Positions 1-64,000 of a stretch of 64,000 nt of DNA are shown here, piece by piece (the first letter of the stretch is position 1; each line of letters begins with the position of its first letter). Location: contig JACDGL010000004.1 in the NCBI GenBank assembly GCA_013815385.1, positions 124,001-188,000 of the forward strand, written 5' to 3'. The notes beneath the pieces were generated by a model. It was not told the origin of the DNA. It did not search any database and saw nothing but the letters and a program-made list of their open reading frames with translations. Both the position numbers and the translations under genes were made by a program. The DNA is from Taibaiella sp. Lineage in GTDB: Bacteria > Bacteroidota > Bacteroidia > Chitinophagales > Chitinophagaceae.

Positions 1-390
1 AGATTTGGATTATGGTTTTATGAAAAGATATCGGGCATTCTTATTCGCATACGTAAGCGCAAACGGGAATTTATGAATTTCCTGGGGTTTAATATGGGCT
101 TTGTTACCGAAACCGGACGTACAACAGGAGGGTTTAAGGTAAGCCAGGTACGTAAGTTTGATAATGCAGCAGGAAGTGAGTATTTTGTAGATGAGGCTGA
201 GGATGGCACTATGGCAGTAAACCTGCAAAAAAAAGGCAGGCTAAAGTTAGTAACAAACAATGGGGCGCGTGTTTTTACATCGCCGCGCCGGCTAATGTAT
301 GATGGAGGGATATGGAAAGCTTTTAAGAACCGAATTAAAGGCCAGGGATCTTTTCTTCCTGAATATATTTCGGGCAAATCAAAAAAATAA
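1..390 (+). CDS. Glycosyltransferase family 2, C-terminal part
   Basis: The reading frame is open from the first base of the window, so only the last 129 residues are present and the start lies upstream. The visible part resembles the C-terminal half of GT2 enzymes: a tract with E-D-G (acceptor-side acidic motif) followed by a phrase ending in TSPRR, as often seen in these transferases, then a basic tail. It should transfer a sugar from an activated donor during exopolysaccharide assembly. Only 18 bases separate it from the next transferase gene, so the two are probably co-transcribed. Family assignment is by motif feel over a short fragment; the sugar is unknown. A start at the ATG at 73 would cut into the fold and is not preferred. 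Confidence 0.7.
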   Translation, partial: RFGLWFYEKISGILIRIRKRKREFMNFLGFNMGFVTETGRTTGGFKVSQVRKFDNAAGSEYFVDEAEDGTMAVNLQKKGRLKLVTNNGARVFTSPRRLMYDGGIWKAFKNRIKGQGSFLPEYISGKSKK

Positions 391-408
391 AATTTATTAT
401 TCAGTAAG

Positions 409-1194
409 ATGCCGGAAGCATATTCTTTTCCAGATGTTACCTTACTTATAACGCATTATAATCGAAGCGCATCGCTACAGCGTTTATTAGAAAGGTTTCA
501 TTCGCTTGGATGCATTTTTGGAGATATTGTGGTTTCTGACGATGGCAGCAAGCCTGAGCATGTTGCCTTGCTCCAAAAACTGCAACCAGAATATAAGTAC
601 AGGCTTATCACCACACCAGTAAATAAAGGATTAGGGAATAATATTAATAAAGGCCAGGACGCCGTAACTACCCCCCTTACATTGTATGTACAGGAGGATT
701 TTGAACCATCTGAAATATTTCCGACACATTTTAAAGATGCATTGCAATTCATGAACGAGCAGGCAAACCTGGACATTGTCAGGTTCTACGCTTATTTTCT
801 TTATCCCAAGCTAAGACCCTACGCAAAGGGCTTTTCTGAGATGGTCTACAGTCCTTGGACACAAAATCACCTGAAATTCTACTATTATAGTGATCACCCG
901 CATCTGCGCCGCAGTAATTTCCTTCAGAAATTTGGCAGGTATGCAGAAGGGATGAAAGGGGATATTACTGAATATAGAATGGCTATTGCCTTTTTGCAGA
1001 AAAAAGGCAAGGGACTTTTCTATAACGATTTCAGGGCCTTATTCTACCAAAAAAACTCATTAGATGAACCAAGCACTATGAATAGGGCAAACTGGAGAGA
1101 AAGTAAAAGCCCTATGATGATGCTTGTACGCGCTGTATATCTACGCTATAAGTGGCTGAAGTGCATGTGGGATCTAAAAAGCATGCATTTGTAA
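409..1194 (+). CDS. Glycosyltransferase family 2 (first of a tandem pair)
   Basis: A 261-residue cytoplasmic GT-A enzyme without obvious membrane helices. The N-terminus reads LLITHYNRSASL, then VVSDDGSKPEH (nucleotide-binding aspartates, residues about 41-51) and YVQEDF near residue 95, the place of the metal-binding acidic motif in GT2. It likely adds one sugar to a lipid-linked exopolysaccharide repeat unit. The next gene encodes a clearly similar protein of almost the same length, sharing DDGSKPEH, NKGLGNN, YVQEDF, SDHPHLRR and DEPSTM, so the pair arose by tandem duplication. Spacing to that gene is 9 bases. Donor and acceptor cannot be read from sequence. Confidence 0.85.
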   Translation: MPEAYSFPDVTLLITHYNRSASLQRLLERFHSLGCIFGDIVVSDDGSKPEHVALLQKLQPEYKYRLITTPVNKGLGNNINKGQDAVTTPLTLYVQEDFEPSEIFPTHFKDALQFMNEQANLDIVRFYAYFLYPKLRPYAKGFSEMVYSPWTQNHLKFYYYSDHPHLRRSNFLQKFGRYAEGMKGDITEYRMAIAFLQKKGKGLFYNDFRALFYQKNSLDEPSTMNRANWRESKSPMMMLVRAVYLRYKWLKCMWDLKSMHL

Positions 1195-1203
1195 CCTATC
1201 AAT

Positions 1204-1995
1204 ATGCAACAAGCAACAACTCAAAACGAATATAAGTATCCCGATACCACACTGCTGGTAACACATTATAATCGCAGCAGTTCATTAGAGCGTTTATTAA
1301 GATCATTTAGTGACCTGCATTGCCATTTTGGAAATATTATAGTATCTGATGATGGAAGCAAGCCGGAACATATTGAAAAGATAAGATCGCTACAATCCAA
1401 CTATACATTCCAGTTAATAACTACCCCGATAAATAAGGGACTAGGAAACAACATGAATAAAGGGCAGGAAGCTGTATCTACACCCTACACACTTTATGTA
1501 CAGGAGGATTTTGTCCCGTACCCTATCTTCCCTTCCAAATTGAATGATGCGCTGCATTTTATGCAAACCAGCCCCGAAATGGATATAGTACGTTTCTACG
1601 CTTATTTCCGTTACCCATACCTTACACCTGTCAGCAACGGTTTTTCTAAAATGAATTTCAGGTTATTATCGAGTGGGTACTACAAGTTTTACATGTATAG
1701 TGATCACCCCCACCTTAGACGCACCAGCTTTCCTGCTAAATTCGGGCGCTATACTGAGGGCACTAAGGGCGATGTTACCGAATACAATATGATGATGTCT
1801 TTTTTGCAAAAAAAAGGTACAGGCCTATTTTATGAAGATTACAAGGGGTTGTTCGATCAAGCCAATTCATCAGATGAACCAAGCACCATGAAACGCAACT
1901 ACTGGAGACAGAGTGAAAATTTTATGGTTACATTTACCCGTCATTTATACCGTCATTTAAAGTTAAACTACAATTATTTCTTCTCTAAATATTAG
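1204..1995 (+). CDS. Glycosyltransferase family 2 (second of a tandem pair)
   Basis: A 263-residue paralogue of the preceding gene. It keeps LLVTHYNRSSSL at the N-terminus, DDGSKPEH near residue 48 and YVQEDF near residue 98, and the shared SDHPHLRR and SSDEPSTM blocks. Its predicted role is addition of a further sugar in the same polysaccharide pathway, possibly to a different acceptor. It stops at 1995 and the cytochrome c gene starts at 1999, so both probably sit on one transcript. Differences from the first copy are spread along the protein, which suggests an old duplication and functional divergence rather than recent amplification. Confidence 0.85.
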   Translation: MQQATTQNEYKYPDTTLLVTHYNRSSSLERLLRSFSDLHCHFGNIIVSDDGSKPEHIEKIRSLQSNYTFQLITTPINKGLGNNMNKGQEAVSTPYTLYVQEDFVPYPIFPSKLNDALHFMQTSPEMDIVRFYAYFRYPYLTPVSNGFSKMNFRLLSSGYYKFYMYSDHPHLRRTSFPAKFGRYTEGTKGDVTEYNMMMSFLQKKGTGLFYEDYKGLFDQANSSDEPSTMKRNYWRQSENFMVTFTRHLYRHLKLNYNYFFSKY

Positions 1996-1998
1996 TAC

Positions 1999-2388
1999 AT
2001 GAAACGACTCACTTATATTTCCCTTTTATTTATAGTTACCACATTAGTTGCATGTAACAATTCCGCTACCCAAAACAATAGTGATACTACAAAAGCTACT
2101 GCACCAGCAGCGCAAGCTCCTATCTCTGCCGATCCGGAAGGGCTGACGCTGATTAAACAAAACGATTGCACCGGCTGCCACAATGCCGAAAGCAAGGTGA
2201 TAGGCCCATCGTATACAGAGATAGCAGCGAAATACACGAATACAATCGACAATATGGAGTTGCTTTCAGGTAAAATAATGAATGGCAGCAATGGAGTATG
2301 GGGCACCGTACCTATGCCCGCCCATCCAGGACTGGATAAGGAAACTGCAAAGAAAATGATGACTTACATTATGTCATTAAAGAAATAA
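1999..2388 (+). CDS. Exported class I-type cytochrome c, lipoprotein-like
   Basis: A 129-residue protein. Residues 1-19 form a signal sequence ending in a lipobox-like TTLVAC, so it is probably lipid-anchored and periplasm-facing. One haem-binding CTGCH lies near residues 57-61. A methionine in PMPAH near residue 102 is the likely second axial ligand. This is a single-haem electron carrier. It follows the glycosyltransferases by 3 bases on the plus strand, yet its stop is only 4 bases from the stop of the convergent GMC dehydrogenase gene. Membrane FAD dehydrogenases of the gluconate/glucose dehydrogenase type use exactly a GMC subunit, a small Tat subunit and a cytochrome c, so it is the likely electron acceptor; that partnership is inferred from position. 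Confidence 0.88.
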   Translation: MKRLTYISLLFIVTTLVACNNSATQNNSDTTKATAPAAQAPISADPEGLTLIKQNDCTGCHNAESKVIGPSYTEIAAKYTNTIDNMELLSGKIMNGSNGVWGTVPMPAHPGLDKETAKKMMTYIMSLKK

Positions 2389-2392
2389 AAGA

Positions 2393-4099
2393 TCACAGAT
2401 TCCCTTTCTTCATTTCGTTTACTGCGTGATCACAAGCCCTGGCTGTAAGTGCCATATATGTGAGCGAAGGATTTTGACACGCCGATGAGGTCATGCAGCT
2501 ACCATCTGTTATATACACATTCTTTGCATCGTGCACCTGGTTAAATTCATTCAGCACAGATGTTCTTGGGTCTTTACCCATTCTTGCAGTACCCATCTCG
2601 TGCACAGTAGATCCACCAGGCCTGTGATACTTGAAAACATCCAGGTTCTTAAATCCCGCATTGGTAAGCATCTCAGCTGAGGTATCTTGTATATCTTTCA
2701 TCATATGCTCCTCATTCTCCTTAAAAGAGAAGTCAATTTTTACAAGTGGTAATCCCCATTTATCTTTTACCTTTTCATCGAGCGCTATATGGTTATCATG
2801 GTAGGGAAGGCACTCTCCCCACCCAGCCATCCACACGGTCCATGCACCGGGTGTGGTGAGCTGCTCTTTGTAATCTTTGCCAAAACCTTCTAATACCTGA
2901 GCTTTATCAAACCATTCCTGGCGTTCGCCATGGCCCTGTATCCCGAAGCCACGTTTATAATTTAAGGCTGCTTTTTCGCCTGGCAGGTTTCGGAAGCGCG
3001 GTATGTAAAAGCCACAAGGTCTTCTGCCTTTATAGTATTGGTCCTTGTATCCTTCATGCTGTCCATATGCTCCTGCATTACTGTGATGATCCATCAGGTT
3101 ATGCCCTACCTCTCCACTGCTGTTGCCAAACCCGTTAGCATGAAGGTTGGATTTCGATTGTAGTAAAATAGATGCGGTACCTATCGTAGATGCATTAATA
3201 AATATAATGCGCGCAAAATAGTCGGTTGTTTCTTTAGTCTCAGTATCTATTATACGTACGCCCTTTGCCTTACCAGTATTTGCATCTGTGATTATCTCCG
3301 TTACTATAGAATATGGCCTTAGCGTCATATTACCTGTAGCCATAGCAGCCGGTAGCGTGGAGCTGTTACTGCTAAAGTAGCCCCCAAAAGGACATCCTCT
3401 ATCGCATAGGTTTCTGTATTGGCACGGGCCTCTTCCATCCCATCCCCTTGTCAAGTTAGCTACACGCTGTATGGTTAGCAGCCGGTCTTTATATTTGCTT
3501 CTAATGCTGTCATTCAGATGTTTCTCTATACAGTTCAGTTCCATAGGCGGCAGCATCTTGCCATCAGGCAAGTGGCCTAATCCTTCTGCCTGGCCGCTAA
3601 TGCCTATGAACGATTCTACATAGTCATACCATGGAGCAATATCTTTGTACCGTATAGGCCAGTCTATTGCAGTGCCGTCTTTTATATTAGCTTCAAAATC
3701 CAGATCACTAAGCCTGTAGCATTGTCTTCCCCAGGTTATAGATCGTCCGCCTACATGATAGCCTCTTATCCAGTTGAAAGGCTTTTCCTGTATATAAGGA
3801 TGCTCTTTATCATTTACAAAAAACTGCTTGATTCCGCTATCATCGCCAAAATTGCTCGACTGAATAGGATATTCTGCAAGGTCTTCCTGGGTTGGCATCA
3901 ACCTATGCTCAAATTCCCACGGATTTTTTGTGGCCGTTGTATAGTCTTTAATGTGCACTACATCCCTACCCCTTTCCAGCACCAGCGTCTTCAATCCTTT
4001 CTGGCATAATTCCTTTGCCGCCCAGCCACCGCTGATACCTGACCCTATGACTATAGCATCATAAGTGTTTTGAGCTATTCCCCCGCTGTTTATATTCAT
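2393..4099 (-). CDS. GMC-family FAD dehydrogenase, catalytic subunit
   Basis: A 568-residue flavoprotein that should oxidise a sugar or other alcohol. The N-terminal Rossmann motif is GSGISGG (residues 19-25) with the ribose-binding E42. A cysteine-rich stretch CQYRNLCDRGC near the middle is typical of this bacterial branch and could hold an iron-sulfur cluster, as in FAD glucose dehydrogenase; that is a possibility only. The C-terminal catalytic region has HEMGTARMG and the QNPSL motif, giving the expected His/Asn pair. No signal peptide is visible, which fits export together with the Tat-tagged small subunit encoded 9 bases upstream. Substrate unknown. Confidence 0.9.
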   Translation of the reverse strand: MNINSGGIAQNTYDAIVIGSGISGGWAAKELCQKGLKTLVLERGRDVVHIKDYTTATKNPWEFEHRLMPTQEDLAEYPIQSSNFGDDSGIKQFFVNDKEHPYIQEKPFNWIRGYHVGGRSITWGRQCYRLSDLDFEANIKDGTAIDWPIRYKDIAPWYDYVESFIGISGQAEGLGHLPDGKMLPPMELNCIEKHLNDSIRSKYKDRLLTIQRVANLTRGWDGRGPCQYRNLCDRGCPFGGYFSSNSSTLPAAMATGNMTLRPYSIVTEIITDANTGKAKGVRIIDTETKETTDYFARIIFINASTIGTASILLQSKSNLHANGFGNSSGEVGHNLMDHHSNAGAYGQHEGYKDQYYKGRRPCGFYIPRFRNLPGEKAALNYKRGFGIQGHGERQEWFDKAQVLEGFGKDYKEQLTTPGAWTVWMAGWGECLPYHDNHIALDEKVKDKWGLPLVKIDFSFKENEEHMMKDIQDTSAEMLTNAGFKNLDVFKYHRPGGSTVHEMGTARMGKDPRTSVLNEFNQVHDAKNVYITDGSCMTSSACQNPSLTYMALTARACDHAVNEMKKGNL

Positions 4100-4108
4100 G
4101 CTGCCCTA

Positions 4109-4684
4109 TTATTTGGTCGCCCAACTTTTTTGCCCGGGCATAATTGGTATGCAGGCTCCATACCCGCCCGGTATGTAATCATAAGCCAAGCCTTTTGTAG
4201 CCCCCTCCATAGAAGTACAATAAGCTATAGCAGTATATATCTTTAAAGTGGTAAAGAAAGATTTGCCGAAAAATTTATTCTGCACTTTCCCCATTATGCC
4301 TTTATATGGCTTCCCCGCATCTTCAAAATGCTGCAATATTTTGTTGCGTTGCATATTGTTGCACTTTATAAAAGAGTTGCCGAATTCAGAATGACTATAT
4401 GACTCCAGGTCTTCCAGCCCGTAAATAAATTTATTTTGTGTAGTCCTGTCAGAGCAGTCCTGTATCAGCGCACAAATGCAATCTTCCGCTTTTACATCTT
4501 TTGCGCCGGGTGTGTCAGTAGCCGGAATAATGGTTTCGGCTAGTTCCGCTATCAGGGGTTTATAACGGTGCAGCTCCGCGAGGTCTGGCTTCTTTCTTAG
4601 TGAAAGAAATTTAAAGCTTTCAACGCCTGCAAAAGCACCAACCCCCAAAACAAATAAACTCTTTATGGCTTTTCTTCTGTTCAT
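4109..4684 (-). CDS. Gluconate 2-dehydrogenase subunit 3 family protein (Tat-exported small subunit)
   Basis: A 191-residue protein that resembles the small subunit of membrane FAD dehydrogenases. The N-terminus NRRKAIKSLF followed by a hydrophobic stretch is a twin-arginine signal. The body contains AELAETIIPATDTPGAKD, characteristic of this family. The gene lies directly before the GMC subunit, with which it should form a complex; in known members the small subunit carries the export signal and acts as a chaperone for the flavin subunit. Electrons would pass to the cytochrome c encoded convergently. The family call is good; the substrate of the complex is open. Confidence 0.85.
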   Translation of the reverse strand: MNRRKAIKSLFVLGVGAFAGVESFKFLSLRKKPDLAELHRYKPLIAELAETIIPATDTPGAKDVKAEDCICALIQDCSDRTTQNKFIYGLEDLESYSHSEFGNSFIKCNNMQRNKILQHFEDAGKPYKGIMGKVQNKFFGKSFFTTLKIYTAIAYCTSMEGATKGLAYDYIPGGYGACIPIMPGQKSWATK

Positions 4685-4705
4685 TTGCTCTTACCAATAC
4701 TTTTA

Positions 4706-5908
4706 TCAGGATACGATGGCTTTGTATATCTCCTTTACATTATTCTCCCATGTATGAGACGCGGCAAACGCGCGCCTGTCGGCATTCAGCTTATCAGAAT
4801 TTTCAATCAGCGCTTCTTCAATTAACCTTATATAATCCTCATTATTTTTCCCGAGGTAGCAATGTCCGGCAAAGACGCTCATAGCATCTGTTTCTGTAGC
4901 CACCACAGGCTTCCCAAGCGCAAGGTATTCATCTATCTTTCGGGGATAGTTGCCTATTGTTACTTCGTTAAGTAATTGGGGATTGATACATACATCAAAC
5001 GAATTAATATAGGCAGGAAGTTCACTGAGATCTTTGTGGCCGGTAAAATGGACATTGCTCATTTTATGAAGCTCGCTATTTTTGAAGACCTCATCTTCAG
5101 GACCTACTAACACTATTTGCCATTCAGGGCGCATATTAGCTATGTATTTTAACAATTCTACATCCAGTCTGATGCTTTGCAATGCCCCTACATATCCTAT
5201 TACAGGATGTACTATCTGTTGTACATCCGCAGGTTTAGCACTATCAATACCATTTGTGAATATCTCCAGGTCGCAGCCCTGACCTACATAATAGGACCGG
5301 GGATTGTATTGCTTACAATAATTAGCCAGGTAGGTAGAGTTTGCTATGCACAGATCGCTTTTTGCTATTAGCTCCGGTTCTAGCTTTTTACCATGAGATT
5401 TCCAGTAATCTACAGCCAGCAAAAAATCTCGAGAATAGTATATAGACACCTTCGGTTGTAAAAAATCTTTCAGGTAAAAGCTGCGAAAGATATCATTATC
5501 ATTGAAGAGGATAAAATCCCTGAAACCTAATTCATTTATTGCCTTCCTGATAGACGTGGCAAAACGCCTGTTATTGACCTTGTTCAATAGTTCAAATATC
5601 TTCTGGCTTGTGATCCAGTTTATTGATTCTATTATCTTATCAGGATTGTATACCCACAGATTATCATTAATTTTCTCAAGGCCCTTCTTTTTCCCTTTAA
5701 TTACCTCAAGGCGTTTTTGTACTTTTTCGTCATTTTTATTTCGTAGCAAGGAAATTCTATCAAGGGGCGAATTCACATATAAAACCTTATTGTGCTTACT
5801 GAATTCTATTGCAAGATTTTTACAATTACTACCTATCTCCACATCCCAGGGTTGCTGGCCCGTTACCACTATATTGGCATTTTGTATCAACCCGTTATTT
5901 AGGATCAT
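4706..5908 (-). CDS. Glycosyltransferase, GT-B fold (GT1/GT4-like)
   Basis: A 400-residue GT-B type enzyme. The N-terminal half begins NIVVTGQQPWD, a pattern of exopolysaccharide transferases, followed by an alternating beta/alpha acceptor domain. The C-terminal half has GYVGAL near residue 240, then a donor-binding region with INSFDVCINPQ and KIDEYLALGKPVVAT, where the acidic residue of the E-x7-E-like motif would lie. It should use a nucleotide sugar. It is the last gene of the minus-strand polysaccharide run, 102 bases after the Wzy-like gene and 21 bases before the dehydrogenase genes. Which sugar it adds is unknown. Confidence 0.85.
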   Translation of the reverse strand: MILNNGLIQNANIVVTGQQPWDVEIGSNCKNLAIEFSKHNKVLYVNSPLDRISLLRNKNDEKVQKRLEVIKGKKKGLEKINDNLWVYNPDKIIESINWITSQKIFELLNKVNNRRFATSIRKAINELGFRDFILFNDNDIFRSFYLKDFLQPKVSIYYSRDFLLAVDYWKSHGKKLEPELIAKSDLCIANSTYLANYCKQYNPRSYYVGQGCDLEIFTNGIDSAKPADVQQIVHPVIGYVGALQSIRLDVELLKYIANMRPEWQIVLVGPEDEVFKNSELHKMSNVHFTGHKDLSELPAYINSFDVCINPQLLNEVTIGNYPRKIDEYLALGKPVVATETDAMSVFAGHCYLGKNNEDYIRLIEEALIENSDKLNADRRAFAASHTWENNVKEIYKAIVS

Positions 5909-6010
5909 GCTATTCTCTGCTGATTGTATTACCTACTACCAAGATACAGTTATTATTTATACCTCTATTACCATGCGAATCAATTATTTATCAACGAACA
6001 AAATAAGCAA

Positions 6011-7501
6011 TTACACTAAACCTTTCAACTGCTTTTCCTGATCTAATTGATAGGTAATGTTGATCAATGCAATGGTGAGATAAAAGAACACATTTGTCGG
6101 GAATTGCACTATTGCCTCCTGCGGAAAATTGCCCAAGCATATTGCATAAGCCATAACAGTAGCTGCAAGGCAATAATTTTTTAGCTCAGGATCTTTTATG
6201 CTGTAATAGTTCATTATTCCCGTTCGTAATATAATAAACATGAGGGTACAGAATAGGATCAGCCCTATCCATCCCATCTCTACCGCTACACGTACATAGC
6301 CGCTGTCCACTTCAAAGTGAGCAAGGAACGATCCGGGAGAGAACCGCCTACCCCACTCACCAGCAGCCCCGAGACCAGCACCCAGCGGATGCGATTGCAT
6401 AAAAGGCTGTATGCGCTTCTGGTTATACTTACGCAGCTTATAAGACGCATCTTCATTAGGCCTGAATGCGCTCTGAAACCGTTGGATAGATGGACTGCCG
6501 GTGGGTATGAATATCAGTATAGTCAGGAAAATACCCGCTATTACTGTAAATATCATTACCCGTTTGTTATAATTTAATATTGCATAGAGCAGAAGGCCCG
6601 CAGGTACCAGCACATAAGCGCCGCGTGTACCTGAGTAGAGCATAGTCATAAGAAAGAAACCCGCTAATATTGCTAACACTATCTTTTTCCACAGTTGTAA
6701 GTTTCCGGCTATCATCACTATGCACATCAGGCTGCTGATAACCATGTTATATGAAAAGGATACGGGATCAGAGAATATAGAATACTTACGCCAATGACCT
6801 CCTATAAATAGCAGTCCAGCTATCTCCGGGTCAGAGTTGAGATAAGCCATTTCGGAGGCGGAGAAACCAAAATATTCCTGCTTAAAGGCATAAGCTGCAC
6901 CAATAAAAGCGAGCACAAGCCATATTTTTAAGAGCAGGCGTATATACTTGATATCCCTTACCTGATACATAAATATAAAGTACATCAGCATTACTATGCC
7001 CACAGAGCGTACTGTATATACCCAGGCAAGCCTTGATTCCGCAACAGGGTTGGCAATTTCCAGAAAGTTGTACGCTACCCATACCAGGATAATTATGCTT
7101 ACCGGGCTTTTATATATTTTCCAGTTAGGATGAAATTTCTGCTTTATAAAAAACCCCAGTATTAGCAATGCCTGTATGCCATCCATTAAGGTGCCCAAAG
7201 GAAAGGGTATTCCCATCCTGATAAAGAAAAATAGCAGATAGGCCATTATCAGCAATACGAGTATGCCAAATTTCGGATGCGCTACTATCCCAAATATAAT
7301 TGGCCCCGCTAGCATTGCCCCAAACAGGAGCGCCGCGCCAACTATTTCCATTTTATAAATAACAAAAGAAAAAACCAGGGAGAGTATCAGTAATGCTCCA
7401 GTGCCAATGTAATAACGATACTTACGCCAACCAGTGCTATTACCCAGGCTGAATAAAGGCCTTCGGCGCGCTATAGAAGCAGGTCCTTTATCATTGTCCA
7501 T
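6011..7501 (-). CDS. O-antigen ligase / Wzy-like polymerase membrane protein
   Basis: A 496-residue inner-membrane protein with about ten to twelve hydrophobic helices. After a basic N-terminus come helices from about residue 30. A long periplasmic loop with SGTRGAY before it and the stretch HPLGAGLGAAGEWG inside it, around residues 370-385, matches the Wzy_C/O-antigen ligase family, in which an arginine and histidines of that loop act on the undecaprenyl-linked glycan. It should polymerise exopolysaccharide repeat units at the periplasmic face. Only 2 bases separate its ATG from the stop of a 47-codon reading frame upstream. Polymerase versus ligase cannot be decided; the locus favours polymerase. 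Confidence 0.85.
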   Translation of the reverse strand: MDNDKGPASIARRRPLFSLGNSTGWRKYRYYIGTGALLILSLVFSFVIYKMEIVGAALLFGAMLAGPIIFGIVAHPKFGILVLLIMAYLLFFFIRMGIPFPLGTLMDGIQALLILGFFIKQKFHPNWKIYKSPVSIIILVWVAYNFLEIANPVAESRLAWVYTVRSVGIVMLMYFIFMYQVRDIKYIRLLLKIWLVLAFIGAAYAFKQEYFGFSASEMAYLNSDPEIAGLLFIGGHWRKYSIFSDPVSFSYNMVISSLMCIVMIAGNLQLWKKIVLAILAGFFLMTMLYSGTRGAYVLVPAGLLLYAILNYNKRVMIFTVIAGIFLTILIFIPTGSPSIQRFQSAFRPNEDASYKLRKYNQKRIQPFMQSHPLGAGLGAAGEWGRRFSPGSFLAHFEVDSGYVRVAVEMGWIGLILFCTLMFIILRTGIMNYYSIKDPELKNYCLAATVMAYAICLGNFPQEAIVQFPTNVFFYLTIALINITYQLDQEKQLKGLV

Positions 7502-7503
7502 AA

Positions 7504-7647
7504 CTATAGGAACAATAATTTAATAAAAAAAAAGTAACAGGTCGCAAATACCATCAATATTGCTATTTTCCTCATCAATACCTGGGTAGGTGTCAATCCT
7601 TCCTTATTAAGTTTTCCCTCTTTTTTAGATTCAGGATATATCTTCAT
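7504..7647 (-). CDS. Small single-pass membrane protein, 47 residues, unknown function
   Basis: An ATG-started frame of 47 codons fills the gap between the FkbM methyltransferase gene (stop at 7650) and the Wzy-like gene (ATG at 7501), with 2 bases free on either side. The product has a polar, lysine- and glutamate-rich half (MKIYPESKKEGKLNKEG) followed by LTPTQVLMRK and one hydrophobic helix of about 18 residues (IAILMVFATCYFFFIKLL). A cytoplasm-in, membrane-anchored topology is expected. The exact fit between genes supports real translation, probably coupled to the downstream gene. It is not recognised; it might be an accessory subunit of the polymerase. Too short for usual gene-length cut-offs. 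Confidence 0.65.
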   Translation of the reverse strand: MKIYPESKKEGKLNKEGLTPTQVLMRKIAILMVFATCYFFFIKLLFL

Positions 7648-7649
7648 AA

Positions 7650-8384
7650 TTATTTATTAAAGAAGAAATTTGTTTCATCCTCCTGATCCTTGTAGGGTAC
7701 CAGTTTATCATCTATCAATACGTTAGTAGTATATCCAAGTGATTCCAGGTATTCAAAACACATCTGCCTCTTTTCATTCTTCCACAGTTCACAATATATA
7801 ATAGGCATGTGTTTTCTTAATAGTTGTTCGCCGCCTTTCAATACATAATACTCATAGTTTTCCACATCAATTTTTATGGCATCAATTTTCTTTAGTGCAA
7901 TAAGTTCAGGGATGCTATCCAGTGTTTTTACCGGTACAGTTACTTCTCTGCCATTATTCCATTCTGAAGTATCGCCTTCTTCCTTTACATGGCTAAGACC
8001 CTGCATTTTCATTTTATTCATTATCGGCAATACCATGGTCAGCTCACCCATCTTATCGCCCAGGGCATTGGTAAATAACTTTACATTCTTCACTTTAAAA
8101 TAACCAACTATTCGTTTTAATGCTTTGATGTTATCCGGCATTGGTTCGAAAGAAAATACCTGCCCAGTCTTTACCTTTCTTGCAAGGGCAGTTGTCATGA
8201 TTCCTATGTTGGCTCCTATATCCAGTACCGTCCCATTTTCAGGTATATTATTAAGGAAATAGTTAAATTCCTTTTCGTGCTGATTGTTTGCCAATCTCCT
8301 TACTGTATAAATAGCAAACAGGAAGAGATAATTAGAGAACCCTAAAACATTTTGTAGCAATAATTTAAAAACTGTTTTTAGCAT
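7650..8384 (-). CDS. FkbM family SAM-dependent methyltransferase
   Basis: A 244-residue enzyme. The SAM-binding motif is VLDIGANIGIMT (about residues 54-65), followed by an acidic residue in SFEPMPDN, both hallmarks of the FkbM family. IDAIKIDVENYEYYVLKGG near residue 170 is the second conserved block. A hydrophobic N-terminal stretch (about residues 10-30) may anchor it to the membrane. Members of this family O-methylate sugars, so it probably caps or decorates the exopolysaccharide. It sits in the minus-strand run between the processive transferase (22 bases upstream) and the 47-residue membrane peptide gene (2 bases downstream). Confidence 0.88.
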   Translation of the reverse strand: MLKTVFKLLLQNVLGFSNYLFLFAIYTVRRLANNQHEKEFNYFLNNIPENGTVLDIGANIGIMTTALARKVKTGQVFSFEPMPDNIKALKRIVGYFKVKNVKLFTNALGDKMGELTMVLPIMNKMKMQGLSHVKEEGDTSEWNNGREVTVPVKTLDSIPELIALKKIDAIKIDVENYEYYVLKGGEQLLRKHMPIIYCELWKNEKRQMCFEYLESLGYTTNVLIDDKLVPYKDQEDETNFFFNK

Positions 8385-8405
8385 AAATATTTTTTTCTTT
8401 TTTAG

Positions 8406-9593
8406 TTACCCGTCTCTTCGCCTGGTAGCAACAGAATGCTTATTAGCATTGCGCACCTTCATTAGCGACATTACCTGCCAGAACATAAACTTAGGTATAT
8501 TTTTTAGCGACCTGTATATTTTCTCGTTGGTATGGCCCTTTGCTAGCGCTAACAGAAACCCGCATATGAACAGACCAATACCTGCAGCCCAAATAGCAGC
8601 TGCTATAGGCGCTATAAATAAATTAATAAAAAGAAACAATATCGATAGTATTAGAAATATAAATAAGGGGGGGCGTAATAAAATTATCCCGAACAATAAC
8701 TCATTCCAGTTAAACCGTACAATCCCTTTCCCGATCAGATTGAACCCAAACTTAAAATACTTGAACCAGGTATTTATCCATCTTGCACGCTGCTTCACCA
8801 GTTGGTCGGCGTGTGTTGTCTTCTCATCATATACGATCGCATCTCCTGCAAAAGCTATCCGTTTGCCACTGTTTACTATATGGTATTGCAGCACCTTATC
8901 AAAACCCGCTCCTGTTATATCAAGGCTTTCCAGGGAGTCTTTGTACAATTGGGTGGTAAATGCCATTCCAGAGCCTGCAAGGGTAGCAGAAGAGCCTGCT
9001 TCAAAAAGCATTTTACCATCGTAGAAATGGTAATAAATGTCGCGTGCTGCATCCAGACAGGCATAGGTAGTATCCAGGTTTTTTGCATCCCTTCTTCCCT
9101 GCACTGCTATAAATCCTTTATCAAATTCTTTATTTAGTTGGTTCAGGTACTCTTTGTCCGCCAGATTGTCGCTGTCTATAATAGTTAGTCTTTCATGAGC
9201 CCTTACAAATCTATTGATCGCATAGAAATGAGATCGCGTATTACTGGCAAGTGTTTGTTCAGGCCTTAATACGACCACTCGATTGTCTTCAAACTGAAGA
9301 TTTGTTATATCACATTTATCGGCAACTATGTAGATGATGTAGTTAGTATAATTAAGCTTCAGTAATGACAAAACAACCGCGTGTAGCATATGGGTTTGTT
9401 CATACGCTGTTACGATAATTCCGTAATCGGCTTCTGTGTTAATTGGGAGGCTTTTCTTATCTGTGTGAGTAAATAATTTCCGTAAAAGGAAGAATATGTA
9501 TAATATCAAAGGGAACACAAGGTTATACCCAATGCATAGCTGCAGCACTAACCATATGATATGTAATGCGCTATTGTGCATCATCCTCGTCAT
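8406..9593 (-). CDS. Membrane-bound processive-type glycosyltransferase family 2
   Basis: A 395-residue protein with an N-terminal helix (about residues 13-36), a cytoplasmic GT-A domain and two or three C-terminal helices (about 305-355). Catalytic signatures are IIDSDN (DxD-like, near residue 138), GAGFDK, and QRARW, the QxxRW motif of cellulose- and hyaluronan-synthase-like GT2 enzymes. Such proteins polymerise or add sugar at the membrane with a UDP- or GDP-sugar. The gene follows the chain-length protein with 2 bases between them. No PilZ domain is present, so direct c-di-GMP control is not indicated. Confidence 0.87.
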   Translation of the reverse strand: MTRMMHNSALHIIWLVLQLCIGYNLVFPLILYIFFLLRKLFTHTDKKSLPINTEADYGIIVTAYEQTHMLHAVVLSLLKLNYTNYIIYIVADKCDITNLQFEDNRVVVLRPEQTLASNTRSHFYAINRFVRAHERLTIIDSDNLADKEYLNQLNKEFDKGFIAVQGRRDAKNLDTTYACLDAARDIYYHFYDGKMLFEAGSSATLAGSGMAFTTQLYKDSLESLDITGAGFDKVLQYHIVNSGKRIAFAGDAIVYDEKTTHADQLVKQRARWINTWFKYFKFGFNLIGKGIVRFNWNELLFGIILLRPPLFIFLILSILFLFINLFIAPIAAAIWAAGIGLFICGFLLALAKGHTNEKIYRSLKNIPKFMFWQVMSLMKVRNANKHSVATRRRDG

Positions 9594-9595
9594 TA

Positions 9596-11758
9596 TTAAC
9601 TATTTTTTACCGGCAGGGCATTATCAGGAATTTTATTCAATACAAATCCTGAAAATTTATCTCCCAGACTTTTCAGATATTCAACCTGCGGGGCTTTTGC
9701 ATGGTTGAGCTGCGAACCCGCTTCATATACTGTTACAACCTTATCAGCAAATGCTATCCATTCTTTCGCATTGCTTATCCCTTCCAGCGAGGTCGTTTCT
9801 ATTAATATTATATCAAACTTTGCCCTCAGTTCTTCCATTCTATGCACTACAGCATCGTAATTATTAATCTCCAATACAGAGCTATCACCACCCTTATTGC
9901 CCAGTATATTAATAGACACATCACCAAGGGTAAAATCCATGTTGTCACTCCCTCTCAGATATTCTTCTATAGAGTTGCTGGTCTCATTAAGTTTGGTAAT
10001 GTCAGGCTGCTTAAAGTTTCCATCTATTACCAGCACATCCTTCAGCATGCGCGATAATGCATAGGCAAGGCTTATGGTTACAAAAGTTTTGCCTTCGCCG
10101 TGCACCATACTTGTTATAGCTACCACTTTCCCCTTGCCCAGGTCACTCTCTACTTCAAAGCGCAATGACCTTAGCAGGTCTTTGAATGTGCGCATTGGTT
10201 TTGTGGGCGAGGGATTATTCCATATCTGGTTTATATCCAGCCGGCCTCTTTCCAGATTCAGGTATCCTATCACCGGCAACCCGGAAGCATTCGCAAGCTG
10301 TGCAGGAGTACTAATAGAGCGATCGAAATAAAAGAGTACAAAAAATACCAAAACGCAGAAAACAAAACTGATGATGCCTGATAATATCACCAGAAGCATT
10401 TTTTTACCTGGTTTCAGATCACCAGGCATGGCGCGCTCTACCAGTTTTATTGTTCGCGAAGATGTCGATTCTATACTTGCCTGGTTATATTTTTGCAGCA
10501 CATCCAGGTATTCTTTACTGGCTATATCTATTTCGCTCTCGCTCGATTGTATTACGGCCTCATTAGGTACTAGTATGTCCAGCTTTTCATTCAACCGGGC
10601 CAGTTCCCCATTTACAGATTGTACACTATTCTTTGCCAGTTCCAGCGCCAGTTCCAGGTTCATTTTTTGTGTTACCAGGTTTTCCTTCATCACTAAAGGG
10701 CTATACAGGTATTTATCTGACGCCTGCATTATCTGTGCATTCAGCTTGCCTTGCAAAGAGTCCATCATACTCTTATACTTAGGGTCAAAGCCGCTTTGCA
10801 CATAATCCTGGTTTACTAGTTTTATCTGTTCTTTCGTTTGTACAATCTCTGTATTGATGCTGCTTATTGCACTCTCCAAATACTTCCTATCCTCAGGGTT
10901 AAATTTTTCATCGATAGTTTTCAGCGCGGCTGTATTAGCTATGATGTCTCTTTGCGCCTGTTCTTTGCGTGTTTCAAAATCCGCTATTTGTCCATACAGG
11001 GTTTTTGCCTGATCATTCATGTTAAGCACCCTGTTTTTGATCTTATAGTCTTTCAGCGCAGAAGTCTTATTTATCATGATAGCCTGCTTTTGCTTTAGCA
11101 GGCTATCGTAAAAGCTTACAGCTTTATTCTTGTTTTCCTTATTCTGTGTATTGTAATAAGTAATAAACTCATTACAGAGGGTATTAACTACAAATGCTGA
11201 AAGGTTAGGATTTTCCGATTCGAATTCTACATTAATGAAATCACTGTTCCCTACTCTATATACAGTCAGCTTCCTATTCAGCGATTCATTATCATATCCC
11301 ATCGATTTCATCAGCTTGTACAATCCATTCTCATCATTGTTCCAGAGAGAGAGTTCATCCATGGTTGCATACTTAGTTCTGTAAGTATTTATAGCATGCT
11401 GTAATGCAGATTGATTCAATTCCTTTACCAGCTTACTGGGTTTTCTGAAAGCTGAATCTTTACCAAGATCATGCAGCATCAACTTATAGGAAACCTGGTT
11501 CTGAATTTTTTTGGAAAGGATTATCTGATTCAGGTTTTCGAATTCCTGATTTATTTTATATTCCTGGTCAAAAGTGCCTGCTATGGTAAATACCTGTTGC
11601 GATTTATCTACAAGGCCAGTAGCTATGCGCGTATTGGAAACAAAAACATCAGCGATATTACGAACGAGGAAAAAAGTAGCGATGACTGTAATAAGCGGTA
11701 TCACAATCAATGTAATCTTCCGCCTGTAGAGAAACTTAAAAAACTCAAGTAATTCCAT
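9596..11758 (-). CDS. Polysaccharide co-polymerase (Wzz) with degenerate BY-kinase domain
   Basis: A 720-residue inner-membrane protein. The Wzz part has helices at about residues 14-34 and 454-478, with a long periplasmic coiled-coil region between them (about 200-440). The C-terminal cytoplasmic domain resembles bacterial tyrosine kinases: Walker A is TSMVHGEGKT (549-558). However, the A-prime motif reads VLVIDGNF, lacking the second aspartate, and the Walker B reads IILIETTS, with Glu instead of Asp. No tyrosine cluster ends the protein. It should control chain length and bridge to export, but kinase activity is doubtful. Its ATG overlaps the stop of the TolC-like gene upstream, indicating translational coupling. 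Confidence 0.87.
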   Translation of the reverse strand: MELLEFFKFLYRRKITLIVIPLITVIATFFLVRNIADVFVSNTRIATGLVDKSQQVFTIAGTFDQEYKINQEFENLNQIILSKKIQNQVSYKLMLHDLGKDSAFRKPSKLVKELNQSALQHAINTYRTKYATMDELSLWNNDENGLYKLMKSMGYDNESLNRKLTVYRVGNSDFINVEFESENPNLSAFVVNTLCNEFITYYNTQNKENKNKAVSFYDSLLKQKQAIMINKTSALKDYKIKNRVLNMNDQAKTLYGQIADFETRKEQAQRDIIANTAALKTIDEKFNPEDRKYLESAISSINTEIVQTKEQIKLVNQDYVQSGFDPKYKSMMDSLQGKLNAQIMQASDKYLYSPLVMKENLVTQKMNLELALELAKNSVQSVNGELARLNEKLDILVPNEAVIQSSESEIDIASKEYLDVLQKYNQASIESTSSRTIKLVERAMPGDLKPGKKMLLVILSGIISFVFCVLVFFVLFYFDRSISTPAQLANASGLPVIGYLNLERGRLDINQIWNNPSPTKPMRTFKDLLRSLRFEVESDLGKGKVVAITSMVHGEGKTFVTISLAYALSRMLKDVLVIDGNFKQPDITKLNETSNSIEEYLRGSDNMDFTLGDVSINILGNKGGDSSVLEINNYDAVVHRMEELRAKFDIILIETTSLEGISNAKEWIAFADKVVTVYEAGSQLNHAKAPQVEYLKSLGDKFSGFVLNKIPDNALPVKNS

Positions 11759-12429
11759 TATTTAATATCTTCTAACTTTGCACCCAACAATTCTTCAAGG
11801 TTAGCTTTAGCAACTAAATATTCCGTTTCTGCTGTAATCTTTTCTTCTCCGTGGCCTGTATACATGATCAAGGCCATGTCGTAATTATTAAGTGTTTCTT
11901 CGCCTTTTTCAAATTTATACTTGGTATTCTTCAATACGGTTTCCGCATCTATCAACGACTGGGATTTCATCTTCAGTATCGCCGTTCGCTGAATATACGC
12001 AAAATATCTTTGCTTTATCTGCGATTCTATATTCAGATCATTGGCTTGTTTTTCATACTTGGCTATCTTCAGATCATCCTTTGCCTGCTTTACGGTAAAT
12101 GGCTTTTGAAGCAATGAACCTACATTTAGGAAAAACCCAAGTTGATAGCCTCCTAAAGGCCCCACGGTTGTAACTGTAGTTGTTGGGAATGGTGTATAAT
12201 TGTACGAAAGGGTTAATGCATCAGCGTAAGATATCTTGGCTTTATTCACTGTGGTGCGTGCCTCACTAATGCGCACATCATATGATTTGGATCTTGGATA
12301 ATTCGCTTTTGCGTAAGCTATAAGCCTTTCCAGATAAGGGTAAGAAATATCCTGAAGCATAGACTCCTGCGCCCTCACTACATTGAAAGACAGGATAATT
12401 GCAATAAATGCAAAATAGGTTAGCCTCAT
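11758..12429 (-). CDS. TolC-family-like outer membrane protein, half length
   Basis: A 223-residue exported protein: residues 1-20 are a signal peptide ending near VRAQES. The rest is largely helical with a central beta-like segment (LSYNYTPFPTTTVT, GGYQLGFFLNVGSLL) and alternating long amphipathic helices, the layout of one TolC repeat. Normal TolC proteins have two such repeats and about 430 residues, so this is a half-size version that would need to form a higher oligomer or a different structure. It overlaps the chain-length gene by one base. No Wza/OPX gene is visible in the locus, so this may supply the outer membrane part of export; that is inference. Confidence 0.72.
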   Translation of the reverse strand: MRLTYFAFIAIILSFNVVRAQESMLQDISYPYLERLIAYAKANYPRSKSYDVRISEARTTVNKAKISYADALTLSYNYTPFPTTTVTTVGPLGGYQLGFFLNVGSLLQKPFTVKQAKDDLKIAKYEKQANDLNIESQIKQRYFAYIQRTAILKMKSQSLIDAETVLKNTKYKFEKGEETLNNYDMALIMYTGHGEEKITAETEYLVAKANLEELLGAKLEDIK

Positions 12430-12467
12430 TAAGAATGCAATTTAAGCAAAATTCTTTCTGAAACCTA

Positions 12468-13562
12468 CTATACTGCCTCCTTTTGAAACATAGCAGGAAA
12501 GGTTTTGAGTAGTATTTTCATGTCCAGCCATATAGAATAATTCTGAGCATAAAAGTTATCCAGCTTCTTTCGCTCACGTTCAGACATATCTTCCTTACCC
12601 CGACGGCTTATCTGCCATAGCCCTGTAAGGCCTGCAGGTGCCAGGAAGCGCCATGACCAGTCTTGCGATGTAAGCATTTCGGCTTCATAAAGTGGCAATG
12701 GCCTGTTGCCCACTGTAGACATATCGCCCTTGAATATGTTTACTAGTTGTGGTAGTTCATCTATGCTCGTCTTTCTGATGAATCTCCCTATTCTAGTAAT
12801 GCGCGGATCATTCTTGAACTTTACAAATGTTGATTTGACATCTTTCCCCTCAGCAGCATATTGATTCAATGCAGCAAGTTCGGCAATGCGTTTATCGGCG
12901 TCTGCCCGCATAGAGCGGAATTTGTAGAAATCAAATATTTTGTATCCTGTACCTACCCGTTTGCTTTTATAAATGATAGGCCCCTTCGATTCTAACCTGA
13001 TGAGTATAGCCACTATCAGAAATAATGGGGATAACAATAACAGCAGTACACCAGAAAAAATTACATCGAATGCCCTTTTTACCGATGGCACTTTAAAGGA
13101 AATTACCGTTTGGTCGGATAATTTATCAAGGCTTGGACGTATGAGTTTGAACTTAACCAGGAACACAAGACGTTCTGAAATATGGTCAATGTTGTAAGGC
13201 GCTTTATAGAAATCATGCACCCTAAGTTTTTTAGCTTTTATCAGCCATTCAGGATTATCTCTTGGCGTCAGAAGCACTATTAACAACCCCTTCAGCATCA
13301 TGTTCTTTTGTATTGTTTCTACCAGTGCAAAGGCAAGCCCCTGTTCATCTATTTCTATCAGAACTATCTCCGGCAGAGATATTAAAGACTGATTGAGCAA
13401 ATAGTTCTCAAGGCTCTTAAGAGTAGGGGTTTCATAAACCTGGAAAAACGGCGCTATCTTTTGCAATGCATCCCGGGTTATCTCGTTGCCGGCACATGCA
13501 GCCACCCTAACGCTGTTAGCATTATAACTCCAGTCAGCTTGCTGCATGGGTGCGTTTTGCAT
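12468..13562 (-). CDS. Phosphoglycosyl transferase (sugar transferase) with receiver-like N-terminal domain
   Basis: A 364-residue protein. Residues about 161-364 are a bacterial sugar transferase: KRAFDVIFSG, one hydrophobic re-entrant helix (168-190), FYKFRSM, then TSIDELPQL with the catalytic Asp-Glu pair, and VGNRPLP. It should put the first sugar-phosphate on undecaprenyl phosphate. Residues about 17-138 do not resemble the usual transmembrane part of WcaJ/WbaP; they follow a receiver fold: EIVLIEID (65-72, beta 3), LLIVLLTP (93-100, beta 4) and DFYKAPY (K120, beta 5), but the phospho-acceptor position is not a clean Asp. The start at 13562 overlaps the receiver gene by 29 bases; a second Met at codon 6 is an alternative. 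Confidence 0.88.
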   Translation of the reverse strand: MQNAPMQQADWSYNANSVRVAACAGNEITRDALQKIAPFFQVYETPTLKSLENYLLNQSLISLPEIVLIEIDEQGLAFALVETIQKNMMLKGLLIVLLTPRDNPEWLIKAKKLRVHDFYKAPYNIDHISERLVFLVKFKLIRPSLDKLSDQTVISFKVPSVKRAFDVIFSGVLLLLLSPLFLIVAILIRLESKGPIIYKSKRVGTGYKIFDFYKFRSMRADADKRIAELAALNQYAAEGKDVKSTFVKFKNDPRITRIGRFIRKTSIDELPQLVNIFKGDMSTVGNRPLPLYEAEMLTSQDWSWRFLAPAGLTGLWQISRRGKEDMSERERKKLDNFYAQNYSIWLDMKILLKTFPAMFQKEAV

Positions 13563-13923
13563 TAAGTATGTTTGAGATTGTCTCTTTCAGCAATGTAGGG
13601 TTAAATGGCTTTGAGATGGTACCATCAACAGTAAAGGGCATATTTTGTATCACACTTTGCATGTCTTCTGATCCTGATAGTACTACCACAGGTGTTTCTT
13701 CATAAAACCCACTGATTTTCAGGTTTCTCACAAATGATGAACCATCCAGGTAGGGCATCTGAAGGTCAGAAATAATAAGGTCAGGAAAATTACCTTCTTC
13801 AAGCCAACGGAAGGCTTCAATTCCGTTCTGCTTACAGATGACACTATACTTCTCAGACATTATGATTTCAAGAAGCTTTGATATTACCGGGTCATCATCA
13901 ACAATTAATATCTGTTCTCTCAT
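13534..13923 (-). CDS. Stand-alone response regulator receiver protein
   Basis: A 129-residue single-domain receiver. It has the acidic pocket VDDDP (D9-D11), the phospho-acceptor D53 in IISDLQMP, the serine S83 of VLSGS and K105 in ISKPF, so phosphorylation is expected. There is no output domain. The gene opens the minus-strand polysaccharide run, and its 3' end overlaps the sugar transferase gene by 29 bases, so the two proteins are likely made together. A direct protein contact with the receiver-like domain of that transferase is an attractive inference. The cognate histidine kinase is not in the window. Confidence 0.93.
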   Translation of the reverse strand: MREQILIVDDDPVISKLLEIIMSEKYSVICKQNGIEAFRWLEEGNFPDLIISDLQMPYLDGSSFVRNLKISGFYEETPVVVLSGSEDMQSVIQNMPFTVDGTISKPFNPTLLKETISNILNAKRTHAAS

Positions 13924-14159
13924 TTACAGATCCGAATAAATTTGTAATCGTTTGTAAATTAGTGCATGTCTATCAATAATAAAAGCATTACGTGTAAAAC
14001 GAATATTATTTCTTTTATCAATTTGCAACATTATTACTTTCACCACAATTTACTGAGGTAAAAAACAACATTAGTATATCTTTAGTGGAGTTTTACAGCA
14101 TCCATATACGAATACTAACCGTTGTTAAGATTTGCCGGGGCAAAAATTAAAATCATTCG
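13924..14159. other. Divergent intergenic region of the polysaccharide locus
   Basis: These 236 AT-rich bases separate the minus-strand receiver/sugar-transferase operon from the plus-strand acyltransferase and must carry both promoters. I see no exact TAnnTTTG box for either direction. A short palindrome, TTTGCC-GG-GGCAAA, lies at about 14131-14144, just upstream of the acyltransferase. No reading frame worth calling is present. Confidence 0.5.
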
Positions 14160-14780
14160 ATGGCGTTAAAAGAGCTTATTAAAGAGAATGAACAATTGAA
14201 AAAGTTCATTCATTATTTGCTGGTCCCAAAGCGTGAGGCGCGTCCGCGTGCTTGGGTAAAGTGGTTTGTAAACCCTTTCTACCATCAAAAAGGCAAAGGC
14301 GCTGTTATCCGCAGGCGGGTAAGGCTCGATGTACTACCCTTCAACCGGTTCGTTCTTGGGGAATATTCAACCGTTGAAGATTTTAGTACAGTAAATAATG
14401 GTGTTGGCGATGTAGTTATAGGCCATCATACGCTGGTAGGTATGGGCAATGTGATCATTGGCCCGGTTACCATTGGAAATAATGTTATAATGGCGCAGAA
14501 TATTGTTGCCAGCGGCCTAAATCACACATACGATAATATTGAAGCTCCGATACATGCACAGGGTGTTACCACAGCCCCGATAACCATAGAGGACGATTGC
14601 TGGATAGGAGCTAATGTGGTCATCACGGCAGGCACTACAATCGGCAGGCACAGCGTGGTGGCTGGCGGCGCAGTAGTTACAAAAGATGTGCCCCCTTACT
14701 GCGTGGCGGCAGGTAATCCTGCCCGTATCATACGCCGTTATGATGTGGATAAAAAGGAATGGCTGAAAGAACAGCAATAG
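14160..14780 (+). CDS. Hexapeptide-repeat acyltransferase (LbH family)
   Basis: A 206-residue protein with a helical N-terminus and a left-handed beta-helix from about residue 60. Repeats such as VVIGHHTLVGMGNVIIG and ITIEDDCWIGANVVITAG are clear, with the active-site type His in NHTYDN. The end, VTKDVPPYCVAAGNPARII, is the standard tail of WcaF/CysE-like O-acetyltransferases. It should acetylate a sugar using acetyl-CoA, decorating the polysaccharide made by the adjacent locus. The gene is transcribed away from that operon, and its stop is one base from the stop of the convergent gene. Confidence 0.88.
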   Translation: MALKELIKENEQLKKFIHYLLVPKREARPRAWVKWFVNPFYHQKGKGAVIRRRVRLDVLPFNRFVLGEYSTVEDFSTVNNGVGDVVIGHHTLVGMGNVIIGPVTIGNNVIMAQNIVASGLNHTYDNIEAPIHAQGVTTAPITIEDDCWIGANVVITAGTTIGRHSVVAGGAVVTKDVPPYCVAAGNPARIIRRYDVDKKEWLKEQQ

Positions 14781-14781
14781 A

Positions 14782-15117
14782 TCAGTATTTAGAAAGGTAA
14801 TATTCCCTGTCAAACTTTATATCGCGGTTTGCAAGATAAGTACGTATATCGCAATAAGGGGGTGCTTCATCAGCCTTACTATTGCCTATGATAACTACAT
14901 CGTAATATGGTACGTAATAATTGCTTAAAGCCTTGGCTGCACTCCCGACTGACATATAGTTATTAATAAACATCCATTTGTTAATATCATCAAATGGCGA
15001 TACCACTACACACGCTACAATGTGGTTGGAATAATCTCGGTAAAAATGTTCATTTACGAGGTATTGAAAATCTCTGCAAATAGCTCGCGCTTGGGTAAGT
15101 GTAAAGGCCAGGTTCAT
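14782..15117 (-). CDS. Hypothetical protein, 111 residues
   Basis: The product is not recognised. It is a small soluble protein with no signal peptide or membrane helix, rich in aromatic residues (many Tyr and Phe), with an alternating pattern such as NHIVACVVVSPFDD and YDVVIIGNSKADE suggesting a small alpha/beta fold. It lies tail to tail with the acyltransferase gene (one base between stops) and head to head with pheS. The reading frame is long for the gap and its composition matches neighbours, so I take it as a real gene. Function unknown. Confidence 0.65.
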   Translation of the reverse strand: MNLAFTLTQARAICRDFQYLVNEHFYRDYSNHIVACVVVSPFDDINKWMFINNYMSVGSAAKALSNYYVPYYDVVIIGNSKADEAPPYCDIRTYLANRDIKFDREYYLSKY

Positions 15118-15200
15118 TAATAATATGGGGTATTACGCTTGTTAGCAATATTATTTTGTTTGGCCGTTTCTGAGGGAATAATGAAGATACAGGAACAATC

Positions 15201-15231
15201 TTTATTTCAAAACTATTTACAATTATATTTG
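15201..15231 (+). promoter_or_regulatory. pheS promoter with -7 box next to the start codon
   Basis: TATATTTG at 15224-15231 matches the Bacteroidota -7 box TAnnTTTG. TTTA at 15201-15204, 19 bases upstream, is one mismatch from the -33 TTTG. Only 4 bases separate the box from the pheS ATG at 15236, so transcription probably begins at or within a few bases of the start codon. Confidence 0.65.
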
Positions 15232-15235
15232 CGCT

Positions 15236-16261
15236 ATGGATGCTTTACAGCAACAATTGCAGGTTTATGAGCAGGAGATAAACGAATTCGATCCGGCCGA
15301 TGCAGCCGCACTGGAACAATATCGCATCAGGTTCCTGGGTACCAAAGGAATAGTGAAGCAAGTATGGGGCGAGATGAAAAATGTGCCTGTAGATAAAAAG
15401 AGAGATGCTGGGCAACTTCTCAATTCCTTTAAACAACTGGCTGAAGCCCGATATGAACAGTATGCGCACATGCTAAACACCGTAGATAAAAAAAGTGCCG
15501 TAGCTGATATTTCACTGCCCGGCACTCCATTGCCTACAGGTACCCGCCATCCGTTAAGAGTAACTGAGAACGAGATCATTTCAATATTTGAGAAGATAGG
15601 GTTTAGCGTAGCTACAGGCCCTGAAATAGAAGATGACTGGCATAATTTCACTTCGCTGAATATGCCCGAGCATCATCCTGCACGCGATATGCAGGATACC
15701 TTTTATGTATCACAAAACCCCGACTGGGTATTACGTACCCATACATCATCGGTGCAGGCACGCATACTGGAGCAGCAAAAACCACCTGTAAGGGTAATTT
15801 GTCCTGGCAGGGTGTACCGTAACGAAACAATAAGTGCACGGGCTCATTGTTTTTTTCACCAGGCAGAAGGTTTATATGTAGATAAAGATGTATCATTTGC
15901 TGACCTGAAACAGACACTCTATTATTTTGTTACAGAAATGTTTGGGGCAGATACAAAGGTGCGCTTTCGTCCTTCCTATTTTCCCTTTACTGAGCCTAGT
16001 GCTGAGATGGATATATCCTGCACAATATGTGGGGGCAAGGGTTGCAACATTTGCAAACATACCGGCTGGGTAGAGATATTGGGATGTGGTATGGTACATC
16101 CTAATATGCTGCGCAATTTTGGTATAGACCCTGAAGTTTATACCGGCTTTGCATTCGGACTAGGAATAGAGCGTATTACACAGATAAAGTACCAGGTGAA
16201 TGACCTACGCCTGTACTCCCAGAATGATATTCGCTTTTTGAAGCAATTCCAATCATTATAG
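15236..16261 (+). CDS. pheS: Phenylalanine-tRNA ligase alpha subunit
   Basis: A 341-residue class II synthetase subunit, normal length for the alpha chain. The N-terminal coiled coil (about 1-100) binds tRNA. The catalytic part has GPEIEDDWHNF, HPARDMQDTFY, motif 2 in VYRNETISARAHCFFHQAEG and motif 3 in FGLGIERI near the end. An insert with CTICGGKGCNICKH carries four cysteines and may bind zinc, as in other Bacteroidota PheS. It pairs with PheT (not in the window) to charge tRNA-Phe. The ATG follows a -7 promoter box by only 4 bases. Confidence 0.97.
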   Translation: MDALQQQLQVYEQEINEFDPADAAALEQYRIRFLGTKGIVKQVWGEMKNVPVDKKRDAGQLLNSFKQLAEARYEQYAHMLNTVDKKSAVADISLPGTPLPTGTRHPLRVTENEIISIFEKIGFSVATGPEIEDDWHNFTSLNMPEHHPARDMQDTFYVSQNPDWVLRTHTSSVQARILEQQKPPVRVICPGRVYRNETISARAHCFFHQAEGLYVDKDVSFADLKQTLYYFVTEMFGADTKVRFRPSYFPFTEPSAEMDISCTICGGKGCNICKHTGWVEILGCGMVHPNMLRNFGIDPEVYTGFAFGLGIERITQIKYQVNDLRLYSQNDIRFLKQFQSL

Positions 16262-16298
16262 CAGAGGTCTATATCCTCCAATAATCGTTATATAACGC

Positions 16299-17285
16299 AT
16301 GATATTATTAACCGGCGCAAGTGGTTTCCTGGGGCAGCATATGGTCCGCTACCTGTCTGCGCAGGGATGTATAGTACGTGCACTATATAATAATAACCAG
16401 CCAATAAAGTCTTTATTACAATTGCCCGGGGTCTCATGGGCAAAATGCGACCTGCTTGATGTATACGATGTGGCAGCAGCAATGCAAGGCATTACCGAGG
16501 TATATCACTGCGCAGCAATAGTTTCTTTTAATCCTAAGCGAAGGGAAGAAATGCTGCATACAAATACAGAGAGTACAGCTAATATAGTTAATGAGGCACT
16601 GGCTCAGCGAGTGCGCAAATTGGTATATGTAAGTTCTGTAGCAGCCCTGGGCCGTAATGAGGGGAAACATACCGAAATAACAGAAGAAGAAGAATGGGAA
16701 GAAAGTACACGCAACTCTTTTTATGGACAGAGTAAGTACATGGCCGAAATGGAAGTATGGCGCGGTATAGCGGAAGGGTTGGATGCAGCGATTGTGAATC
16801 CTGGTATCATATTAGGCGAAGGCGACTGGAATGAAGGATCTGCTAATATTATGAAAGTTGTTTACGGTCAGTTCCCCTTCTATACCCTAGGTGTTAATGC
16901 ATGGGTAGATGTAAATGATGTGGTTAACGCCATGTACTTGTTAATGAAAAGCGCTGTGTCTGCTGAACGCTTTATTCTTAATGGGGGGAATTATAGCTAC
17001 AAGGACATATTTACCATGATGGCCGCTGCAGTTGGGCGCAAACCCCCACATATCAATGCTACACCTTTTATGACAAGCCTCGTAGCTAATTTAATGATGC
17101 TGCGAACCAGGATAACGGGCAGATCAAGCGCTATTACTAAAGAAACAGCGAGTAATGGACAGCTACGCTGTTATTATGACAATACGAAATTACCAGGCTT
17201 TATTCCCGCATTTTCATACACTCCCATACAGGATACCATTAACCGTATTGGAAAGGCATTCCTGGTAGATGTAAATAAAAAATAA
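16299..17285 (+). CDS. NAD(P)-dependent epimerase/dehydratase family protein (extended SDR)
   Basis: A 328-residue extended short-chain dehydrogenase. The nucleotide-binding motif is LLTGASGFLGQHM at the N-terminus and the catalytic YGQSK gives the YxxxK pair near residue 142. VYVSSVAALG supplies the catalytic serine. The closest feel is to dihydroflavonol-4-reductase-like or cholesterol-dehydrogenase-like NAD-dependent epimerases, rather than UDP-galactose epimerase. Substrate unknown. It begins 38 bases after pheS and is probably read from the same transcript. Confidence 0.85.
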   Translation: MILLTGASGFLGQHMVRYLSAQGCIVRALYNNNQPIKSLLQLPGVSWAKCDLLDVYDVAAAMQGITEVYHCAAIVSFNPKRREEMLHTNTESTANIVNEALAQRVRKLVYVSSVAALGRNEGKHTEITEEEEWEESTRNSFYGQSKYMAEMEVWRGIAEGLDAAIVNPGIILGEGDWNEGSANIMKVVYGQFPFYTLGVNAWVDVNDVVNAMYLLMKSAVSAERFILNGGNYSYKDIFTMMAAAVGRKPPHINATPFMTSLVANLMMLRTRITGRSSAITKETASNGQLRCYYDNTKLPGFIPAFSYTPIQDTINRIGKAFLVDVNKK

Positions 17286-17453
17286 TTGTTTTTTTTCTTT
17301 ATTAACAAAAACCTTTGTAATCTTGCATCATCGCCAACGTAGTCATTCCAGCCTTCGTTAAGCCAAATTCGGAATCCTCCCGATTCCATTTTCAAAATAA
17401 TCAACCATTTAGTTATTAATAATCTACTTAAGTCATTTTAGAAAAACGTTAGC
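17286..17453 (+). promoter_or_regulatory. rho upstream leader with hairpin
   Basis: This 168-base gap precedes rho. A hairpin with arms GGAATC (17371-17376) and GATTCC (17382-17387) sits in its middle. An approximate -7 box (TAATCTTG, one mismatch) is near 17319, which would give an untranslated leader of well over 100 bases. No clean box is present, so the transcription start is uncertain. Confidence 0.35.
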
Positions 17454-19214
17454 ATGCCTTACGACATTGTGCAATTAAACGATATGCTCGTTCCCGAGCT
17501 CGTGGATGTAGCTGAAAGCCTGAAAATAAACAATGCCCGCTCTCTTGATAAACAAGCCCTCGTCTATAAGATACTGGATCAGCAGGCCACAAACCATGGT
17601 GGCGGCGGCGCTGATAAGCCTACCGATACAGAAGGCAATGAGAAAAAGAAAAGGGGCCGCAAGCCTACTTCACAGCCTGCTTATAGTAAAGTAGGTGGCA
17701 GCGAAGAAAAACACGTTGAAAAACGTGAAAAGGCTGTAGAAGCTGAAGATGATAAAAAACGCCGTGGCCGCAAGCCAAAATCTGAAAATATACCCCAGGC
17801 CTCCCAGAATACCGAAAATGTACCTGCAGCTGAGGGATGGTCTACATTAATGAATAACATTGACGAGACACCTGTAAAGGAAAATGTTCAGGTTACAGCC
17901 CATGTGGAACCTAAGGAGGAAACAGGAATTACAATGCCTACGCCGGAGGAAAACAGTGAAAACCAACAGCCACAACCTGACCATCAGACAACCCAGCAAC
18001 CTGTTGAGGCCAATAGCCGTCCACAACAGCAACCTTACCGCAATAATCCGCGCCGCGAACCTCAGCCAGCAAAACAGGAAAGTAATTTCAATATAGAGTT
18101 TGATGGTATTGTAGTTAGTGAGGGTGTGCTGGAAATGATGCCTGACGGCTACGGTTTCCTGCGCAGCAGTGATTATAATTATCTGAGCTCACCGGATGAT
18201 ATTTATGTATCCCCTTCCCAGATAAAACTATTCGGTCTTAAGACAGGCGATACTGTAACAGGCAGTGTGCGCCCACCTAAAGAAGGTGAAAAGTATTTCG
18301 CTCTGCTGAAGGTTGAAACCATCAATGGTAAACTGCCGGATGAGATCCGCGATCGTGTGCCATTCGATTATCTCACGCCGCTTTTCCCTTTTGAGAAATT
18401 AAGTCTCACCAGCACCAGCAATAACTACAGCACTCGTATCATTGACCTTTTCACCCCTATAGGTAAGGGCCAGCGCGGACTGATAGTAGCACAGCCAAAA
18501 ACAGGTAAAACGATGCTGCTGAAAGAAGTGGCAAATGCAATAGCGCGTAATCATCCTGAGTGCTACCTGATGATAGTACTGGTAGATGAGCGCCCTGAAG
18601 AGGTTACTGATATGCAACGCAGCGTACGTGCAGAGGTTATAGCATCCACATTTGATGAGCCTGCTGATAAGCACGTAAAAGTTTCTACTATCGCACTGCA
18701 AAAAGCTAAGCGCCTGGTAGAAGTAGGCCATGATGTAGTGATATTGCTTGACTCAATTACCAGGCTTGCCCGCGCGCACAATACCGTAGCCCCGTCAAGT
18801 GGCAAAGTACTAAGCGGTGGTGTGGAAGCAAATGCAATGCAAAAACCTAAACAATTCTTCGGTGCGGCACGTAAAATAGAAAACGGCGGCTCCCTTACCA
18901 TACTGGCTACTGCCCTTATAGATACCGGTTCCAAGATGGATGAAGTGATCTTTGAAGAATTTAAAGGTACTGGCAATATGGAATTACAGCTCGATCGCCG
19001 CCTTGCTAACAAGCGTATGTTCCCTGCTATCGATATTACATCCTCCTCTACCCGTAGGGATGACCTGTTATTAGATAAGGATACACTTAATAAAATGTGG
19101 GTGCTCCGCAATCATATATCAGATATGCATACGGACGAAGCAATGAACTTCCTGATGCAGCAGATGCGCGGTACTAAAAGCAATGAAGAATTTCTGGCTA
19201 CTATGAACAAATAG
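17454..19214 (+). CDS. rho: Transcription termination factor Rho
   Basis: A 586-residue hexameric RNA helicase, longer than the roughly 420 residues of E. coli Rho because of an inserted region. Residues about 8-43 form the Rho_N helical domain. Residues 44-210 are a low-complexity, charged and glutamine-rich insert with two AT-hook-like RGRKP motifs (67-71 and 104-108). The cold-shock RNA-binding domain starts near [14 protein letters not shown], the Walker A is QPKTGKT, and the Q/R-loop region [21 protein letters not shown] is intact. It terminates untranslated transcripts. A strong hairpin terminator follows 15 bases after the stop. Confidence 0.97.
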
Positions 19215-19229
19215 TTGACTTCATATCTA

Positions 19230-19270
19230 TAAAATAAGAAAGGCGCTCAATGAGCGCCTTTCTTATTTTA
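19230..19270. terminator. Perfect hairpin between convergent rho and thiolase genes
   Basis: Bases 19230-19249 are the exact reverse complement of 19251-19270 around a single central base, a 20-bp perfect inverted repeat. The GC core (AGGCGCTCA/TGAGCGCCT) is flanked by AT-rich arms that give a T-rich run on either strand, so it should work as a bidirectional intrinsic terminator. Confidence 0.9.
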
Positions 19271-19285
19271 TACCAATAAATAGAT

Positions 19286-20464
19286 TTATACTGCTTCTAT
19301 TACTATGGCACTTGCACCGCCACCGCCATTACAAATACCGGCAGCACCGTACTTGGCGCCTTTCTGTTTCAGAACATTTAATAGTGTCACAATGATACGC
19401 GCGCCACTTGCGCCAAGAGGATGTCCTAAAGACACAGCCCCGCCATTTACATTTACCTGTTCAGGTTTCAGGTGCATCTTCTGGCTGTTTACAATACCCA
19501 CTACACTGAATGCTTCGTTCAGTTCAAAATATTCTATATCCTCCATTTTAAGGCCCGCCTTAGCTACTGCTTTAGGTACGGCTATAGATGGTGTGGTAGT
19601 GAACCACTCAGGAGCCTGCTCTGCATCTGCAAAGCCTTTTATTTTTGCAAGAGGTTTTATACCTAGTGCGTCCGCCTTTTCTTTACTCATCAGCACTACC
19701 GCAGCAGCGCCATCATTCATTGTGCTTGCATTTGCAGCGGTTACAGAGCCATCTTTAATAAAGGCAGATTTCAAAGAAGGTATTTTATCAAATTTTACAT
19801 TGTATGGCTCTTCATCTTTTGCAAATAGTATAACCTCCCCTTTTTTCTGTGGTATCTCTACAGGAACTATTTCATTGACAAAACGCCCTTCATTAATAGA
19901 GGCCTGGCTGCGATGGTAGCTTTCTATGGCAAACTCGTCCTGCGCTTCGCGGCTGATGTTACATTCTTTAGCACACAATTCCGCCGCATTACCCATAGGA
20001 TAGTCTTTATACACATCGGTGAGTCCGTCTTTTGCAAGACCATCCACTAATGTTACATTACCATACTTATTACCCCAGCGCTGGCTGGCATTATAAAATG
20101 GTACATTGCTCATGCTTTCCATACCACCTGCTACTACAACATCATTATCACCCAGCATGATGGATTGTGCGCCTAGCATAATCGATTTCATACCGCTGGC
20201 GCATACTTTATTTATAGTAGTACAGGGTACGTTATCCGGTACACCTGCAAATCTTGCAGCTTGCCGTGCAGGTGCTTGCCCCAGGTTTGCCTGCATTACG
20301 CAACCCATCAACACTTCATTTATATCTTCTGCTTTTATTCCCGCTTTTTCTATTGCACCCTTTATAGCTACGGCACCTAGTTTGGTAGCAGAAAAATCTT
20401 TTAATGATCCGCCCCAGCTACCTATTGGCGTGCGCACGGCGGAGACGATATATACTTCCTTCAT
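19286..20464 (-). CDS. Acetyl-CoA C-acyltransferase (thiolase)
   Basis: A 392-residue thiolase from the ATG at 20464; this start gives the family N-terminus MKEVYIVSAVRTPIG, whereas a longer frame to 20530 adds a non-family extension. The nucleophile is the Cys of KVCASGMKS (about residue 89), and GHPLGASGAR and CNGGGGASA supply the catalytic His and second Cys. It condenses or cleaves acetyl-CoA and acetoacetyl-CoA, in fatty acid oxidation or short-chain metabolism. A -7 box lies 22 bases upstream. Related acyl-CoA genes (etfBA, enoyl-CoA hydratase) occur elsewhere in the window, not in one operon. Confidence 0.95.
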   Translation of the reverse strand: MKEVYIVSAVRTPIGSWGGSLKDFSATKLGAVAIKGAIEKAGIKAEDINEVLMGCVMQANLGQAPARQAARFAGVPDNVPCTTINKVCASGMKSIMLGAQSIMLGDNDVVVAGGMESMSNVPFYNASQRWGNKYGNVTLVDGLAKDGLTDVYKDYPMGNAAELCAKECNISREAQDEFAIESYHRSQASINEGRFVNEIVPVEIPQKKGEVILFAKDEEPYNVKFDKIPSLKSAFIKDGSVTAANASTMNDGAAAVVLMSKEKADALGIKPLAKIKGFADAEQAPEWFTTTPSIAVPKAVAKAGLKMEDIEYFELNEAFSVVGIVNSQKMHLKPEQVNVNGGAVSLGHPLGASGARIIVTLLNVLKQKGAKYGAAGICNGGGGASAIVIEAV

Positions 20465-20486
20465 GAAAATAAATTTTTTAGACCGC

Positions 20487-20494
20487 CAAATGTA
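20487..20494 (-). promoter_or_regulatory. -7 box of the thiolase gene
   Basis: On the minus strand the sequence reads TACATTTG, an exact TAnnTTTG match, 22 bases before the ATG at 20464. This supports the shorter start for the thiolase. No clear TTTG is seen at the -33 position. Confidence 0.55.
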
Positions 20495-20694
20495 CATAAA
20501 AAATGAGCGCCGGTATGTTTGAAAATCCAAGCTTATAGTGTAATTAAATCAATGTATTAAAGATTTGTCTACAATATGTCATAATAGCTTATAAGTGGTT
20601 AAATGGTAGTTAAATAGAACGTCGAAAATTGGTAAAGACGCCCGCCATTCCTATATTTGAATTCATCCCAACCAAATTATTTAAACGTAAGAAT

Positions 20695-21537
20695 ATGAAG
20701 AGAGCGATCCTGTGTATAGCCGTTTATCTGATCTCAGCGACAATTTTTAAATCTGTAAGAGCTGGTGAATCTATTGTGTCATTATCTCCTGCAAATGAGG
20801 TTTATGTCACTCACCTGTACCACCAGATCGATTTTGGCAAAAACCCACTCTCTTATGATGTGTTTGAAAAAGCATATCGTGGATATAGGAACCTGAAGGA
20901 AGCGGGCAAACTGAATGATCAGAAGAATTTGCTTACAGTTTGCGACTTTACCCTTTCTTCTTCCCAGAATCGTATGTGGATCATAGACCTTGCTAATAAA
21001 AAGGTGCTGTTCAATACTTACGTAGCGCATGGCCAGGGATCAGGCGAAGAATTTGCAACAGCTTTCTCTAACAGGAATGATTCTCACCAAAGCAGCATTG
21101 GGTTTTATGTAACGGGGGATACTTACATAGGCGAGCATGGTGCGTCTTTAAGACTTATGGGCATGGATAATGGCTACAACAACGCAGCTTATGATCGTGG
21201 CATAGTAGTACATGGCGCTGATTATGTAAGCGGCCAGTTTGTAACTAACAATCAGCGTCTGGGTCGTAGTTGGGGTTGCCCAGCGGTACCAAGCCAATTA
21301 TCTGCTCCTATTATTAATACGATAAAATCAGGTACTTGTCTTTTTCTATATTATCCTGAAAAGAAGTATTTACAAACAGCATACTGGCTGAATAAAAAGA
21401 TAGATCATATGCCTGCCGACCAGTTTACAAATGACCTGCAAACTCCATTAATGGCTTTTGCAAAGAGAGATACCGTAATACAATATCTTTCACCAACCGG
21501 CAAAGTGGATAGTATGAGCCATACCGGTCGTATGTAG
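20695..21537 (+). CDS. Murein L,D-transpeptidase catalytic domain family protein
   Basis: A 280-residue exported protein from the ATG at 20695; an in-frame TTG at 20629 would place 22 residues before the signal peptide and is rejected. The signal peptide covers about 20 residues. The C-terminal half matches the YkuD-related family: VVHGADYV, then GRSWGCPAVP, which holds the expected catalytic Cys in a SxGC context. It should act on peptidoglycan cross-links or on lipoprotein attachment in the periplasm. A hairpin terminator follows. It stands alone between the thiolase and the carbonic-anhydrase-like gene. Confidence 0.85.
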   Translation: MKRAILCIAVYLISATIFKSVRAGESIVSLSPANEVYVTHLYHQIDFGKNPLSYDVFEKAYRGYRNLKEAGKLNDQKNLLTVCDFTLSSSQNRMWIIDLANKKVLFNTYVAHGQGSGEEFATAFSNRNDSHQSSIGFYVTGDTYIGEHGASLRLMGMDNGYNNAAYDRGIVVHGADYVSGQFVTNNQRLGRSWGCPAVPSQLSAPIINTIKSGTCLFLYYPEKKYLQTAYWLNKKIDHMPADQFTNDLQTPLMAFAKRDTVIQYLSPTGKVDSMSHTGRM

Positions 21538-21563
21538 TATACTTTTTGATCACCTCTTTAACT

Positions 21564-21600
21564 GCCTAAAGCAATTCGATGCTTTGGGCTTTTTATTTTT
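21564..21600 (+). terminator. Intrinsic terminator after the L,D-transpeptidase gene
   Basis: Arms GCCTAAAGC (21564-21572) and GCTTTGGGC (21581-21589) pair with one G-T wobble around an 8-base loop, followed directly by a run of eleven bases that is almost all T (21590-21600). It ends 16 bases before the next ATG, so the following gene needs its own promoter or read-through. Confidence 0.85.
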
Positions 21601-21616
21601 AAGCTTACTTTTAGGT

Positions 21617-22216
21617 ATGGTCTACTCATTCAAAGGTTTTGTACCTGTTGTGCATCCCTCATCATTCATCCATCCTTTAGCAGCGGTTACGGGCAATGTG
21701 ATAATTGGCAAAGATGTATATATAGGACCGGGTGCAGCGCTGCGTGGAGACTGGGGAGCTATAATAATTGAAGACGGGTGTAATGTGCAGGAAAGTTGCA
21801 CGATACACATGTTTCCCGGTATTACAGTACTGCTGAAAGAAGGCTCACATATTGGTCATGGCGCTATTATTCATGGCGCTACTATAGGCCGCAATGTTAT
21901 GATCGGTATGAATGCAGTAATAATGGATGAAGTGGAAATAGGTGATGAAAGTATAGTGGGAGCTATGGCATTTATCAATGCCAATACTATCATACCCCCA
22001 CGCTCATTAGTAGTAGGGAATCCGGGTAAAATAATCAAAGAGGTGACCGATGAAATGATCGGATGGAAAACAATGGGTACCCGTCTGTATCAAACTTTAC
22101 CACAGGATTGCTTTGATACCCTGTACGAATGTGAACCATTAAGGGAAATCCCAGCTGATCGCCCGGCACAGGCAACACTGTACGATACCTGGAATAAAAT
22201 AAAGAATAGCCAGTAG
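21617..22216 (+). CDS. Gamma-carbonic-anhydrase-like hexapeptide protein (PaaY/CaiE-type)
   Basis: A 199-residue left-handed beta-helix protein from the ATG at 21617; a TTG at 21584 lies inside the preceding terminator. Hexapeptide repeats run from about residue 20 to 140. The three zinc-ligand-type histidines are seen in CTIHMFPG and SHIGHGAIIHGA, and QESCTIH with RGDWG nearby matches the gamma-carbonic anhydrase family. Family members are carbonic anhydrases or PaaY-type thioesterases; the tail with EPLREIPADRP is typical of the PaaY branch. Exact activity is uncertain. It converges on uppP with 6 bases between the stops. Confidence 0.85.
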   Translation: MVYSFKGFVPVVHPSSFIHPLAAVTGNVIIGKDVYIGPGAALRGDWGAIIIEDGCNVQESCTIHMFPGITVLLKEGSHIGHGAIIHGATIGRNVMIGMNAVIMDEVEIGDESIVGAMAFINANTIIPPRSLVVGNPGKIIKEVTDEMIGWKTMGTRLYQTLPQDCFDTLYECEPLREIPADRPAQATLYDTWNKIKNSQ

Positions 22217-22222
22217 GTATTA

Positions 22223-23071
22223 TTATTTAGAATGGCTTGTCACCATTGCCGTCTTCGCTTCAGTATTCTTGCTTCCTTCTTTTTTGATAACGCCTGTGTA
22301 GATCATAGCAAATATGGCTATAGCAGCAAGTATGCGATAGATGCCAAACGCGCGGAAAGAATGTTTTTGCACATAGCCAATAAATGTGCGTATTGCTATT
22401 AGCGCTACTATAAACGCTATTACATTTCCTGCTATCAGCATGGTCATATCATTGCCCTGAAGGGTATAACCTAGTTTATGAAAATCCCACAGCTTCTTTG
22501 CTGTAGCAGCAAACATGGTGGGCACTGCAAGGAAGAAAGAAAATTCTGCTGCCAGCTTACGTGTAAGTTTTTGTTGCAGCCCGCCAACTATAGTAGCTGC
22601 GCTACGCGATACCCCCGGTATCATAGCTATTACCTGGAAGCATCCTATTAAAAATGCTTTACCATTACTTATTTCGCCCTCGTTTTCTATAGCAGGTTTT
22701 GTAAACAACCTATCTATAAATAATAATACGATACCCCCTACCAGGAACGACCATGCTACAGTAACACTACTTTCCAGTAAAGCATCTATCTTTTTAGATA
22801 GCAAAGCGCCGAATATGGCAGCTGGTATAAATGCGATGATCAATTTGACGTAAAACGACAAACGGGTTTTATCAAAGAACTTCTTGTGATATAATACTAC
22901 TACTGAAAGGATAGCTCCTAACTGGATACATACCTCGAATAGCTTTACAAAAGCTTCTTCATTAATGCCCATTATAGCGCTTGCAATGATCATGTGGCCG
23001 GTAGAAGAAATAGGAAGGAACTCGGTAATGCCTTCTACTATGCCGAGTATTATAGTCTGGAGCCAGGTCAT
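22223..23071 (-). CDS. uppP: Undecaprenyl-diphosphatase
   Basis: A 282-residue polytopic membrane enzyme of about eight helices. It has [14 protein letters not shown] (about residues 13-26) and [14 protein letters not shown] (about 155-168), the two active-site signatures of the BacA/UppP family. It removes a phosphate from undecaprenyl pyrophosphate so the lipid carrier can be reused for peptidoglycan and for the exopolysaccharide made by the left-hand locus. It follows queE by 3 bases and probably shares the folD-queE-uppP transcript. Confidence 0.96.
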
Positions 23072-23074
23072 AAG

Positions 23075-23707
23075 CTATGGTATATTAATGTATTTATGTG
23101 TTTGTAAAGATAATTGCCATTGCGGATGTTGCTGTATATATTCTATTATCTGAGGAACAATTTTTTCTTTCCTGCTCCATTCCGGCTGCAGGTACAATTT
23201 GCAATCTTTAGGCACATTGAGTGCATGGGTTTCCGCCCACGCAAAATCCGACATATTATAGACTACCACCTTTAGTTCATCAGCTCTTTCCAGGCATTCA
23301 GACAGGGGGGCTTTAAACTTTTTAGGTGAAAGCGTTACCCAATCCAATGCCCCACTAAGCGGGTGTGCCCCCGATGTTTCAATATGCGCTTTAAACCCTG
23401 CATTATGAAGTTCATCACATAGCGGTACCAGGTTGTGCATAGCCGGTTCGCCTCCTGTTATTACCGCTATACGACCTTTACAAGCTGCCGCCGTATTCAC
23501 GATTTCCTGTACCCGCATTTTAGGATGCATATCTGCATCCCAGCTATCTTTTACGTCACACCAAACGCACCCCACATCGCACCCGCCAAGGCGTATGAAA
23601 TAGGATGCCTGCCCTGTATAGTAGCCTTCGCCTTGTAGCGTATAGAAGTGCTCCATTACCGGGTACATCACTGTATGTATAATATTATCTATCAAAATAT
23701 TTTCCAC
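23075..23707 (-). CDS. queE: 7-carboxy-7-deazaguanine synthase
   Basis: A 210-residue radical SAM enzyme. The cluster-binding cysteines lie in GGCDVGCVWCDVKDSW (about residues 43-56), a CxxxCxxC motif, and FYTLQGEGYYTG is the family's N-terminal signature. TGGEPAMHN is the glycine-rich SAM-binding block. It makes the 7-deazaguanine ring for queuosine in tRNA. Translation may start at the Met in VMYPVMEHF rather than at 23707, which would shorten the protein by about 13-17 residues. It sits between folD (4 bases) and uppP (3 bases). Confidence 0.93.
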   Translation of the reverse strand: MENILIDNIIHTVMYPVMEHFYTLQGEGYYTGQASYFIRLGGCDVGCVWCDVKDSWDADMHPKMRVQEIVNTAAACKGRIAVITGGEPAMHNLVPLCDELHNAGFKAHIETSGAHPLSGALDWVTLSPKKFKAPLSECLERADELKVVVYNMSDFAWAETHALNVPKDCKLYLQPEWSRKEKIVPQIIEYIQQHPQWQLSLQTHKYINIP

Positions 23708-23711
23708 GCCG

Positions 23712-24596
23712 TTAATTAACGTAGGCGTGCATTTTAGCTGCTTCCAATGTGTTTTTCATCAATCCGCATATGGTCATTGGCCCCACACCTTTTGGCACAG
23801 GCGTAATGTAGCTGCATAGCGGTGCTACATTATCAAAATCCACATCGCCTACCAGCCTTGCACCACTTTTCTTACTTGCATCATCTATCCTGTTTATCCC
23901 TACATCTATTACTACGGCACCTTCCCTTACCATATCAGCTGTAACAAATTTTGGCCGGCCTATAGCTGCTACTATCAGATCGGCAGTAATGGTTATATCG
24001 CTAAGATTGCGGGTTCGGGAATGGCAAAGGGTCACGGTAGCATTTCCGGGTTTGCCATTGCGGCTCAGCAGTATAGACATTGGCGTACCAACAATATTGC
24101 TTCGCCCTATTACCACGCAATGCATACCATCAGTATTGATATTATAATGCTCCAGCATAAGCAAAATGCCATATGGAGTAGCCGGCAGGAAAGTAGGCTG
24201 CCCAAGCAGCATTTTGCCCTGGGTTATTGGGTGAAAGCCATCCACATCTTTCAGCGGGCTGATGCTATTGATCACTTTATCCGGCGATATATGTTCGGGT
24301 AAAGGTAGTTGTACCAGTATCCCATCTACATCATCGTTATTATTCAGCTGGTGTATCTGGTCGAGTAAATGATGCTCTGTAATGTCAGTTTCAAAGTGCA
24401 GCATGGTAGAATTAAAACCTAATTCTTTGCATGTACGCACCTTAGCGCCTACATATGCTGCGCTGGCAGGGTTTTGTCCTACCATAATGACAGCCAGATG
24501 AGGGGTTTTACCGCCTTCTGCAATCATTTTTTCAGCATCCTTTTTTATCTGCTCCTTTATATGTGCAGCGGTTGCTGTGCCGTCCAGAATTTGCAT
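23712..24596 (-). CDS. folD: Bifunctional methylenetetrahydrofolate dehydrogenase/cyclohydrolase
   Basis: A 294-residue enzyme from the ATG at 24596, which gives the family start MQILDGTATA; a longer frame to 24614 adds six odd residues and would start inside the promoter box. The catalytic Lys lies in the AYVGAKVRTC segment, and VQLPLPEH, DVDGFHP and GRSNIVGTP are standard FolD blocks. It interconverts one-carbon tetrahydrofolate forms using NADP. A -7 box ends 4 bases before the ATG, so its mRNA may lack a leader. It heads the folD-queE-uppP run. Confidence 0.96.
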   Translation of the reverse strand: MQILDGTATAAHIKEQIKKDAEKMIAEGGKTPHLAVIMVGQNPASAAYVGAKVRTCKELGFNSTMLHFETDITEHHLLDQIHQLNNNDDVDGILVQLPLPEHISPDKVINSISPLKDVDGFHPITQGKMLLGQPTFLPATPYGILLMLEHYNINTDGMHCVVIGRSNIVGTPMSILLSRNGKPGNATVTLCHSRTRNLSDITITADLIVAAIGRPKFVTADMVREGAVVIDVGINRIDDASKKSGARLVGDVDFDNVAPLCSYITPVPKGVGPMTICGLMKNTLEAAKMHAYVN

Positions 24597-24600
24597 GGCG

Positions 24601-24608
24601 CAAAGATA
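24601..24608 (-). promoter_or_regulatory. folD -7 box next to the start codon
   Basis: On the minus strand the bases read TATCTTTG, an exact TAnnTTTG match, and only four bases (CGCC) lie between it and the ATG at 24596. A leaderless or nearly leaderless transcript is expected. No clear -33 element was found. Confidence 0.6.
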
Positions 24609-24654
24609 AAGCAATAGGCCGATAGTACCATTAGCAGCAGATACAGCATGTTGC

Positions 24655-24682
24655 CCAAAAGAAAAGCTGCCCGAAGGCAGCT
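24655..24682 (-). terminator. Terminator of the metal efflux operon
   Basis: On the minus strand AGCTGCC and GGCAGCT (24682-24676 and 24671-24665) form a 7-bp stem around a stable TTCG-type loop, followed by TTTTCTTTT. It lies 30 bases after the stop of the RND pump gene and just before the folD promoter. Confidence 0.85.
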
Positions 24683-24711
24683 CCCGTGTTTGATCCGGCT
24701 TTAGTTTCAGA

Positions 24712-27700
24712 TCAAGGTCTTTCTTTACTTACCATACCCATTTTGTGCAGTAATTTCCTGTTCTTGCGTTTATGCGTAAGGTTATGTGCCATTGTATAAA
24801 TAATTGGCAATATAAGTAGGGTAAGTATAGTAGATGTAACCAACCCGCCTATTACCACTATAGCCAGTGGCTTCTGCGTTTCAGAACCTATACCCGTACT
24901 AATCGCTGCTGGCAACAAGCCTATTGCAGCCATCAGTGCAGTCATCACCACTGGCCTTATGCGCGACTGCACCCCATGCTCTATGGCATGGTGCAGGGTA
25001 AGTTTCTCTTCCAGGTTCTTTCTGAATACGCTTATAAGGATAACCCCGTTCTGGATACAAACCCCGAACAATGCAATAAACCCGATACCTGCGCTTATGC
25101 TGAAGTTCATACCTGTAAGATGCAGCGCCAGTATACCTCCTATCAGGGCAAAGGGAACATTCATAAGCGTTAAAACAGCATCCTTTACATTACCATAGGT
25201 GATAAAAAGTATCAGGAATATGGCTATCAGGCATAGTGGAACTACCTGGGTCAGGGTAGCAGAGGCGCGTTGCGCATTTTCAAACTCCCCATTCCACGAC
25301 ATTGTATATCCCCGGGGCAGCTTCACATTTTTCTTCATTTTACGCTGTGCTTCCGCTATGGTACTGCCAAGATCCCTGCCACGCACAGAAAATTTCACCG
25401 GTATATATCGGGAATTATTATCCCTATACACAAAAGAAGGCCCTGTTAGCACTTTAATATCGCTGATCTCATTTATGGGTATCCTGGTGCCATCCTGTGT
25501 TGGCACCATTAGCTGCTCTATCTTTTCTTCTGTGTTACGAAAGTCTTTCTCATAGCGTACCCTTATATCAAATTTGCGCTCTCCCTCATACAGTTGGGTA
25601 GCTGCCTTACCGCCTATCGCCATTTCTATCACCGCATTGGCATCGGTAATATTTACGCCATATAGTGCCATTTTCTGCTGGTTCAGTTCTATATGAAATT
25701 CAGGCTGGCCCAGATTACGCAGCACTCCAAGATCTTCCACTCCCTGCACAGTATGCAGTTGTGCCATCACCTGGTTTGCCAGTGTATCCAGCCGGTCAAA
25801 GTCTTTACCAAATATTTTTACGGCCATTGATGCAGGCACACCCGCCACCGCTTCTTCCACATTATCTCTGATCGGTTGCGAATAGTTGAGTAATATACCT
25901 GGCAGCTTGCTCAGCTGCTTATGAAGGTCATCTATAAGGCTTTCTGTGGTTACTCCTTTAGGCCAGTCTTCTTTCTGTTTCAGGTCTACAGCTATTTCCA
26001 CATTAAAGAACCCTTTGGGATCTGTACCATCCACAGTACGTCCTACCTGTGCCAGGGTATGCTGTACCTCGGGGAATTTCTCTATAATGCTGATCATCTT
26101 TCGGGATACCTGGTTCGATGCATCGAGCGAGGCACTCATTGGCAACTGTGCCTTTACCCATAGGGCACCCTCATCCAGTTCGGGTAAAAATTCACTCCCT
26201 AGAAATTTAGCTGAAATAAAGGTGAGGCCCATTATGGACACCGCTACTATCAGGCTGGTACGCTGATGTGCATACACCCATCTAAAGGCTTTCATAATAT
26301 TCCGCTCAAAAAAACCTACAACTATGTTATGTTTTTCCCTAACATTTTTGCGTAGTAATATGCTGGATAAGGCAGGCACCAATGTAAGTGTGTATATCAA
26401 TGCCCCGAGTAACGCAAAACCCAGGGTATAGGCTAGTGGGGAGAACATTTTTCCTTCCACTTTCTTGAAGGCAAAAATGGGAACAAGACACGTAAGGATG
26501 ATGATCTTGGAGAAGAATATTGCCTTACCCATTTCGGTACCTACATTTTTAAACAGCCCCAGTTTTGCCAGTTTATTAAACCGTTCCATGCCCACCTCTT
26601 TTGCGCGATGGTCAAGTGCTACAAAGAGCCCTTCCACCATCACAACGGCACCATCTATGATGATACCAAAATCTACCGCCCCCATCGATAATAGGTTTGC
26701 CGTCATTCCCCTAAGCCGCATCAGCATAAATGCAAACAGCAACGCCAGCGGCACTATTATACCTACTATAAGTGTGGTACGCCAGTCGGCCATAAAGATC
26801 AATACAATGAGCGTGACCAGTATAATTCCTTCAAACAGGTTGTGCAGTACGGTATGTGTTGCATATTCCATCAGTGTACTGCGATCATAAAATGGAACGA
26901 TCTTCACATCCTTTGGCAGCGTATTCTCGTTAAGGTCTTTTACTTTTTCGTGTATGCCATCCAGTACTTGTTCCGCATTCTCGCCCTTGCGCATCACGAT
27001 TATACCTTCTACTACATCTTCTTCTTTATCCCGCTTCACATCGCCCAGGCGGGGCTTTTCTGTTTCTACAACATCGGCTATATTCCTTACCAGTATAGGC
27101 ACTCCATGTATCTTGGTAACTATTACATTCCTTATCTCGTTTATATCATTCAGCAACCCTATACCTCTAACTATAAATGCCTGTCCGTTTTTTTCAAGTA
27201 CATCACCACCCACGTTTATATTGCTCTTGGCTACCGCATTATATACATCGAGCGATGTAAGGCCATAGTTAGTGATGCTATTGGGGTTTACCCTCACTTC
27301 GTATATCTTCTCCCCGCCGCTAAAGGTGTTCACATCGGCCACACCCGGTATCGATTTGAATTGCCGGTCCAATACCCATTCCTGTATCGTATTCAGTTCA
27401 CGGATATTCCTGGTCTTGCTTTCCAGGGTATAGCGGTAAATCTCTCCGGTTGGGCCGTAAGGTGGCTCTACCTCTGGTGATGCACCATCGGGCAGGCCGG
27501 CATTACCCAAACGGGTAAACACCTGCTGCCTCGCAAAGCCATCATCTATATTATCATCGAAAATGATTCGGATATACGATAATCCGAATGCCGATGTAGA
27601 GCGCAGGCTGGTCTTGCTCTGTACAGAATTAAGAACAGTTTCCAATGGTATCGTTACGAACTTCTCTACCTCTTCTGCACTGCGGCCGGGCCATTGGGTA

Positions 27701-27858
27701 ATGATGATTATTTGGGTATTAGTAACATCCGGAAATGTTTCAATAGGAGTATTACGGTAACATATAAATCCTATAACACCCAAAACGGCAGTTATAAAAA
27801 AAACAAAATACCTATGGCGTAGAGAAAAATATATTATCTGACGAATGAACTTATTCAT
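24712..27858 (-). CDS. Heavy-metal efflux RND pump (CzcA/CusA family)
   Basis: A 1048-residue inner-membrane proton-driven pump of standard length with twelve helices and two large periplasmic loops. In helix 4 the charged residues are D396, D402 and E409 within DFGIIIDGAVVMVEG. This Asp-Asp-Glu pattern is that of the divalent-cation group (Zn, Co, Cd; CzcA-like) rather than the copper/silver group. It should form a tripartite pump with the adaptor and outer membrane channel encoded just upstream. Metal choice is inferred from that motif only. A hairpin terminator follows. Confidence 0.94.
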   Translation of the reverse strand: MNKFIRQIIYFSLRHRYFVFFITAVLGVIGFICYRNTPIETFPDVTNTQIIIITQWPGRSAEEVEKFVTIPLETVLNSVQSKTSLRSTSAFGLSYIRIIFDDNIDDGFARQQVFTRLGNAGLPDGASPEVEPPYGPTGEIYRYTLESKTRNIRELNTIQEWVLDRQFKSIPGVADVNTFSGGEKIYEVRVNPNSITNYGLTSLDVYNAVAKSNINVGGDVLEKNGQAFIVRGIGLLNDINEIRNVIVTKIHGVPILVRNIADVVETEKPRLGDVKRDKEEDVVEGIIVMRKGENAEQVLDGIHEKVKDLNENTLPKDVKIVPFYDRSTLMEYATHTVLHNLFEGIILVTLIVLIFMADWRTTLIVGIIVPLALLFAFMLMRLRGMTANLLSMGAVDFGIIIDGAVVMVEGLFVALDHRAKEVGMERFNKLAKLGLFKNVGTEMGKAIFFSKIIILTCLVPIFAFKKVEGKMFSPLAYTLGFALLGALIYTLTLVPALSSILLRKNVREKHNIVVGFFERNIMKAFRWVYAHQRTSLIVAVSIMGLTFISAKFLGSEFLPELDEGALWVKAQLPMSASLDASNQVSRKMISIIEKFPEVQHTLAQVGRTVDGTDPKGFFNVEIAVDLKQKEDWPKGVTTESLIDDLHKQLSKLPGILLNYSQPIRDNVEEAVAGVPASMAVKIFGKDFDRLDTLANQVMAQLHTVQGVEDLGVLRNLGQPEFHIELNQQKMALYGVNITDANAVIEMAIGGKAATQLYEGERKFDIRVRYEKDFRNTEEKIEQLMVPTQDGTRIPINEISDIKVLTGPSFVYRDNNSRYIPVKFSVRGRDLGSTIAEAQRKMKKNVKLPRGYTMSWNGEFENAQRASATLTQVVPLCLIAIFLILFITYGNVKDAVLTLMNVPFALIGGILALHLTGMNFSISAGIGFIALFGVCIQNGVILISVFRKNLEEKLTLHHAIEHGVQSRIRPVVMTALMAAIGLLPAAISTGIGSETQKPLAIVVIGGLVTSTILTLLILPIIYTMAHNLTHKRKNRKLLHKMGMVSKERP

Positions 27859-27897
27859 AAAAATGATTTAAAAACAAATGAGCAAGAACGGTTAGCT

Positions 27898-28992
27898 CTA
27901 TTGAGCTATCAATTGACTAAAAACCAACAATTGATTCTTGGTTATTACGGCCTGCCCGGCTGATACACCACCATCCACATAGGTACGTTCATTCACTGTT
28001 TTAAGTATCGCTACTTCTGCTACCTTCATACTGTCCTTACTATTATAGATCACTACATAATTTTTCCCGTCTTGAGAGATAAGAGCCGACGTAGGAATGC
28101 AAATTGATCTTGCACCTTCCTGATTACTGACCACAACACGTGCAAACATATCCGGCTTCAATAGCATCTGGCTATTATCAAGCGTTACTCTTACCCTCAT
28201 CGCCTTGCTTTGCGGATCCAGCACCTGGCTTATCTTGTCGATCTTACCGCTAAACGATTTATCAGGATAAGACATAGGAATTACTCTTGCATTATATCCT
28301 TCTTTTACTTTAGGTATATCTGCTTCATATACATTAGCATATATCCATACATTTCTAAGGTCTGATATAGTAAATAAATTATCTCCCATATCAGAACGTA
28401 TAAATGAACCTGCAGTTATTTTCTTCTCTACTATATACCCATCTATTGGTGAGGCCAGTTCATAAGTACCACCGGCGCTTGAGCGTCCGCCCCCATTTAT
28501 GGTTAAAATAGATTGTACTTTCCCTTTAGCTGATAACGCTTTCTGATAATTCTGCTTTGCTTCGGTGTAGTCCCGTTCGCTGCTGATGCCGCTCTTATAT
28601 AACGATGCACTATTATCGAGTTGGCGCTTGGCTATAGCCAGGTCTGCGCTGGCGCTGCTCAGGTCACTGTAGTTACCCGCTATGTCTGCACTTTTTATGA
28701 TGGCCAATACCTGGCCTTTATGCACTTTATCACCAAGTGATACCCGCGACTCTATTACCTGGCCGCTGCTGCGTGGGAATATCTTTACTACGCTGTTCTC
28801 GTTAAAGCTTACTTCACCGCTTAGCGATATTTCATCTGCTACATTGCAATCGCGTACGGTATCCAGAGCTATCATTTTAATCATCGTATCGCTAAGCACA
28901 AATTTCTTATTTTCTTCCGTCTGCTCTTTCCTCTTACCGCATGCACTAAAAAGCATTATTGCTAAAACGGGGAATATTATATACTGTTTCAT
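27898..28992 (-). CDS. RND efflux periplasmic adaptor, lipoprotein (CzcB/CusB type)
   Basis: A 364-residue membrane fusion protein. The signal sequence ends in LFSAC, a lipobox, so it is lipid-anchored. It has a beta-barrel/lipoyl domain around VIKSADIAG and ASPIDGYIVEKKI flanking a helical hairpin (about residues 115-160), and SYPDKSFSGKIDKISQ in the barrel domain. It links the inner-membrane pump to the TolC-like channel. It lies 39 bases before the pump gene and 27 bases after the channel gene in the same operon. Confidence 0.92.
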   Translation of the reverse strand: MKQYIIFPVLAIMLFSACGKRKEQTEENKKFVLSDTMIKMIALDTVRDCNVADEISLSGEVSFNENSVVKIFPRSSGQVIESRVSLGDKVHKGQVLAIIKSADIAGNYSDLSSASADLAIAKRQLDNSASLYKSGISSERDYTEAKQNYQKALSAKGKVQSILTINGGGRSSAGGTYELASPIDGYIVEKKITAGSFIRSDMGDNLFTISDLRNVWIYANVYEADIPKVKEGYNARVIPMSYPDKSFSGKIDKISQVLDPQSKAMRVRVTLDNSQMLLKPDMFARVVVSNQEGARSICIPTSALISQDGKNYVVIYNSKDSMKVAEVAILKTVNERTYVDGGVSAGQAVITKNQLLVFSQLIAQ

Positions 28993-29019
28993 TTTTTATC
29001 TGAATATTTTTTGCTCAGG

Positions 29020-30336
29020 TTATTTTATTATGTCTATTCCTACTACATCGTTTAGCTCTTCCTTCGCAAGACGCAGGTTTAGCGTTTGCTGTAGCTGTTT
29101 CTGTCTTACATCTTTGTAATCACCGAAGTAATCAAGAAATTCCAGCAGGCTTATCTGGCGATCATTGTATGCCTGTATTATATTCTGCTGTAGTTTGTAA
29201 TAGTCATTGTAGAATAGCATGCTTCCAGCAGTAGTGAGCTTTATAGTAAAAAGCAATTTCTGGTAGGCATTCAGTACATCGTTTTGCAGTTTTTGTGATG
29301 CCATTTGTGCCTCTGCCTCTTCTTTCTTTATCAGATATTTTACAGACTTAATGTTTCCCTGGTTCCTATCCCATACGGGCAGGGGCAGCGACAGCGTAAG
29401 GCCAAAATAATTGGGAGCGTAGTTAGCGCTCTGGTCAAATTCGGGAGCTACGGTAAAGTCAGGGTATGCTAATGCTTTTTGTAAAGACAGGTTTTGTTTC
29501 TGGTATTGTAACTGGTACAGCTCTTGCTGATAATCAGTATTATAAAGCCTGGCGGTATCTATCAATCGGCCCATTGCAACGTCCGATATATCTGCGCTTT
29601 CACTGTCATCTGCTACCGGTTTTATAAAGGTATTACCAGTCACCTGTAGCATGGTTTTTAGTTCCGCTTCATTATCGCTCAGATTTTTCTGATTTTCCAG
29701 CATATCCTGTTGCAGGCTTACTATCAGCGCCTGTATCCTAAGGTATTCCTTACGGGCTATATTACCTGCTTTTAGCTGTGCTTCCATACCCGTCTGCAGC
29801 TTGCCAAGGCGTTCCATATTCTGGCTATATAGCTGTGCAGTAGACTGTAGCTGTGCTATGGTATAAAAGTCTTTTACCAGTGTAGCGCGTAGGTTGCGCA
29901 TCACACTTTTAAACTGCCAATCAGCTAGGTTTACATTGGTATTCGCCAGGTTTATTTGCTTACCTCGCTTACCTGCTGTTTTTATCAGCTGCGATACCTG
30001 TACAAATATCTCGCCCTGCGGGGTTACATTGCCTGAGCCATCCGTTGATACGCCATGCTTAAAAAAGCCATCCCCCTTCCGGTAAACGTTCTGGTCTGTA
30101 TTCAGGCTAGGATTATCCCACTTGCGTGCCTGCTCTACAAGAGCTTTACTCGATTGTATATTGTAATGTTCCGCCAGCAGCGATAGGTTCTTATCCAGAA
30201 ACATTTTTTGTGCCTCTGTAAAATTCAGCGATATCGTATCAGCAACAGGCAGTTCTGTTTGTGCTATAACGTTTGTATGCAGTAAGCATATACAACAGGT
30301 AGCGTATAGGCCGTATGCAACCTTCTTAAGAAGCAT
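29020..30336 (-). CDS. TolC-family outer membrane channel (CzcC type)
   Basis: A 438-residue exported protein, full length for the family. Residues 1-26 are a signal peptide ending at VIAQ. Two long helical repeats follow, with the amphipathic strands near ANTNVNLADWQFK and YFGLTLSLPLPVWDRNQG, the latter a hallmark of CzcC-like channels. It forms the outer membrane part of the metal pump. Its length contrasts with the half-size TolC-like protein of the polysaccharide locus. Confidence 0.92.
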   Translation of the reverse strand: MLLKKVAYGLYATCCICLLHTNVIAQTELPVADTISLNFTEAQKMFLDKNLSLLAEHYNIQSSKALVEQARKWDNPSLNTDQNVYRKGDGFFKHGVSTDGSGNVTPQGEIFVQVSQLIKTAGKRGKQINLANTNVNLADWQFKSVMRNLRATLVKDFYTIAQLQSTAQLYSQNMERLGKLQTGMEAQLKAGNIARKEYLRIQALIVSLQQDMLENQKNLSDNEAELKTMLQVTGNTFIKPVADDSESADISDVAMGRLIDTARLYNTDYQQELYQLQYQKQNLSLQKALAYPDFTVAPEFDQSANYAPNYFGLTLSLPLPVWDRNQGNIKSVKYLIKKEEAEAQMASQKLQNDVLNAYQKLLFTIKLTTAGSMLFYNDYYKLQQNIIQAYNDRQISLLEFLDYFGDYKDVRQKQLQQTLNLRLAKEELNDVVGIDIIK

Positions 30337-30397
30337 GCTTAACTATATTTATTAAAAGGAGGTGAGAATTATTGTTATCTGCACTAGGGCAGTGCTA

Positions 30398-30811
30398 TTA
30401 GCACACTTTAGGCGGGGGCGGGTTTATCTCGCAAAAAAATAAGTAAGTGTAGCTTTTTGCAGGTGTAAAATGCACCACATCTTCAGGAATTGCTGCTATT
30501 GCTATTTTTCGCACTGGCATGCCATAGCAAAGCTCAGAAGAAAGGTGTTTCATGGCGCGCGTGGGCTTACCTTTGTGGTCTTGCAGTGAATTCCAGTCTT
30601 GTGTTATTATTTCTGCATGCGCTAAAGCATGTATGGTACCCAGGTTTTGTGTTATAGATACTGAATCATCGGTATCCATAGGGTCAAAAATATTTTTGTT
30701 ATCTCCCTGTATAGCAGTGGTCATGTGCGAAGCCAAAGCCAGGCACAGGAAAAGAAATACATATTTAATAAAAGATAACACTACTTTATGTTCGAATGCA
30801 ATATTAGTCAA
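30398..30811 (-). CDS. Small exported hypothetical protein leading the efflux operon
   Basis: The product is not recognised. The 137-residue frame begins with TTG at 30811; a GTG at 30781 (codon 11) is an equally good start and would place the signal-like helix SFIKYVFLFLCLALASH at the N-terminus. The mature part is short, with His residues (HALAHAE, MKHLSSE, VHFTP) and a tail INPPPPKVC with a terminal cysteine. Its place 61 bases upstream of the channel gene, on the same strand, suggests a role in metal resistance, for instance metal binding or sensing in the periplasm. That is inference. Confidence 0.55.
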   Translation of the reverse strand: MTNIAFEHKVVLSFIKYVFLFLCLALASHMTTAIQGDNKNIFDPMDTDDSVSITQNLGTIHALAHAEIITQDWNSLQDHKGKPTRAMKHLSSELCYGMPVRKIAIAAIPEDVVHFTPAKSYTYLFFCEINPPPPKVC

Positions 30812-30898
30812 TGTTCTTAATAGACGTAGGGCTGCAATTTATTTTTTCATTAAGACTTGTTATTATTAACATATAATTTAGAGCATCAGATAAGTGCC

Positions 30899-31999
30899 AT
30901 GAAAGTAAAAGAAGTAATAAATATATTAGAGCAGTTCGCGCCACCTGCATATCAGGAAACCTATGACAACAGCGGACTCCAGGTCGGGAATGCTCAGGAA
31001 ATTGTTACTGGCATATTACTGACACTTGATATTACAGAAGAGGTATTGCAGGAAGCCATTGCTAATAAATGCAATCTGGTAATAGCACACCACCCACTGA
31101 TCTTCTCCGGCTTAAAGCGCGTTACAGACAACACCTATGTAGAACGGACTGTTAAAATGGCGATCAAACACGATATTAACCTTTACGCCATTCATACCAA
31201 TCTCGATAATATGCGAAAGGGGGTGAATGCGATGATAGCGCAGAAGTTAGGGCTCACGGATACACGCATTCTGGCCCCGAAACAAGGCATCCTTAGTAAA
31301 TTATACACTTATGCCCCAAAAAATGCTGCTGATGCAGTGCGCGATGCCATGTTTGCCGCCGGGGCAGGCGCTATAGGCAACTATAATGAGTGCAGCTATA
31401 ATATACCGGGCACGGGCACTTTCCGCCCTAATGAGGATGCTGACCCTGCTATTGGGGCGCCGGGAGGCCCGCGGGAATGGGTGGATGAAGTGAAAATTGA
31501 GGTTTTGGTGCCAAAGCATGAGGAAAAAAAGGTGTTGCAGGCACTAATGGATAGCCATCCCTACGAGGAGGTAGCCTATGATCTGGTAGTTTTAAAGAAC
31601 CACAATCAGGATATAGGCGCAGGCATGATAGGCACCCTACCCACCCCGATGTCAGAGCAGGATTTCCTTGCCCATATTCAGCGCACAATGGCTACTGGCT
31701 GCATAAAATACACCCGGTTAATGGGGAAAGTGGTAGAAAAAGTGGCCATTTGCGGGGGATCTGGTAGTTTTTTGCTCGGCGATGCCATACATGCAGGCGC
31801 TGATTTCTTTATTACTTCTGACTTTAAGTACCACCAGTTCTTCGATGCGGAAGGCCGGATAGTGATCGCCGATATAGGCCATTACGAGAGCGAACAATAT
31901 ACTCCCCAATTACTGGAAGCGGTACTTAAGAAAAAAATACCTAATTTTGCAATTCTTTTATCAAATATATCCACCAATCCTGTAAAATATTTTTGCTGA
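30899..31999 (+). CDS. Nif3-like dinuclear metal centre protein
   Basis: A 366-residue protein from the ATG at 30899, which gives the family start MKVKEVINILEQFAPP; upstream in-frame residues are not family-like. The metal ligands are in IAHHPLIFSG (His pair near residue 65) and DIGHYESEQ near residue 330. The size and the central insert (about residues 130-230) match the long bacterial version with a PII-like insertion. The family forms hexamers with two metals per subunit; its function is still debated (GTP cyclohydrolase I type 2 is the formal name). It is paired with the zinc-ribbon gene that follows. Confidence 0.93.
   Translation: MKVKEVINILEQFAPPAYQETYDNSGLQVGNAQEIVTGILLTLDITEEVLQEAIANKCNLVIAHHPLIFSGLKRVTDNTYVERTVKMAIKHDINLYAIHTNLDNMRKGVNAMIAQKLGLTDTRILAPKQGILSKLYTYAPKNAADAVRDAMFAAGAGAIGNYNECSYNIPGTGTFRPNEDADPAIGAPGGPREWVDEVKIEVLVPKHEEKKVLQALMDSHPYEEVAYDLVVLKNHNQDIGAGMIGTLPTPMSEQDFLAHIQRTMATGCIKYTRLMGKVVEKVAICGGSGSFLLGDAIHAGADFFITSDFKYHQFFDAEGRIVIADIGHYESEQYTPQLLEAVLKKKIPNFAILLSNISTNPVKYFC
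31988..31995 (+). promoter_or_regulatory. Internal -7 box before the zinc-ribbon gene
   Basis: TATTTTTG is an exact TAnnTTTG match overlapping the 3' end of the Nif3 gene. Five bases separate it from the ATG at 32001, and the Nif3 stop (31997-31999) lies in between. It would give a leaderless mRNA for the second gene. AT-rich sequence makes a chance match possible. Confidence 0.45.
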
Positions 32000-32000
32000 T

Positions 32001-32759
32001 ATGGCTAATGTTAAAGACTTCTCTGTAGAGCAAAGACTTACTGCTGTACTAACGCTCCAGAAGATAGATTCTAAAATAGATGAGATCCACACCCTGAAGG
32101 GCGAATTGCCTATGGAAGTGAAAGATCTGGAAGACGAAATAGAAGGGCTGCAGACGCGTATGAATAATATTGACGCTGAAGTGAACAGCATCAATACCTT
32201 TACCGAAGCCAAGACTACAGGCAAAAAGGACGCCCTGGCTATGATAAAGAAGTACGAAAAACAGCAGGAGAATGTAAAGAACAACCGTGAGTTCGAGGCG
32301 ATCAATAAGGAAATTGAAATGCAGGAACTGGAAGTGAAGCTGAATGAAAAGCACATAAAGGATGCAACCATTGAGCTGAGAGAAAATGCTAACCTGCGCC
32401 TGAAAGCGGAAGAAAAAATAACAGAAGTGGAAGAAGCGCTGAAGGTAAAACGCGCCGAACTGGAAAAGATAATAGGTGATACCGAAAAAGAAGAAAAAGA
32501 GCTGGCTAAGTCTTCTGCCTCTGCTAAGGAAAAAGTAGAACCACGCCTGCTTTCTGCTTACGAGCGTATCCGCAATAGCTATCGCAATGGCCTGGCAGTA
32601 GTGCCTATCATGCGCGATTCATGCGGTGGCTGCTTCAATGTAATACCGCCACAGCGCCAGTCTGAGATACGTCAGCGCAAGAAAATAGTGGTTTGTGAGC
32701 ATTGCGGCCGTATACTGGTAGATGTGGATCTGAACGATTCAATAAAGATCAAAGCTTAA
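32001..32759 (+). CDS. Coiled-coil protein with C4 zinc ribbon (CT398/HP0958-like)
   Basis: A 252-residue protein. Residues about 10-180 are a long charged coiled coil. The C-terminal part has CGGCFNVIPPQ near residue 210 and CEHCGRIL near residue 235, two CxxC pairs forming a zinc ribbon. The family is widespread and often sits next to Nif3, as here, with one base between stop and start. A role in RNA or protein binding has been proposed for relatives; the function here is not known. A hairpin lies 12 bases after the stop. Confidence 0.9.
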   Translation: MANVKDFSVEQRLTAVLTLQKIDSKIDEIHTLKGELPMEVKDLEDEIEGLQTRMNNIDAEVNSINTFTEAKTTGKKDALAMIKKYEKQQENVKNNREFEAINKEIEMQELEVKLNEKHIKDATIELRENANLRLKAEEKITEVEEALKVKRAELEKIIGDTEKEEKELAKSSASAKEKVEPRLLSAYERIRNSYRNGLAVVPIMRDSCGGCFNVIPPQRQSEIRQRKKIVVCEHCGRILVDVDLNDSIKIKA

Positions 32760-32770
32760 ATAACAGAAGA

Positions 32771-32795
32771 TGCAGGGAGCAAGCCGCTCTCTGCA
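32771..32795 (+). terminator. Hairpin after the zinc-ribbon gene
   Basis: TGCAGGGAGC (32771-32780) and GCTCTCTGCA (32786-32795) form a ten-pair stem with one G-T wobble and a 5-base loop. The following bases are T- and A-rich but not a clean T run, so termination may be partial. It separates the gene from the rpmI promoter. Confidence 0.6.
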
Positions 32796-32831
32796 TTATT
32801 AAATAACAGGCTACAAGGGCTTAAATATATT

Positions 32832-32862
32832 TTTGGTAAACTTTAAAAATATATTACCTTTG
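32832..32862 (+). promoter_or_regulatory. rpmI-rplT promoter
   Basis: TTTG at 32832-32835 and TACCTTTG at 32855-32862 match the Bacteroidota -33 and -7 elements with an exact 19-base spacer. The box ends 18 bases before the rpmI ATG. It is the best full promoter match in the window. Confidence 0.82.
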
Positions 32863-32880
32863 CAGTCCCAAATTCGAGAT

Positions 32881-33081
32881 ATGCCTAAGGTGAAAACGCA
32901 CTCCCGCGCTAAAAAAACTTTCAAAGTTACTGGTACGGGCAAAATACGCAGATATAAAGCTTTTAAAAGCCACCTGCTTACGAAGAAATCAAAAACCCGC
33001 AAACGCCACCTGCGCCAGGCTGCTTTTGTTAGCACCGCTAATGAAAGCCTGGTAAAGAAGATGTTGGGACTGAAGGGATAA
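32881..33081 (+). CDS. rpmI: 50S ribosomal protein bL35
   Basis: A 66-residue, very basic protein beginning [14 protein letters not shown], the universal bL35 start; the ATG at 32881 is therefore chosen over an in-frame start at 32833 that would lie before the promoter's transcription start. It also has [14 protein letters not shown] in the middle, typical of the family. It is followed 35 bases later by rplT. infC, which often precedes this pair, is absent here, and the pair has its own promoter. Confidence 0.97.
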
Positions 33082-33116
33082 AAACAATACTTAACAACGA
33101 ATTTAATTTATAAAAT

Positions 33117-33461
33117 ATGCCACGTTCTGTAAATGCGGTTGCATCACGCGCCAGGAGAAAGAAGATACTGAAGCAAGCCAAGGGCTTCTATGGTAAGCGC
33201 AAAAATGTATATACCGTTGCCAAAAACGTACTGGAAAAAGGTCTTCGTTATAAATATGTAGGCCGTAAAATAAAGAAACGCGATTACCGCAGTCTTTGGA
33301 TAGCCCGTATAAATGCCGGCTGCCGCGAAGAAGGTATCAGCTATTCACAATTTATGGGCAAGCTCACTGCCAAAGGCATAGATCTGAACCGTAAAGTACT
33401 GGCAGACCTTGCTATGAACGAACCTGAATCTTTCAAGCAACTGATCTCCCAGGTAAAATAA
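33117..33461 (+). CDS. rplT: 50S ribosomal protein bL20
   Basis: A 114-residue basic protein of standard length: [17 protein letters not shown] at the N-terminus, KGFYGKRKN and the globular C-terminal part [14 protein letters not shown] are diagnostic for bL20. It binds 23S rRNA early in large-subunit assembly. It is co-transcribed with rpmI. A hairpin terminator follows 22 bases after the stop. Whether it represses its own mRNA, as in other bacteria, cannot be seen. Confidence 0.97.
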
Positions 33462-33483
33462 ACACAGGATTCGAACAAGATAT

Positions 33484-33517
33484 AATAGGCGACCACTGAT
33501 GGCCGCCTATTTCTTTT
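33484..33517. terminator. Terminator between rplT and ispE
   Basis: AATAGGCG (33484-33491) and CGCCTATT (33504-33511) pair, with further CC/GG pairing inside the loop, followed by TCTTTT on the plus strand. It ends the rpmI-rplT transcript and overlaps the last bases of the convergent ispE gene. Confidence 0.8.
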
Positions 33518-34334
33518 ATATACTATCCAGATAGTATTCATCTAAAGATATTACCGTATTTATCTCTGCCCTTACCCCCTTTTCAAACACCCCATACACC
33601 GTGCTACCACTGCCGCTCATAGCTGCATAGAGAGCGCCCCCTGCATATAGCTGTTCTTTTATCTCTTTAAGTTCCGGATGCTTAGCAAACACTGGTTTTT
33701 CAAAATCGTTGCTTATTCTATCTTTCCACTCACGCACAGGTATCATGGCAATTTCTTTTGAATTTATCGGTGCAGCCTTAGGCGTTATCGTTTTAAAAGC
33801 ATCTGCTGTAGATACATGCACATTCGGGCATACGAGCTGTATGCTATAGGCGCTCAGATCCAATTCTATAGGCTCCAATACCTCGCCCCGGCCTCTTGCA
33901 TAAGCAGGTTTATTATTTATGAAGAAGGGGCAATCGCTGCCCAGTTGCAGCGCTAACCCCTCCAGCTCTTTATTGCTTACCCCCAGCTCAAAGTAATCAG
34001 TCAACAGCTGCAGCATAAATGCCCCATCCGCCGACCCTCCGCCCATTCCGGCACCCATAGGTATGTTCTTCAGCAGGTGTATCGCCACAGGCTTTACCTT
34101 ATCAGGATATAGCCCTTGCAGCAATTCATATGCCTTCCATACCAGGTTAGTATTTTGCTCGCCTGGCATCTGCCTCCCATAAAGTTGCAATTCTGTTTTC
34201 CCTGCCGGTACTATTTCCAATCCATCGCGAAGCGGTACAGGATAAAACACAGTTTCAATATCATGGTACCCGTCACTCCGGACATTGGTAACATACAGGC
34301 CAATATTTATTTTACAGTTAGGGAAACGGATCAT
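33516..34334 (-). CDS. ispE: 4-diphosphocytidyl-2-C-methyl-D-erythritol kinase
   Basis: A 272-residue GHMP kinase from the ATG at 34334, giving the family start MIRFPNCKINIGLYV with the catalytic Lys; a longer frame to 34355 adds seven residues. The ATP loop PMGAGMGGGSADGAFM (about residue 88-103) and the third motif MSGSGSTVYGVF are intact. It phosphorylates the methylerythritol intermediate in isoprenoid synthesis, which feeds undecaprenyl and quinone production. It converges on rplT and is divergent from the ABC ATPase gene. Confidence 0.96.
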   Translation of the reverse strand: MIRFPNCKINIGLYVTNVRSDGYHDIETVFYPVPLRDGLEIVPAGKTELQLYGRQMPGEQNTNLVWKAYELLQGLYPDKVKPVAIHLLKNIPMGAGMGGGSADGAFMLQLLTDYFELGVSNKELEGLALQLGSDCPFFINNKPAYARGRGEVLEPIELDLSAYSIQLVCPNVHVSTADAFKTITPKAAPINSKEIAMIPVREWKDRISNDFEKPVFAKHPELKEIKEQLYAGGALYAAMSGSGSTVYGVFEKGVRAEINTVISLDEYYLDSI

Positions 34335-34404
34335 TAAGCAGAGATGAGCATCCAAAAATACATTTTCCCGATTAACCGATTGGTGATTTTCAAATCTTAA
34401 ATGG

Positions 34405-34412
34405 TATTTTTG
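34405..34412 (+). promoter_or_regulatory. -7 box next to the ABC ATPase start codon
   Basis: TATTTTTG is an exact TAnnTTTG match ending 5 bases before the ATG at 34418. A second ATG at 34414 is out of frame and leads to a stop after nine codons. A leaderless mRNA is expected. Confidence 0.55.
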
Positions 34413-34417
34413 AATGA

Positions 34418-35155
34418 ATGAAAGAGGTCATCAGGCTGGATAACATCAGGAAAAGCTATTTCTTGGGCAAGCAGGAGTTGCCGGTGCTTAAGGGCATCGG
34501 GCTGCTCATCATGTCTAACGAATATGTAGCGCTTATGGGGCCTTCCGGTTCCGGCAAGTCCACACTCATGAATATCATTGGTTGCCTGGATACGCCGACC
34601 GCAGGGAAATACATACTAAATGGCAAGGATGTAAGCAGCATGCTGGATGATGACCTGGCCGATGTACGCAATGTTGAGATAGGCTTTGTATTCCAGCAGT
34701 TCAATCTATTACCTCGCCTCACAGCGTGGGAAAATGTGGCGCTGCCACTAATATATGCGGGGGTCAATAAAAAGGACCGTGAAGAGCGTGCCCGCGACAT
34801 ACTGGCCAAAGTTGGCCTTGCCGACCGAGCGCACCACAAGCCAAATGAGTTATCAGGGGGCCAGAGCCAGCGTGTGGCTATAGCCCGTGCGCTCATCAAC
34901 AACCCATCACTTATACTGGCAGATGAACCAACCGGTAATCTGGATACAAAAACATCTATGGAGATCATGGAGCTTTTTGGCCAGATACACAGCAATGGTA
35001 ATACAGTGGTGCTTGTAACGCACGAAGAGGATATTGCCCGGTATACCCACCGTATAGTTAAGATCAGGGACGGCAGTGTGGAAACTGATACAATTAACGA
35101 TCCAAAGCCTACAGCAGCATCTATGGCAAAGGAAACAGGAATTATTATTCAATAA
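34418..35155 (+). CDS. ABC transporter ATP-binding protein (MacB/LolD/FtsE type)
   Basis: A 245-residue ATPase. Walker A is GPSGSGKST (about residue 41), the signature is [15 protein letters not shown] and Walker B is [12 protein letters not shown], followed by the H-loop VLVTHEED. The closest pattern is the MacB/LolD type that drives export of lipoproteins or drugs with a separate permease. No permease gene is nearby, so its partner lies elsewhere. The gene is followed 25 bases later by the adenosyltransferase gene. Its ATG lies 5 bases after a promoter box. Confidence 0.9.
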
Positions 35156-35180
35156 ATAAAGCCCCCTCAGGTTAGGGTTT

Positions 35181-35741
35181 ATGAGCTTCAAGATATATAC
35201 AAAAACAGGCGATAAAGGGGCTACCAGCCTTATAGGTGGTGTACGTGTACCCAAGAGCCATATACGCATTGATAGCTACGGCACCGTGGACGAGCTGAAT
35301 TCGCAGATAGGGGTGGTAAGCGATGCCGCCGCAAATACGGATATCAGCACACAGCTCCGCGAGATACAGGATCGCCTTTTTACTGTTGGTTCAATACTAG
35401 CTACCAATCCTGATAAAGAAGTAAAGATGAAGCTACCAGACCTCCACGATGCAGATGTAGCTTGGCTGGAGCAATGCATTGACAAGATGAATGAAGTGCT
35501 ACCAGAGATGCGTTCGTTCATTATACCGGGCGGTAACCTTGCCGCATCCACATGCCACGTAGCACGCTGCATATGTCGCAGGGCCGAAAGGATATGTGTG
35601 GCGATGCACGAGCAGGGTGAATTCATACCTGACCTGGTCATTAAATACCTCAACCGACTGTCCGATTACTTATTCGTCCTGGCGCGTTATATCACCCACA
35701 TCAGCGGTGCAGAGGAAATACCGTGGAGGGCAAGGATTTAA
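35181..35741 (+). CDS. Cobalamin adenosyltransferase, PduO type
   Basis: A 186-residue protein of usual length. The N-terminal ATP-binding stretch KIYTKTGDKGATSLIGG and the later SYGTVDELNSQIG, FIIPGG and ARCICRRAER blocks are diagnostic of PduO/MMAB enzymes. It converts cob(I)alamin and ATP to adenosylcobalamin. A user of that cofactor, the free B12-binding subunit of methylmalonyl-CoA mutase, is encoded about 17 kb to the right. No B12 riboswitch was noticed upstream. A terminator follows. Confidence 0.95.
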   Translation: MSFKIYTKTGDKGATSLIGGVRVPKSHIRIDSYGTVDELNSQIGVVSDAAANTDISTQLREIQDRLFTVGSILATNPDKEVKMKLPDLHDADVAWLEQCIDKMNEVLPEMRSFIIPGGNLAASTCHVARCICRRAERICVAMHEQGEFIPDLVIKYLNRLSDYLFVLARYITHISGAEEIPWRARI

Positions 35742-35747
35742 AACAAT

Positions 35748-35780
35748 AAGGGAGCAAAAAATTGCCCCCTTCCATTTTTT
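35748..35780. terminator. Terminator between the adenosyltransferase and T9SS cargo genes
   Basis: AAGGGAGCAA (35748-35757) and TTGCCCCCTT (35762-35771) pair with one mismatch around four A residues, followed by CCATTTTTT on the plus strand. On the minus strand the same hairpin is followed by ATTGTTTT, so it may serve both convergent genes. Confidence 0.8.
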
Positions 35781-35793
35781 ATCGTTCGTGTTA

Positions 35794-37908
35794 CTATTCT
35801 TTTATCCATTTTATTACTGGATCGCTTACGTCTTTGCCTGACAGATGTATAAAATACATACCTGATACCAGATTGCCTGCAGGCAGGTCAATGTTATTGA
35901 CACCCGATATATAATGCCCGCTGGTATGCCATACGGTTTTACCGGCTATGTCGGTAATATTTATGTTCAGGTCGCTACCATTATTAAGGCTTAGACGCAA
36001 CGTTGCTGACCCGGCCGATGGATTGGGAAGTACCGCAGTATATTGTAATAAAGATGGGGTATTACTGATGGTCAGGGATACCATTGTGGAATCCGCCATT
36101 ATATTCATCTGGGTAGTAAGGTCATTCCCATTATTATCTACAACCTTTACATTTTCGAAATACAGCTTTACATTTTTGCCTGCCGCATCAGATGGCACGG
36201 TAAACGTAAAGGTGCCTATCTGGCCCTGGCCGCTACTGTTCATATGGTCTGTTTTGCAATAAGCCCAGTCTGTCTGATACATACTTAGCTGCTTGGTAAA
36301 GCTGAAGGTATTAGTGCTGCCTACCCATGTGGTAGCAGGGGTGGAGATAGAGGGGGCAGCTGGTGGTGTTATACCTATCACCTTTACGCTGGCTGCTATA
36401 CCATAAAGTTTGCTTACAGGTATGGCAGTACTGCCCAGCATGATGGGTATGTGCACCGTAGCGCCAGGTGTCATACTGATACCTGTGAGGTCGAAATACA
36501 AATCGGGTAAACCTGTCTTACGTTCCGTAGATCCTGGGCCTGAGCCACGCGGGTGCGTTAAGCCATAATTGGCGGTAATAGCGCCAAGGTCGCTAACATT
36601 AACTGTACCATTACCATCGCAATCAGCAAACTTTGCGTTGATACCTGCAAGGTATGAAGACCAGTCTGCCACATACTGTGCCACCCACGATGTTGTGGCA
36701 CCTGTACGTACAGGTCCTGTTTTGCCATATTGCAAGCCTACATAAAGCGCATCGGTCATGTTTACTACTTTATTATCATCAGCATCACCAGGCCATACGG
36801 AGTCGGCACTACTTACATGTATCAATATAGGATACCATGTAGAACCAGCCAATGGACAATGCTTGGTAGTGGCATGCGCGTAAATGTAAAAGTAGCTGCC
36901 TGGCGTAGCACTGGCAGGTGTTGTCCATTTTATCTTTCCTGTACCATAGCCACCTGCAGATGTACCTGACGATGTATACGTCCAGCTATTACCCGGTACA
37001 AAACTTACAAATACAGAATCGGTAGAAGTGCTGTCCAAAAACGTTACCTGTGCGCTGTCTGTCATACCAGGAGAGGTATTATGGGTATATGCAGTGTACA
37101 AATAAGGCTGCTTTGGCAAAGACGTTCCGCCTTGCGTTATCCACGCACGTTCAAAATAGCCTATAGCAGTGCCGCCTCTGTACTCAGTTACACGCATTTG
37201 CAGATAACACTCACTTGTGACGCTGCTGGCAGCATAAAAATATTGTCCTATCGGGTCAAAGTAAGGATTGTAAGACCCTGGTAACGGGTGCGTAGCCGAA
37301 TAGCCTGCATTATAGGTCATGTTGTGGGAAGTGTACGGATCACTTGCGGTTTGTGGCGTTTCCAGTTTAAAATCCAGACTATCGTTTTCTGCATCTGCTG
37401 CATTAACAGGTATAGCTGCTAAAGTAGCCGGAAGATAAAAAGGTGGCCTGTTAGCGATTAGAGGGCTGGAGTTAGCCACAGCGGAATTGTTTAAACCCGC
37501 AGAGATGAACTCATTTTCGGGAGCTATATTAGACACCGTCGCATAGAGTGCACTTTCATCATGCGTCATCTTCCAATCACTGCAGGGAGGCAATGTCACC
37601 GTGTCTGAGTACAGGTTCAATAGTTGCAGGTTGGCACCACAGCCAGGCATAGATGATGCACAGAATGCATCAGTTACAGTATCAGTGCTTTTATAATGAA
37701 AATATCGTTGAATGGTATCACACGACGAAAACATTGTTACCAAAACGCTGTCCTCCCTTATAGAACCACATGTACGATATGTGGTTACAGACACCGTGTA
37801 TTTTCCGTCATGATACTCGTATCGTATTTCGCCACCTCTGGCATGCGAAGCAAATAGCTTTGCAACAGTAATCAGGCATAACAGCACTATAAGGGTAATT
37901 TTTTTCAT
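35794..37908 (-). CDS. Secreted protein with dockerin-like repeats and T9SS sorting domain
   Basis: A 704-residue exported protein. The signal peptide (about residues 1-20, ending FASHARG) is followed by a large extracellular region rich in Thr, Ser and Tyr. Two calcium-loop-like repeats, GDADDNKVVNMTDAL (near residue 375) and DCDGNGTVNVSDLGAI (near 430), resemble type I dockerin or EF-like loops. The last 75 residues, from VLPNPSAGSATLRLS to SGMYFIHLSG, are a type A T9SS sorting domain, so the protein should cross the outer membrane through SprA and be anchored outside. Target or partner is unknown. Confidence 0.88.
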   Translation of the reverse strand: MKKITLIVLLCLITVAKLFASHARGGEIRYEYHDGKYTVSVTTYRTCGSIREDSVLVTMFSSCDTIQRYFHYKSTDTVTDAFCASSMPGCGANLQLLNLYSDTVTLPPCSDWKMTHDESALYATVSNIAPENEFISAGLNNSAVANSSPLIANRPPFYLPATLAAIPVNAADAENDSLDFKLETPQTASDPYTSHNMTYNAGYSATHPLPGSYNPYFDPIGQYFYAASSVTSECYLQMRVTEYRGGTAIGYFERAWITQGGTSLPKQPYLYTAYTHNTSPGMTDSAQVTFLDSTSTDSVFVSFVPGNSWTYTSSGTSAGGYGTGKIKWTTPASATPGSYFYIYAHATTKHCPLAGSTWYPILIHVSSADSVWPGDADDNKVVNMTDALYVGLQYGKTGPVRTGATTSWVAQYVADWSSYLAGINAKFADCDGNGTVNVSDLGAITANYGLTHPRGSGPGSTERKTGLPDLYFDLTGISMTPGATVHIPIMLGSTAIPVSKLYGIAASVKVIGITPPAAPSISTPATTWVGSTNTFSFTKQLSMYQTDWAYCKTDHMNSSGQGQIGTFTFTVPSDAAGKNVKLYFENVKVVDNNGNDLTTQMNIMADSTMVSLTISNTPSLLQYTAVLPNPSAGSATLRLSLNNGSDLNINITDIAGKTVWHTSGHYISGVNNIDLPAGNLVSGMYFIHLSGKDVSDPVIKWIKE

Positions 37909-38072
37909 AAAAGGGGTATATTTCCTTTATATACAGAGATATAAACGCAAAGGTTGGGTATAAATTTATATTTTTTTTATCGGGTGTGGTAACGTGCTCA
38001 TTGATAATGGTTTAAAAAAGCTGAAACAGTGGCAGTTTTTTTCATTTCTTTGCACTCATAATATACTCCTGC

Positions 38073-38783
38073 ATGCTCCCACTATACAATCGCATCCTGC
38101 TTAAGCTTTCCGGCGAATCTCTTATGGGCGACCGTGCCTATGGCATAGACCCCAAAATGCTGGAACAGTATGCGCTGGATATAAAGGCCATTACTGACCT
38201 GGGGGTACAGGTGGCTATAGTAATAGGCGGTGGCAACATATACCGTGGAATGAATGAAGCAGAGACCGGTATAGAACGCGCACAAGGCGACTATATGGGG
38301 ATGCTGGCCACTGTTATCAATGGTATGGCCCTACAGGCTGCGCTAGAGAAAACAGGGGTGAAGACACGTCTGCAGAGTGCTATTAAGATGGAACAGGTAG
38401 CCGAGCCTTACATACGCCGCCGTGCTATGCGCCACCTGGAGAAGGGTCGTGTAGTGATATTCGGGGCGGGTACCGGCAATCCTTATTTTACTACAGATAC
38501 CGCAGGCTCACTGCGGGCTATAGAGATCGACGCATCGGTGATACTGAAAGGTACCCGTGTAGATGGCATCTACACGGCTGACCCTGAAAAAGACAAGACA
38601 GCCACCCGTTATGAAAAACTCACTTTTGCCGAAGCCATCAGCAAGGGATTGAAGATAATGGACATGACTGCCTTCACCCTGTGCCAGGAAAATAATCTTC
38701 CCATCATCGTATTTGATATGAACACGCCGGGCAACCTGCTGCGTGTAGTTACAGCAAGGGGCATGGGCACTATGGTAAGCTAA
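38073..38783 (+). CDS. pyrH: UMP kinase
   Basis: A 236-residue amino-acid-kinase-fold enzyme of standard length. The N-terminus [13 protein letters not shown], the GGGNIYRG loop, the [15 protein letters not shown] block and [15 protein letters not shown] are all characteristic of PyrH. It phosphorylates UMP to UDP, the source of UTP and UDP-sugars. A weak -7 box (TTTCTTTG, one mismatch, 38045-38052) lies 20 bases upstream. The stop is 2 bases from that of the convergent VWA gene. Confidence 0.97.
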
Positions 38784-38785
38784 CT

Positions 38786-39880
38786 CTATCGCATCATTTT
38801 GCGCTTGTTGCGCTCATAATCTTCAAAGATAAATTTACCCAGTCCATCAAGCGATGAGTAGAATGCTTTGCCGTTATTTACCTCTGTAAAGTTGCGTACG
38901 AACGATTGGAGGTAAGGATCATTGGCTATCATGAAGGTAATGACCGGTATCTTCAGCCTGCGCATCTGCCCTGCCAGGTTTAGTGTACGGTTCAGTATTT
39001 TACTGTCTATGCCAAAGCTATTCTTGTAGTATTTATTACCGATCTTCAGGCAGGTAGGCTTGCCATCTGTTATCATAAACACCTGCTTGTTGGCATTCTT
39101 GCGGCGGCGGAGTATATCCATAGCCAACTCCAGCCCTGCTACCGTATTGGTATGGAAGGGACCAACCTGCAGGTAGGGAAGGTCTTTCATTTCTATCTGC
39201 CATGCATCATTGCCAAACACCACTATATCCAGCGTATCCTTGGGGTAGCGGGTAGTTATGAGCTCGCTGAGCGCCATGGCTACTTTCTTAGCGGGTGTTA
39301 TGCGGTCCTCACCATACAGTATCATGGAGTGCGATATATCTATCATCAGCACGGTAGATGTCTGCGTCTTGAAGTCTGTTTCGTGTATCTCCAGGTCTTC
39401 TTCCCGCATGGAAAGCTGGTCTACCCCATGGTTGATGAACGCATTCTTCAAGCTGCCGGTGTAGTCTATTGCATCAAGAGAATCACCAAATTCATAAGGC
39501 CTTGTTTCGGGATTCAGCTCATCACCCTGGCCGCTCTTGGAGGTGCGGTGGTTGCCCTGCCTCGTCTTCTTCAGCTTGCCGAATATCTCATCAAGCGAGC
39601 GTTTCCTTATGGACTGTTCTGACTTGGCGGTGATCTTAAACACGCCATCCTGCTGGTTCTCTTTCAGGTAGCCGTGCTTCTTCAGGTCTTCTATAAAATC
39701 GCCAATACCATACTCATCATCGGTGAGTTTATGTTCCCTATCCAGCTGGGTAAGCCAATCAAGCGCTTCTGTAGCATCGCCGCTGGTGTATTGCAGCAAC
39801 TCCATAAACAGGTTCAGCAACTTATCAAAAGGCGGCTGGTTGTTCTGGGCTTCGTATTTACTGAAAATAAAACCGTTCAT
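38786..39880 (-). CDS. von Willebrand factor A domain protein
   Basis: A 364-residue cytoplasmic protein with no signal peptide. The first 150 residues are charged and helical. The VWA domain starts near residue 178 with VLMIDISHSM, a complete DxSxS metal-ion-dependent adhesion motif, followed by DIVVFGNDA and VFMITDGKPT, the other MIDAS-supporting residues. Proteins of this layout often work with a MoxR-type AAA ATPase, but none is adjacent here. A near -7 box lies upstream within the divergent-free gap. Function unknown beyond a metal-dependent protein-binding role. Confidence 0.88.
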   Translation of the reverse strand: MNGFIFSKYEAQNNQPPFDKLLNLFMELLQYTSGDATEALDWLTQLDREHKLTDDEYGIGDFIEDLKKHGYLKENQQDGVFKITAKSEQSIRKRSLDEIFGKLKKTRQGNHRTSKSGQGDELNPETRPYEFGDSLDAIDYTGSLKNAFINHGVDQLSMREEDLEIHETDFKTQTSTVLMIDISHSMILYGEDRITPAKKVAMALSELITTRYPKDTLDIVVFGNDAWQIEMKDLPYLQVGPFHTNTVAGLELAMDILRRRKNANKQVFMITDGKPTCLKIGNKYYKNSFGIDSKILNRTLNLAGQMRRLKIPVITFMIANDPYLQSFVRNFTEVNNGKAFYSSLDGLGKFIFEDYERNKRKMMR

Positions 39881-39983
39881 ATCTCCTGCTTCTTCTTACG
39901 TAAATAAAGTTACGCATTAGCCGGTACACGAATTCGCCGTATAGTATAGAGTTCCTTTATCGGCACTTAGCCGGGGGCTCTTT

Positions 39984-40961
39984 TTAATTGTGGCTTTCCT
40001 TAAATTTCTTTACTGCTTCGGTAAGCCGGGGCACTACATCCATAGCATCGCCCAACACACCGTAAGTAGCCGCCTTAAAAAATGGCGCTTCAGGGTCTTT
40101 GTTGATAACAACGATCGTCTTGGAGCCATTGACACCTGCAAGATGCTGGATAGCTCCGCTGATGCCTACCGCTATGTACAGGTTAGGGCGTATGGTACCG
40201 CCGGTTTGCCCTACGTGCTCGTAATGCGGGCGCCAGTGCGAATCGGCTACGGGACGGCTACACGCCAGCGCTGCACCCAACTCTTTGGCGAGGTTCTCCA
40301 GTACACCCCAGTTCTCGGGGCCCTTCATGCCCCGGCCACCGCTTACTACCAGCTCGGCCTCGGCCAGCGGCACAGTGCCGGTAACCTTGGTAATTTCCTT
40401 TACCTGCACGGCAAAGTCCTTATCTTCAAATGCTACGTCCAGTTTTTCGATAGTTGCGCTGCCTTCGCCCTTCTGCACCTGGAAGGTATTGGGCATCAGC
40501 GTTATCACCTTTATATCACTAGTGATATTTACATACGCAAATGCCTTGCCCGCAAACACCGCTTTCTTTATTACAAAGCCTTTGGCAAGATCGGGGTAGG
40601 ATAATGCACCTGCTACCATACCTGCCTGCAGGCGTGCAGCCACGCGTGGGGCTACCGACTTGCCCGTTACATCGTGCGGGGCTATTACCACTTTGGCACC
40701 TTCCTTTTGCGCGACAGCGACCAATGCTTTGGTATAGGCGCGGCCATTCATATTATCGAGGCGGGCATCTGCTATGCTCAGCACTTTACCAGCGCCATAG
40801 TTGCCCAATGCCTGTAGTTCATTATCAGCAATATTACCCAGTGCCACCGCAGTTACCGTAGTGCCGAGGGCCTTTGCTATGGCAGCAGCATACTGTATGG
40901 CCTCAAAAGTTTTCTTTTTAAAGCTACCCTGCTGATGCTCTGCTAATACTATAACCGACAT
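39984..40961 (-). CDS. etfA: Electron transfer flavoprotein, alpha subunit
   Basis: A 325-residue FAD protein. The C-terminal FAD-binding domain has [31 protein letters not shown] and [10 protein letters not shown], the family signature for FAD binding. It accepts electrons from acyl-CoA dehydrogenases and passes them to ETF-quinone oxidoreductase. It lies 56 bases after etfB on the same strand. Both subunits should form one heterodimer. No clear terminator is seen downstream, only a short CGGC/GCCG hairpin. Confidence 0.96.
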
Positions 40962-41016
40962 GCTATATGATTTTGTGAATTGTGATCTATGATTGTTTAT
41001 AATTACACATTACGTC

Positions 41017-41760
41017 TTATATCACCTTTGCCTCGTTGTGCAGCAGGCTCACCAGCTCGTCCATATTGTCGGCAGCTATCATTTTTACCCCAGTCTTAGC
41101 GGGTGGCAGCTCATAGCTATCTATATGGCTCAGTGGCTGTATGGGCGCAGCAGGTAACACCTTCAGCGGCTTGGTACGCGCAGCCATAATACCGCGCATA
41201 TTGGGTATGCGCGCCTCGGCCACACCCTTCTGGCAGCTTATAACCAGCGGCAGTGTGCAAGTATCGGTCTCTTCACCGCCTTCCACCTCACGCTTTACAG
41301 TAGCAGTGCCATTCTCAATTGTTATACCCGAGGCAAATCCTATATAATTCATATCCAGCAGCTCGGCAAGCATGGCGCTTACCACGCCGTTATTATAATC
41401 TATAGACTCCTTACCGCACAGTACCAGGTCGTATGCGTTGGCTTTGGCGTACTCCGCTATCTGCGCCGCTATGGCATAAGTGTCATTAGGGTCGGCATCT
41501 ATGCGTATGGCTTCGTCGCCGCCCAGCGCCAGCGCCTTGCGTATAACCGGCTCGGCATCAACCTTGCCGACAGTAACCAGATGCACTGCAGTAGCAGCGC
41601 CACTTTCTTTCAGCTCCAAAGCCCGCACCAGGGCATACCATTCATCATACGGATTGATGATAAATGTAACCCCCTGCGCGCTAAAGTGTGTGTTGTTATC
41701 GCTAAACGCAACTTTGGTAGTGGTATCGGGTACCTGGCTAATACAAACTAATATTTTCAT
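41017..41760 (-). CDS. etfB: Electron transfer flavoprotein, beta subunit
   Basis: A 247-residue protein from the ATG at 41760, giving the family start MKILVCISQVPDTTTKV; a longer frame to 41781 runs into the promoter box. NPYDEWYALVRALELKE, LCGKESIDYNNG and the C-terminal arginine-rich recognition loop region PNMRGIMAARTKPLKVL match EtfB. It binds AMP and docks dehydrogenases. It is the first gene of the etfBA operon; its promoter carries a perfect palindrome. Confidence 0.96.
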   Translation of the reverse strand: MKILVCISQVPDTTTKVAFSDNNTHFSAQGVTFIINPYDEWYALVRALELKESGAATAVHLVTVGKVDAEPVIRKALALGGDEAIRIDADPNDTYAIAAQIAEYAKANAYDLVLCGKESIDYNNGVVSAMLAELLDMNYIGFASGITIENGTATVKREVEGGEETDTCTLPLVISCQKGVAEARIPNMRGIMAARTKPLKVLPAAPIQPLSHIDSYELPPAKTGVKMIAADNMDELVSLLHNEAKVI

Positions 41761-41778
41761 CAGTAAAAATTGGATGGG

Positions 41779-41786
41779 CAAAGCTA
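41779..41786 (-). promoter_or_regulatory. etfBA -7 box
   Basis: On the minus strand the bases read TAGCTTTG, an exact TAnnTTTG match, 18 bases before the etfB ATG. The palindrome at 41791-41810 begins 4 bases upstream of it and occupies the spacer and -33 region. Confidence 0.75.
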
Positions 41787-41790
41787 CGTT

Positions 41791-41810
41791 CTATTCCACA
41801 AATGGAATAG
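41791..41810. promoter_or_regulatory. Palindromic operator candidate of etfBA
   Basis: CTATTCCA-CAAA-TGGAATAG is a perfect inverted repeat with 8-base arms and a 4-base centre. It is not followed by a T run on the minus strand and lies where RNA polymerase must bind, so an operator for a dimeric repressor (TetR- or GntR-like) fits better than a terminator. Confidence 0.6.
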
Positions 41811-41986
41811 GCAAAAAAACTAAAGTAACGATCCTTAAAAAGGGGCTGTTTTGACCACTAATGGTAAAAAACGCGGCGATTCTTTACCTTTTTGTGGATA
41901 GCGATCGCTGTATGTGTTTGCTGTGGCTGTTATTAAGTTTATAAATATGGTAATTTACTGCGGAAAAAGGTTAATTATGAGCGGTT

Positions 41987-42024
41987 TTACTTCCATTTTG
42001 GGTTAATATTACTTCCATTTGGGT
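41987..42024. repeat. Pair of 16-17 base direct repeats
   Basis: TTACTTCCATTTTGGGT at 41987-42003 recurs as TTACTTCCATTTGGGT at 42009-42024, one T shorter. The start-to-start distance is 22 bases, about two helical turns, as is common for regulator binding sites. It lies about 200 bases upstream of the etfB -7 box. Confidence 0.6.
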
Positions 42025-42240
42025 GCATAAAAAGTAAGTTTAATTAGCTGATATGCTAATTAGCTTATTAGCTGATGATCCAGGATGTCAAAGAGCTTGT
42101 GGTGTGTGCAATATACGGTTACGGGTGAGGGGTATCCAAATAAAGATATCCACAATATGAGGCGTTACCGCTCGCTTCCCGCGGGATTCCCTGATTGGGC
42201 TGAGATATTGCTTGTGGTGCCGGGCTTTTCTTGTGTTATC

Positions 42241-42278
42241 GCGAGATTGCTTCGTCGCAAAGCCTCCCCGCAAGGACG
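42241..42278. repeat. REP-like interspersed repeat, degenerate copy
   Basis: The bases beginning GCGAGATTGCTTCGTCGC and ending GCAAGGACG resemble, from memory, a dispersed repeat seen in many bacterial genomes that reads CGTCATTGCGAGG...GAAGCAATCTC on the other strand. Middle bases deviate. A partial word, GAGATATTGCTT, also occurs at about 42202-42213. Confidence 0.5.
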
Positions 42279-42320
42279 GGCTTTAAAGACCGATGTATAC
42301 CGGCCCTGTATTGAGGTTTG

Positions 42321-45300
42321 CTACTGGGCAAAAATGAAGCGCAGGGTGATGCCTGCCTGGGTGGTGGTGATGGGGTAAGAATTGGAAACGTAGGGTATAG
42401 TCTGCTGCCTGTCATAGAACATATGCAAGGTGAGCCTTGGGTTAACTATATAATCAATAGACGGGGAGATGCGCAGCACCTTTTGGCCACGCGAAACCAC
42501 GCTCAGGTTCTGGGCCAGGTAGTTATTTGATGATATATCATCGCGAAGGCCAATATCCAGCTTTATGTTCAGCTCGTTCTTAAGCCTTGTAATACCGAAA
42601 ATAGGATATGGAAGCCTGACATTGCGGACACGGTAGCCCGCACCTATTACATACTCTGTGCTTTGCGTTTCTGCAACCTGGTAATCTATAAGGCTAAGAC
42701 TTTCTGTTTTGGAACGACGTATTTCCATACGGGCTGAAATATTATTCCGCAGGGTAGCATCGAAACCTATCAACGGATTGAACTGCTGCGATATGGTGAC
42801 GTTTGGCACCTGGTAAAACGGTGTATAATTATGCGAATTAGAATCAATAAATGAGGGGAAGCCCAGGCCGTAAAGATCGCGATAGAGCAATGATGTACTA
42901 AACCCATTCATAGACATGCTGCCTGTATACGCATGATTAATAACAAAGTTGGAGAATATGCTGCTAAAAGCCGGCAGCCTGCTTAACCCATTATAAGTGA
43001 TGTGCCAGTTAGGCAAAGGGAAAAAGAACTGGAACGGATTGCTGGTAATATTATTATCCTTGTAATTGATAAGCGCTATAGAGCCGGCACTCTTACCTGT
43101 ATATGCCGCTATGAATGCCGGCACCAGCAGATCCTGCGAATACTGGGTATACCCTTTCTTATAATTAGGATCATTGGGGTCGGCCAGGCCATTTGTGTAT
43201 GGATTACTATTCCCTAAACGCGCGCTGATAATTTTCCTGTCGTCAAGGAACTCCTTGAATATACGCGAGCCGGCACCCGTGGGTTGAAACATGCTGCTGA
43301 GCGCGATATAGGAAATATTGAATGAACCATTCTCAAAAGGATTAAGGTGGTCAAACCTTCCTGTTCCCGTATCCTTGAAATACTTGAACAGCTCGGTATG
43401 CGCCTTACTAAAAGTTTGCGTCATAGTAAGATCGATACGGAGATCAGGTATAGGACTGACCGTAGCGGTAGCAGATATATTCTGTGAATAGGTTTGCTGG
43501 AACTGGGCATTGAACAGGGAATCGCGGCTTAACTTACCATTGGCCCCCTGTTGCTCCAACCACGACACAGTAGGCTGAGAACCATATACAAAGTTGAGGC
43601 CCGGCGCACCCGTAACATTGTTGATACCCAGAATGCGTGTACTATCGAGCCAGCCGGGCAATGTGGTACCTGATACCTGTGAATAGTTAACCGTAACGCG
43701 CTGCAGCATGGTACCAATACGGCCTGCAATCTTCTCCCCTGTATTGAGCTCAGGTAGCGTATTGCGGCGTGCTATGCGGGCCGCTTTACGGGCCGCTTTT
43801 TTCGCAATCTTATCTTCTTTCTTCCGCTGATCGTCCAATTGTTTCTGAAGCCGCTTCAGGGAATCGAGTTGATTATTACTGAAGCTTTTGCCGCTTGCCA
43901 GTATACTATCTATCTGATGCTTGTAGATATATGTAACACTATGGGTATTGGTATCGGTGGGAACAGCCGATTTTTTAGCCTTGTTCTGCCCCTGAGCTGC
44001 TTCTATGCCCGGTCTCAGGTCGTGCATATTCTTACCTCCTTGCCCCCCCGGCACATTTGGCTGACTAAACTGAGGCACTTTGGGCTTATTACCATTATTT
44101 TGTGAAAGCGCCCTGTACCATCTCATTTTAGAATAGAGCTGTGCAAAGTTAAAATCGCCTGAGAGCTGTTCTGTTTGCGTATTGCCTATTGTATTACCCA
44201 ACTGATATGCAAGCAGGCTGGCAGCAGTCCATGAGTAGTTGGCGCTATAATTGGCCCGTACATTTATCCAATCAGTAAGCGGAAACTTTTGTAATGGCAC
44301 ATTGTAGGTGGCATTAAACGTTTGACTATAATAAGTGTTGCGCCCAAATGATGCGATCTTACTCAAAACGCTATCTTTTTTAGCGCCCGTATTCAGGAAG
44401 CCGTACGGCTCATCTATGACTGCATTATTAGTAGCAGAATAATCGAACGATAAAGAGCGGGTAAGCTCCCAACGCAGGGTATACAACCTGTTCCAGGTAA
44501 AAAGCTTGTAAAAGGTAGTGGGTATCTGGTATGGCCCATCATCAATATTGCGCACTGTAGTAGCATCTACAGTCCGGTTCATATCTGTACGAAAAGTAAA
44601 GTTGGATGGCAGGGGGTTAAAATTAAAATCCTTAACGAGTGAAAGCCATTTGGATTTGGATTTTATCAGCCGTTTAAAGGGCTCAATCGACCTCGCCTTA
44701 ATACTATAGGTATACCCGAGGCCGCCACGCTGCGTAGTAAGCCTATCGTTTGCAATGGTCGGGTTATGCTTGAACTGACTAGTGTAGGAATAACTGAAAT
44801 CAAAATTTTTCAGTGCCCACGGCATAGTAAATTTTGGCTGCTTTTGCGTATTGCCCATTATACGCACGTTGGTAAGATTGACACTGGTAATGGATGTAAA
44901 ATCCTGTGCAGCGCTTTTCAGCGAATCGCGCTGGGCAGTAGTCCTCTGCCGATTCATTGCATCAGTAAGCAGCACATCCTGATCGTAAGGGTTGTATTTA
45001 GGCGTGCTCACATTTTCAGTATAACCAACAAACAACGGCAACTGCACCCCCCAGGTGCGTGGCATCAGCTTACCAAGACTGAGGTTAGTAGAAGCTGCGT
45101 ATTGGTAAAAATCATCCTGGTAGCGTTGCTGTATCTTCTGATCTATATTACCGTAGCCCTGCGTATGCATACCACCGGAAAGGTTAACGTTACCCAGATC
45201 TGCCAGTTGTATAGCCACCTTGCCGGCAGCGGCATAGCCTGCCTTATCATTAGTACCTGCAAGGCGCAATTCATTGAACCATACTTCCGTACACTTAGGC

Positions 45301-48300
45301 AATCCATCATCGCCCGGTGTCTGATCTGATTTTTTAGGATTGAGCACACCCAGCATTATATTCTTGCCGTCCCCGATATTAGGATTACCCACTACAACTA
45401 TTGTATTGCCCAGCCTATCGGTACTCTGGTAAGGCAGGTAAAGCGGTACACCTTTACTATCGCGACTCAGCTTTGCATTTATAAGGTCACTCAGTGTGAT
45501 ATTTAATGTGTTGGAAGCCGGCCATATATCATCTGTATTCACAATACCCGGTAGTGTGATCTTTAGCGGAACCCTGTATTCATAATAGTTAGTAGTAAAG
45601 TCACTACCTATCCTGATGAAGGCATACAGATCACCATCCCTTACAGCGGGCTGCCCTACCTGTGATTCGGCATGGATGAATAAGCGCAAAAAATCGAACT
45701 GGCGCATATCCACATCCACTTCTTTATAGATACCACGCGCATCACCATCGGCCAGGGCGCAAAGCTTTACAGAAAGCGCCTGCTCATTGAGCGCTATCGT
45801 CTGGCCATTGGATACAGATGCCTGCTGGCGGTTAACGCCCGGAGGAATAACGTATGGGATAGGCGTGCGACGGCTATTTTCTTCAACACTAACCGAGGTA
45901 ACTGAAAAAGCTGTAGTGAACTGATTTTGCTGCGGCAGATTTTCGCCCGGTGTCTGCAGTGAATATTGATACTGGCGCCATTGGTTGCGGCCCAGCTCTA
46001 ATGTGGCAAACCGGAGCACTGTACTATCCTGGAAACCACTAAGAAACGCCCGTACAAAACGGATAGACCTGAAATCGGCAATGCTGCCCACCTTGTTCGT
46101 ATATTCCTTTATAGGCAACTTGAACTGGTACCAGGTCTCTGATTCGTAAGTACCATTGAGCAGCTTTACATTACTTACCTGACGGTTAACAATATTATTA
46201 GTACCCACCTGCATATTGGGCACCATGTTCACCTTGTACTGATAGTAATTCTCTGCTTCATTAAGCGCGTTATCGCGATTAATATCTTCTGATTCAGGCA
46301 AAGTAGTTTCTGCTGAAGAAAATGATGCGGTAGCACTGGTAATAGGTGAATTGCCCTGCGGATTGTTATAATGCTTGTAGCGGCCTAATATGCCTATGCC
46401 CGCCTGATCCAGATCATCGCCCCGATAGTAATGATAGTTATCGCCAGCAGGATCGGCGAGCAGGGCCTGATAGGTGGTAGCATTTAAACGGCCGCGAATG
46501 GCAGTTAAATAATTACCATAAAAGCGTGTTTCTTCCACATCGTCCAGCTCATCATAACCAACATCCTGTGTAATCCTGGCCGCCGGATCATTATTGAACG
46601 CACGCGTTACCTGCTGCTGAAACTTCGGGATATAACCCCATACAGTACTATCGAGCTGCAAAGTAGTTTTAGGATAGGGGATACCATTCTCGAAAGACAG
46701 TCGGGAATCTTTAAGCACATCTTCTGAAACATCGCCCAGGTTAAAATACAATTGCCCACCCGTAGAATTTGGCTTATTTATAAACGGGTCCATCACCCAA
46801 AACTGGATGTACTCTACATTAGACTGTTCAAAGTCGGTATTATCCAGCGGACGCATAATACCACCCCAGCGGCCACGTGGATTAGTTAGCGTACCATCGG
46901 GGTTGACGTTGGTAGCATCAAAGTTATACGGTCCGCGATTATTAGGATAGAATGCCAGATCAAAAGTGCTCAACCCATTCTGCAAAGTCTGGGATGACCT
47001 TAGTGGGAATACATCCTGCTGCTGCACTAACCTTATGTAATGCTGGTTAGGGTCTTTCTTTATATAATCAGGGATACTGGTAGTACCATCAACCAGCGTA
47101 GGCTCTATAAAATACCATGCGAGTAAAGCACGGTTGCTGCCGGAAACAAGCTGGTTACCGGCAGTAGCCTCGGGGAACATAGACGGTGTGGAAGAAAGTG
47201 TCCACGCTATAGCAGGTAACTTAAGATCGTAAGTGCTGGTAGTACCTTCGAAATCATCTATGTATACAGAACCTTCCTTATCCAGCGTATTTATCTGCTT
47301 GGCATGCCCGGGCAGCAATGTAGCTACCTCGCCGGATGCATTGATAAACGAGGGTGAAGAGGTAGAATAGATCGGCAACTTATCGAGCAGGCGCGTAAGC
47401 GCAGGAACCTCGGTTTGATAATTTGCATCCAGCCCCAGCACTACGTTCTTAATTGGGTCATCGCCGAAAGTTACCTTTTGTGTAAAAGGCCTTTCCGTAA
47501 GGCGCATGAATGTACCACCGAGTATGAGCTTTTTATTAAAATAGTAATCGAAACGGGCACCCATGAAATTTTGCTGCTGGAAACCGAACGTAGAGTTATC
47601 CTCATACTGTATATTGATAGGAATACCTGAATTAAGAATACCCTGATTTAATATCCTTAAGCGCCCCAAACCGTAATCGATCTGATAATCCTGCCCCTCT
47701 ATAAGCCTGGTGCCACCTGCGGTAACGGTAACAGAACCCTGAGGGATATTGAACCCGCCAAGAAATATCTCTGAAGAAGAGGAAGACTTATAAGAGCCCC
47801 TTAGAATGTAACGATCATTTTGCTGGAACTGCTGCGCAACTGTTTTAGTAGAATCGTACAGGATAGTATAAAGGTATTTGCGCTGCAGCTGTGCATTGTT
47901 ACCAATAGCGTGGCTAAGATCTTTACCAAATGGCTCCAACTGCGGAAATATGATCTTACCCTGCTGTGTATTTACAGTAATACCATCAACGAAATCGAAT
48001 ACACCATCAGGTTGCGGGGCGTTCTGTGCATTAAGACGATCGAGGTTTAATAATGTAAGTAAAGGTACCCCTGCATTATCGCCCTCAGGTATGTATCTTT
48101 TTTCTCCACCTCCCGGATCCTGATACAGGATATTCAGTATGAAATTGTCCCTGGCTACGCCCAGCCCACCGAGTGAATACACATTCTTCATCATCAGCTT
48201 CCATATAGGCAGCGTAGGATGCGGGGCAATATCTTTCAATAGCTTCAGGAACAGAATCTTGGAGCTAGTGCTATCAGGCGGCACATCTTCTGCAAACTCC

Positions 48301-49739
48301 CCTACCTGATGCACCACGCCATTGCGGGTATAGCGGTAGGCAACACCCAGGACATCATCTGTATTGAGTTGCGTATTAAGCAATATATAACCCAACTGCG
48401 GATTGAAAGAGAATTCGGAAGCAGTAAGCTGGCGCGCTGTAATATGCGCGAAATCAAGGTTGAGGCTTTGTGCGATACCGGATGCGCCTCCTGCTAGCCG
48501 GGCGGATAGATTTTGTGACAGCAGGGAGTAAAGCCTGTTAGCGCTGTTATCGGGATATACGGAACCACTGGCATTGGTAAGAAAAGTCTTGTACGGATTT
48601 TTTTCTCCGAGATCCATAAGGCACAGCACATCCCTTATGCCTGTAGTGGCACCAGTACGGTTGGTGATCCACACCTGTATCTTATCGATAGTAATGACAG
48701 AATTGACAAGGGGGTAATTTTGAAGCGCTGAGTTATAATTGTCGTAAAAATACTGGCCCAGCAGGAAGTCGCGGTTCTCTTCGTAATTATCAATTTTAAT
48801 AGCAAACTGCTGGGTCTGCGCACCACCCTGTATAGTAGCGCTCTTGCGTTGCGACTTTTGTTGAGCGAGGGCAGCGGTGATCCATAATTTGCCAAACTGT
48901 AATTGCGTCTTAATACCAAAAAGTGACTGCACACCGGTGATAAGACTGCTTTTGAGGGGAAAGCTAATATTACCCGCTTCTATCTTCTTCAGTATCTCAT
49001 CTTCATGACCTGTATATTCCAGTTTCTGCACATTCTGATAATCGAAGGTTGCTTTTGTGTTGTTACTGATATTGAGCTTGAGCTTATCACCTACAGCTGC
49101 TACCAGGTTTATATTCATCTGCATATCAAAATTGAATATGCCATACTTCTGTGCGCGCTGCACAAGGGTAGGATTCTTAATATTCTGCCAGTTGCCACCG
49201 AAGGTAACATCTACATTACCCTGGGGCTTTACGGAAATAGTGTTACCGCCGAATATCCTGTCGAATACGCCCTCTTTATACATCTGGGGCAGTTCCGGTT
49301 TTTTATTGAATAATGTAAGTGCATCGAGCCTGCGTTGCCAATACGCCTGTTCATCCTGCCTGCCCTGATATTTTTCATACTCATCCAGAGTCATGTATGT
49401 AGGATTGCGCAGAAAATTATCTCCGAGCTTTTCGTTGAAGTAGTATCGGTTGCTATCTGCATCGTACTCCACACTCTTCTGGATATTTGGCGGGTCTTGA
49501 AGATCTATGCCCCTACCAGGTACATTCATAGCTGGTGAGCCTGTATTATCATGAATGGGGAACCTGAGCCTATGTGCAGAATCTGTAGCGCTTTTAGCAG
49601 TGGTAGCAGGAGAATCGGTCTGCGGTGCGGGATCGTCTATATCAAAAGGAAGCCTATCGCGGGCAGCAGCATGAGCAATAGCTACCACCAGCGCTATAAA
49701 AAACAAAAGTTTATATCCAAAATAGCTCTTACCCTTCAA
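42321..49739 (-). CDS. sprA: T9SS outer membrane translocon SprA/Sov
   Basis: A 2472-residue outer membrane protein, the normal giant size of SprA (about 2400 residues), the beta-barrel channel of the type IX secretion system. The start is a TTG at 49739; no ATG is available before the in-frame stop of ruvA, and residues 1-24 after it form a signal peptide (LLFFIALVVAIAHAAA). The body is full of alternating strands and contains SprA family blocks such as VYIDDFEGT (near residue 830) and WVMDPFINKP. The C-terminus ends in an aromatic strand (ITLRFIFAQ). It exports the CTD-bearing proteins of this window. It lies 21 bases after ruvA. Confidence 0.95.
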   Translation of the reverse strand: MKGKSYFGYKLLFFIALVVAIAHAAARDRLPFDIDDPAPQTDSPATTAKSATDSAHRLRFPIHDNTGSPAMNVPGRGIDLQDPPNIQKSVEYDADSNRYYFNEKLGDNFLRNPTYMTLDEYEKYQGRQDEQAYWQRRLDALTLFNKKPELPQMYKEGVFDRIFGGNTISVKPQGNVDVTFGGNWQNIKNPTLVQRAQKYGIFNFDMQMNINLVAAVGDKLKLNISNNTKATFDYQNVQKLEYTGHEDEILKKIEAGNISFPLKSSLITGVQSLFGIKTQLQFGKLWITAALAQQKSQRKSATIQGGAQTQQFAIKIDNYEENRDFLLGQYFYDNYNSALQNYPLVNSVITIDKIQVWITNRTGATTGIRDVLCLMDLGEKNPYKTFLTNASGSVYPDNSANRLYSLLSQNLSARLAGGASGIAQSLNLDFAHITARQLTASEFSFNPQLGYILLNTQLNTDDVLGVAYRYTRNGVVHQVGEFAEDVPPDSTSSKILFLKLLKDIAPHPTLPIWKLMMKNVYSLGGLGVARDNFILNILYQDPGGGEKRYIPEGDNAGVPLLTLLNLDRLNAQNAPQPDGVFDFVDGITVNTQQGKIIFPQLEPFGKDLSHAIGNNAQLQRKYLYTILYDSTKTVAQQFQQNDRYILRGSYKSSSSSEIFLGGFNIPQGSVTVTAGGTRLIEGQDYQIDYGLGRLRILNQGILNSGIPINIQYEDNSTFGFQQQNFMGARFDYYFNKKLILGGTFMRLTERPFTQKVTFGDDPIKNVVLGLDANYQTEVPALTRLLDKLPIYSTSSPSFINASGEVATLLPGHAKQINTLDKEGSVYIDDFEGTTSTYDLKLPAIAWTLSSTPSMFPEATAGNQLVSGSNRALLAWYFIEPTLVDGTTSIPDYIKKDPNQHYIRLVQQQDVFPLRSSQTLQNGLSTFDLAFYPNNRGPYNFDATNVNPDGTLTNPRGRWGGIMRPLDNTDFEQSNVEYIQFWVMDPFINKPNSTGGQLYFNLGDVSEDVLKDSRLSFENGIPYPKTTLQLDSTVWGYIPKFQQQVTRAFNNDPAARITQDVGYDELDDVEETRFYGNYLTAIRGRLNATTYQALLADPAGDNYHYYRGDDLDQAGIGILGRYKHYNNPQGNSPITSATASFSSAETTLPESEDINRDNALNEAENYYQYKVNMVPNMQVGTNNIVNRQVSNVKLLNGTYESETWYQFKLPIKEYTNKVGSIADFRSIRFVRAFLSGFQDSTVLRFATLELGRNQWRQYQYSLQTPGENLPQQNQFTTAFSVTSVSVEENSRRTPIPYVIPPGVNRQQASVSNGQTIALNEQALSVKLCALADGDARGIYKEVDVDMRQFDFLRLFIHAESQVGQPAVRDGDLYAFIRIGSDFTTNYYEYRVPLKITLPGIVNTDDIWPASNTLNITLSDLINAKLSRDSKGVPLYLPYQSTDRLGNTIVVVGNPNIGDGKNIMLGVLNPKKSDQTPGDDGLPKCTEVWFNELRLAGTNDKAGYAAAGKVAIQLADLGNVNLSGGMHTQGYGNIDQKIQQRYQDDFYQYAASTNLSLGKLMPRTWGVQLPLFVGYTENVSTPKYNPYDQDVLLTDAMNRQRTTAQRDSLKSAAQDFTSITSVNLTNVRIMGNTQKQPKFTMPWALKNFDFSYSYTSQFKHNPTIANDRLTTQRGGLGYTYSIKARSIEPFKRLIKSKSKWLSLVKDFNFNPLPSNFTFRTDMNRTVDATTVRNIDDGPYQIPTTFYKLFTWNRLYTLRWELTRSLSFDYSATNNAVIDEPYGFLNTGAKKDSVLSKIASFGRNTYYSQTFNATYNVPLQKFPLTDWINVRANYSANYSWTAASLLAYQLGNTIGNTQTEQLSGDFNFAQLYSKMRWYRALSQNNGNKPKVPQFSQPNVPGGQGGKNMHDLRPGIEAAQGQNKAKKSAVPTDTNTHSVTYIYKHQIDSILASGKSFSNNQLDSLKRLQKQLDDQRKKEDKIAKKAARKAARIARRNTLPELNTGEKIAGRIGTMLQRVTVNYSQVSGTTLPGWLDSTRILGINNVTGAPGLNFVYGSQPTVSWLEQQGANGKLSRDSLFNAQFQQTYSQNISATATVSPIPDLRIDLTMTQTFSKAHTELFKYFKDTGTGRFDHLNPFENGSFNISYIALSSMFQPTGAGSRIFKEFLDDRKIISARLGNSNPYTNGLADPNDPNYKKGYTQYSQDLLVPAFIAAYTGKSAGSIALINYKDNNITSNPFQFFFPLPNWHITYNGLSRLPAFSSIFSNFVINHAYTGSMSMNGFSTSLLYRDLYGLGFPSFIDSNSHNYTPFYQVPNVTISQQFNPLIGFDATLRNNISARMEIRRSKTESLSLIDYQVAETQSTEYVIGAGYRVRNVRLPYPIFGITRLKNELNIKLDIGLRDDISSNNYLAQNLSVVSRGQKVLRISPSIDYIVNPRLTLHMFYDRQQTIPYVSNSYPITTTQAGITLRFIFAQ

Positions 49740-49760
49740 AACTCTTAGTCCTTTTTGCGT

Positions 49761-50336
49761 TTACAGCGCACGCAGCGCTTGCTTTATGAGCTCCTCCACA
49801 GTCAGTGAGGCGCTATTATTTACTTTTTTTATAGCCTGTTCGGCCATTGCCTTATTGATGCCGAGATTTACTAAAGCATTTAACGCATCTTCGGGTATTG
49901 TATTGTGTGTTACTGTCTGTGTATCAACATTTTTCACTGCTAATAACTTGCCTTTTAATTCCAGTATAATTCGCTGTGCGGTCTTGGTACCGATACCCTT
50001 TACCTTCTCCAGTGTACGGCTGTCTTCAGTAGCTATAGCACGCGATAATTCTTCCGTACTTAACGACGACAGTATGATACGGGCCGTGGCTGCGCCTACG
50101 CCGTTGATACCGAGTAACTGGCGAAAAGTGGCACGCTCCTGCTCATCTGCAAATGCGTATAGCACCCAGGCATCTTCCCGAACCTGTAAATGAGTGTATA
50201 GCCTGCACCGGACCTTATCCTGTATGTGACTGTATGTCTGTAAAGTGATGTTGAGCTCGTACCCAACCCCATTCACATGCATATGCAGCAATGACGGAGA
50301 CTTATACGCCAGATCCCCTTCCAGGTATGCGAACAT
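49761..50336 (-). CDS. ruvA: Holliday junction branch migration protein RuvA
   Basis: A 191-residue protein of usual length. The N-terminal OB fold starts MFAYLEGDLAYKSPS, two helix-hairpin-helix motifs lie at GINGVGAATARIILS and VKGIGTKTAQRIILELK, and the C-terminal domain III (about 145-191) binds RuvB. It recognises four-way junctions during recombination. It precedes sprA on the same strand. A -7 box is present 72 bases upstream, just after the terminator of the PorG-like gene. Confidence 0.96.
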   Translation of the reverse strand: MFAYLEGDLAYKSPSLLHMHVNGVGYELNITLQTYSHIQDKVRCRLYTHLQVREDAWVLYAFADEQERATFRQLLGINGVGAATARIILSSLSTEELSRAIATEDSRTLEKVKGIGTKTAQRIILELKGKLLAVKNVDTQTVTHNTIPEDALNALVNLGINKAMAEQAIKKVNNSASLTVEELIKQALRAL

Positions 50337-50408
50337 CTATGTTTAAAATTGATTGATGAAGATACTATAAATCTGATCTTTAATCCAGCGCATTTATAAT
50401 GCAGATTG

Positions 50409-50416
50409 CAAAAGTA
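50409..50416 (-). promoter_or_regulatory. -7 box of ruvA (and probably sprA)
   Basis: On the minus strand TACTTTTG is an exact TAnnTTTG match 72 bases before the ruvA ATG and directly downstream of the terminator of the gene before. It would drive ruvA and likely sprA. Confidence 0.6.
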
Positions 50417-50420
50417 ACAC

Positions 50421-50448
50421 AAAAAAGGGCGGCAATAAATGCCGCCCT
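50421..50448 (-). terminator. Terminator of the PorG-like gene
   Basis: AGGGCGGCA and TGCCGCCCT (50426-50434 and 50440-50448) form a 9-bp GC-rich stem with a 5-base loop; on the minus strand it is followed by six T residues (50426-50421). It lies 22 bases after the stop of the gene at 50470. Confidence 0.92.
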
Positions 50449-50469
50449 ACCTTCATTATTTTTAGAGGG

Positions 50470-51438
50470 CTATTGCCACCAGTTACCTTGCTTATTTTTC
50501 AATTTCCAGTACAAAACAAATGATATAGTGGAATAAGAATCCATATCAGAGCTGTTGCCACGCAGGTTGCCTGGAGGATTGCCCGTTTTTATAACACCCG
50601 GTACCCATGCGCGATCATACAGATCTTTTGCTACAGCTGCATTGATGGCACTGAGATGCTGATCGAATAATTTAGGATCTATATATTTATCACTAACACC
50701 ATCAAGATAATCGGTTTGTGTCATGCGCCATTGATATTCGATACCGATATTCAGGTGCTCTCCTATATCAAATTTATAACCGACCCCAAGTGGAATTTCC
50801 AACTGCCACAGGCTATAAGAGGACGGAGCGCCGGCTTCAGGAAAGCCATCGCCTTCCAGGTGCAGATTATAGGTTTCCACCCACTGGCTCACTTTCGATT
50901 CTCTATTAGTATACATAGAGTATGGAGTAAAGTGGAAATAACCGATACCAGCCAGGAAGTATAACTGGCCTGCACGTTGTGCAGCCTTGCCTATAGGGCT
51001 CCCCAGACGGAATGGCGAAAATTCGAATGTAAGGGCGCTTTCCAGGATATCAGCCTTTGATGTCTGGCCGCGTGCGTAGCGCTGTACGTAGTCATCAGCC
51101 AAAGATGTTGCCAGTTTAGCCTTTTCTGTGTTCCACTCATCTGTAGCAAACACGGTACCATAGTTAAAATTTAACCGTGCAGCCAAAGCAGGATGAAAAC
51201 TATATCTGAAAAAGATACCACCCATAAAATGGGGTTTATCCCAATATTTATTATTCGTATAATGATCAACAACAGACTGGGTTCCTACATCGCCCCACAG
51301 ATCAGATAACCCGAAAGTACCACCTAAAGAAAAGCCGTGCGGCTCCACATTAGCAGCTTCCTGTGCGTTAACCACCGGAGCAGCACATGCACTTATACAA
51401 GCAGCAACCACGAGGCTACGGATAAATTTCTTCCGCAT
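50470..51438 (-). CDS. PorG-like outer membrane beta-barrel protein (DUF6089-like)
   Basis: A 322-residue exported protein. The signal peptide (about 1-25) ends at VNAQEA. The body has alternating beta strands: SLGGTFGLSDLWGD, MGGIFFRYSFHPALAARLNFNYGTV, LYFLAGIGYFHF and GVGYKFDIGEHLNIGIEYQWR, followed by TDYLDGVSDKYIDP, a phrase typical of PorG/DUF6089 proteins that sit at the T9SS outer membrane complex. It ends in a barrel strand. Its place next to ruvA-sprA fits a T9SS role. The family call is from remembered motifs and not certain. Confidence 0.72.
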   Translation of the reverse strand: MRKKFIRSLVVAACISACAAPVVNAQEAANVEPHGFSLGGTFGLSDLWGDVGTQSVVDHYTNNKYWDKPHFMGGIFFRYSFHPALAARLNFNYGTVFATDEWNTEKAKLATSLADDYVQRYARGQTSKADILESALTFEFSPFRLGSPIGKAAQRAGQLYFLAGIGYFHFTPYSMYTNRESKVSQWVETYNLHLEGDGFPEAGAPSSYSLWQLEIPLGVGYKFDIGEHLNIGIEYQWRMTQTDYLDGVSDKYIDPKLFDQHLSAINAAVAKDLYDRAWVPGVIKTGNPPGNLRGNSSDMDSYSTISFVLYWKLKNKQGNWWQ

Positions 51439-51471
51439 TTGTTAATAATTTAGGACTTGAAGATAAAAAAA

Positions 51472-52251
51472 TTATTTTCCTTTAAAAATAGGTTTTCTTT
51501 TTTCCATGAAAGCAGTGGTGCCTTCTACCATATCCTGAGTAGTAAAACATTCCCCGAAAGCCTTGATTTCATTGACAAAACCACCCTTTTCACCCTTGGC
51601 GGCATCATTAACACATTTAATTATTTTTGATACCGCTATAGGGGCTTTTAACTGGATTTTTGCTGCTATTTCCTTTGTTTTGCCCATAAGGTCTGTTAAA
51701 GGGAACACATGATTTACCAATCCCAATGCCCTGGCTTCATCCGCACCAACCATATCGCCGGTCATCATTAGTTCCATAGCCTTACCTTTTCCAACAAGTT
51801 GCGTCAGGCGTTGCGTACCACCATAACCGGGTATCAATCCAAGATTCACTTCGGGCTGGCCAAATTTTGCATTCTCGCTCGCTATCCTAAAGTGGCAGGA
51901 CATAGCCAGTTCGCAACCGCCCCCTAATGCAAAACCATTTACGGCAGCAATTATCGGTTTTGGTGAATTTTCTATTTTATCAAATACTTTTAATTGGCCT
52001 TTGCGAGCCACATCTTCGCCAGCAGCAGCATCGAGCGATATAAATTCACTGATATCGGCCCCTGCCACAAATGCTTTTTCACCTGCACCAGTAATTATAG
52101 CGGCTTTTATGTCCTCATTATTATAAACCTCTTCCAATACTTTTCCCAACTCTTCTATAACATCTTTATTTAGCGCATTCAGCTTATCGGGGCGATTGAC
52201 TGTGATTATTAATGTGCCATTCTGTGCTTCTGTAAGTAACGTATTATACAT
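51472..52251 (-). CDS. Enoyl-CoA hydratase
   Basis: A 259-residue crotonase-fold enzyme of standard length. AFVAGADISEF (about residues 61-71), FALGGGCELAMSCHFRIA (oxyanion loop, about 101-118) and GQPEVNLGLIPGYGGTQRL, carrying a catalytic Glu, are all present. It hydrates 2-enoyl-CoA in fatty acid oxidation. It lies 45 bases after the B12-binding subunit gene on the same strand, so both may be co-transcribed in acyl-CoA metabolism. Electrons from the preceding dehydrogenation step would enter EtfAB, encoded to the left. Confidence 0.94.
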   Translation of the reverse strand: MYNTLLTEAQNGTLIITVNRPDKLNALNKDVIEELGKVLEEVYNNEDIKAAIITGAGEKAFVAGADISEFISLDAAAGEDVARKGQLKVFDKIENSPKPIIAAVNGFALGGGCELAMSCHFRIASENAKFGQPEVNLGLIPGYGGTQRLTQLVGKGKAMELMMTGDMVGADEARALGLVNHVFPLTDLMGKTKEIAAKIQLKAPIAVSKIIKCVNDAAKGEKGGFVNEIKAFGECFTTQDMVEGTTAFMEKRKPIFKGK

Positions 52252-52296
52252 CTTTCGTTCGTAGGATTTTTTAATTATACAATTTATATTTAGAAA

Positions 52297-52716
52297 TCAG
52301 TCTTTCCGGTTTTGCTTCACCCACTCCAGAATATATGCTGCTATATCGCCTGTAGGAGAACTGGGGCCGAATAGCTTACCTGCTCCTGCTGCCTGAAGTT
52401 GCTGCATATCTTCCTCGGGTATAATCCCACCACCTGTAAGCAATACATTATCAAGGCCTTTTGCTTTCATTAACGCTGCCACCTTAGGGAACACCGTCAT
52501 GTGCGCACCGCTGAGTATGCTGATGCCTATAGCGTCAACATCTTCCTGCAGGGCTGCGTTCACTACCATTTCGGGTGTCTGGCGCAAGCCTGTATATACC
52601 ACCTCCATGCCTGCATCGCGAAGAGCTGTGGCTATTACCTTGGCTCCACGGTCATGCCCGTCGAGCCCAACCTTAGCTACTAACACACGCACAGGGCGCT
52701 TTAGTCCGTCACTCAT
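52297..52716 (-). CDS. Cobalamin-binding subunit/domain of methylmalonyl-CoA mutase type
   Basis: A 139-residue stand-alone B12-binding domain. The base-on motif is LDGHDRG (DxHxxG, His near residue 21), with SILSGAHM and [11 protein letters not shown] as the other corrin-contact loops. It corresponds to the C-terminal part of MutB/McmA2; in two-part mutases the catalytic domain is a separate chain. That chain is not in this window. It uses adenosylcobalamin, which the PduO-type enzyme at 35181 could supply. A related isobutyryl-CoA-type mutase small subunit is possible. Confidence 0.93.
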
Positions 52717-52784
52717 TTGTATGCTATGTAAAAGCGCGTAAAAGTAATCAATTATACGGCTTAATAAAATGCGCCGTTACAGGC

Positions 52785-53201
52785 TCATTGAATAAGAAAA
52801 CCTGTTACCAGGTCTGTCTGGTAATTAACCGTATCTATCATGCGAAAACCATGCGTAAATAAGGAGTCCGCAGTGACGGTAACCGTGAAATAATTGTACT
52901 TGCCTACGTTATTCTTTTCATAAACATTATCGTACTGCAGGCGAAAAGTATCTGCCCCGTAAACCAGGTATTTACCAGTAGAATCTAAAAAAATATCTGC
53001 TAACCTATTGATATAAATTTCGCGGCTGTTTCGAACGGAATCATAGCGGTACACGCTATCGTACATCAGGTAACGGCCCGTGAACTGGTGGGTAGGGGTA
53101 TCGCCCGGATTTTTAGTAATAATATCGGCTGGGTTTGATTTACAGCAGACCTGCATCAATATCACCCATGCTAATATTATAATTGCCAGCTTGTTACCCA
53201 T
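52785..53201 (-). CDS. Hypothetical exported protein, lipoprotein-like
   Basis: A 138-residue protein not recognised. I choose the ATG at 53201 because it puts a signal-like helix, NKLAIIILAWVILMQVCC, at the N-terminus; the longer frame to 53240 adds a polar tail. The double Cys at the end of the helix may be a lipid-attachment site but the lipobox is imperfect. The rest is beta-rich, with YDSVYRYDSVRNSREIYI and ADTFRLQYDNVYE. It may belong to a small family of Bacteroidota lipoproteins. It lies between the atp terminator and the B12 subunit gene. Confidence 0.6.
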   Translation of the reverse strand: MGNKLAIIILAWVILMQVCCKSNPADIITKNPGDTPTHQFTGRYLMYDSVYRYDSVRNSREIYINRLADIFLDSTGKYLVYGADTFRLQYDNVYEKNNVGKYNYFTVTVTADSLFTHGFRMIDTVNYQTDLVTGFLIQ

Positions 53202-53250
53202 ATCGTTATTGAAACTATAAATGTACTCATAACCCGCCAAACCCCAAAAC

Positions 53251-53280
53251 AGAAGCCCCGCTAATGCAGGGCTTCTTAAT
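53251..53280 (-). terminator. Hairpin after atpA
   Basis: AGAAGCCC (53251-53258) and GGGCTTCT (53269-53276) form an 8-bp stem, extended by partial pairing. On the minus strand it is followed by GTTTTG, a weak T run. It lies 22 bases after the atpA stop and supports the operon ending at atpA. Confidence 0.7.
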
Positions 53281-53298
53281 TATTAGCTATCAAATTAT

Positions 53299-54879
53299 TT
53301 ACTTCTTGAACTGTGGTATCAGGTCTTGAGCCAGTTGTACCATTTTACTAAGGCCTTCTTCCGGCAGGTTGCCTTTCTTGAAATCAGCCAATACATTTGG
53401 CAGCTTCATTTCCATCTGCTGGAGGAATACCTCTTCGAATGCCTTTACATTCTTTACAGGCACTTCACGGATCAAGTTGTTGGTACCGAGGTATATCATA
53501 GCTACCTGCTTTTCCACGCTGTAAGGCGCGTACTGCGGTTGCTTCAGCAATTCAACATTGCGTGAGCCTTTATCAAGTATCACTTTAGTAGCAGCATCGA
53601 GGTCGCCACCAAATTTAGAGAAGGCTTCCATTTCACGGTACTGGGCCTGATCGAGCTTCAGTGTACCCGCTACTTTCTTCATTGATTTGATCTGTGCATT
53701 ACCACCCACGCGGCTTACAGAGATACCTACGTTAATAGCCGGACGGATACCTGCGTTGAACAGGTTCGACTCCAGGAATATCTGGCCATCTGTAATAGAG
53801 ATAACGTTGGTAGGGATGTATGCAGATACATCGCCCGCCTGTGTTTCTATGATAGGCAGCGCAGTAAGCGAACCTCCACCCTTTACCAGGTGGCGTATGC
53901 TTTCCGGCAGATCATTCATATCCTTTGCTATCGTATCATCATTGATGATCTTGGCAGCACGTTCCAGTAAGCGGCTATGCAGGTAGAACACATCGCCCGG
54001 ATAAGCCTCACGACCCGGAGGACGACGGAGCAGCAGCGATACCTCGCGGTAAGCTACGGCCTGCTTTGAAAGATCATCGTACACAATAAGCGCTGGGCGA
54101 CCTGAATCTCGGAAGAACTCGCCTATAGCAGCACCGGCAAACGGAGCGAAGAACTGCTGGGGAGCAGGATCTGCAGCCGGAGCGGCAACAATAGTGGTGT
54201 AAGCCATAGCACCGCTATCTTCCAGTGTCTTCATAACACCGGCAATAGTGGAGGCCTTTTGACCAATAGCTACATATATGCAATAAACAGGCTTGCCTGC
54301 TGTGTAAAATTCCTTCTGGTTGATGATCGTATCCACGCAGATGGCAGTCTTGCCTGTCTGGCGGTCACCGATCACTAATTCACGCTGTCCACGGCCTATA
54401 GGTATCATGGCATCTATCGCCTTGATACCTGTCTGCAAGGGTTCCTTTACGGGCTCACGAAAGATAACGCCGGGTGCTTTACGCTCCAGCGGCATTTCGT
54501 ATAATTCACCGGTAAGGGGACCTTTACCATCTATGGGTTCGCCCAGTGTGTTCACTACGCGGCCTATCATGCCTTCACCCACTTTTATAGAGGCTATCTG
54601 GCCGGTACGGCGCACTTTATCCCCTTCTTTAATATTGCCGCTTTCGCCCATCAGCACCACACCCACATTATCCTCTTCGAGGTTGAGCGCGATGGCTTTT
54701 ACACCATTCTCAAAGGCAACCAGCTCACCAGAACGTACGCCATTAAGGCCATACACGCGGGCTATACCATCGCCTATCTGCAACACGGTACCTATCTCTT
54801 CCAGGTTAGCAGCATTATCGAAGTTGCTGAGCTGCTGGCGAAGTATCGCCGATATCTCATCAGGTTTAATCTCGACCAT
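53299..54879 (-). CDS. atpA: ATP synthase F1 alpha subunit
   Basis: A 526-residue subunit of standard length. The P-loop is [10 protein letters not shown] near residue 170; the block [19 protein letters not shown] and [13 protein letters not shown] near 375 are conserved alpha features. It forms the regulatory half of the alpha3beta3 head. It follows atpH by 45 bases. In many bacteria atpG comes next, but here a hairpin and an unrelated gene follow, so atpG, atpD and atpC must be elsewhere. Confidence 0.98.
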
Positions 54880-54924
54880 ATATTAGTAATTCAAAAGTTA
54901 AATTCAAAAAAGTCAAAAATATAT

Positions 54925-55488
54925 TTAATTCAGGCTACCCATGTAGCTATTATCACTAAACTGTGATCTGATCTCTTTAAGATCGCGACGAACACTGGAA
55001 TCAAAAAGCTTGTCGTCCATTTCCAGCACAAAACCACCTATCAGTGAAGGATCAACCGTAGCTGTAAGATCAATAGAATAACCTTCCAGACCGCCGGTAA
55101 CCTTAGCCAGTATAGCGTTCTTAACAGCATCTGTAATAGGTGCCGCAGTAGTAAGCCTTACCGTTTTTATTTTTTTAGTTTCCTTGTATAGCGTTATGAA
55201 TGCCTGTGCTATCTCGGGCAGATATGACTCACGGCTTTTGCCTACCAGCAGCTGCAGAAAACCCTTTGTGATGTTATTAATATGGCCTGCAAGGATGGCA
55301 TCTAAAATATGCAGCTTCTTATCCCCTTTGATAATGGGACTGCGCAGCATGTTCTCAAAATCAGGGTTCTGATGACATATATTGCTCAGCAACTGCATAT
55401 CCTTCAGTGTTTCTTCCAGGCTGTTCTTTTCAAGAGCCAGGTCGAAGATGGATTTAGCGTATCGGGAAGCAAGACGTGGATTAGGCAT
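54925..55488 (-). CDS. atpH: ATP synthase F1 delta subunit
   Basis: A 187-residue protein. The N-terminus NPRLASRYAKSIFDLALEK and the C-terminal GGFVLEMDDKLFDSSVRRDLKEI are diagnostic for OSCP/delta. It ties the F1 head to the peripheral stalk. It lies between atpF and atpA in the usual order, 59 bases after atpF. A few extra residues trail the family C-terminus. Confidence 0.95.
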   Translation of the reverse strand: MPNPRLASRYAKSIFDLALEKNSLEETLKDMQLLSNICHQNPDFENMLRSPIIKGDKKLHILDAILAGHINNITKGFLQLLVGKSRESYLPEIAQAFITLYKETKKIKTVRLTTAAPITDAVKNAILAKVTGGLEGYSIDLTATVDPSLIGGFVLEMDDKLFDSSVRRDLKEIRSQFSDNSYMGSLN

Positions 55489-55547
55489 TTAATTCAATTA
55501 GCAAAAGTGATCACCAGCTGAACCAGCTGATGAATGTTGGTTATCAG

Positions 55548-56042
55548 TTAGTTCAGCTTAATGTCTTCTGAAAGCATATTCATGTAGCCGTTCTGCTCAT
55601 CAGCAGTAGCAAGGTTTTTACGGAGTATCTTTTCAGCTACTTCCACAGCAAGGTTACCAATTTCATTTTTCACTTCGGTAAGCGCGAGCATTTTCTGCTG
55701 CTGTATCTGCTGCTGTGCATCTATAATGATCTTATTGGCCTCGGCCTTAGCCTGCTCCTTAGCCTCATTTACTATGCGGTCTTTTATTTCTTTAGCTTCC
55801 TTCAGCATCAGTGAGCGTTCTTCACGCGCCTGCACCATCAGCTTTTCATTTTCAGATTGCATCTGGCCCATTTCCTTCGTTACACGTTCTGCGGCAGCTA
55901 TAGAGTCTGCTATACCCTTTTCGCGTTCGCCCAGCATATTCAGTATTGGTTTCCAGGCAAATTTGCGCAGGATGAAAAATACAGCAAGAAATGCTATCAG
56001 TGTCCAGAAGAACAACCCAAACTCCGGAGTAAGTAAATCCAT
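55548..56042 (-). CDS. atpF: ATP synthase Fo b subunit
   Basis: A 164-residue peripheral-stalk subunit. One N-terminal membrane helix (FGLFFWTLIAFLAVFFILRKF, about residues 8-27) is followed by KPILNMLGERE and a long charged, Glu/Gln/Lys-rich helix that dimerises. It holds the stator together. Order and strand fit the operon: atpE is 99 bases upstream and atpH 59 bases downstream. Confidence 0.95.
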   Translation of the reverse strand: MDLLTPEFGLFFWTLIAFLAVFFILRKFAWKPILNMLGEREKGIADSIAAAERVTKEMGQMQSENEKLMVQAREERSLMLKEAKEIKDRIVNEAKEQAKAEANKIIIDAQQQIQQQKMLALTEVKNEIGNLAVEVAEKILRKNLATADEQNGYMNMLSEDIKLN

Positions 56043-56141
56043 TTTATTTATAATTTATGATCTGTGATCAATATTCCTCTTTGTTTAAAATAACTGCATC
56101 CTCTGCCCTTTGCGTCGGATGCAGTTAAAATGTGGTACTTA

Positions 56142-57604
<1,463 letters not shown>

Positions 57605-57666
57605 GAAGGCTCAAAAAATAAGGTCGAAAAACATTTAAAAAATGGCTGTACCTGCCAAATTTTGCG

Positions 57667-57674
57667 CAAAGATA
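57667..57674 (-). promoter_or_regulatory. -7 box of the atp operon
   Basis: On the minus strand TATCTTTG is an exact TAnnTTTG match, 62 bases before the atpB ATG. A T run with TTTG lies 13 bases upstream of it, too close for a standard -33 element, so the upstream half is uncertain. Confidence 0.6.
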
Positions 57675-57771
57675 CTTGTTTTAAGTTCAAAAAAAAGTAG
57701 AGAAATCAATTTATTTGCAATGTTTCTTAGTTGTAAAAAAAGAAGCAATTTTAGGCACAGCATATGCGCGC

Positions 57772-59028
57772 ATGGATAAGAAAGCCATCTCTTCCTTTTT
57801 ATTAAATACTAAATTTCTATTAACTGTCTATATAATAATAGCTATAGTAGCAGGCTTGCAGCTATACATGCTTGGTAAGAGCACTTTCAACGCCCCTGTG
57901 AACAAATTATACACTACAGATATTATGGCCCAACCGGCTATAAGGAGCCAGTACATGGGCAAACAATACACCCAGTATAATAATTATGTGGTTTTTAAGC
58001 GGTCTTACTTTCATCTGCTGAATGGCGAAGACCTATACACCATATACCCGGAGGAGCAGTGGGACTTATATAAGTACAGCCCCAGCTTCCCGGTATTCAT
58101 GCTGCCTTTTGCTTACCTGCCCGATGTGGTGGGACTGGCACTATGGAATATCCTGAATGCATTAGTGTTGTTTTTTGCTATACGCATGCTGCCGGTAAGT
58201 GACCGCGCACGAAATGGGATGTTATGGTTTGTATTGCTGGAACTGCTCACTTCGCTTCAGAGCGCCCAAAGCAATGCGTTACTGGCGGGGCTTATAATAA
58301 TGGCCTATGCACTATTACATAAAAGGAAGATAGGAATGGCAGTACTGATGCTGGTATTGGCAACCATTATAAAACCCTACGGCGCTATAGGCTTCTGCAT
58401 GTTTCTTTTTTACCCAGGCAAGGGTAAGGCAATATTATATAGTATACTATGGGGCGCTGTGGTGCTTGCCTTGCCATTGGTCTTAACAACAATAACCCAG
58501 CTTACAGCCCAATATCACAGCTGGGCGCAACTGATAGCAGCAGATAAATCCTCATCGTACGGCTTATCGGTTATGGGTTGGCTGCATAGCTGGTTCGGGT
58601 TGAGCAACATAAATATGTATGTAATGATGGCAGGTATCCTCTTATTCCTGCTGGTACTAAGCAGGATAGGGCTTTACAAAAACACTACCTACCAACTATA
58701 TACGCTGGCCCTGATGCTGATGTGGATCATCATTTTTAACTACAAGGCTGAATCCCCTACCTTCATCATAGCTATTGCCGGGGCTGCAATATGGTATTTC
58801 CCGCAAGCAAAGGCCACCTGGCGTACAGTAATGATTATAACCGTATTTATTGGCTCCTGCCTTACCCCTACAGATATCTTTCCGCCTTATGTGCGCCAGC
58901 ATCTCTTTAATCCGTATGTAGTAAAAGCTATACCCTGTATCGTGCTATGGTTCGTAATATTCATTGAAGTTATGTTGATGCACAGGCCGCCAACGTCAAA
59001 CAAAACAGACAGGAAAGTGATAGGATAA
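57772..59028 (+). CDS. GT87-like polyprenol-phosphate mannosyltransferase (DUF2029)
   Basis: A 418-residue membrane protein of about ten helices, from the ATG at 57772 (the longer frame to 57715 adds residues before the first helix). It has an N-terminal helix (about 10-35), a periplasmic segment with YNNYVVFKRSYFHLLNGEDLYTIYPEEQWDLYKYSP, and helices to the C-terminus. The acidic, aromatic periplasmic loop after helix 1 is typical of GT-C enzymes such as alpha-1,2-mannosyltransferases. It should move a sugar from a lipid-linked donor outside the membrane. Acceptor unknown. It is divergent from the atp operon. Confidence 0.8.
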   Translation: MDKKAISSFLLNTKFLLTVYIIIAIVAGLQLYMLGKSTFNAPVNKLYTTDIMAQPAIRSQYMGKQYTQYNNYVVFKRSYFHLLNGEDLYTIYPEEQWDLYKYSPSFPVFMLPFAYLPDVVGLALWNILNALVLFFAIRMLPVSDRARNGMLWFVLLELLTSLQSAQSNALLAGLIIMAYALLHKRKIGMAVLMLVLATIIKPYGAIGFCMFLFYPGKGKAILYSILWGAVVLALPLVLTTITQLTAQYHSWAQLIAADKSSSYGLSVMGWLHSWFGLSNINMYVMMAGILLFLLVLSRIGLYKNTTYQLYTLALMLMWIIIFNYKAESPTFIIAIAGAAIWYFPQAKATWRTVMIITVFIGSCLTPTDIFPPYVRQHLFNPYVVKAIPCIVLWFVIFIEVMLMHRPPTSNKTDRKVIG

Positions 59029-59088
59029 AGCCCCTTGATCCCTACCCTGTTTTTGAAAATTAATACTAAAAAAAATGGTTTTTAGTCG

Positions 59089-59096
59089 TATTTTTG
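59089..59096 (+). promoter_or_regulatory. pckA -7 box
   Basis: TATTTTTG is an exact TAnnTTTG match, 30 bases before the pckA ATG at 59127. It overlaps an in-frame TTG at 59094, which rules out the longer reading frame as the real start. No clear TTTG lies at the -33 position. Confidence 0.65.
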
Positions 59097-59126
59097 ACCT
59101 CTAAATTTTATAATAAATTAATATTT

Positions 59127-60740
59127 ATGCAGGAATTTGGTAAGAAAAACCCATCGGCCAATCTGTCCGACCTGGGTCTTAATGTAGGTGTGGCACACTG
59201 GAACCTTGCTCCGGAAGAATTAGTAGACAAAACTTTAGAACTAGGACAAGGTGAGCTGAACGATACAGGTGCGTTGTGTGTAAGCACAGGAAAATTTACA
59301 GGACGTTCCCCAAAAGATAAATTCACAGTAAAAGACGCCAAAACCGAGAAGAGTGTAGACTGGGGCGACGTGAACATACCTATAGAGCCCGAAATATTTG
59401 ATAAACTATATGATAAGGTTTGCAAATATATGGATGGCAAAGAAGTATGGGTTCGTGATGCCTATGCCTGCGCCGACCCTAAATACCGCCTTAATATCCG
59501 TGTAATCAATGAAACACCCTGGGCCAACCTGTTTTGTAACGACCTGTTCCTGCGGCCTACAACAGAAGAAGTAAACACACAAACACCTGACTGGATCATA
59601 TTACAGGCACCCGGCTTTGAGGCCGATCCGGCTGTAGATGGTACCCGCCAGGCCAATTTTACCATAGTTAACTTTACAAAGAAGATAGTATTAATAGGCG
59701 GTAGCGCCTATACCGGCGAAATGAAGAAGGGTATATTCGGCGTACTGAACTTCGTATTGCCGCACGAGCATGGCGTACTGAGTATGCACTGCTCTGCTAA
59801 CGAAGGTAAAGACGGCGATGTGGCGTTATTCTTTGGGCTAAGCGGGACAGGGAAAACAACCCTGAGCGCAGACCCTGAACGTGCCCTGATAGGGGATGAC
59901 GAACATGGCTGGGCTGATGGATCTGTATTTAATTTTGAGGGCGGGTGCTATGCAAAATGTATAGACCTGAGCGCAGAAAAGGAACCACAGATATATGCTG
60001 CCATAAAGCCAAATGCCCTGCTTGAGAATATAAAGCTGAAAGCAGGTACAAAGGAAGTAGATTACCACGATGCCAGTATTACTGAAAATACGCGCGCAGC
60101 TTATCCGATAAACTTTATTGACAATGCCAAGGAACCATCGTATGGTGGCGAACCTAAAAACATATTTTTCCTTACCTGCGATGCATTTGGCATACTGCCA
60201 CCTATATCAAAGCTTACGAAGGCACAGGCTATGTACCACTTCATAAGCGGATATACTGCTAAGGTAGCAGGCACTGAAGTAGGGGTAACAGAGCCGCAAA
60301 CAACATTCTCTGCCTGCTTTGGCCGTGTTTTCCTGCCTTTGCACCCTACCCGGTATGCAGAGTTGCTTGGCAAAAAGCTGGAAGCAGACAGCGATGTGCA
60401 TGTATGGCTTGTAAATACGGGCTGGAGTGGTGGCGCCTATGGCACCGGCAACCGCATGAAGCTGAGCTATACCCGCGCTATGATAACTGCCGCACTTAAT
60501 GGCGAACTGAAAAGTGTAGCATTTGAAGCGCATCCTGTATTTGGCGTACTGATGCCAAAGAGCTGCCCTAATGTACCTGCGGAGATACTGATACCGCGCA
60601 ATACATGGACCAATAAAGAAGCTTATGATAAAAAGGCTAACGAACTGGCACAGCTATTCGTTAACAACTTTGAAAAATATGCAGCACAGGCCAATGAGGA
60701 GATCCTTTCTGCAGCACCTACCGTATTACAGAATGCCTAA
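59127..60740 (+). CDS. pckA: Phosphoenolpyruvate carboxykinase (ATP)
   Basis: A 537-residue enzyme of standard length from the ATG at 59127. LPHEHGVLSMHCSAN, FFGLSGTGKTTLSADPER (kinase-1a loop) and IGDDEHGW (metal-binding kinase-2 region) are all present. It converts oxaloacetate and ATP to phosphoenolpyruvate, the entry to gluconeogenesis; growth on fatty acids or amino acids, suggested by the thiolase, hydratase and mutase genes in the window, would need it. A strong hairpin terminator follows 17 bases after the stop. Confidence 0.97.
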   Translation: MQEFGKKNPSANLSDLGLNVGVAHWNLAPEELVDKTLELGQGELNDTGALCVSTGKFTGRSPKDKFTVKDAKTEKSVDWGDVNIPIEPEIFDKLYDKVCKYMDGKEVWVRDAYACADPKYRLNIRVINETPWANLFCNDLFLRPTTEEVNTQTPDWIILQAPGFEADPAVDGTRQANFTIVNFTKKIVLIGGSAYTGEMKKGIFGVLNFVLPHEHGVLSMHCSANEGKDGDVALFFGLSGTGKTTLSADPERALIGDDEHGWADGSVFNFEGGCYAKCIDLSAEKEPQIYAAIKPNALLENIKLKAGTKEVDYHDASITENTRAAYPINFIDNAKEPSYGGEPKNIFFLTCDAFGILPPISKLTKAQAMYHFISGYTAKVAGTEVGVTEPQTTFSACFGRVFLPLHPTRYAELLGKKLEADSDVHVWLVNTGWSGGAYGTGNRMKLSYTRAMITAALNGELKSVAFEAHPVFGVLMPKSCPNVPAEILIPRNTWTNKEAYDKKANELAQLFVNNFEKYAAQANEEILSAAPTVLQNA

Positions 60741-60757
60741 ACGCTTTCTGCCTTTTT

Positions 60758-60793
60758 AAAAAAGCCTGGTTACATAAGTAACCAGGCTTTTTT
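60758..60793. terminator. Terminator of pckA
   Basis: AAAAAAGCCTGGTTAC and GTAACCAGGCTTTTTT form a perfect 16-bp stem with a 4-base ATAA loop, ending in a T run. Symmetry allows action in both directions. Confidence 0.95.
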
Positions 60794-60902
60794 TATTCCT
60801 CTATCTACAGGCTTCAAAATATTCAGCCATTCGGGCAATCAGCTACAGCCATCAACAGGAAGTTTTGAATTATTTGGCATCAATCTGCTAAACCACTTGC
60901 AT

Positions 60903-60928
60903 AAAAAAAAGGGGCAGAAGCCCCTTTT
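60903..60928 (-). terminator. Terminator of the large T9SS cargo gene
   Basis: On the minus strand AAAAGGGGC and GCCCCTTTT (60928-60907) pair around a TTCT loop and are followed by more T residues. It lies 20 bases after the stop of the gene at 60949. Confidence 0.88.
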
Positions 60929-60948
60929 CTATTTCAATCACTCCTGCA

Positions 60949-63420
60949 TTATTTGCTATATAAAAGCTTTACACCGTTGTATTGCATATTATCACCCTCA
61001 ACTGTAAGTATAAGGCTTGTGTGTGTTAACATAGAAGGAAGGCTTACCTGTATAGAGTTGCTTCCTGTTACCGCCTGTATAATCTGGCTGTAGACTACCT
61101 TACCCGAAAGATCAGAGAAATTAATGGTCATTGGCATGTCCTTAGTTGATGCGAACTGGCAAGTGAATGTACCGTTATTAGGATAAGGATAAACAATCAC
61201 ACTCTTCGAATTCAGCTGGTTGGTACTCAATGCATTATCTTTTGAGAACACGAGATTCTTGATAGAAAAGTCAACGTTTGACCTTGTACCACCTGGGCTT
61301 GCATAAGTGAAGATAATGTGCGTTACATCATTAGGAACAAATGCTTTCGAAGAACCCGGAGTAGTAAAGTCTTTCATGCTTACTACATAGGTTCCGCCCT
61401 GTGGGCTCAGCGCTATTGTAGTGCTGTATTGTTTCTTAAAGTCTGTAATGCTATCCTTTACCATTGTTATCTGCATCAGTCCGGGACCACTACCAGCGAA
61501 CTTAATTGTATTGAAAGTTGTAAGATCAAGCGCACCACCACCGGATACTACTTCTTTGTATAAAGACACATAGTCGGGTGTTGTAGCAGATATTGTTACG
61601 TCGCGGTACTGCGGTAATTCATTATTGGAGTAAACGCGGCTGCTATCGTTAGTTATTTCATATTTATTAATAGTAGTCTGTGAATGATCGTAATCAAGAT
61701 TCCAGTTACCATCAGCCATGTATACTTCATCTACCAGTGTATCATTAAGATACAGGCGACCCTGATATTCATAACCATCAAATACCGGTATGCTTATGTT
61801 ATTCACCCTGCCATTAGTTACAGTAAGCGGGTAATCTATAGTAGCTATACCTGAATTTTCATTGGCACGGGCATCAAACTGTAGTCTTGCGCTGTGTATG
61901 TTAGTCGTATTAGCTACAGCTATATCCAGGCTAGCCTTGTTTCTTTTACCTGCTATTATATAAGCTGCTGGTTCTAATGCGCCGGAATGTAATTCTATAA
62001 GTGGCTTGATAGCAGTTACTTTCTTAATAATACTATCGACCAGTATTGCAGAATAATATGGTTCAGCTGCCCAAACCTGGAAGTTAAACAGGCTATCGTC
62101 ATTTGCATATTGTGATATCAACCAGTTGCTCTGCAGGGTATAGTTGCTGCGGTTTTTGCTGCTGCCTACTACGAAGGAGATACTGTATTCCATGTTTCCG
62201 TTCTCGCGTTGCAGGGTGAAACGGGAGAAGCTATAACCATCTATATTTATTGTATCAACACCAAGCAGTGACGCACCCCTGAAACGATCGCATATTGATT
62301 TGGTATGGCTGTATGCTTTATTTACAGTCTGTATGCCTAGCACAACACCTTTATTAAAGTCGCCATTGGTATAGTCAACCGATAATGCATCCTTAGCATC
62401 AGTGTAAGATAAGATATCAGTAGGTGTGGTTACATACGCCACATCTCCTTTTTGTAAAGTAGCAGGCATAAATGGTGTAAGCGAAGAGACACCTGATTTA
62501 CGGGCCAGCCTGCTGTTAGTAGCAGTTATCGGAGCAAATAAAGGCAAGGTGTTGTAATCAACCTGTTTGTTTTCGCTATTCTTTATTTTTTCAAAAGTTC
62601 TTTTACTTACAGCATCTCCCAGGCTATGACTTTCCAGTCCGCCGTGTCCGCCACCGCTGGTTGAACCGCCGGGACATGTTGTAACCGGCATTGTAGTAGT
62701 ATCTACGGAAGTAAATGGTTCTGCTGTAAGGTAGAATATGATATCATTAAAGTCATTGTCACAATCTGAGTGATCTCTACGGTTATCTTCAAAGCCTAAT
62801 ACTATTTTCTTCTTTATTGTATCTAACAGCACTACTGTATGTTGTTTCAACTCGCTATCCGCTTCCGGATTGAAGCGGCGATCAGAATATAATAACCATT
62901 TACCGAAGCTAACGCTATCGGCTACATTCTTAAAACCATCTGCTACACATACCCAGCCTAAACCAGTATTGCCTGGAAATTTGCCCAGGTATACTTTATC
63001 GCCTGAATCAAGGCCACCACCAGACCCCGGCAGCGAACAGTTAGGAAATATAATAGTTATATCGCTATCTGCTGGAGCAGCCGTTAATGGCGATGTTGTA
63101 TTGTAAGTATAGAAACCCAATGCATTAAGATAGCTAGCCCCTTCGTATACAAAAGTTATCCATACATCTGCTGAATCAACTAATTTAAGATCAGAATTTG
63201 TATCCCTGAGGTATTCAGGATGATATACAGGTACAGAAATAAACTCCGGTAAAGAAGTTAGTATCCTTGAATAAAAGGCTGATCCTATAGTATCCTTTAA
63301 TAAAGGAGTAAGGGATATACCGCTCAGATCAAAGTGGTACTTATATTTCCAGTTTTGCGCGTTACTCGTGTTGAATGCCAAAACTGTAAGTAAGGCCACT
63401 AAAAAGTATGTTTTTTTCAT
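60949..63420 (-). CDS. Large secreted protein with LruC/DUF4114-type domain and T9SS sorting domain
   Basis: An 823-residue exported protein. The signal peptide (about 1-21) ends at TSNAQN. Around residue 215 the stretch KIVLGFEDNRRDHSDCDNDFNDIIFYL is the DUF4114 signature (acidic D-x-D-x-D-F-N-D, probably calcium-binding), and the following region resembles LruC-type proteins. The middle part is beta-rich. The last 80 residues, from VYPYPNNGTFTCQF to the final barrel-like strand, form a type A T9SS sorting domain. It should be secreted through SprA and anchored at the surface. Function beyond that is unknown. Confidence 0.85.
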   Translation of the reverse strand: MKKTYFLVALLTVLAFNTSNAQNWKYKYHFDLSGISLTPLLKDTIGSAFYSRILTSLPEFISVPVYHPEYLRDTNSDLKLVDSADVWITFVYEGASYLNALGFYTYNTTSPLTAAPADSDITIIFPNCSLPGSGGGLDSGDKVYLGKFPGNTGLGWVCVADGFKNVADSVSFGKWLLYSDRRFNPEADSELKQHTVVLLDTIKKKIVLGFEDNRRDHSDCDNDFNDIIFYLTAEPFTSVDTTTMPVTTCPGGSTSGGGHGGLESHSLGDAVSKRTFEKIKNSENKQVDYNTLPLFAPITATNSRLARKSGVSSLTPFMPATLQKGDVAYVTTPTDILSYTDAKDALSVDYTNGDFNKGVVLGIQTVNKAYSHTKSICDRFRGASLLGVDTINIDGYSFSRFTLQRENGNMEYSISFVVGSSKNRSNYTLQSNWLISQYANDDSLFNFQVWAAEPYYSAILVDSIIKKVTAIKPLIELHSGALEPAAYIIAGKRNKASLDIAVANTTNIHSARLQFDARANENSGIATIDYPLTVTNGRVNNISIPVFDGYEYQGRLYLNDTLVDEVYMADGNWNLDYDHSQTTINKYEITNDSSRVYSNNELPQYRDVTISATTPDYVSLYKEVVSGGGALDLTTFNTIKFAGSGPGLMQITMVKDSITDFKKQYSTTIALSPQGGTYVVSMKDFTTPGSSKAFVPNDVTHIIFTYASPGGTRSNVDFSIKNLVFSKDNALSTNQLNSKSVIVYPYPNNGTFTCQFASTKDMPMTINFSDLSGKVVYSQIIQAVTGSNSIQVSLPSMLTHTSLILTVEGDNMQYNGVKLLYSK

Positions 63421-63672
63421 AATTGCGGTTTTAGTTGCAATGGTTATAACTGCTATAAAGGGAAAAACATACCTGATAATATTGCGTGGACGAATATCTA
63501 TTATGAAAGAGTAATCTTATTGTCATTTTGAATTTTGTTAGCTAATAAAAACAGGTATAAGTATTGTAAATCAATTAATTACAAAGATTACATTTATATA
63601 ATATTATTGAAATATTTATTTGTTATCTTTTATGTTTTCTAAAATAATATATTATCATTACTAAGTATTCGT
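63421..63672. other. AT-rich divergent intergenic region
   Basis: About 250 very AT-rich bases between the T9SS cargo gene (minus) and the helicase (plus). No gene or exact -7 box for the cargo gene was found here. No repeat was noticed. Confidence 0.5.
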
Positions 63673-63680
63673 TACCTTTG
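63673..63680 (+). promoter_or_regulatory. -7 box next to the helicase start codon
   Basis: TACCTTTG is an exact TAnnTTTG match ending 5 bases before the ATG at 63686; the same eight bases form the rpmI box. A leaderless mRNA is expected. Confidence 0.65.
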
Positions 63681-63685
63681 CTGGA

Positions 63686-64000
63686 ATGAATTTCCAAAAA
63701 TTAGACTTAATACAGCCTCTTCTCGATGCACTAATTGCCGAAGGCTATACCATCCCGACCCCGATACAAGCAGAAGCAATTCCAGTTGTCCTTGATAAAA
63801 AAGACCTATTAGGCTGCGCACAGACCGGCACCGGTAAAACGGCTGCTTTTGCCCTGCCTATACTGCAACTACTCAATACCTCGGTAAATACCCGCGCACA
63901 TAAGCGCCCGGTAAAATGCCTGATCCTTACCCCCACTCGCGAACTGGCCATACAGATAGGGGAAAGTTTTCAGGCTTATGGACGTAACCTGAGCCTGAAA
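63686..64000 (+). CDS. DEAD-box RNA helicase, N-terminal part (RhlE-like)
   Basis: The gene runs off the right edge; 105 residues are visible. They start [16 protein letters not shown], with the Q motif in [13 protein letters not shown], motif I AQTGTGKT (near residue 48) and motif Ia PTRELA (about 88-93), the standard order of DEAD-box helicases. The first residues and spacing look most like RhlE of Bacteroidota, which helps ribosome assembly and RNA turnover, particularly in the cold. The start follows a promoter box by 5 bases. Confidence 0.93.

Follow-up and report, generated by a model that had tools for sequence, protein, structure and literature searches.

How is a free receiver protein related to the sugar transferase whose gene it overlaps? 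The question is raised by a locus of Taibaiella sp. (Chitinophagaceae; assembly GCA_013815385.1, contig JACDGL010000004.1, positions 124,001-188,000 of the forward strand; this stretch of 64,000 nt is referred to here as the window), in which a short receiver gene runs into that of a phosphoglycosyl transferase (PGT). A first-pass annotation had described this PGT as bearing a receiver-type N-terminus in place of the usual membrane helices, and had suggested that a receiver-receiver contact puts the first committed step in the synthesis of a polysaccharide under direct phospho-control. Both open reading frames and their 29-base overlap were recovered as annotated (table 1).

Table 1. Features of the receiver-PGT locus and its operon, in window coordinates
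Feature	Position	Strand	Basis
Free single-domain receiver, 129 aa, no output domain	13534..13923	-	PF00072 at residues 5-116, E 3.9e-21; D9, D10, D53, S83, K105
Asp53 (phospho-acceptor) codon of the free receiver	13765..13767	-	D in 180/195 rows including the window
29-nt overlap of receiver 3' end and PGT 5' end	13534..13562	-	ORF coordinates
Pseudo-receiver-PGT, 364 aa	12468..13562	-	PF02397 at residues 162-359, E 7.5e-62
Predicted pseudo-receiver domain, residues 18-140, (beta-alpha)5	13143..13511	-	AlphaFold2 model, PhoB 1zes overlay, receiver profile matches
Glu70 codon at the pseudo-receiver acceptor position	13353..13355	-	Aligned to D53; E in 162/163 group-A rows
Extended alpha-5 helix/linker, residues 125-151, from pseudo-receiver to catalytic domain	13110..13190	-	F134, L135, K139 near-invariant
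Monotopic PGT catalytic domain, re-entrant helix 160-191 (P179), D268-E269 dyad	12480..13085	-	PglC 8e37 overlay
Short outer-membrane protein, one OEP repeat, same operon	11758..12429	-	PF02321 E 1.4e-18
Wzc-like chain-length/BY-kinase-like protein, same operon	9596..11758	-	Wzz/CbiA/TIGR01005 matches, all below curated cut-offs
Polysaccharide cluster genes: GT2, FkbM methyltransferase, Wzy-like, GT1	4706..9593	-	Family matches

Several neighbouring genes have features of their own. The TolC-like outer-membrane protein has only 223 aa and a single complete OEP repeat; TolC proteins usually have two. Since the 69 OEP-like ORFs of related loci are all similarly short (median 226 aa, maximum 255), the half-length export protein seems to be conserved. 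The Wzc-like protein keeps its P-loop and gives weak ATPase matches (CbiA, AAA_31), and a C-terminal tyrosine cluster was not seen in it by eye. Genes for a GMC oxidoreductase and a gluconate 2-dehydrogenase subunit 3 follow the polysaccharide cluster (2393-4684, minus strand). Eight related loci (L208, L209, L211, L212, L213, L216, L217 and L224) have, close to the receiver-PGT pair, a giant ORF of about 2,340-2,410 aa. That of L211, the only one scanned, contains fn3, PA14 and laminin-G domains with a Por secretion tail, and from these matches looks like a type IX-secreted surface protein.

The two domains of the transferase

A re-entrant helix and an Asp-Glu dyad are hallmarks of the monotopic PGTs (monoPGTs). 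The window protein has the PF02397 catalytic domain, the proline of the re-entrant helix and the dyad; its catalytic domain superposes on PglC (8e37) with a Z of 21.8 and an rmsd of 2.7 over 181 aligned residues, and P179, R202, D268, E269 and R287 are invariant in all 195 paired PGTs. As the annotation had stated, the usual membrane helices are replaced: hydropathy reveals no TM-like segment in residues 1-155, where the maximum over 19 residues is 1.35 versus 2.83 near residue 172, in the re-entrant helix. Furthermore, PF13727 finds no match in the window PGT. Lacking both this domain and a TM bundle, the protein is thus not a large monoPGT. In two distant relatives (L206:2940-4139 and L207:1435-2646) an extra cysteine-containing segment (CPKC ... 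CSPL ... VICDYW) is found inside the catalytic domain.

What, then, precedes the catalytic domain? Residues 1-150 of the window PGT match no Pfam family at E up to 1, and PF00072 at its gathering score is not matched by the protein. Profile comparisons place the region among the receivers. A profile of 75 PGT sequences aligns with one of 73 free receivers (hhalign probability 97.2, E 3.5e-11, 118 columns) and, when searched against the PDB, returned among the best 60 of 110 matches seven PGT sequences first, then PleD chains (E 8.5e-9) and after these mainly other receivers (E up to 0.27). An HMM of the free receivers matches 132 of the 195 paired PGT proteins. PF00072 itself is matched at E up to 1 by at least 20 of 75 relatives (best E 7e-4 among the matches listed), and the PGT of the distant relative L206 passes its cut-off (34.8 bits vs 30.2, E 2e-8). 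AlphaFold2, run on a 75-row alignment (mean pLDDT 85.3), predicts strands and helices in receiver order over residues 21-151, with block pLDDT values of 86-96 at residues 31-140 and 60-73 at residues 11-30. With this model Foldseek retrieved BeF3-activated PhoB (1zes, target TM 0.86), on which VIA-align 2 placed it with a Z of 17.0 and an rmsd of 1.9 over 117 aligned residues. As judged from the profiles and the predicted structure, the first ~140 residues are a receiver fold, homologous to receivers. The annotation had named structure prediction and a profile search against receiver families as checks on its receiver-type N-terminus: the predicted fold is that of a receiver and not an unrelated one, and receiver families are what the search recovered.

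The fold is also predicted in much diverged relatives. The 195 paired proteins, window included, were split by a list of locus ids into group A (163 rows) and group B (32 rows, with the distant rows counted in), the latter being relatives from the window's own family in the genome set. The group-B N-terminal domains are only 6-19% identical to that of the window. Their profile matches the free receiver (probability 94.3, E 1e-7), and a model predicted from 24 rows of group B and two that are more distant has its five strands and its helices ordered as in receivers, at lower confidence (mean pLDDT 76.5); with it Foldseek returned single-domain receivers (target TM about 0.5-0.7) and also arginine decarboxylase chains.

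Linkage of the receiver and transferase genes

The loci were collected in similarity searches with E cut-offs of 1e-60 and 1e-85 and include many close relatives. The PGT was found in 47 of 147 genomes with the first cut-off and in 175 of 399 with the second, and is not universal; the named hosts are Mucilaginibacter, Pedobacter, Niabella and relatives. A short receiver gene lies directly upstream of the PGT in 106 of the 109 loci of the first set (a count in which L009 and L069 are partly masked). The same holds for 194 of the 197 distinct PGT proteins of an enlarged set, from which proteins under 340 aa, identical copies and proteins with masked letters had been dropped before counting. In these 194 loci the two genes overlap in 131 cases, are separated by 0-50 nt in 57 and lie farther apart in 6, with a maximum of 124 nt. 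As to the three exceptions, L018 is 204 bases from the contig end, in L040 a reading of the locus gave no receiver ORF upstream, and in L128 a histidine kinase gene takes the place of the receiver. A histidine kinase gene lies directly upstream of the PGT of L207, which has no free receiver.

Control loci were retrieved from the same family of genomes with the own genome's large monoPGT or one of its own small PGTs. A receiver was upstream in 0 of 30 loci retrieved with the former and 0 of 30 retrieved with the latter; with the same scoring the pseudo-receiver set gave 28 of 29. Of the 60 controls, 57 have an upstream stretch of at least 650 nt (L187 only 15 nt), and 42 encode PGTs of at least 400 aa. 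In two controls (L153 and L204) the other strand carries a receiver gene downstream of the PGT. A survey of the gene neighbourhood in relatives was a further check named in the annotation, and the conserved pairing that it looked for is found.

The pair also outlasts its neighbours. OEP and Wzc genes follow the PGT, as in the window, in 61 of the 76 loci whose downstream flank covers at least 3 kb. In the 15 loci that lack both, the receiver is still upstream in 14 (directly in 13) and absent in L040; in one of the 15, L113, it lies 326 nt from a shortened PGT ORF. Since the pair outlives OEP and Wzc in 14 of 15 cases, the bond between receiver and PGT is tighter than that to the export genes. 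Moreover, the association is old, because the group-B pseudo-receivers, at 6-19% identity, are still paired. As far as gene linkage tells, a dedicated single-domain receiver is tied to this PGT, as in EpsW/EpsZ-type regulation (discussed below). No fusion of the two proteins was seen among the 195 paired PGTs, which have 351-412 aa and never two receiver-HMM domains. Mean-field DCA of the 195 concatenated pairs (Neff 91) gave no usable contact signal: the scores, which we take to be dominated by phylogeny, have a hub at P163, and the top inter-protein pair, R126-P6, falls in the overlapping DNA.

Kinase genes are rarely close by. All 35 HATPase_c (histidine-kinase-type ATPase) matches in the own genome lie outside the window, and a histidine-kinase-like ORF was found in only 4 of the first 109 loci, always on the opposite strand (flanks of up to 5 kb in 80 loci and at most about 1.5 kb in 29). 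Three genomes of family code f5, which we infer to be Flavobacteriaceae, were inspected. In G440 the genes for a short receiver, a PAS histidine kinase, FIST, a histidine kinase, an Hpt-like protein (named by eye, with no Pfam match), LytTR, STAS, the free receiver, PGT, OEP and Wzc run in one direction. G479 has a kinase-like ORF, FIST and a histidine kinase before the PGT and lacks the free receiver; G342 has the receiver, PGT, an OEP-like gene and Wzc, with no kinase in the stretch examined. Kinase genes near the PGT in two of these three genomes fit phospho-control. The FIST, Hpt-like and STAS signalling genes ahead of the G440 pair are at L205:909-1238, L205:2019-2321 and L226:5171-6361; no FIST-type sensor was found in the own genome.

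Phosphorylation sites and the role of the free receiver

The two receivers differ in their catalytic residues. PF00072 is the only domain of the free protein, and the catalytic set is complete (residue numbers that we take to agree with those of PhoB), as the annotation had asserted; the protein is a single-domain response regulator. The acidic pair, D53, S/T83 and K105 are all kept in 148 of 163 group-A and 19 of 32 group-B free receivers, part of the set being missing in 13 of the latter. In the PGT, profile alignment puts E70 opposite D53. Column 70 is Glu in all group-A rows except one; in the 32 group-B rows it is D in 15, E in 12, K in 2, N in 2 and R in 1. The acidic-pocket positions are G25 and N26 in the window PGT, and over the 195 rows the pocket is not conserved. 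Opposite K105 stands A121; a lysine occupies this column in 1 of 195 rows, and D70 and K121 occur together in none. The beta-5 lysine had been assigned to K120, which is one column off and present in 3 of 195 PGT proteins, and we discard that assignment. The statement that a clear phospho-acceptor is missing was right as to the absent Asp; the position is nevertheless occupied by a Glu that is near-invariant in group A. Also invariant or nearly so in group A are D117, F134, L135 and K139. With Glu at the acceptor position and neither acidic pocket nor catalytic lysine, the pseudo-receiver, to go by its residues, cannot be phosphorylated normally.

In this context, we consider it probable that the PGT has in the free receiver an activating subunit of its own, the two genes encoding one regulatory enzyme that would be phospho-switched in most lineages and hard-wired in some. 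The PGT would pass a sugar phosphate to the lipid carrier and so start the synthesis of the polysaccharide repeat unit, and its pseudo-receiver would serve as a fixed docking or dimerisation adaptor replacing the four-helix bundle and DUF of the large monoPGTs. The free receiver, made from the overlapping gene, would bind this adaptor, probably through a receiver-receiver interface. Once phosphorylated by a kinase encoded elsewhere it would render the PGT active, most likely as a dimer; in some lineages, an acceptor-less free receiver would be a constitutive subunit. Direct contact, activation, phospho-dependence and dimerisation of the pair are what we infer here. Points against this reading are the lack of a histidine-kinase-type ATPase match in the window, the PGTs of L040 and L207 that have no free receiver upstream, the 13 group-B receivers with an incomplete catalytic set and, in M. 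xanthus, the failure of D58-substituted EpsW to stimulate EPS. A more specific version, which we put forward tentatively, is a two-chain switch. In it a pseudo-receiver that has an acceptor Glu and lacks the acidic pocket would stay permanently in an active-like shape and join the free receiver in a heterodimer, and this rather than a receiver homodimer would turn on the first committed step; several lineages would have become "always on" when phosphorylation of the free receiver was lost or mimicked.

The lineages without an acceptor bear directly on these readings. D53 is replaced in 15 of the 195 free receivers (S in 9, E in 4, V in 1, N in 1), through at least 4 changes by parsimony on a FastTree tree of the PGTs; thus phosphorylation is not essential in every lineage. 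At least five of the nine D53S receivers are from Pedobacter and eight also have D10G, and in the four D53E receivers D10 is changed to S or T. Ten of the 15 acceptor-less rows were used for dN/dS, with pairs of dS under 2.2 reported, and four pairs (three S, one E; dS 0.57-1.63) gave values of 0.02-0.09. The receivers so measured are under purifying selection and do not look like decaying genes. Because acceptor-less receivers persist with low dN/dS, we take it that the PGT needs its free receiver even where the latter is not phosphorylatable. The same losses, with the gene still adjacent and, in the four pairs measured, under selection, would suit a structural subunit or chaperone of the PGT in which phosphorylation is secondary or vestigial. 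We regard this as unlikely, since phospho-chemistry is needed to explain the retention of the full catalytic set in so many receivers of group A and in 19 of group B. In addition, the four D53E losses with D10S/T show the same kind of change as the PhoB D10A/D53E described as constitutively active in the title of PDB 2jb9, and these receivers may be "locked on" instead of vestigial.

Alternatively, the free receiver might act elsewhere, on another effector, as a phosphate sink or in a relay, its place in the operon serving co-expression only. Single-domain receivers can indeed work in phosphorelays, according to the accessible text of PMC12802240, and G440 has kinase and Hpt-like genes upstream. 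We find this scenario improbable, given that the receiver is linked to this type of PGT only (0 of 60 control loci) and that the pairing survives both the loss of other operon genes and the loss of the acceptor, which a relay or sink could not tolerate. That the pairing simply reflects recent common ancestry of one conserved operon, as the OEP and Wzc genes common to 61 of 76 loci and the many close relatives (Neff 91 of 195) might suggest, is scarcely credible when the pair outlives those neighbours and is retained beside group-B domains so dissimilar to that of the window. Equally far-fetched is a truncated large-monoPGT cytoplasmic DUF (PF13727) in place of a receiver: the N-terminal domain does occupy the place that the DUF has in WbaP, before the same catalytic domain, and a loose whole-length overlay on WbaP (8t53) exists at an rmsd of 18-19, but PF13727 is matched by the large monoPGT of the same genome (L003, E 7e-8) and not by the window PGT, and profile searches return receivers, with L206 passing PF00072.

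Relation to known regulators of PGTs

Several known systems share features with the pair. PleD-type response regulators hold a REC domain, a REC-like adaptor and an enzyme, a diguanylate cyclase, in one chain. The likeness to PleD, the best PDB profile match after the PGTs (among the best 60 of 110), lies in a phosphorylatable receiver and a degenerate receiver adaptor beside an enzyme domain; in the window system, in contrast, the degenerate receiver is joined to a membrane PGT, and the phosphorylatable one is encoded as a second chain. PglC and WbaP share the catalytic domain, re-entrant helix and DE dyad of the window PGT. PglC differs in having no regulatory domain, and WbaP in the TMH bundle and DUF of the large monoPGT architecture, as described in the accessible text of PMC10942596.

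The closest functional parallel is EpsW/EpsZ of Myxococcus xanthus (mBio 2025, PMC12802240). According to the accessible text of that paper, the single-domain EpsW, when phosphorylated, is found close to EpsZ, a large monoPGT, in vivo; EpsZ is stimulated in a heterologous host when EpsW is co-expressed, EPS in M. xanthus is not stimulated by an EpsW substituted at D58, and control of this type is suggested to be widespread. In both cases a single-domain response regulator acts, or in ours is proposed to act, on the PGT that starts a Wzx/Wzy-type polysaccharide, and post-translational activation by direct contact and dimerisation is a proposal. EpsZ, however, is a large monoPGT with a TMH bundle and a DUF without beta-hairpin, whereas the window PGT has neither and carries a pseudo-receiver. 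The window pair differs further in that the receiver gene overlaps or abuts that of the PGT, the acceptor is lost in some lineages and the named hosts are Bacteroidota. The direct phospho-control suggested in the annotation has in EpsW/EpsZ an experimental precedent; it is not universal, given the 15 receivers without acceptor Asp.

The same text cites O'Toole et al. (PNAS 2021) for small monoPGTs with receiver domains; in these, as here, a receiver is fused to a monoPGT catalytic domain. These proteins are known to us through that citation and may overlap with the window family; a partner receiver, an acceptor Glu or acceptor losses are not mentioned in the accessible text of PMC12802240. With EpsW/EpsZ and this citation, control of an initiating PGT by a response regulator is already known and the receiver-PGT fusion type already noted. 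Narrow all-term queries of the open-licence literature returned no title on a receiver/pseudo-receiver-PGT pair in Bacteroidota, and the form seen here, with two receivers conserved and the acceptor naturally lost in some lineages, appears to be undescribed in the searchable literature.

The broader question is how bacteria restrict the flux into pathways that compete for undecaprenyl phosphate. If our reading of the pair is true, a response-regulator switch on the initiating PGT would be common in Bacteroidota, in a PGT made simpler, and presumably more tractable, by the lack of a helix bundle, and the natural acceptor-less variants would offer a direct test of phospho-dependence. Should the two-chain switch hold, the acceptor-less lineages would be natural constitutive mutants.
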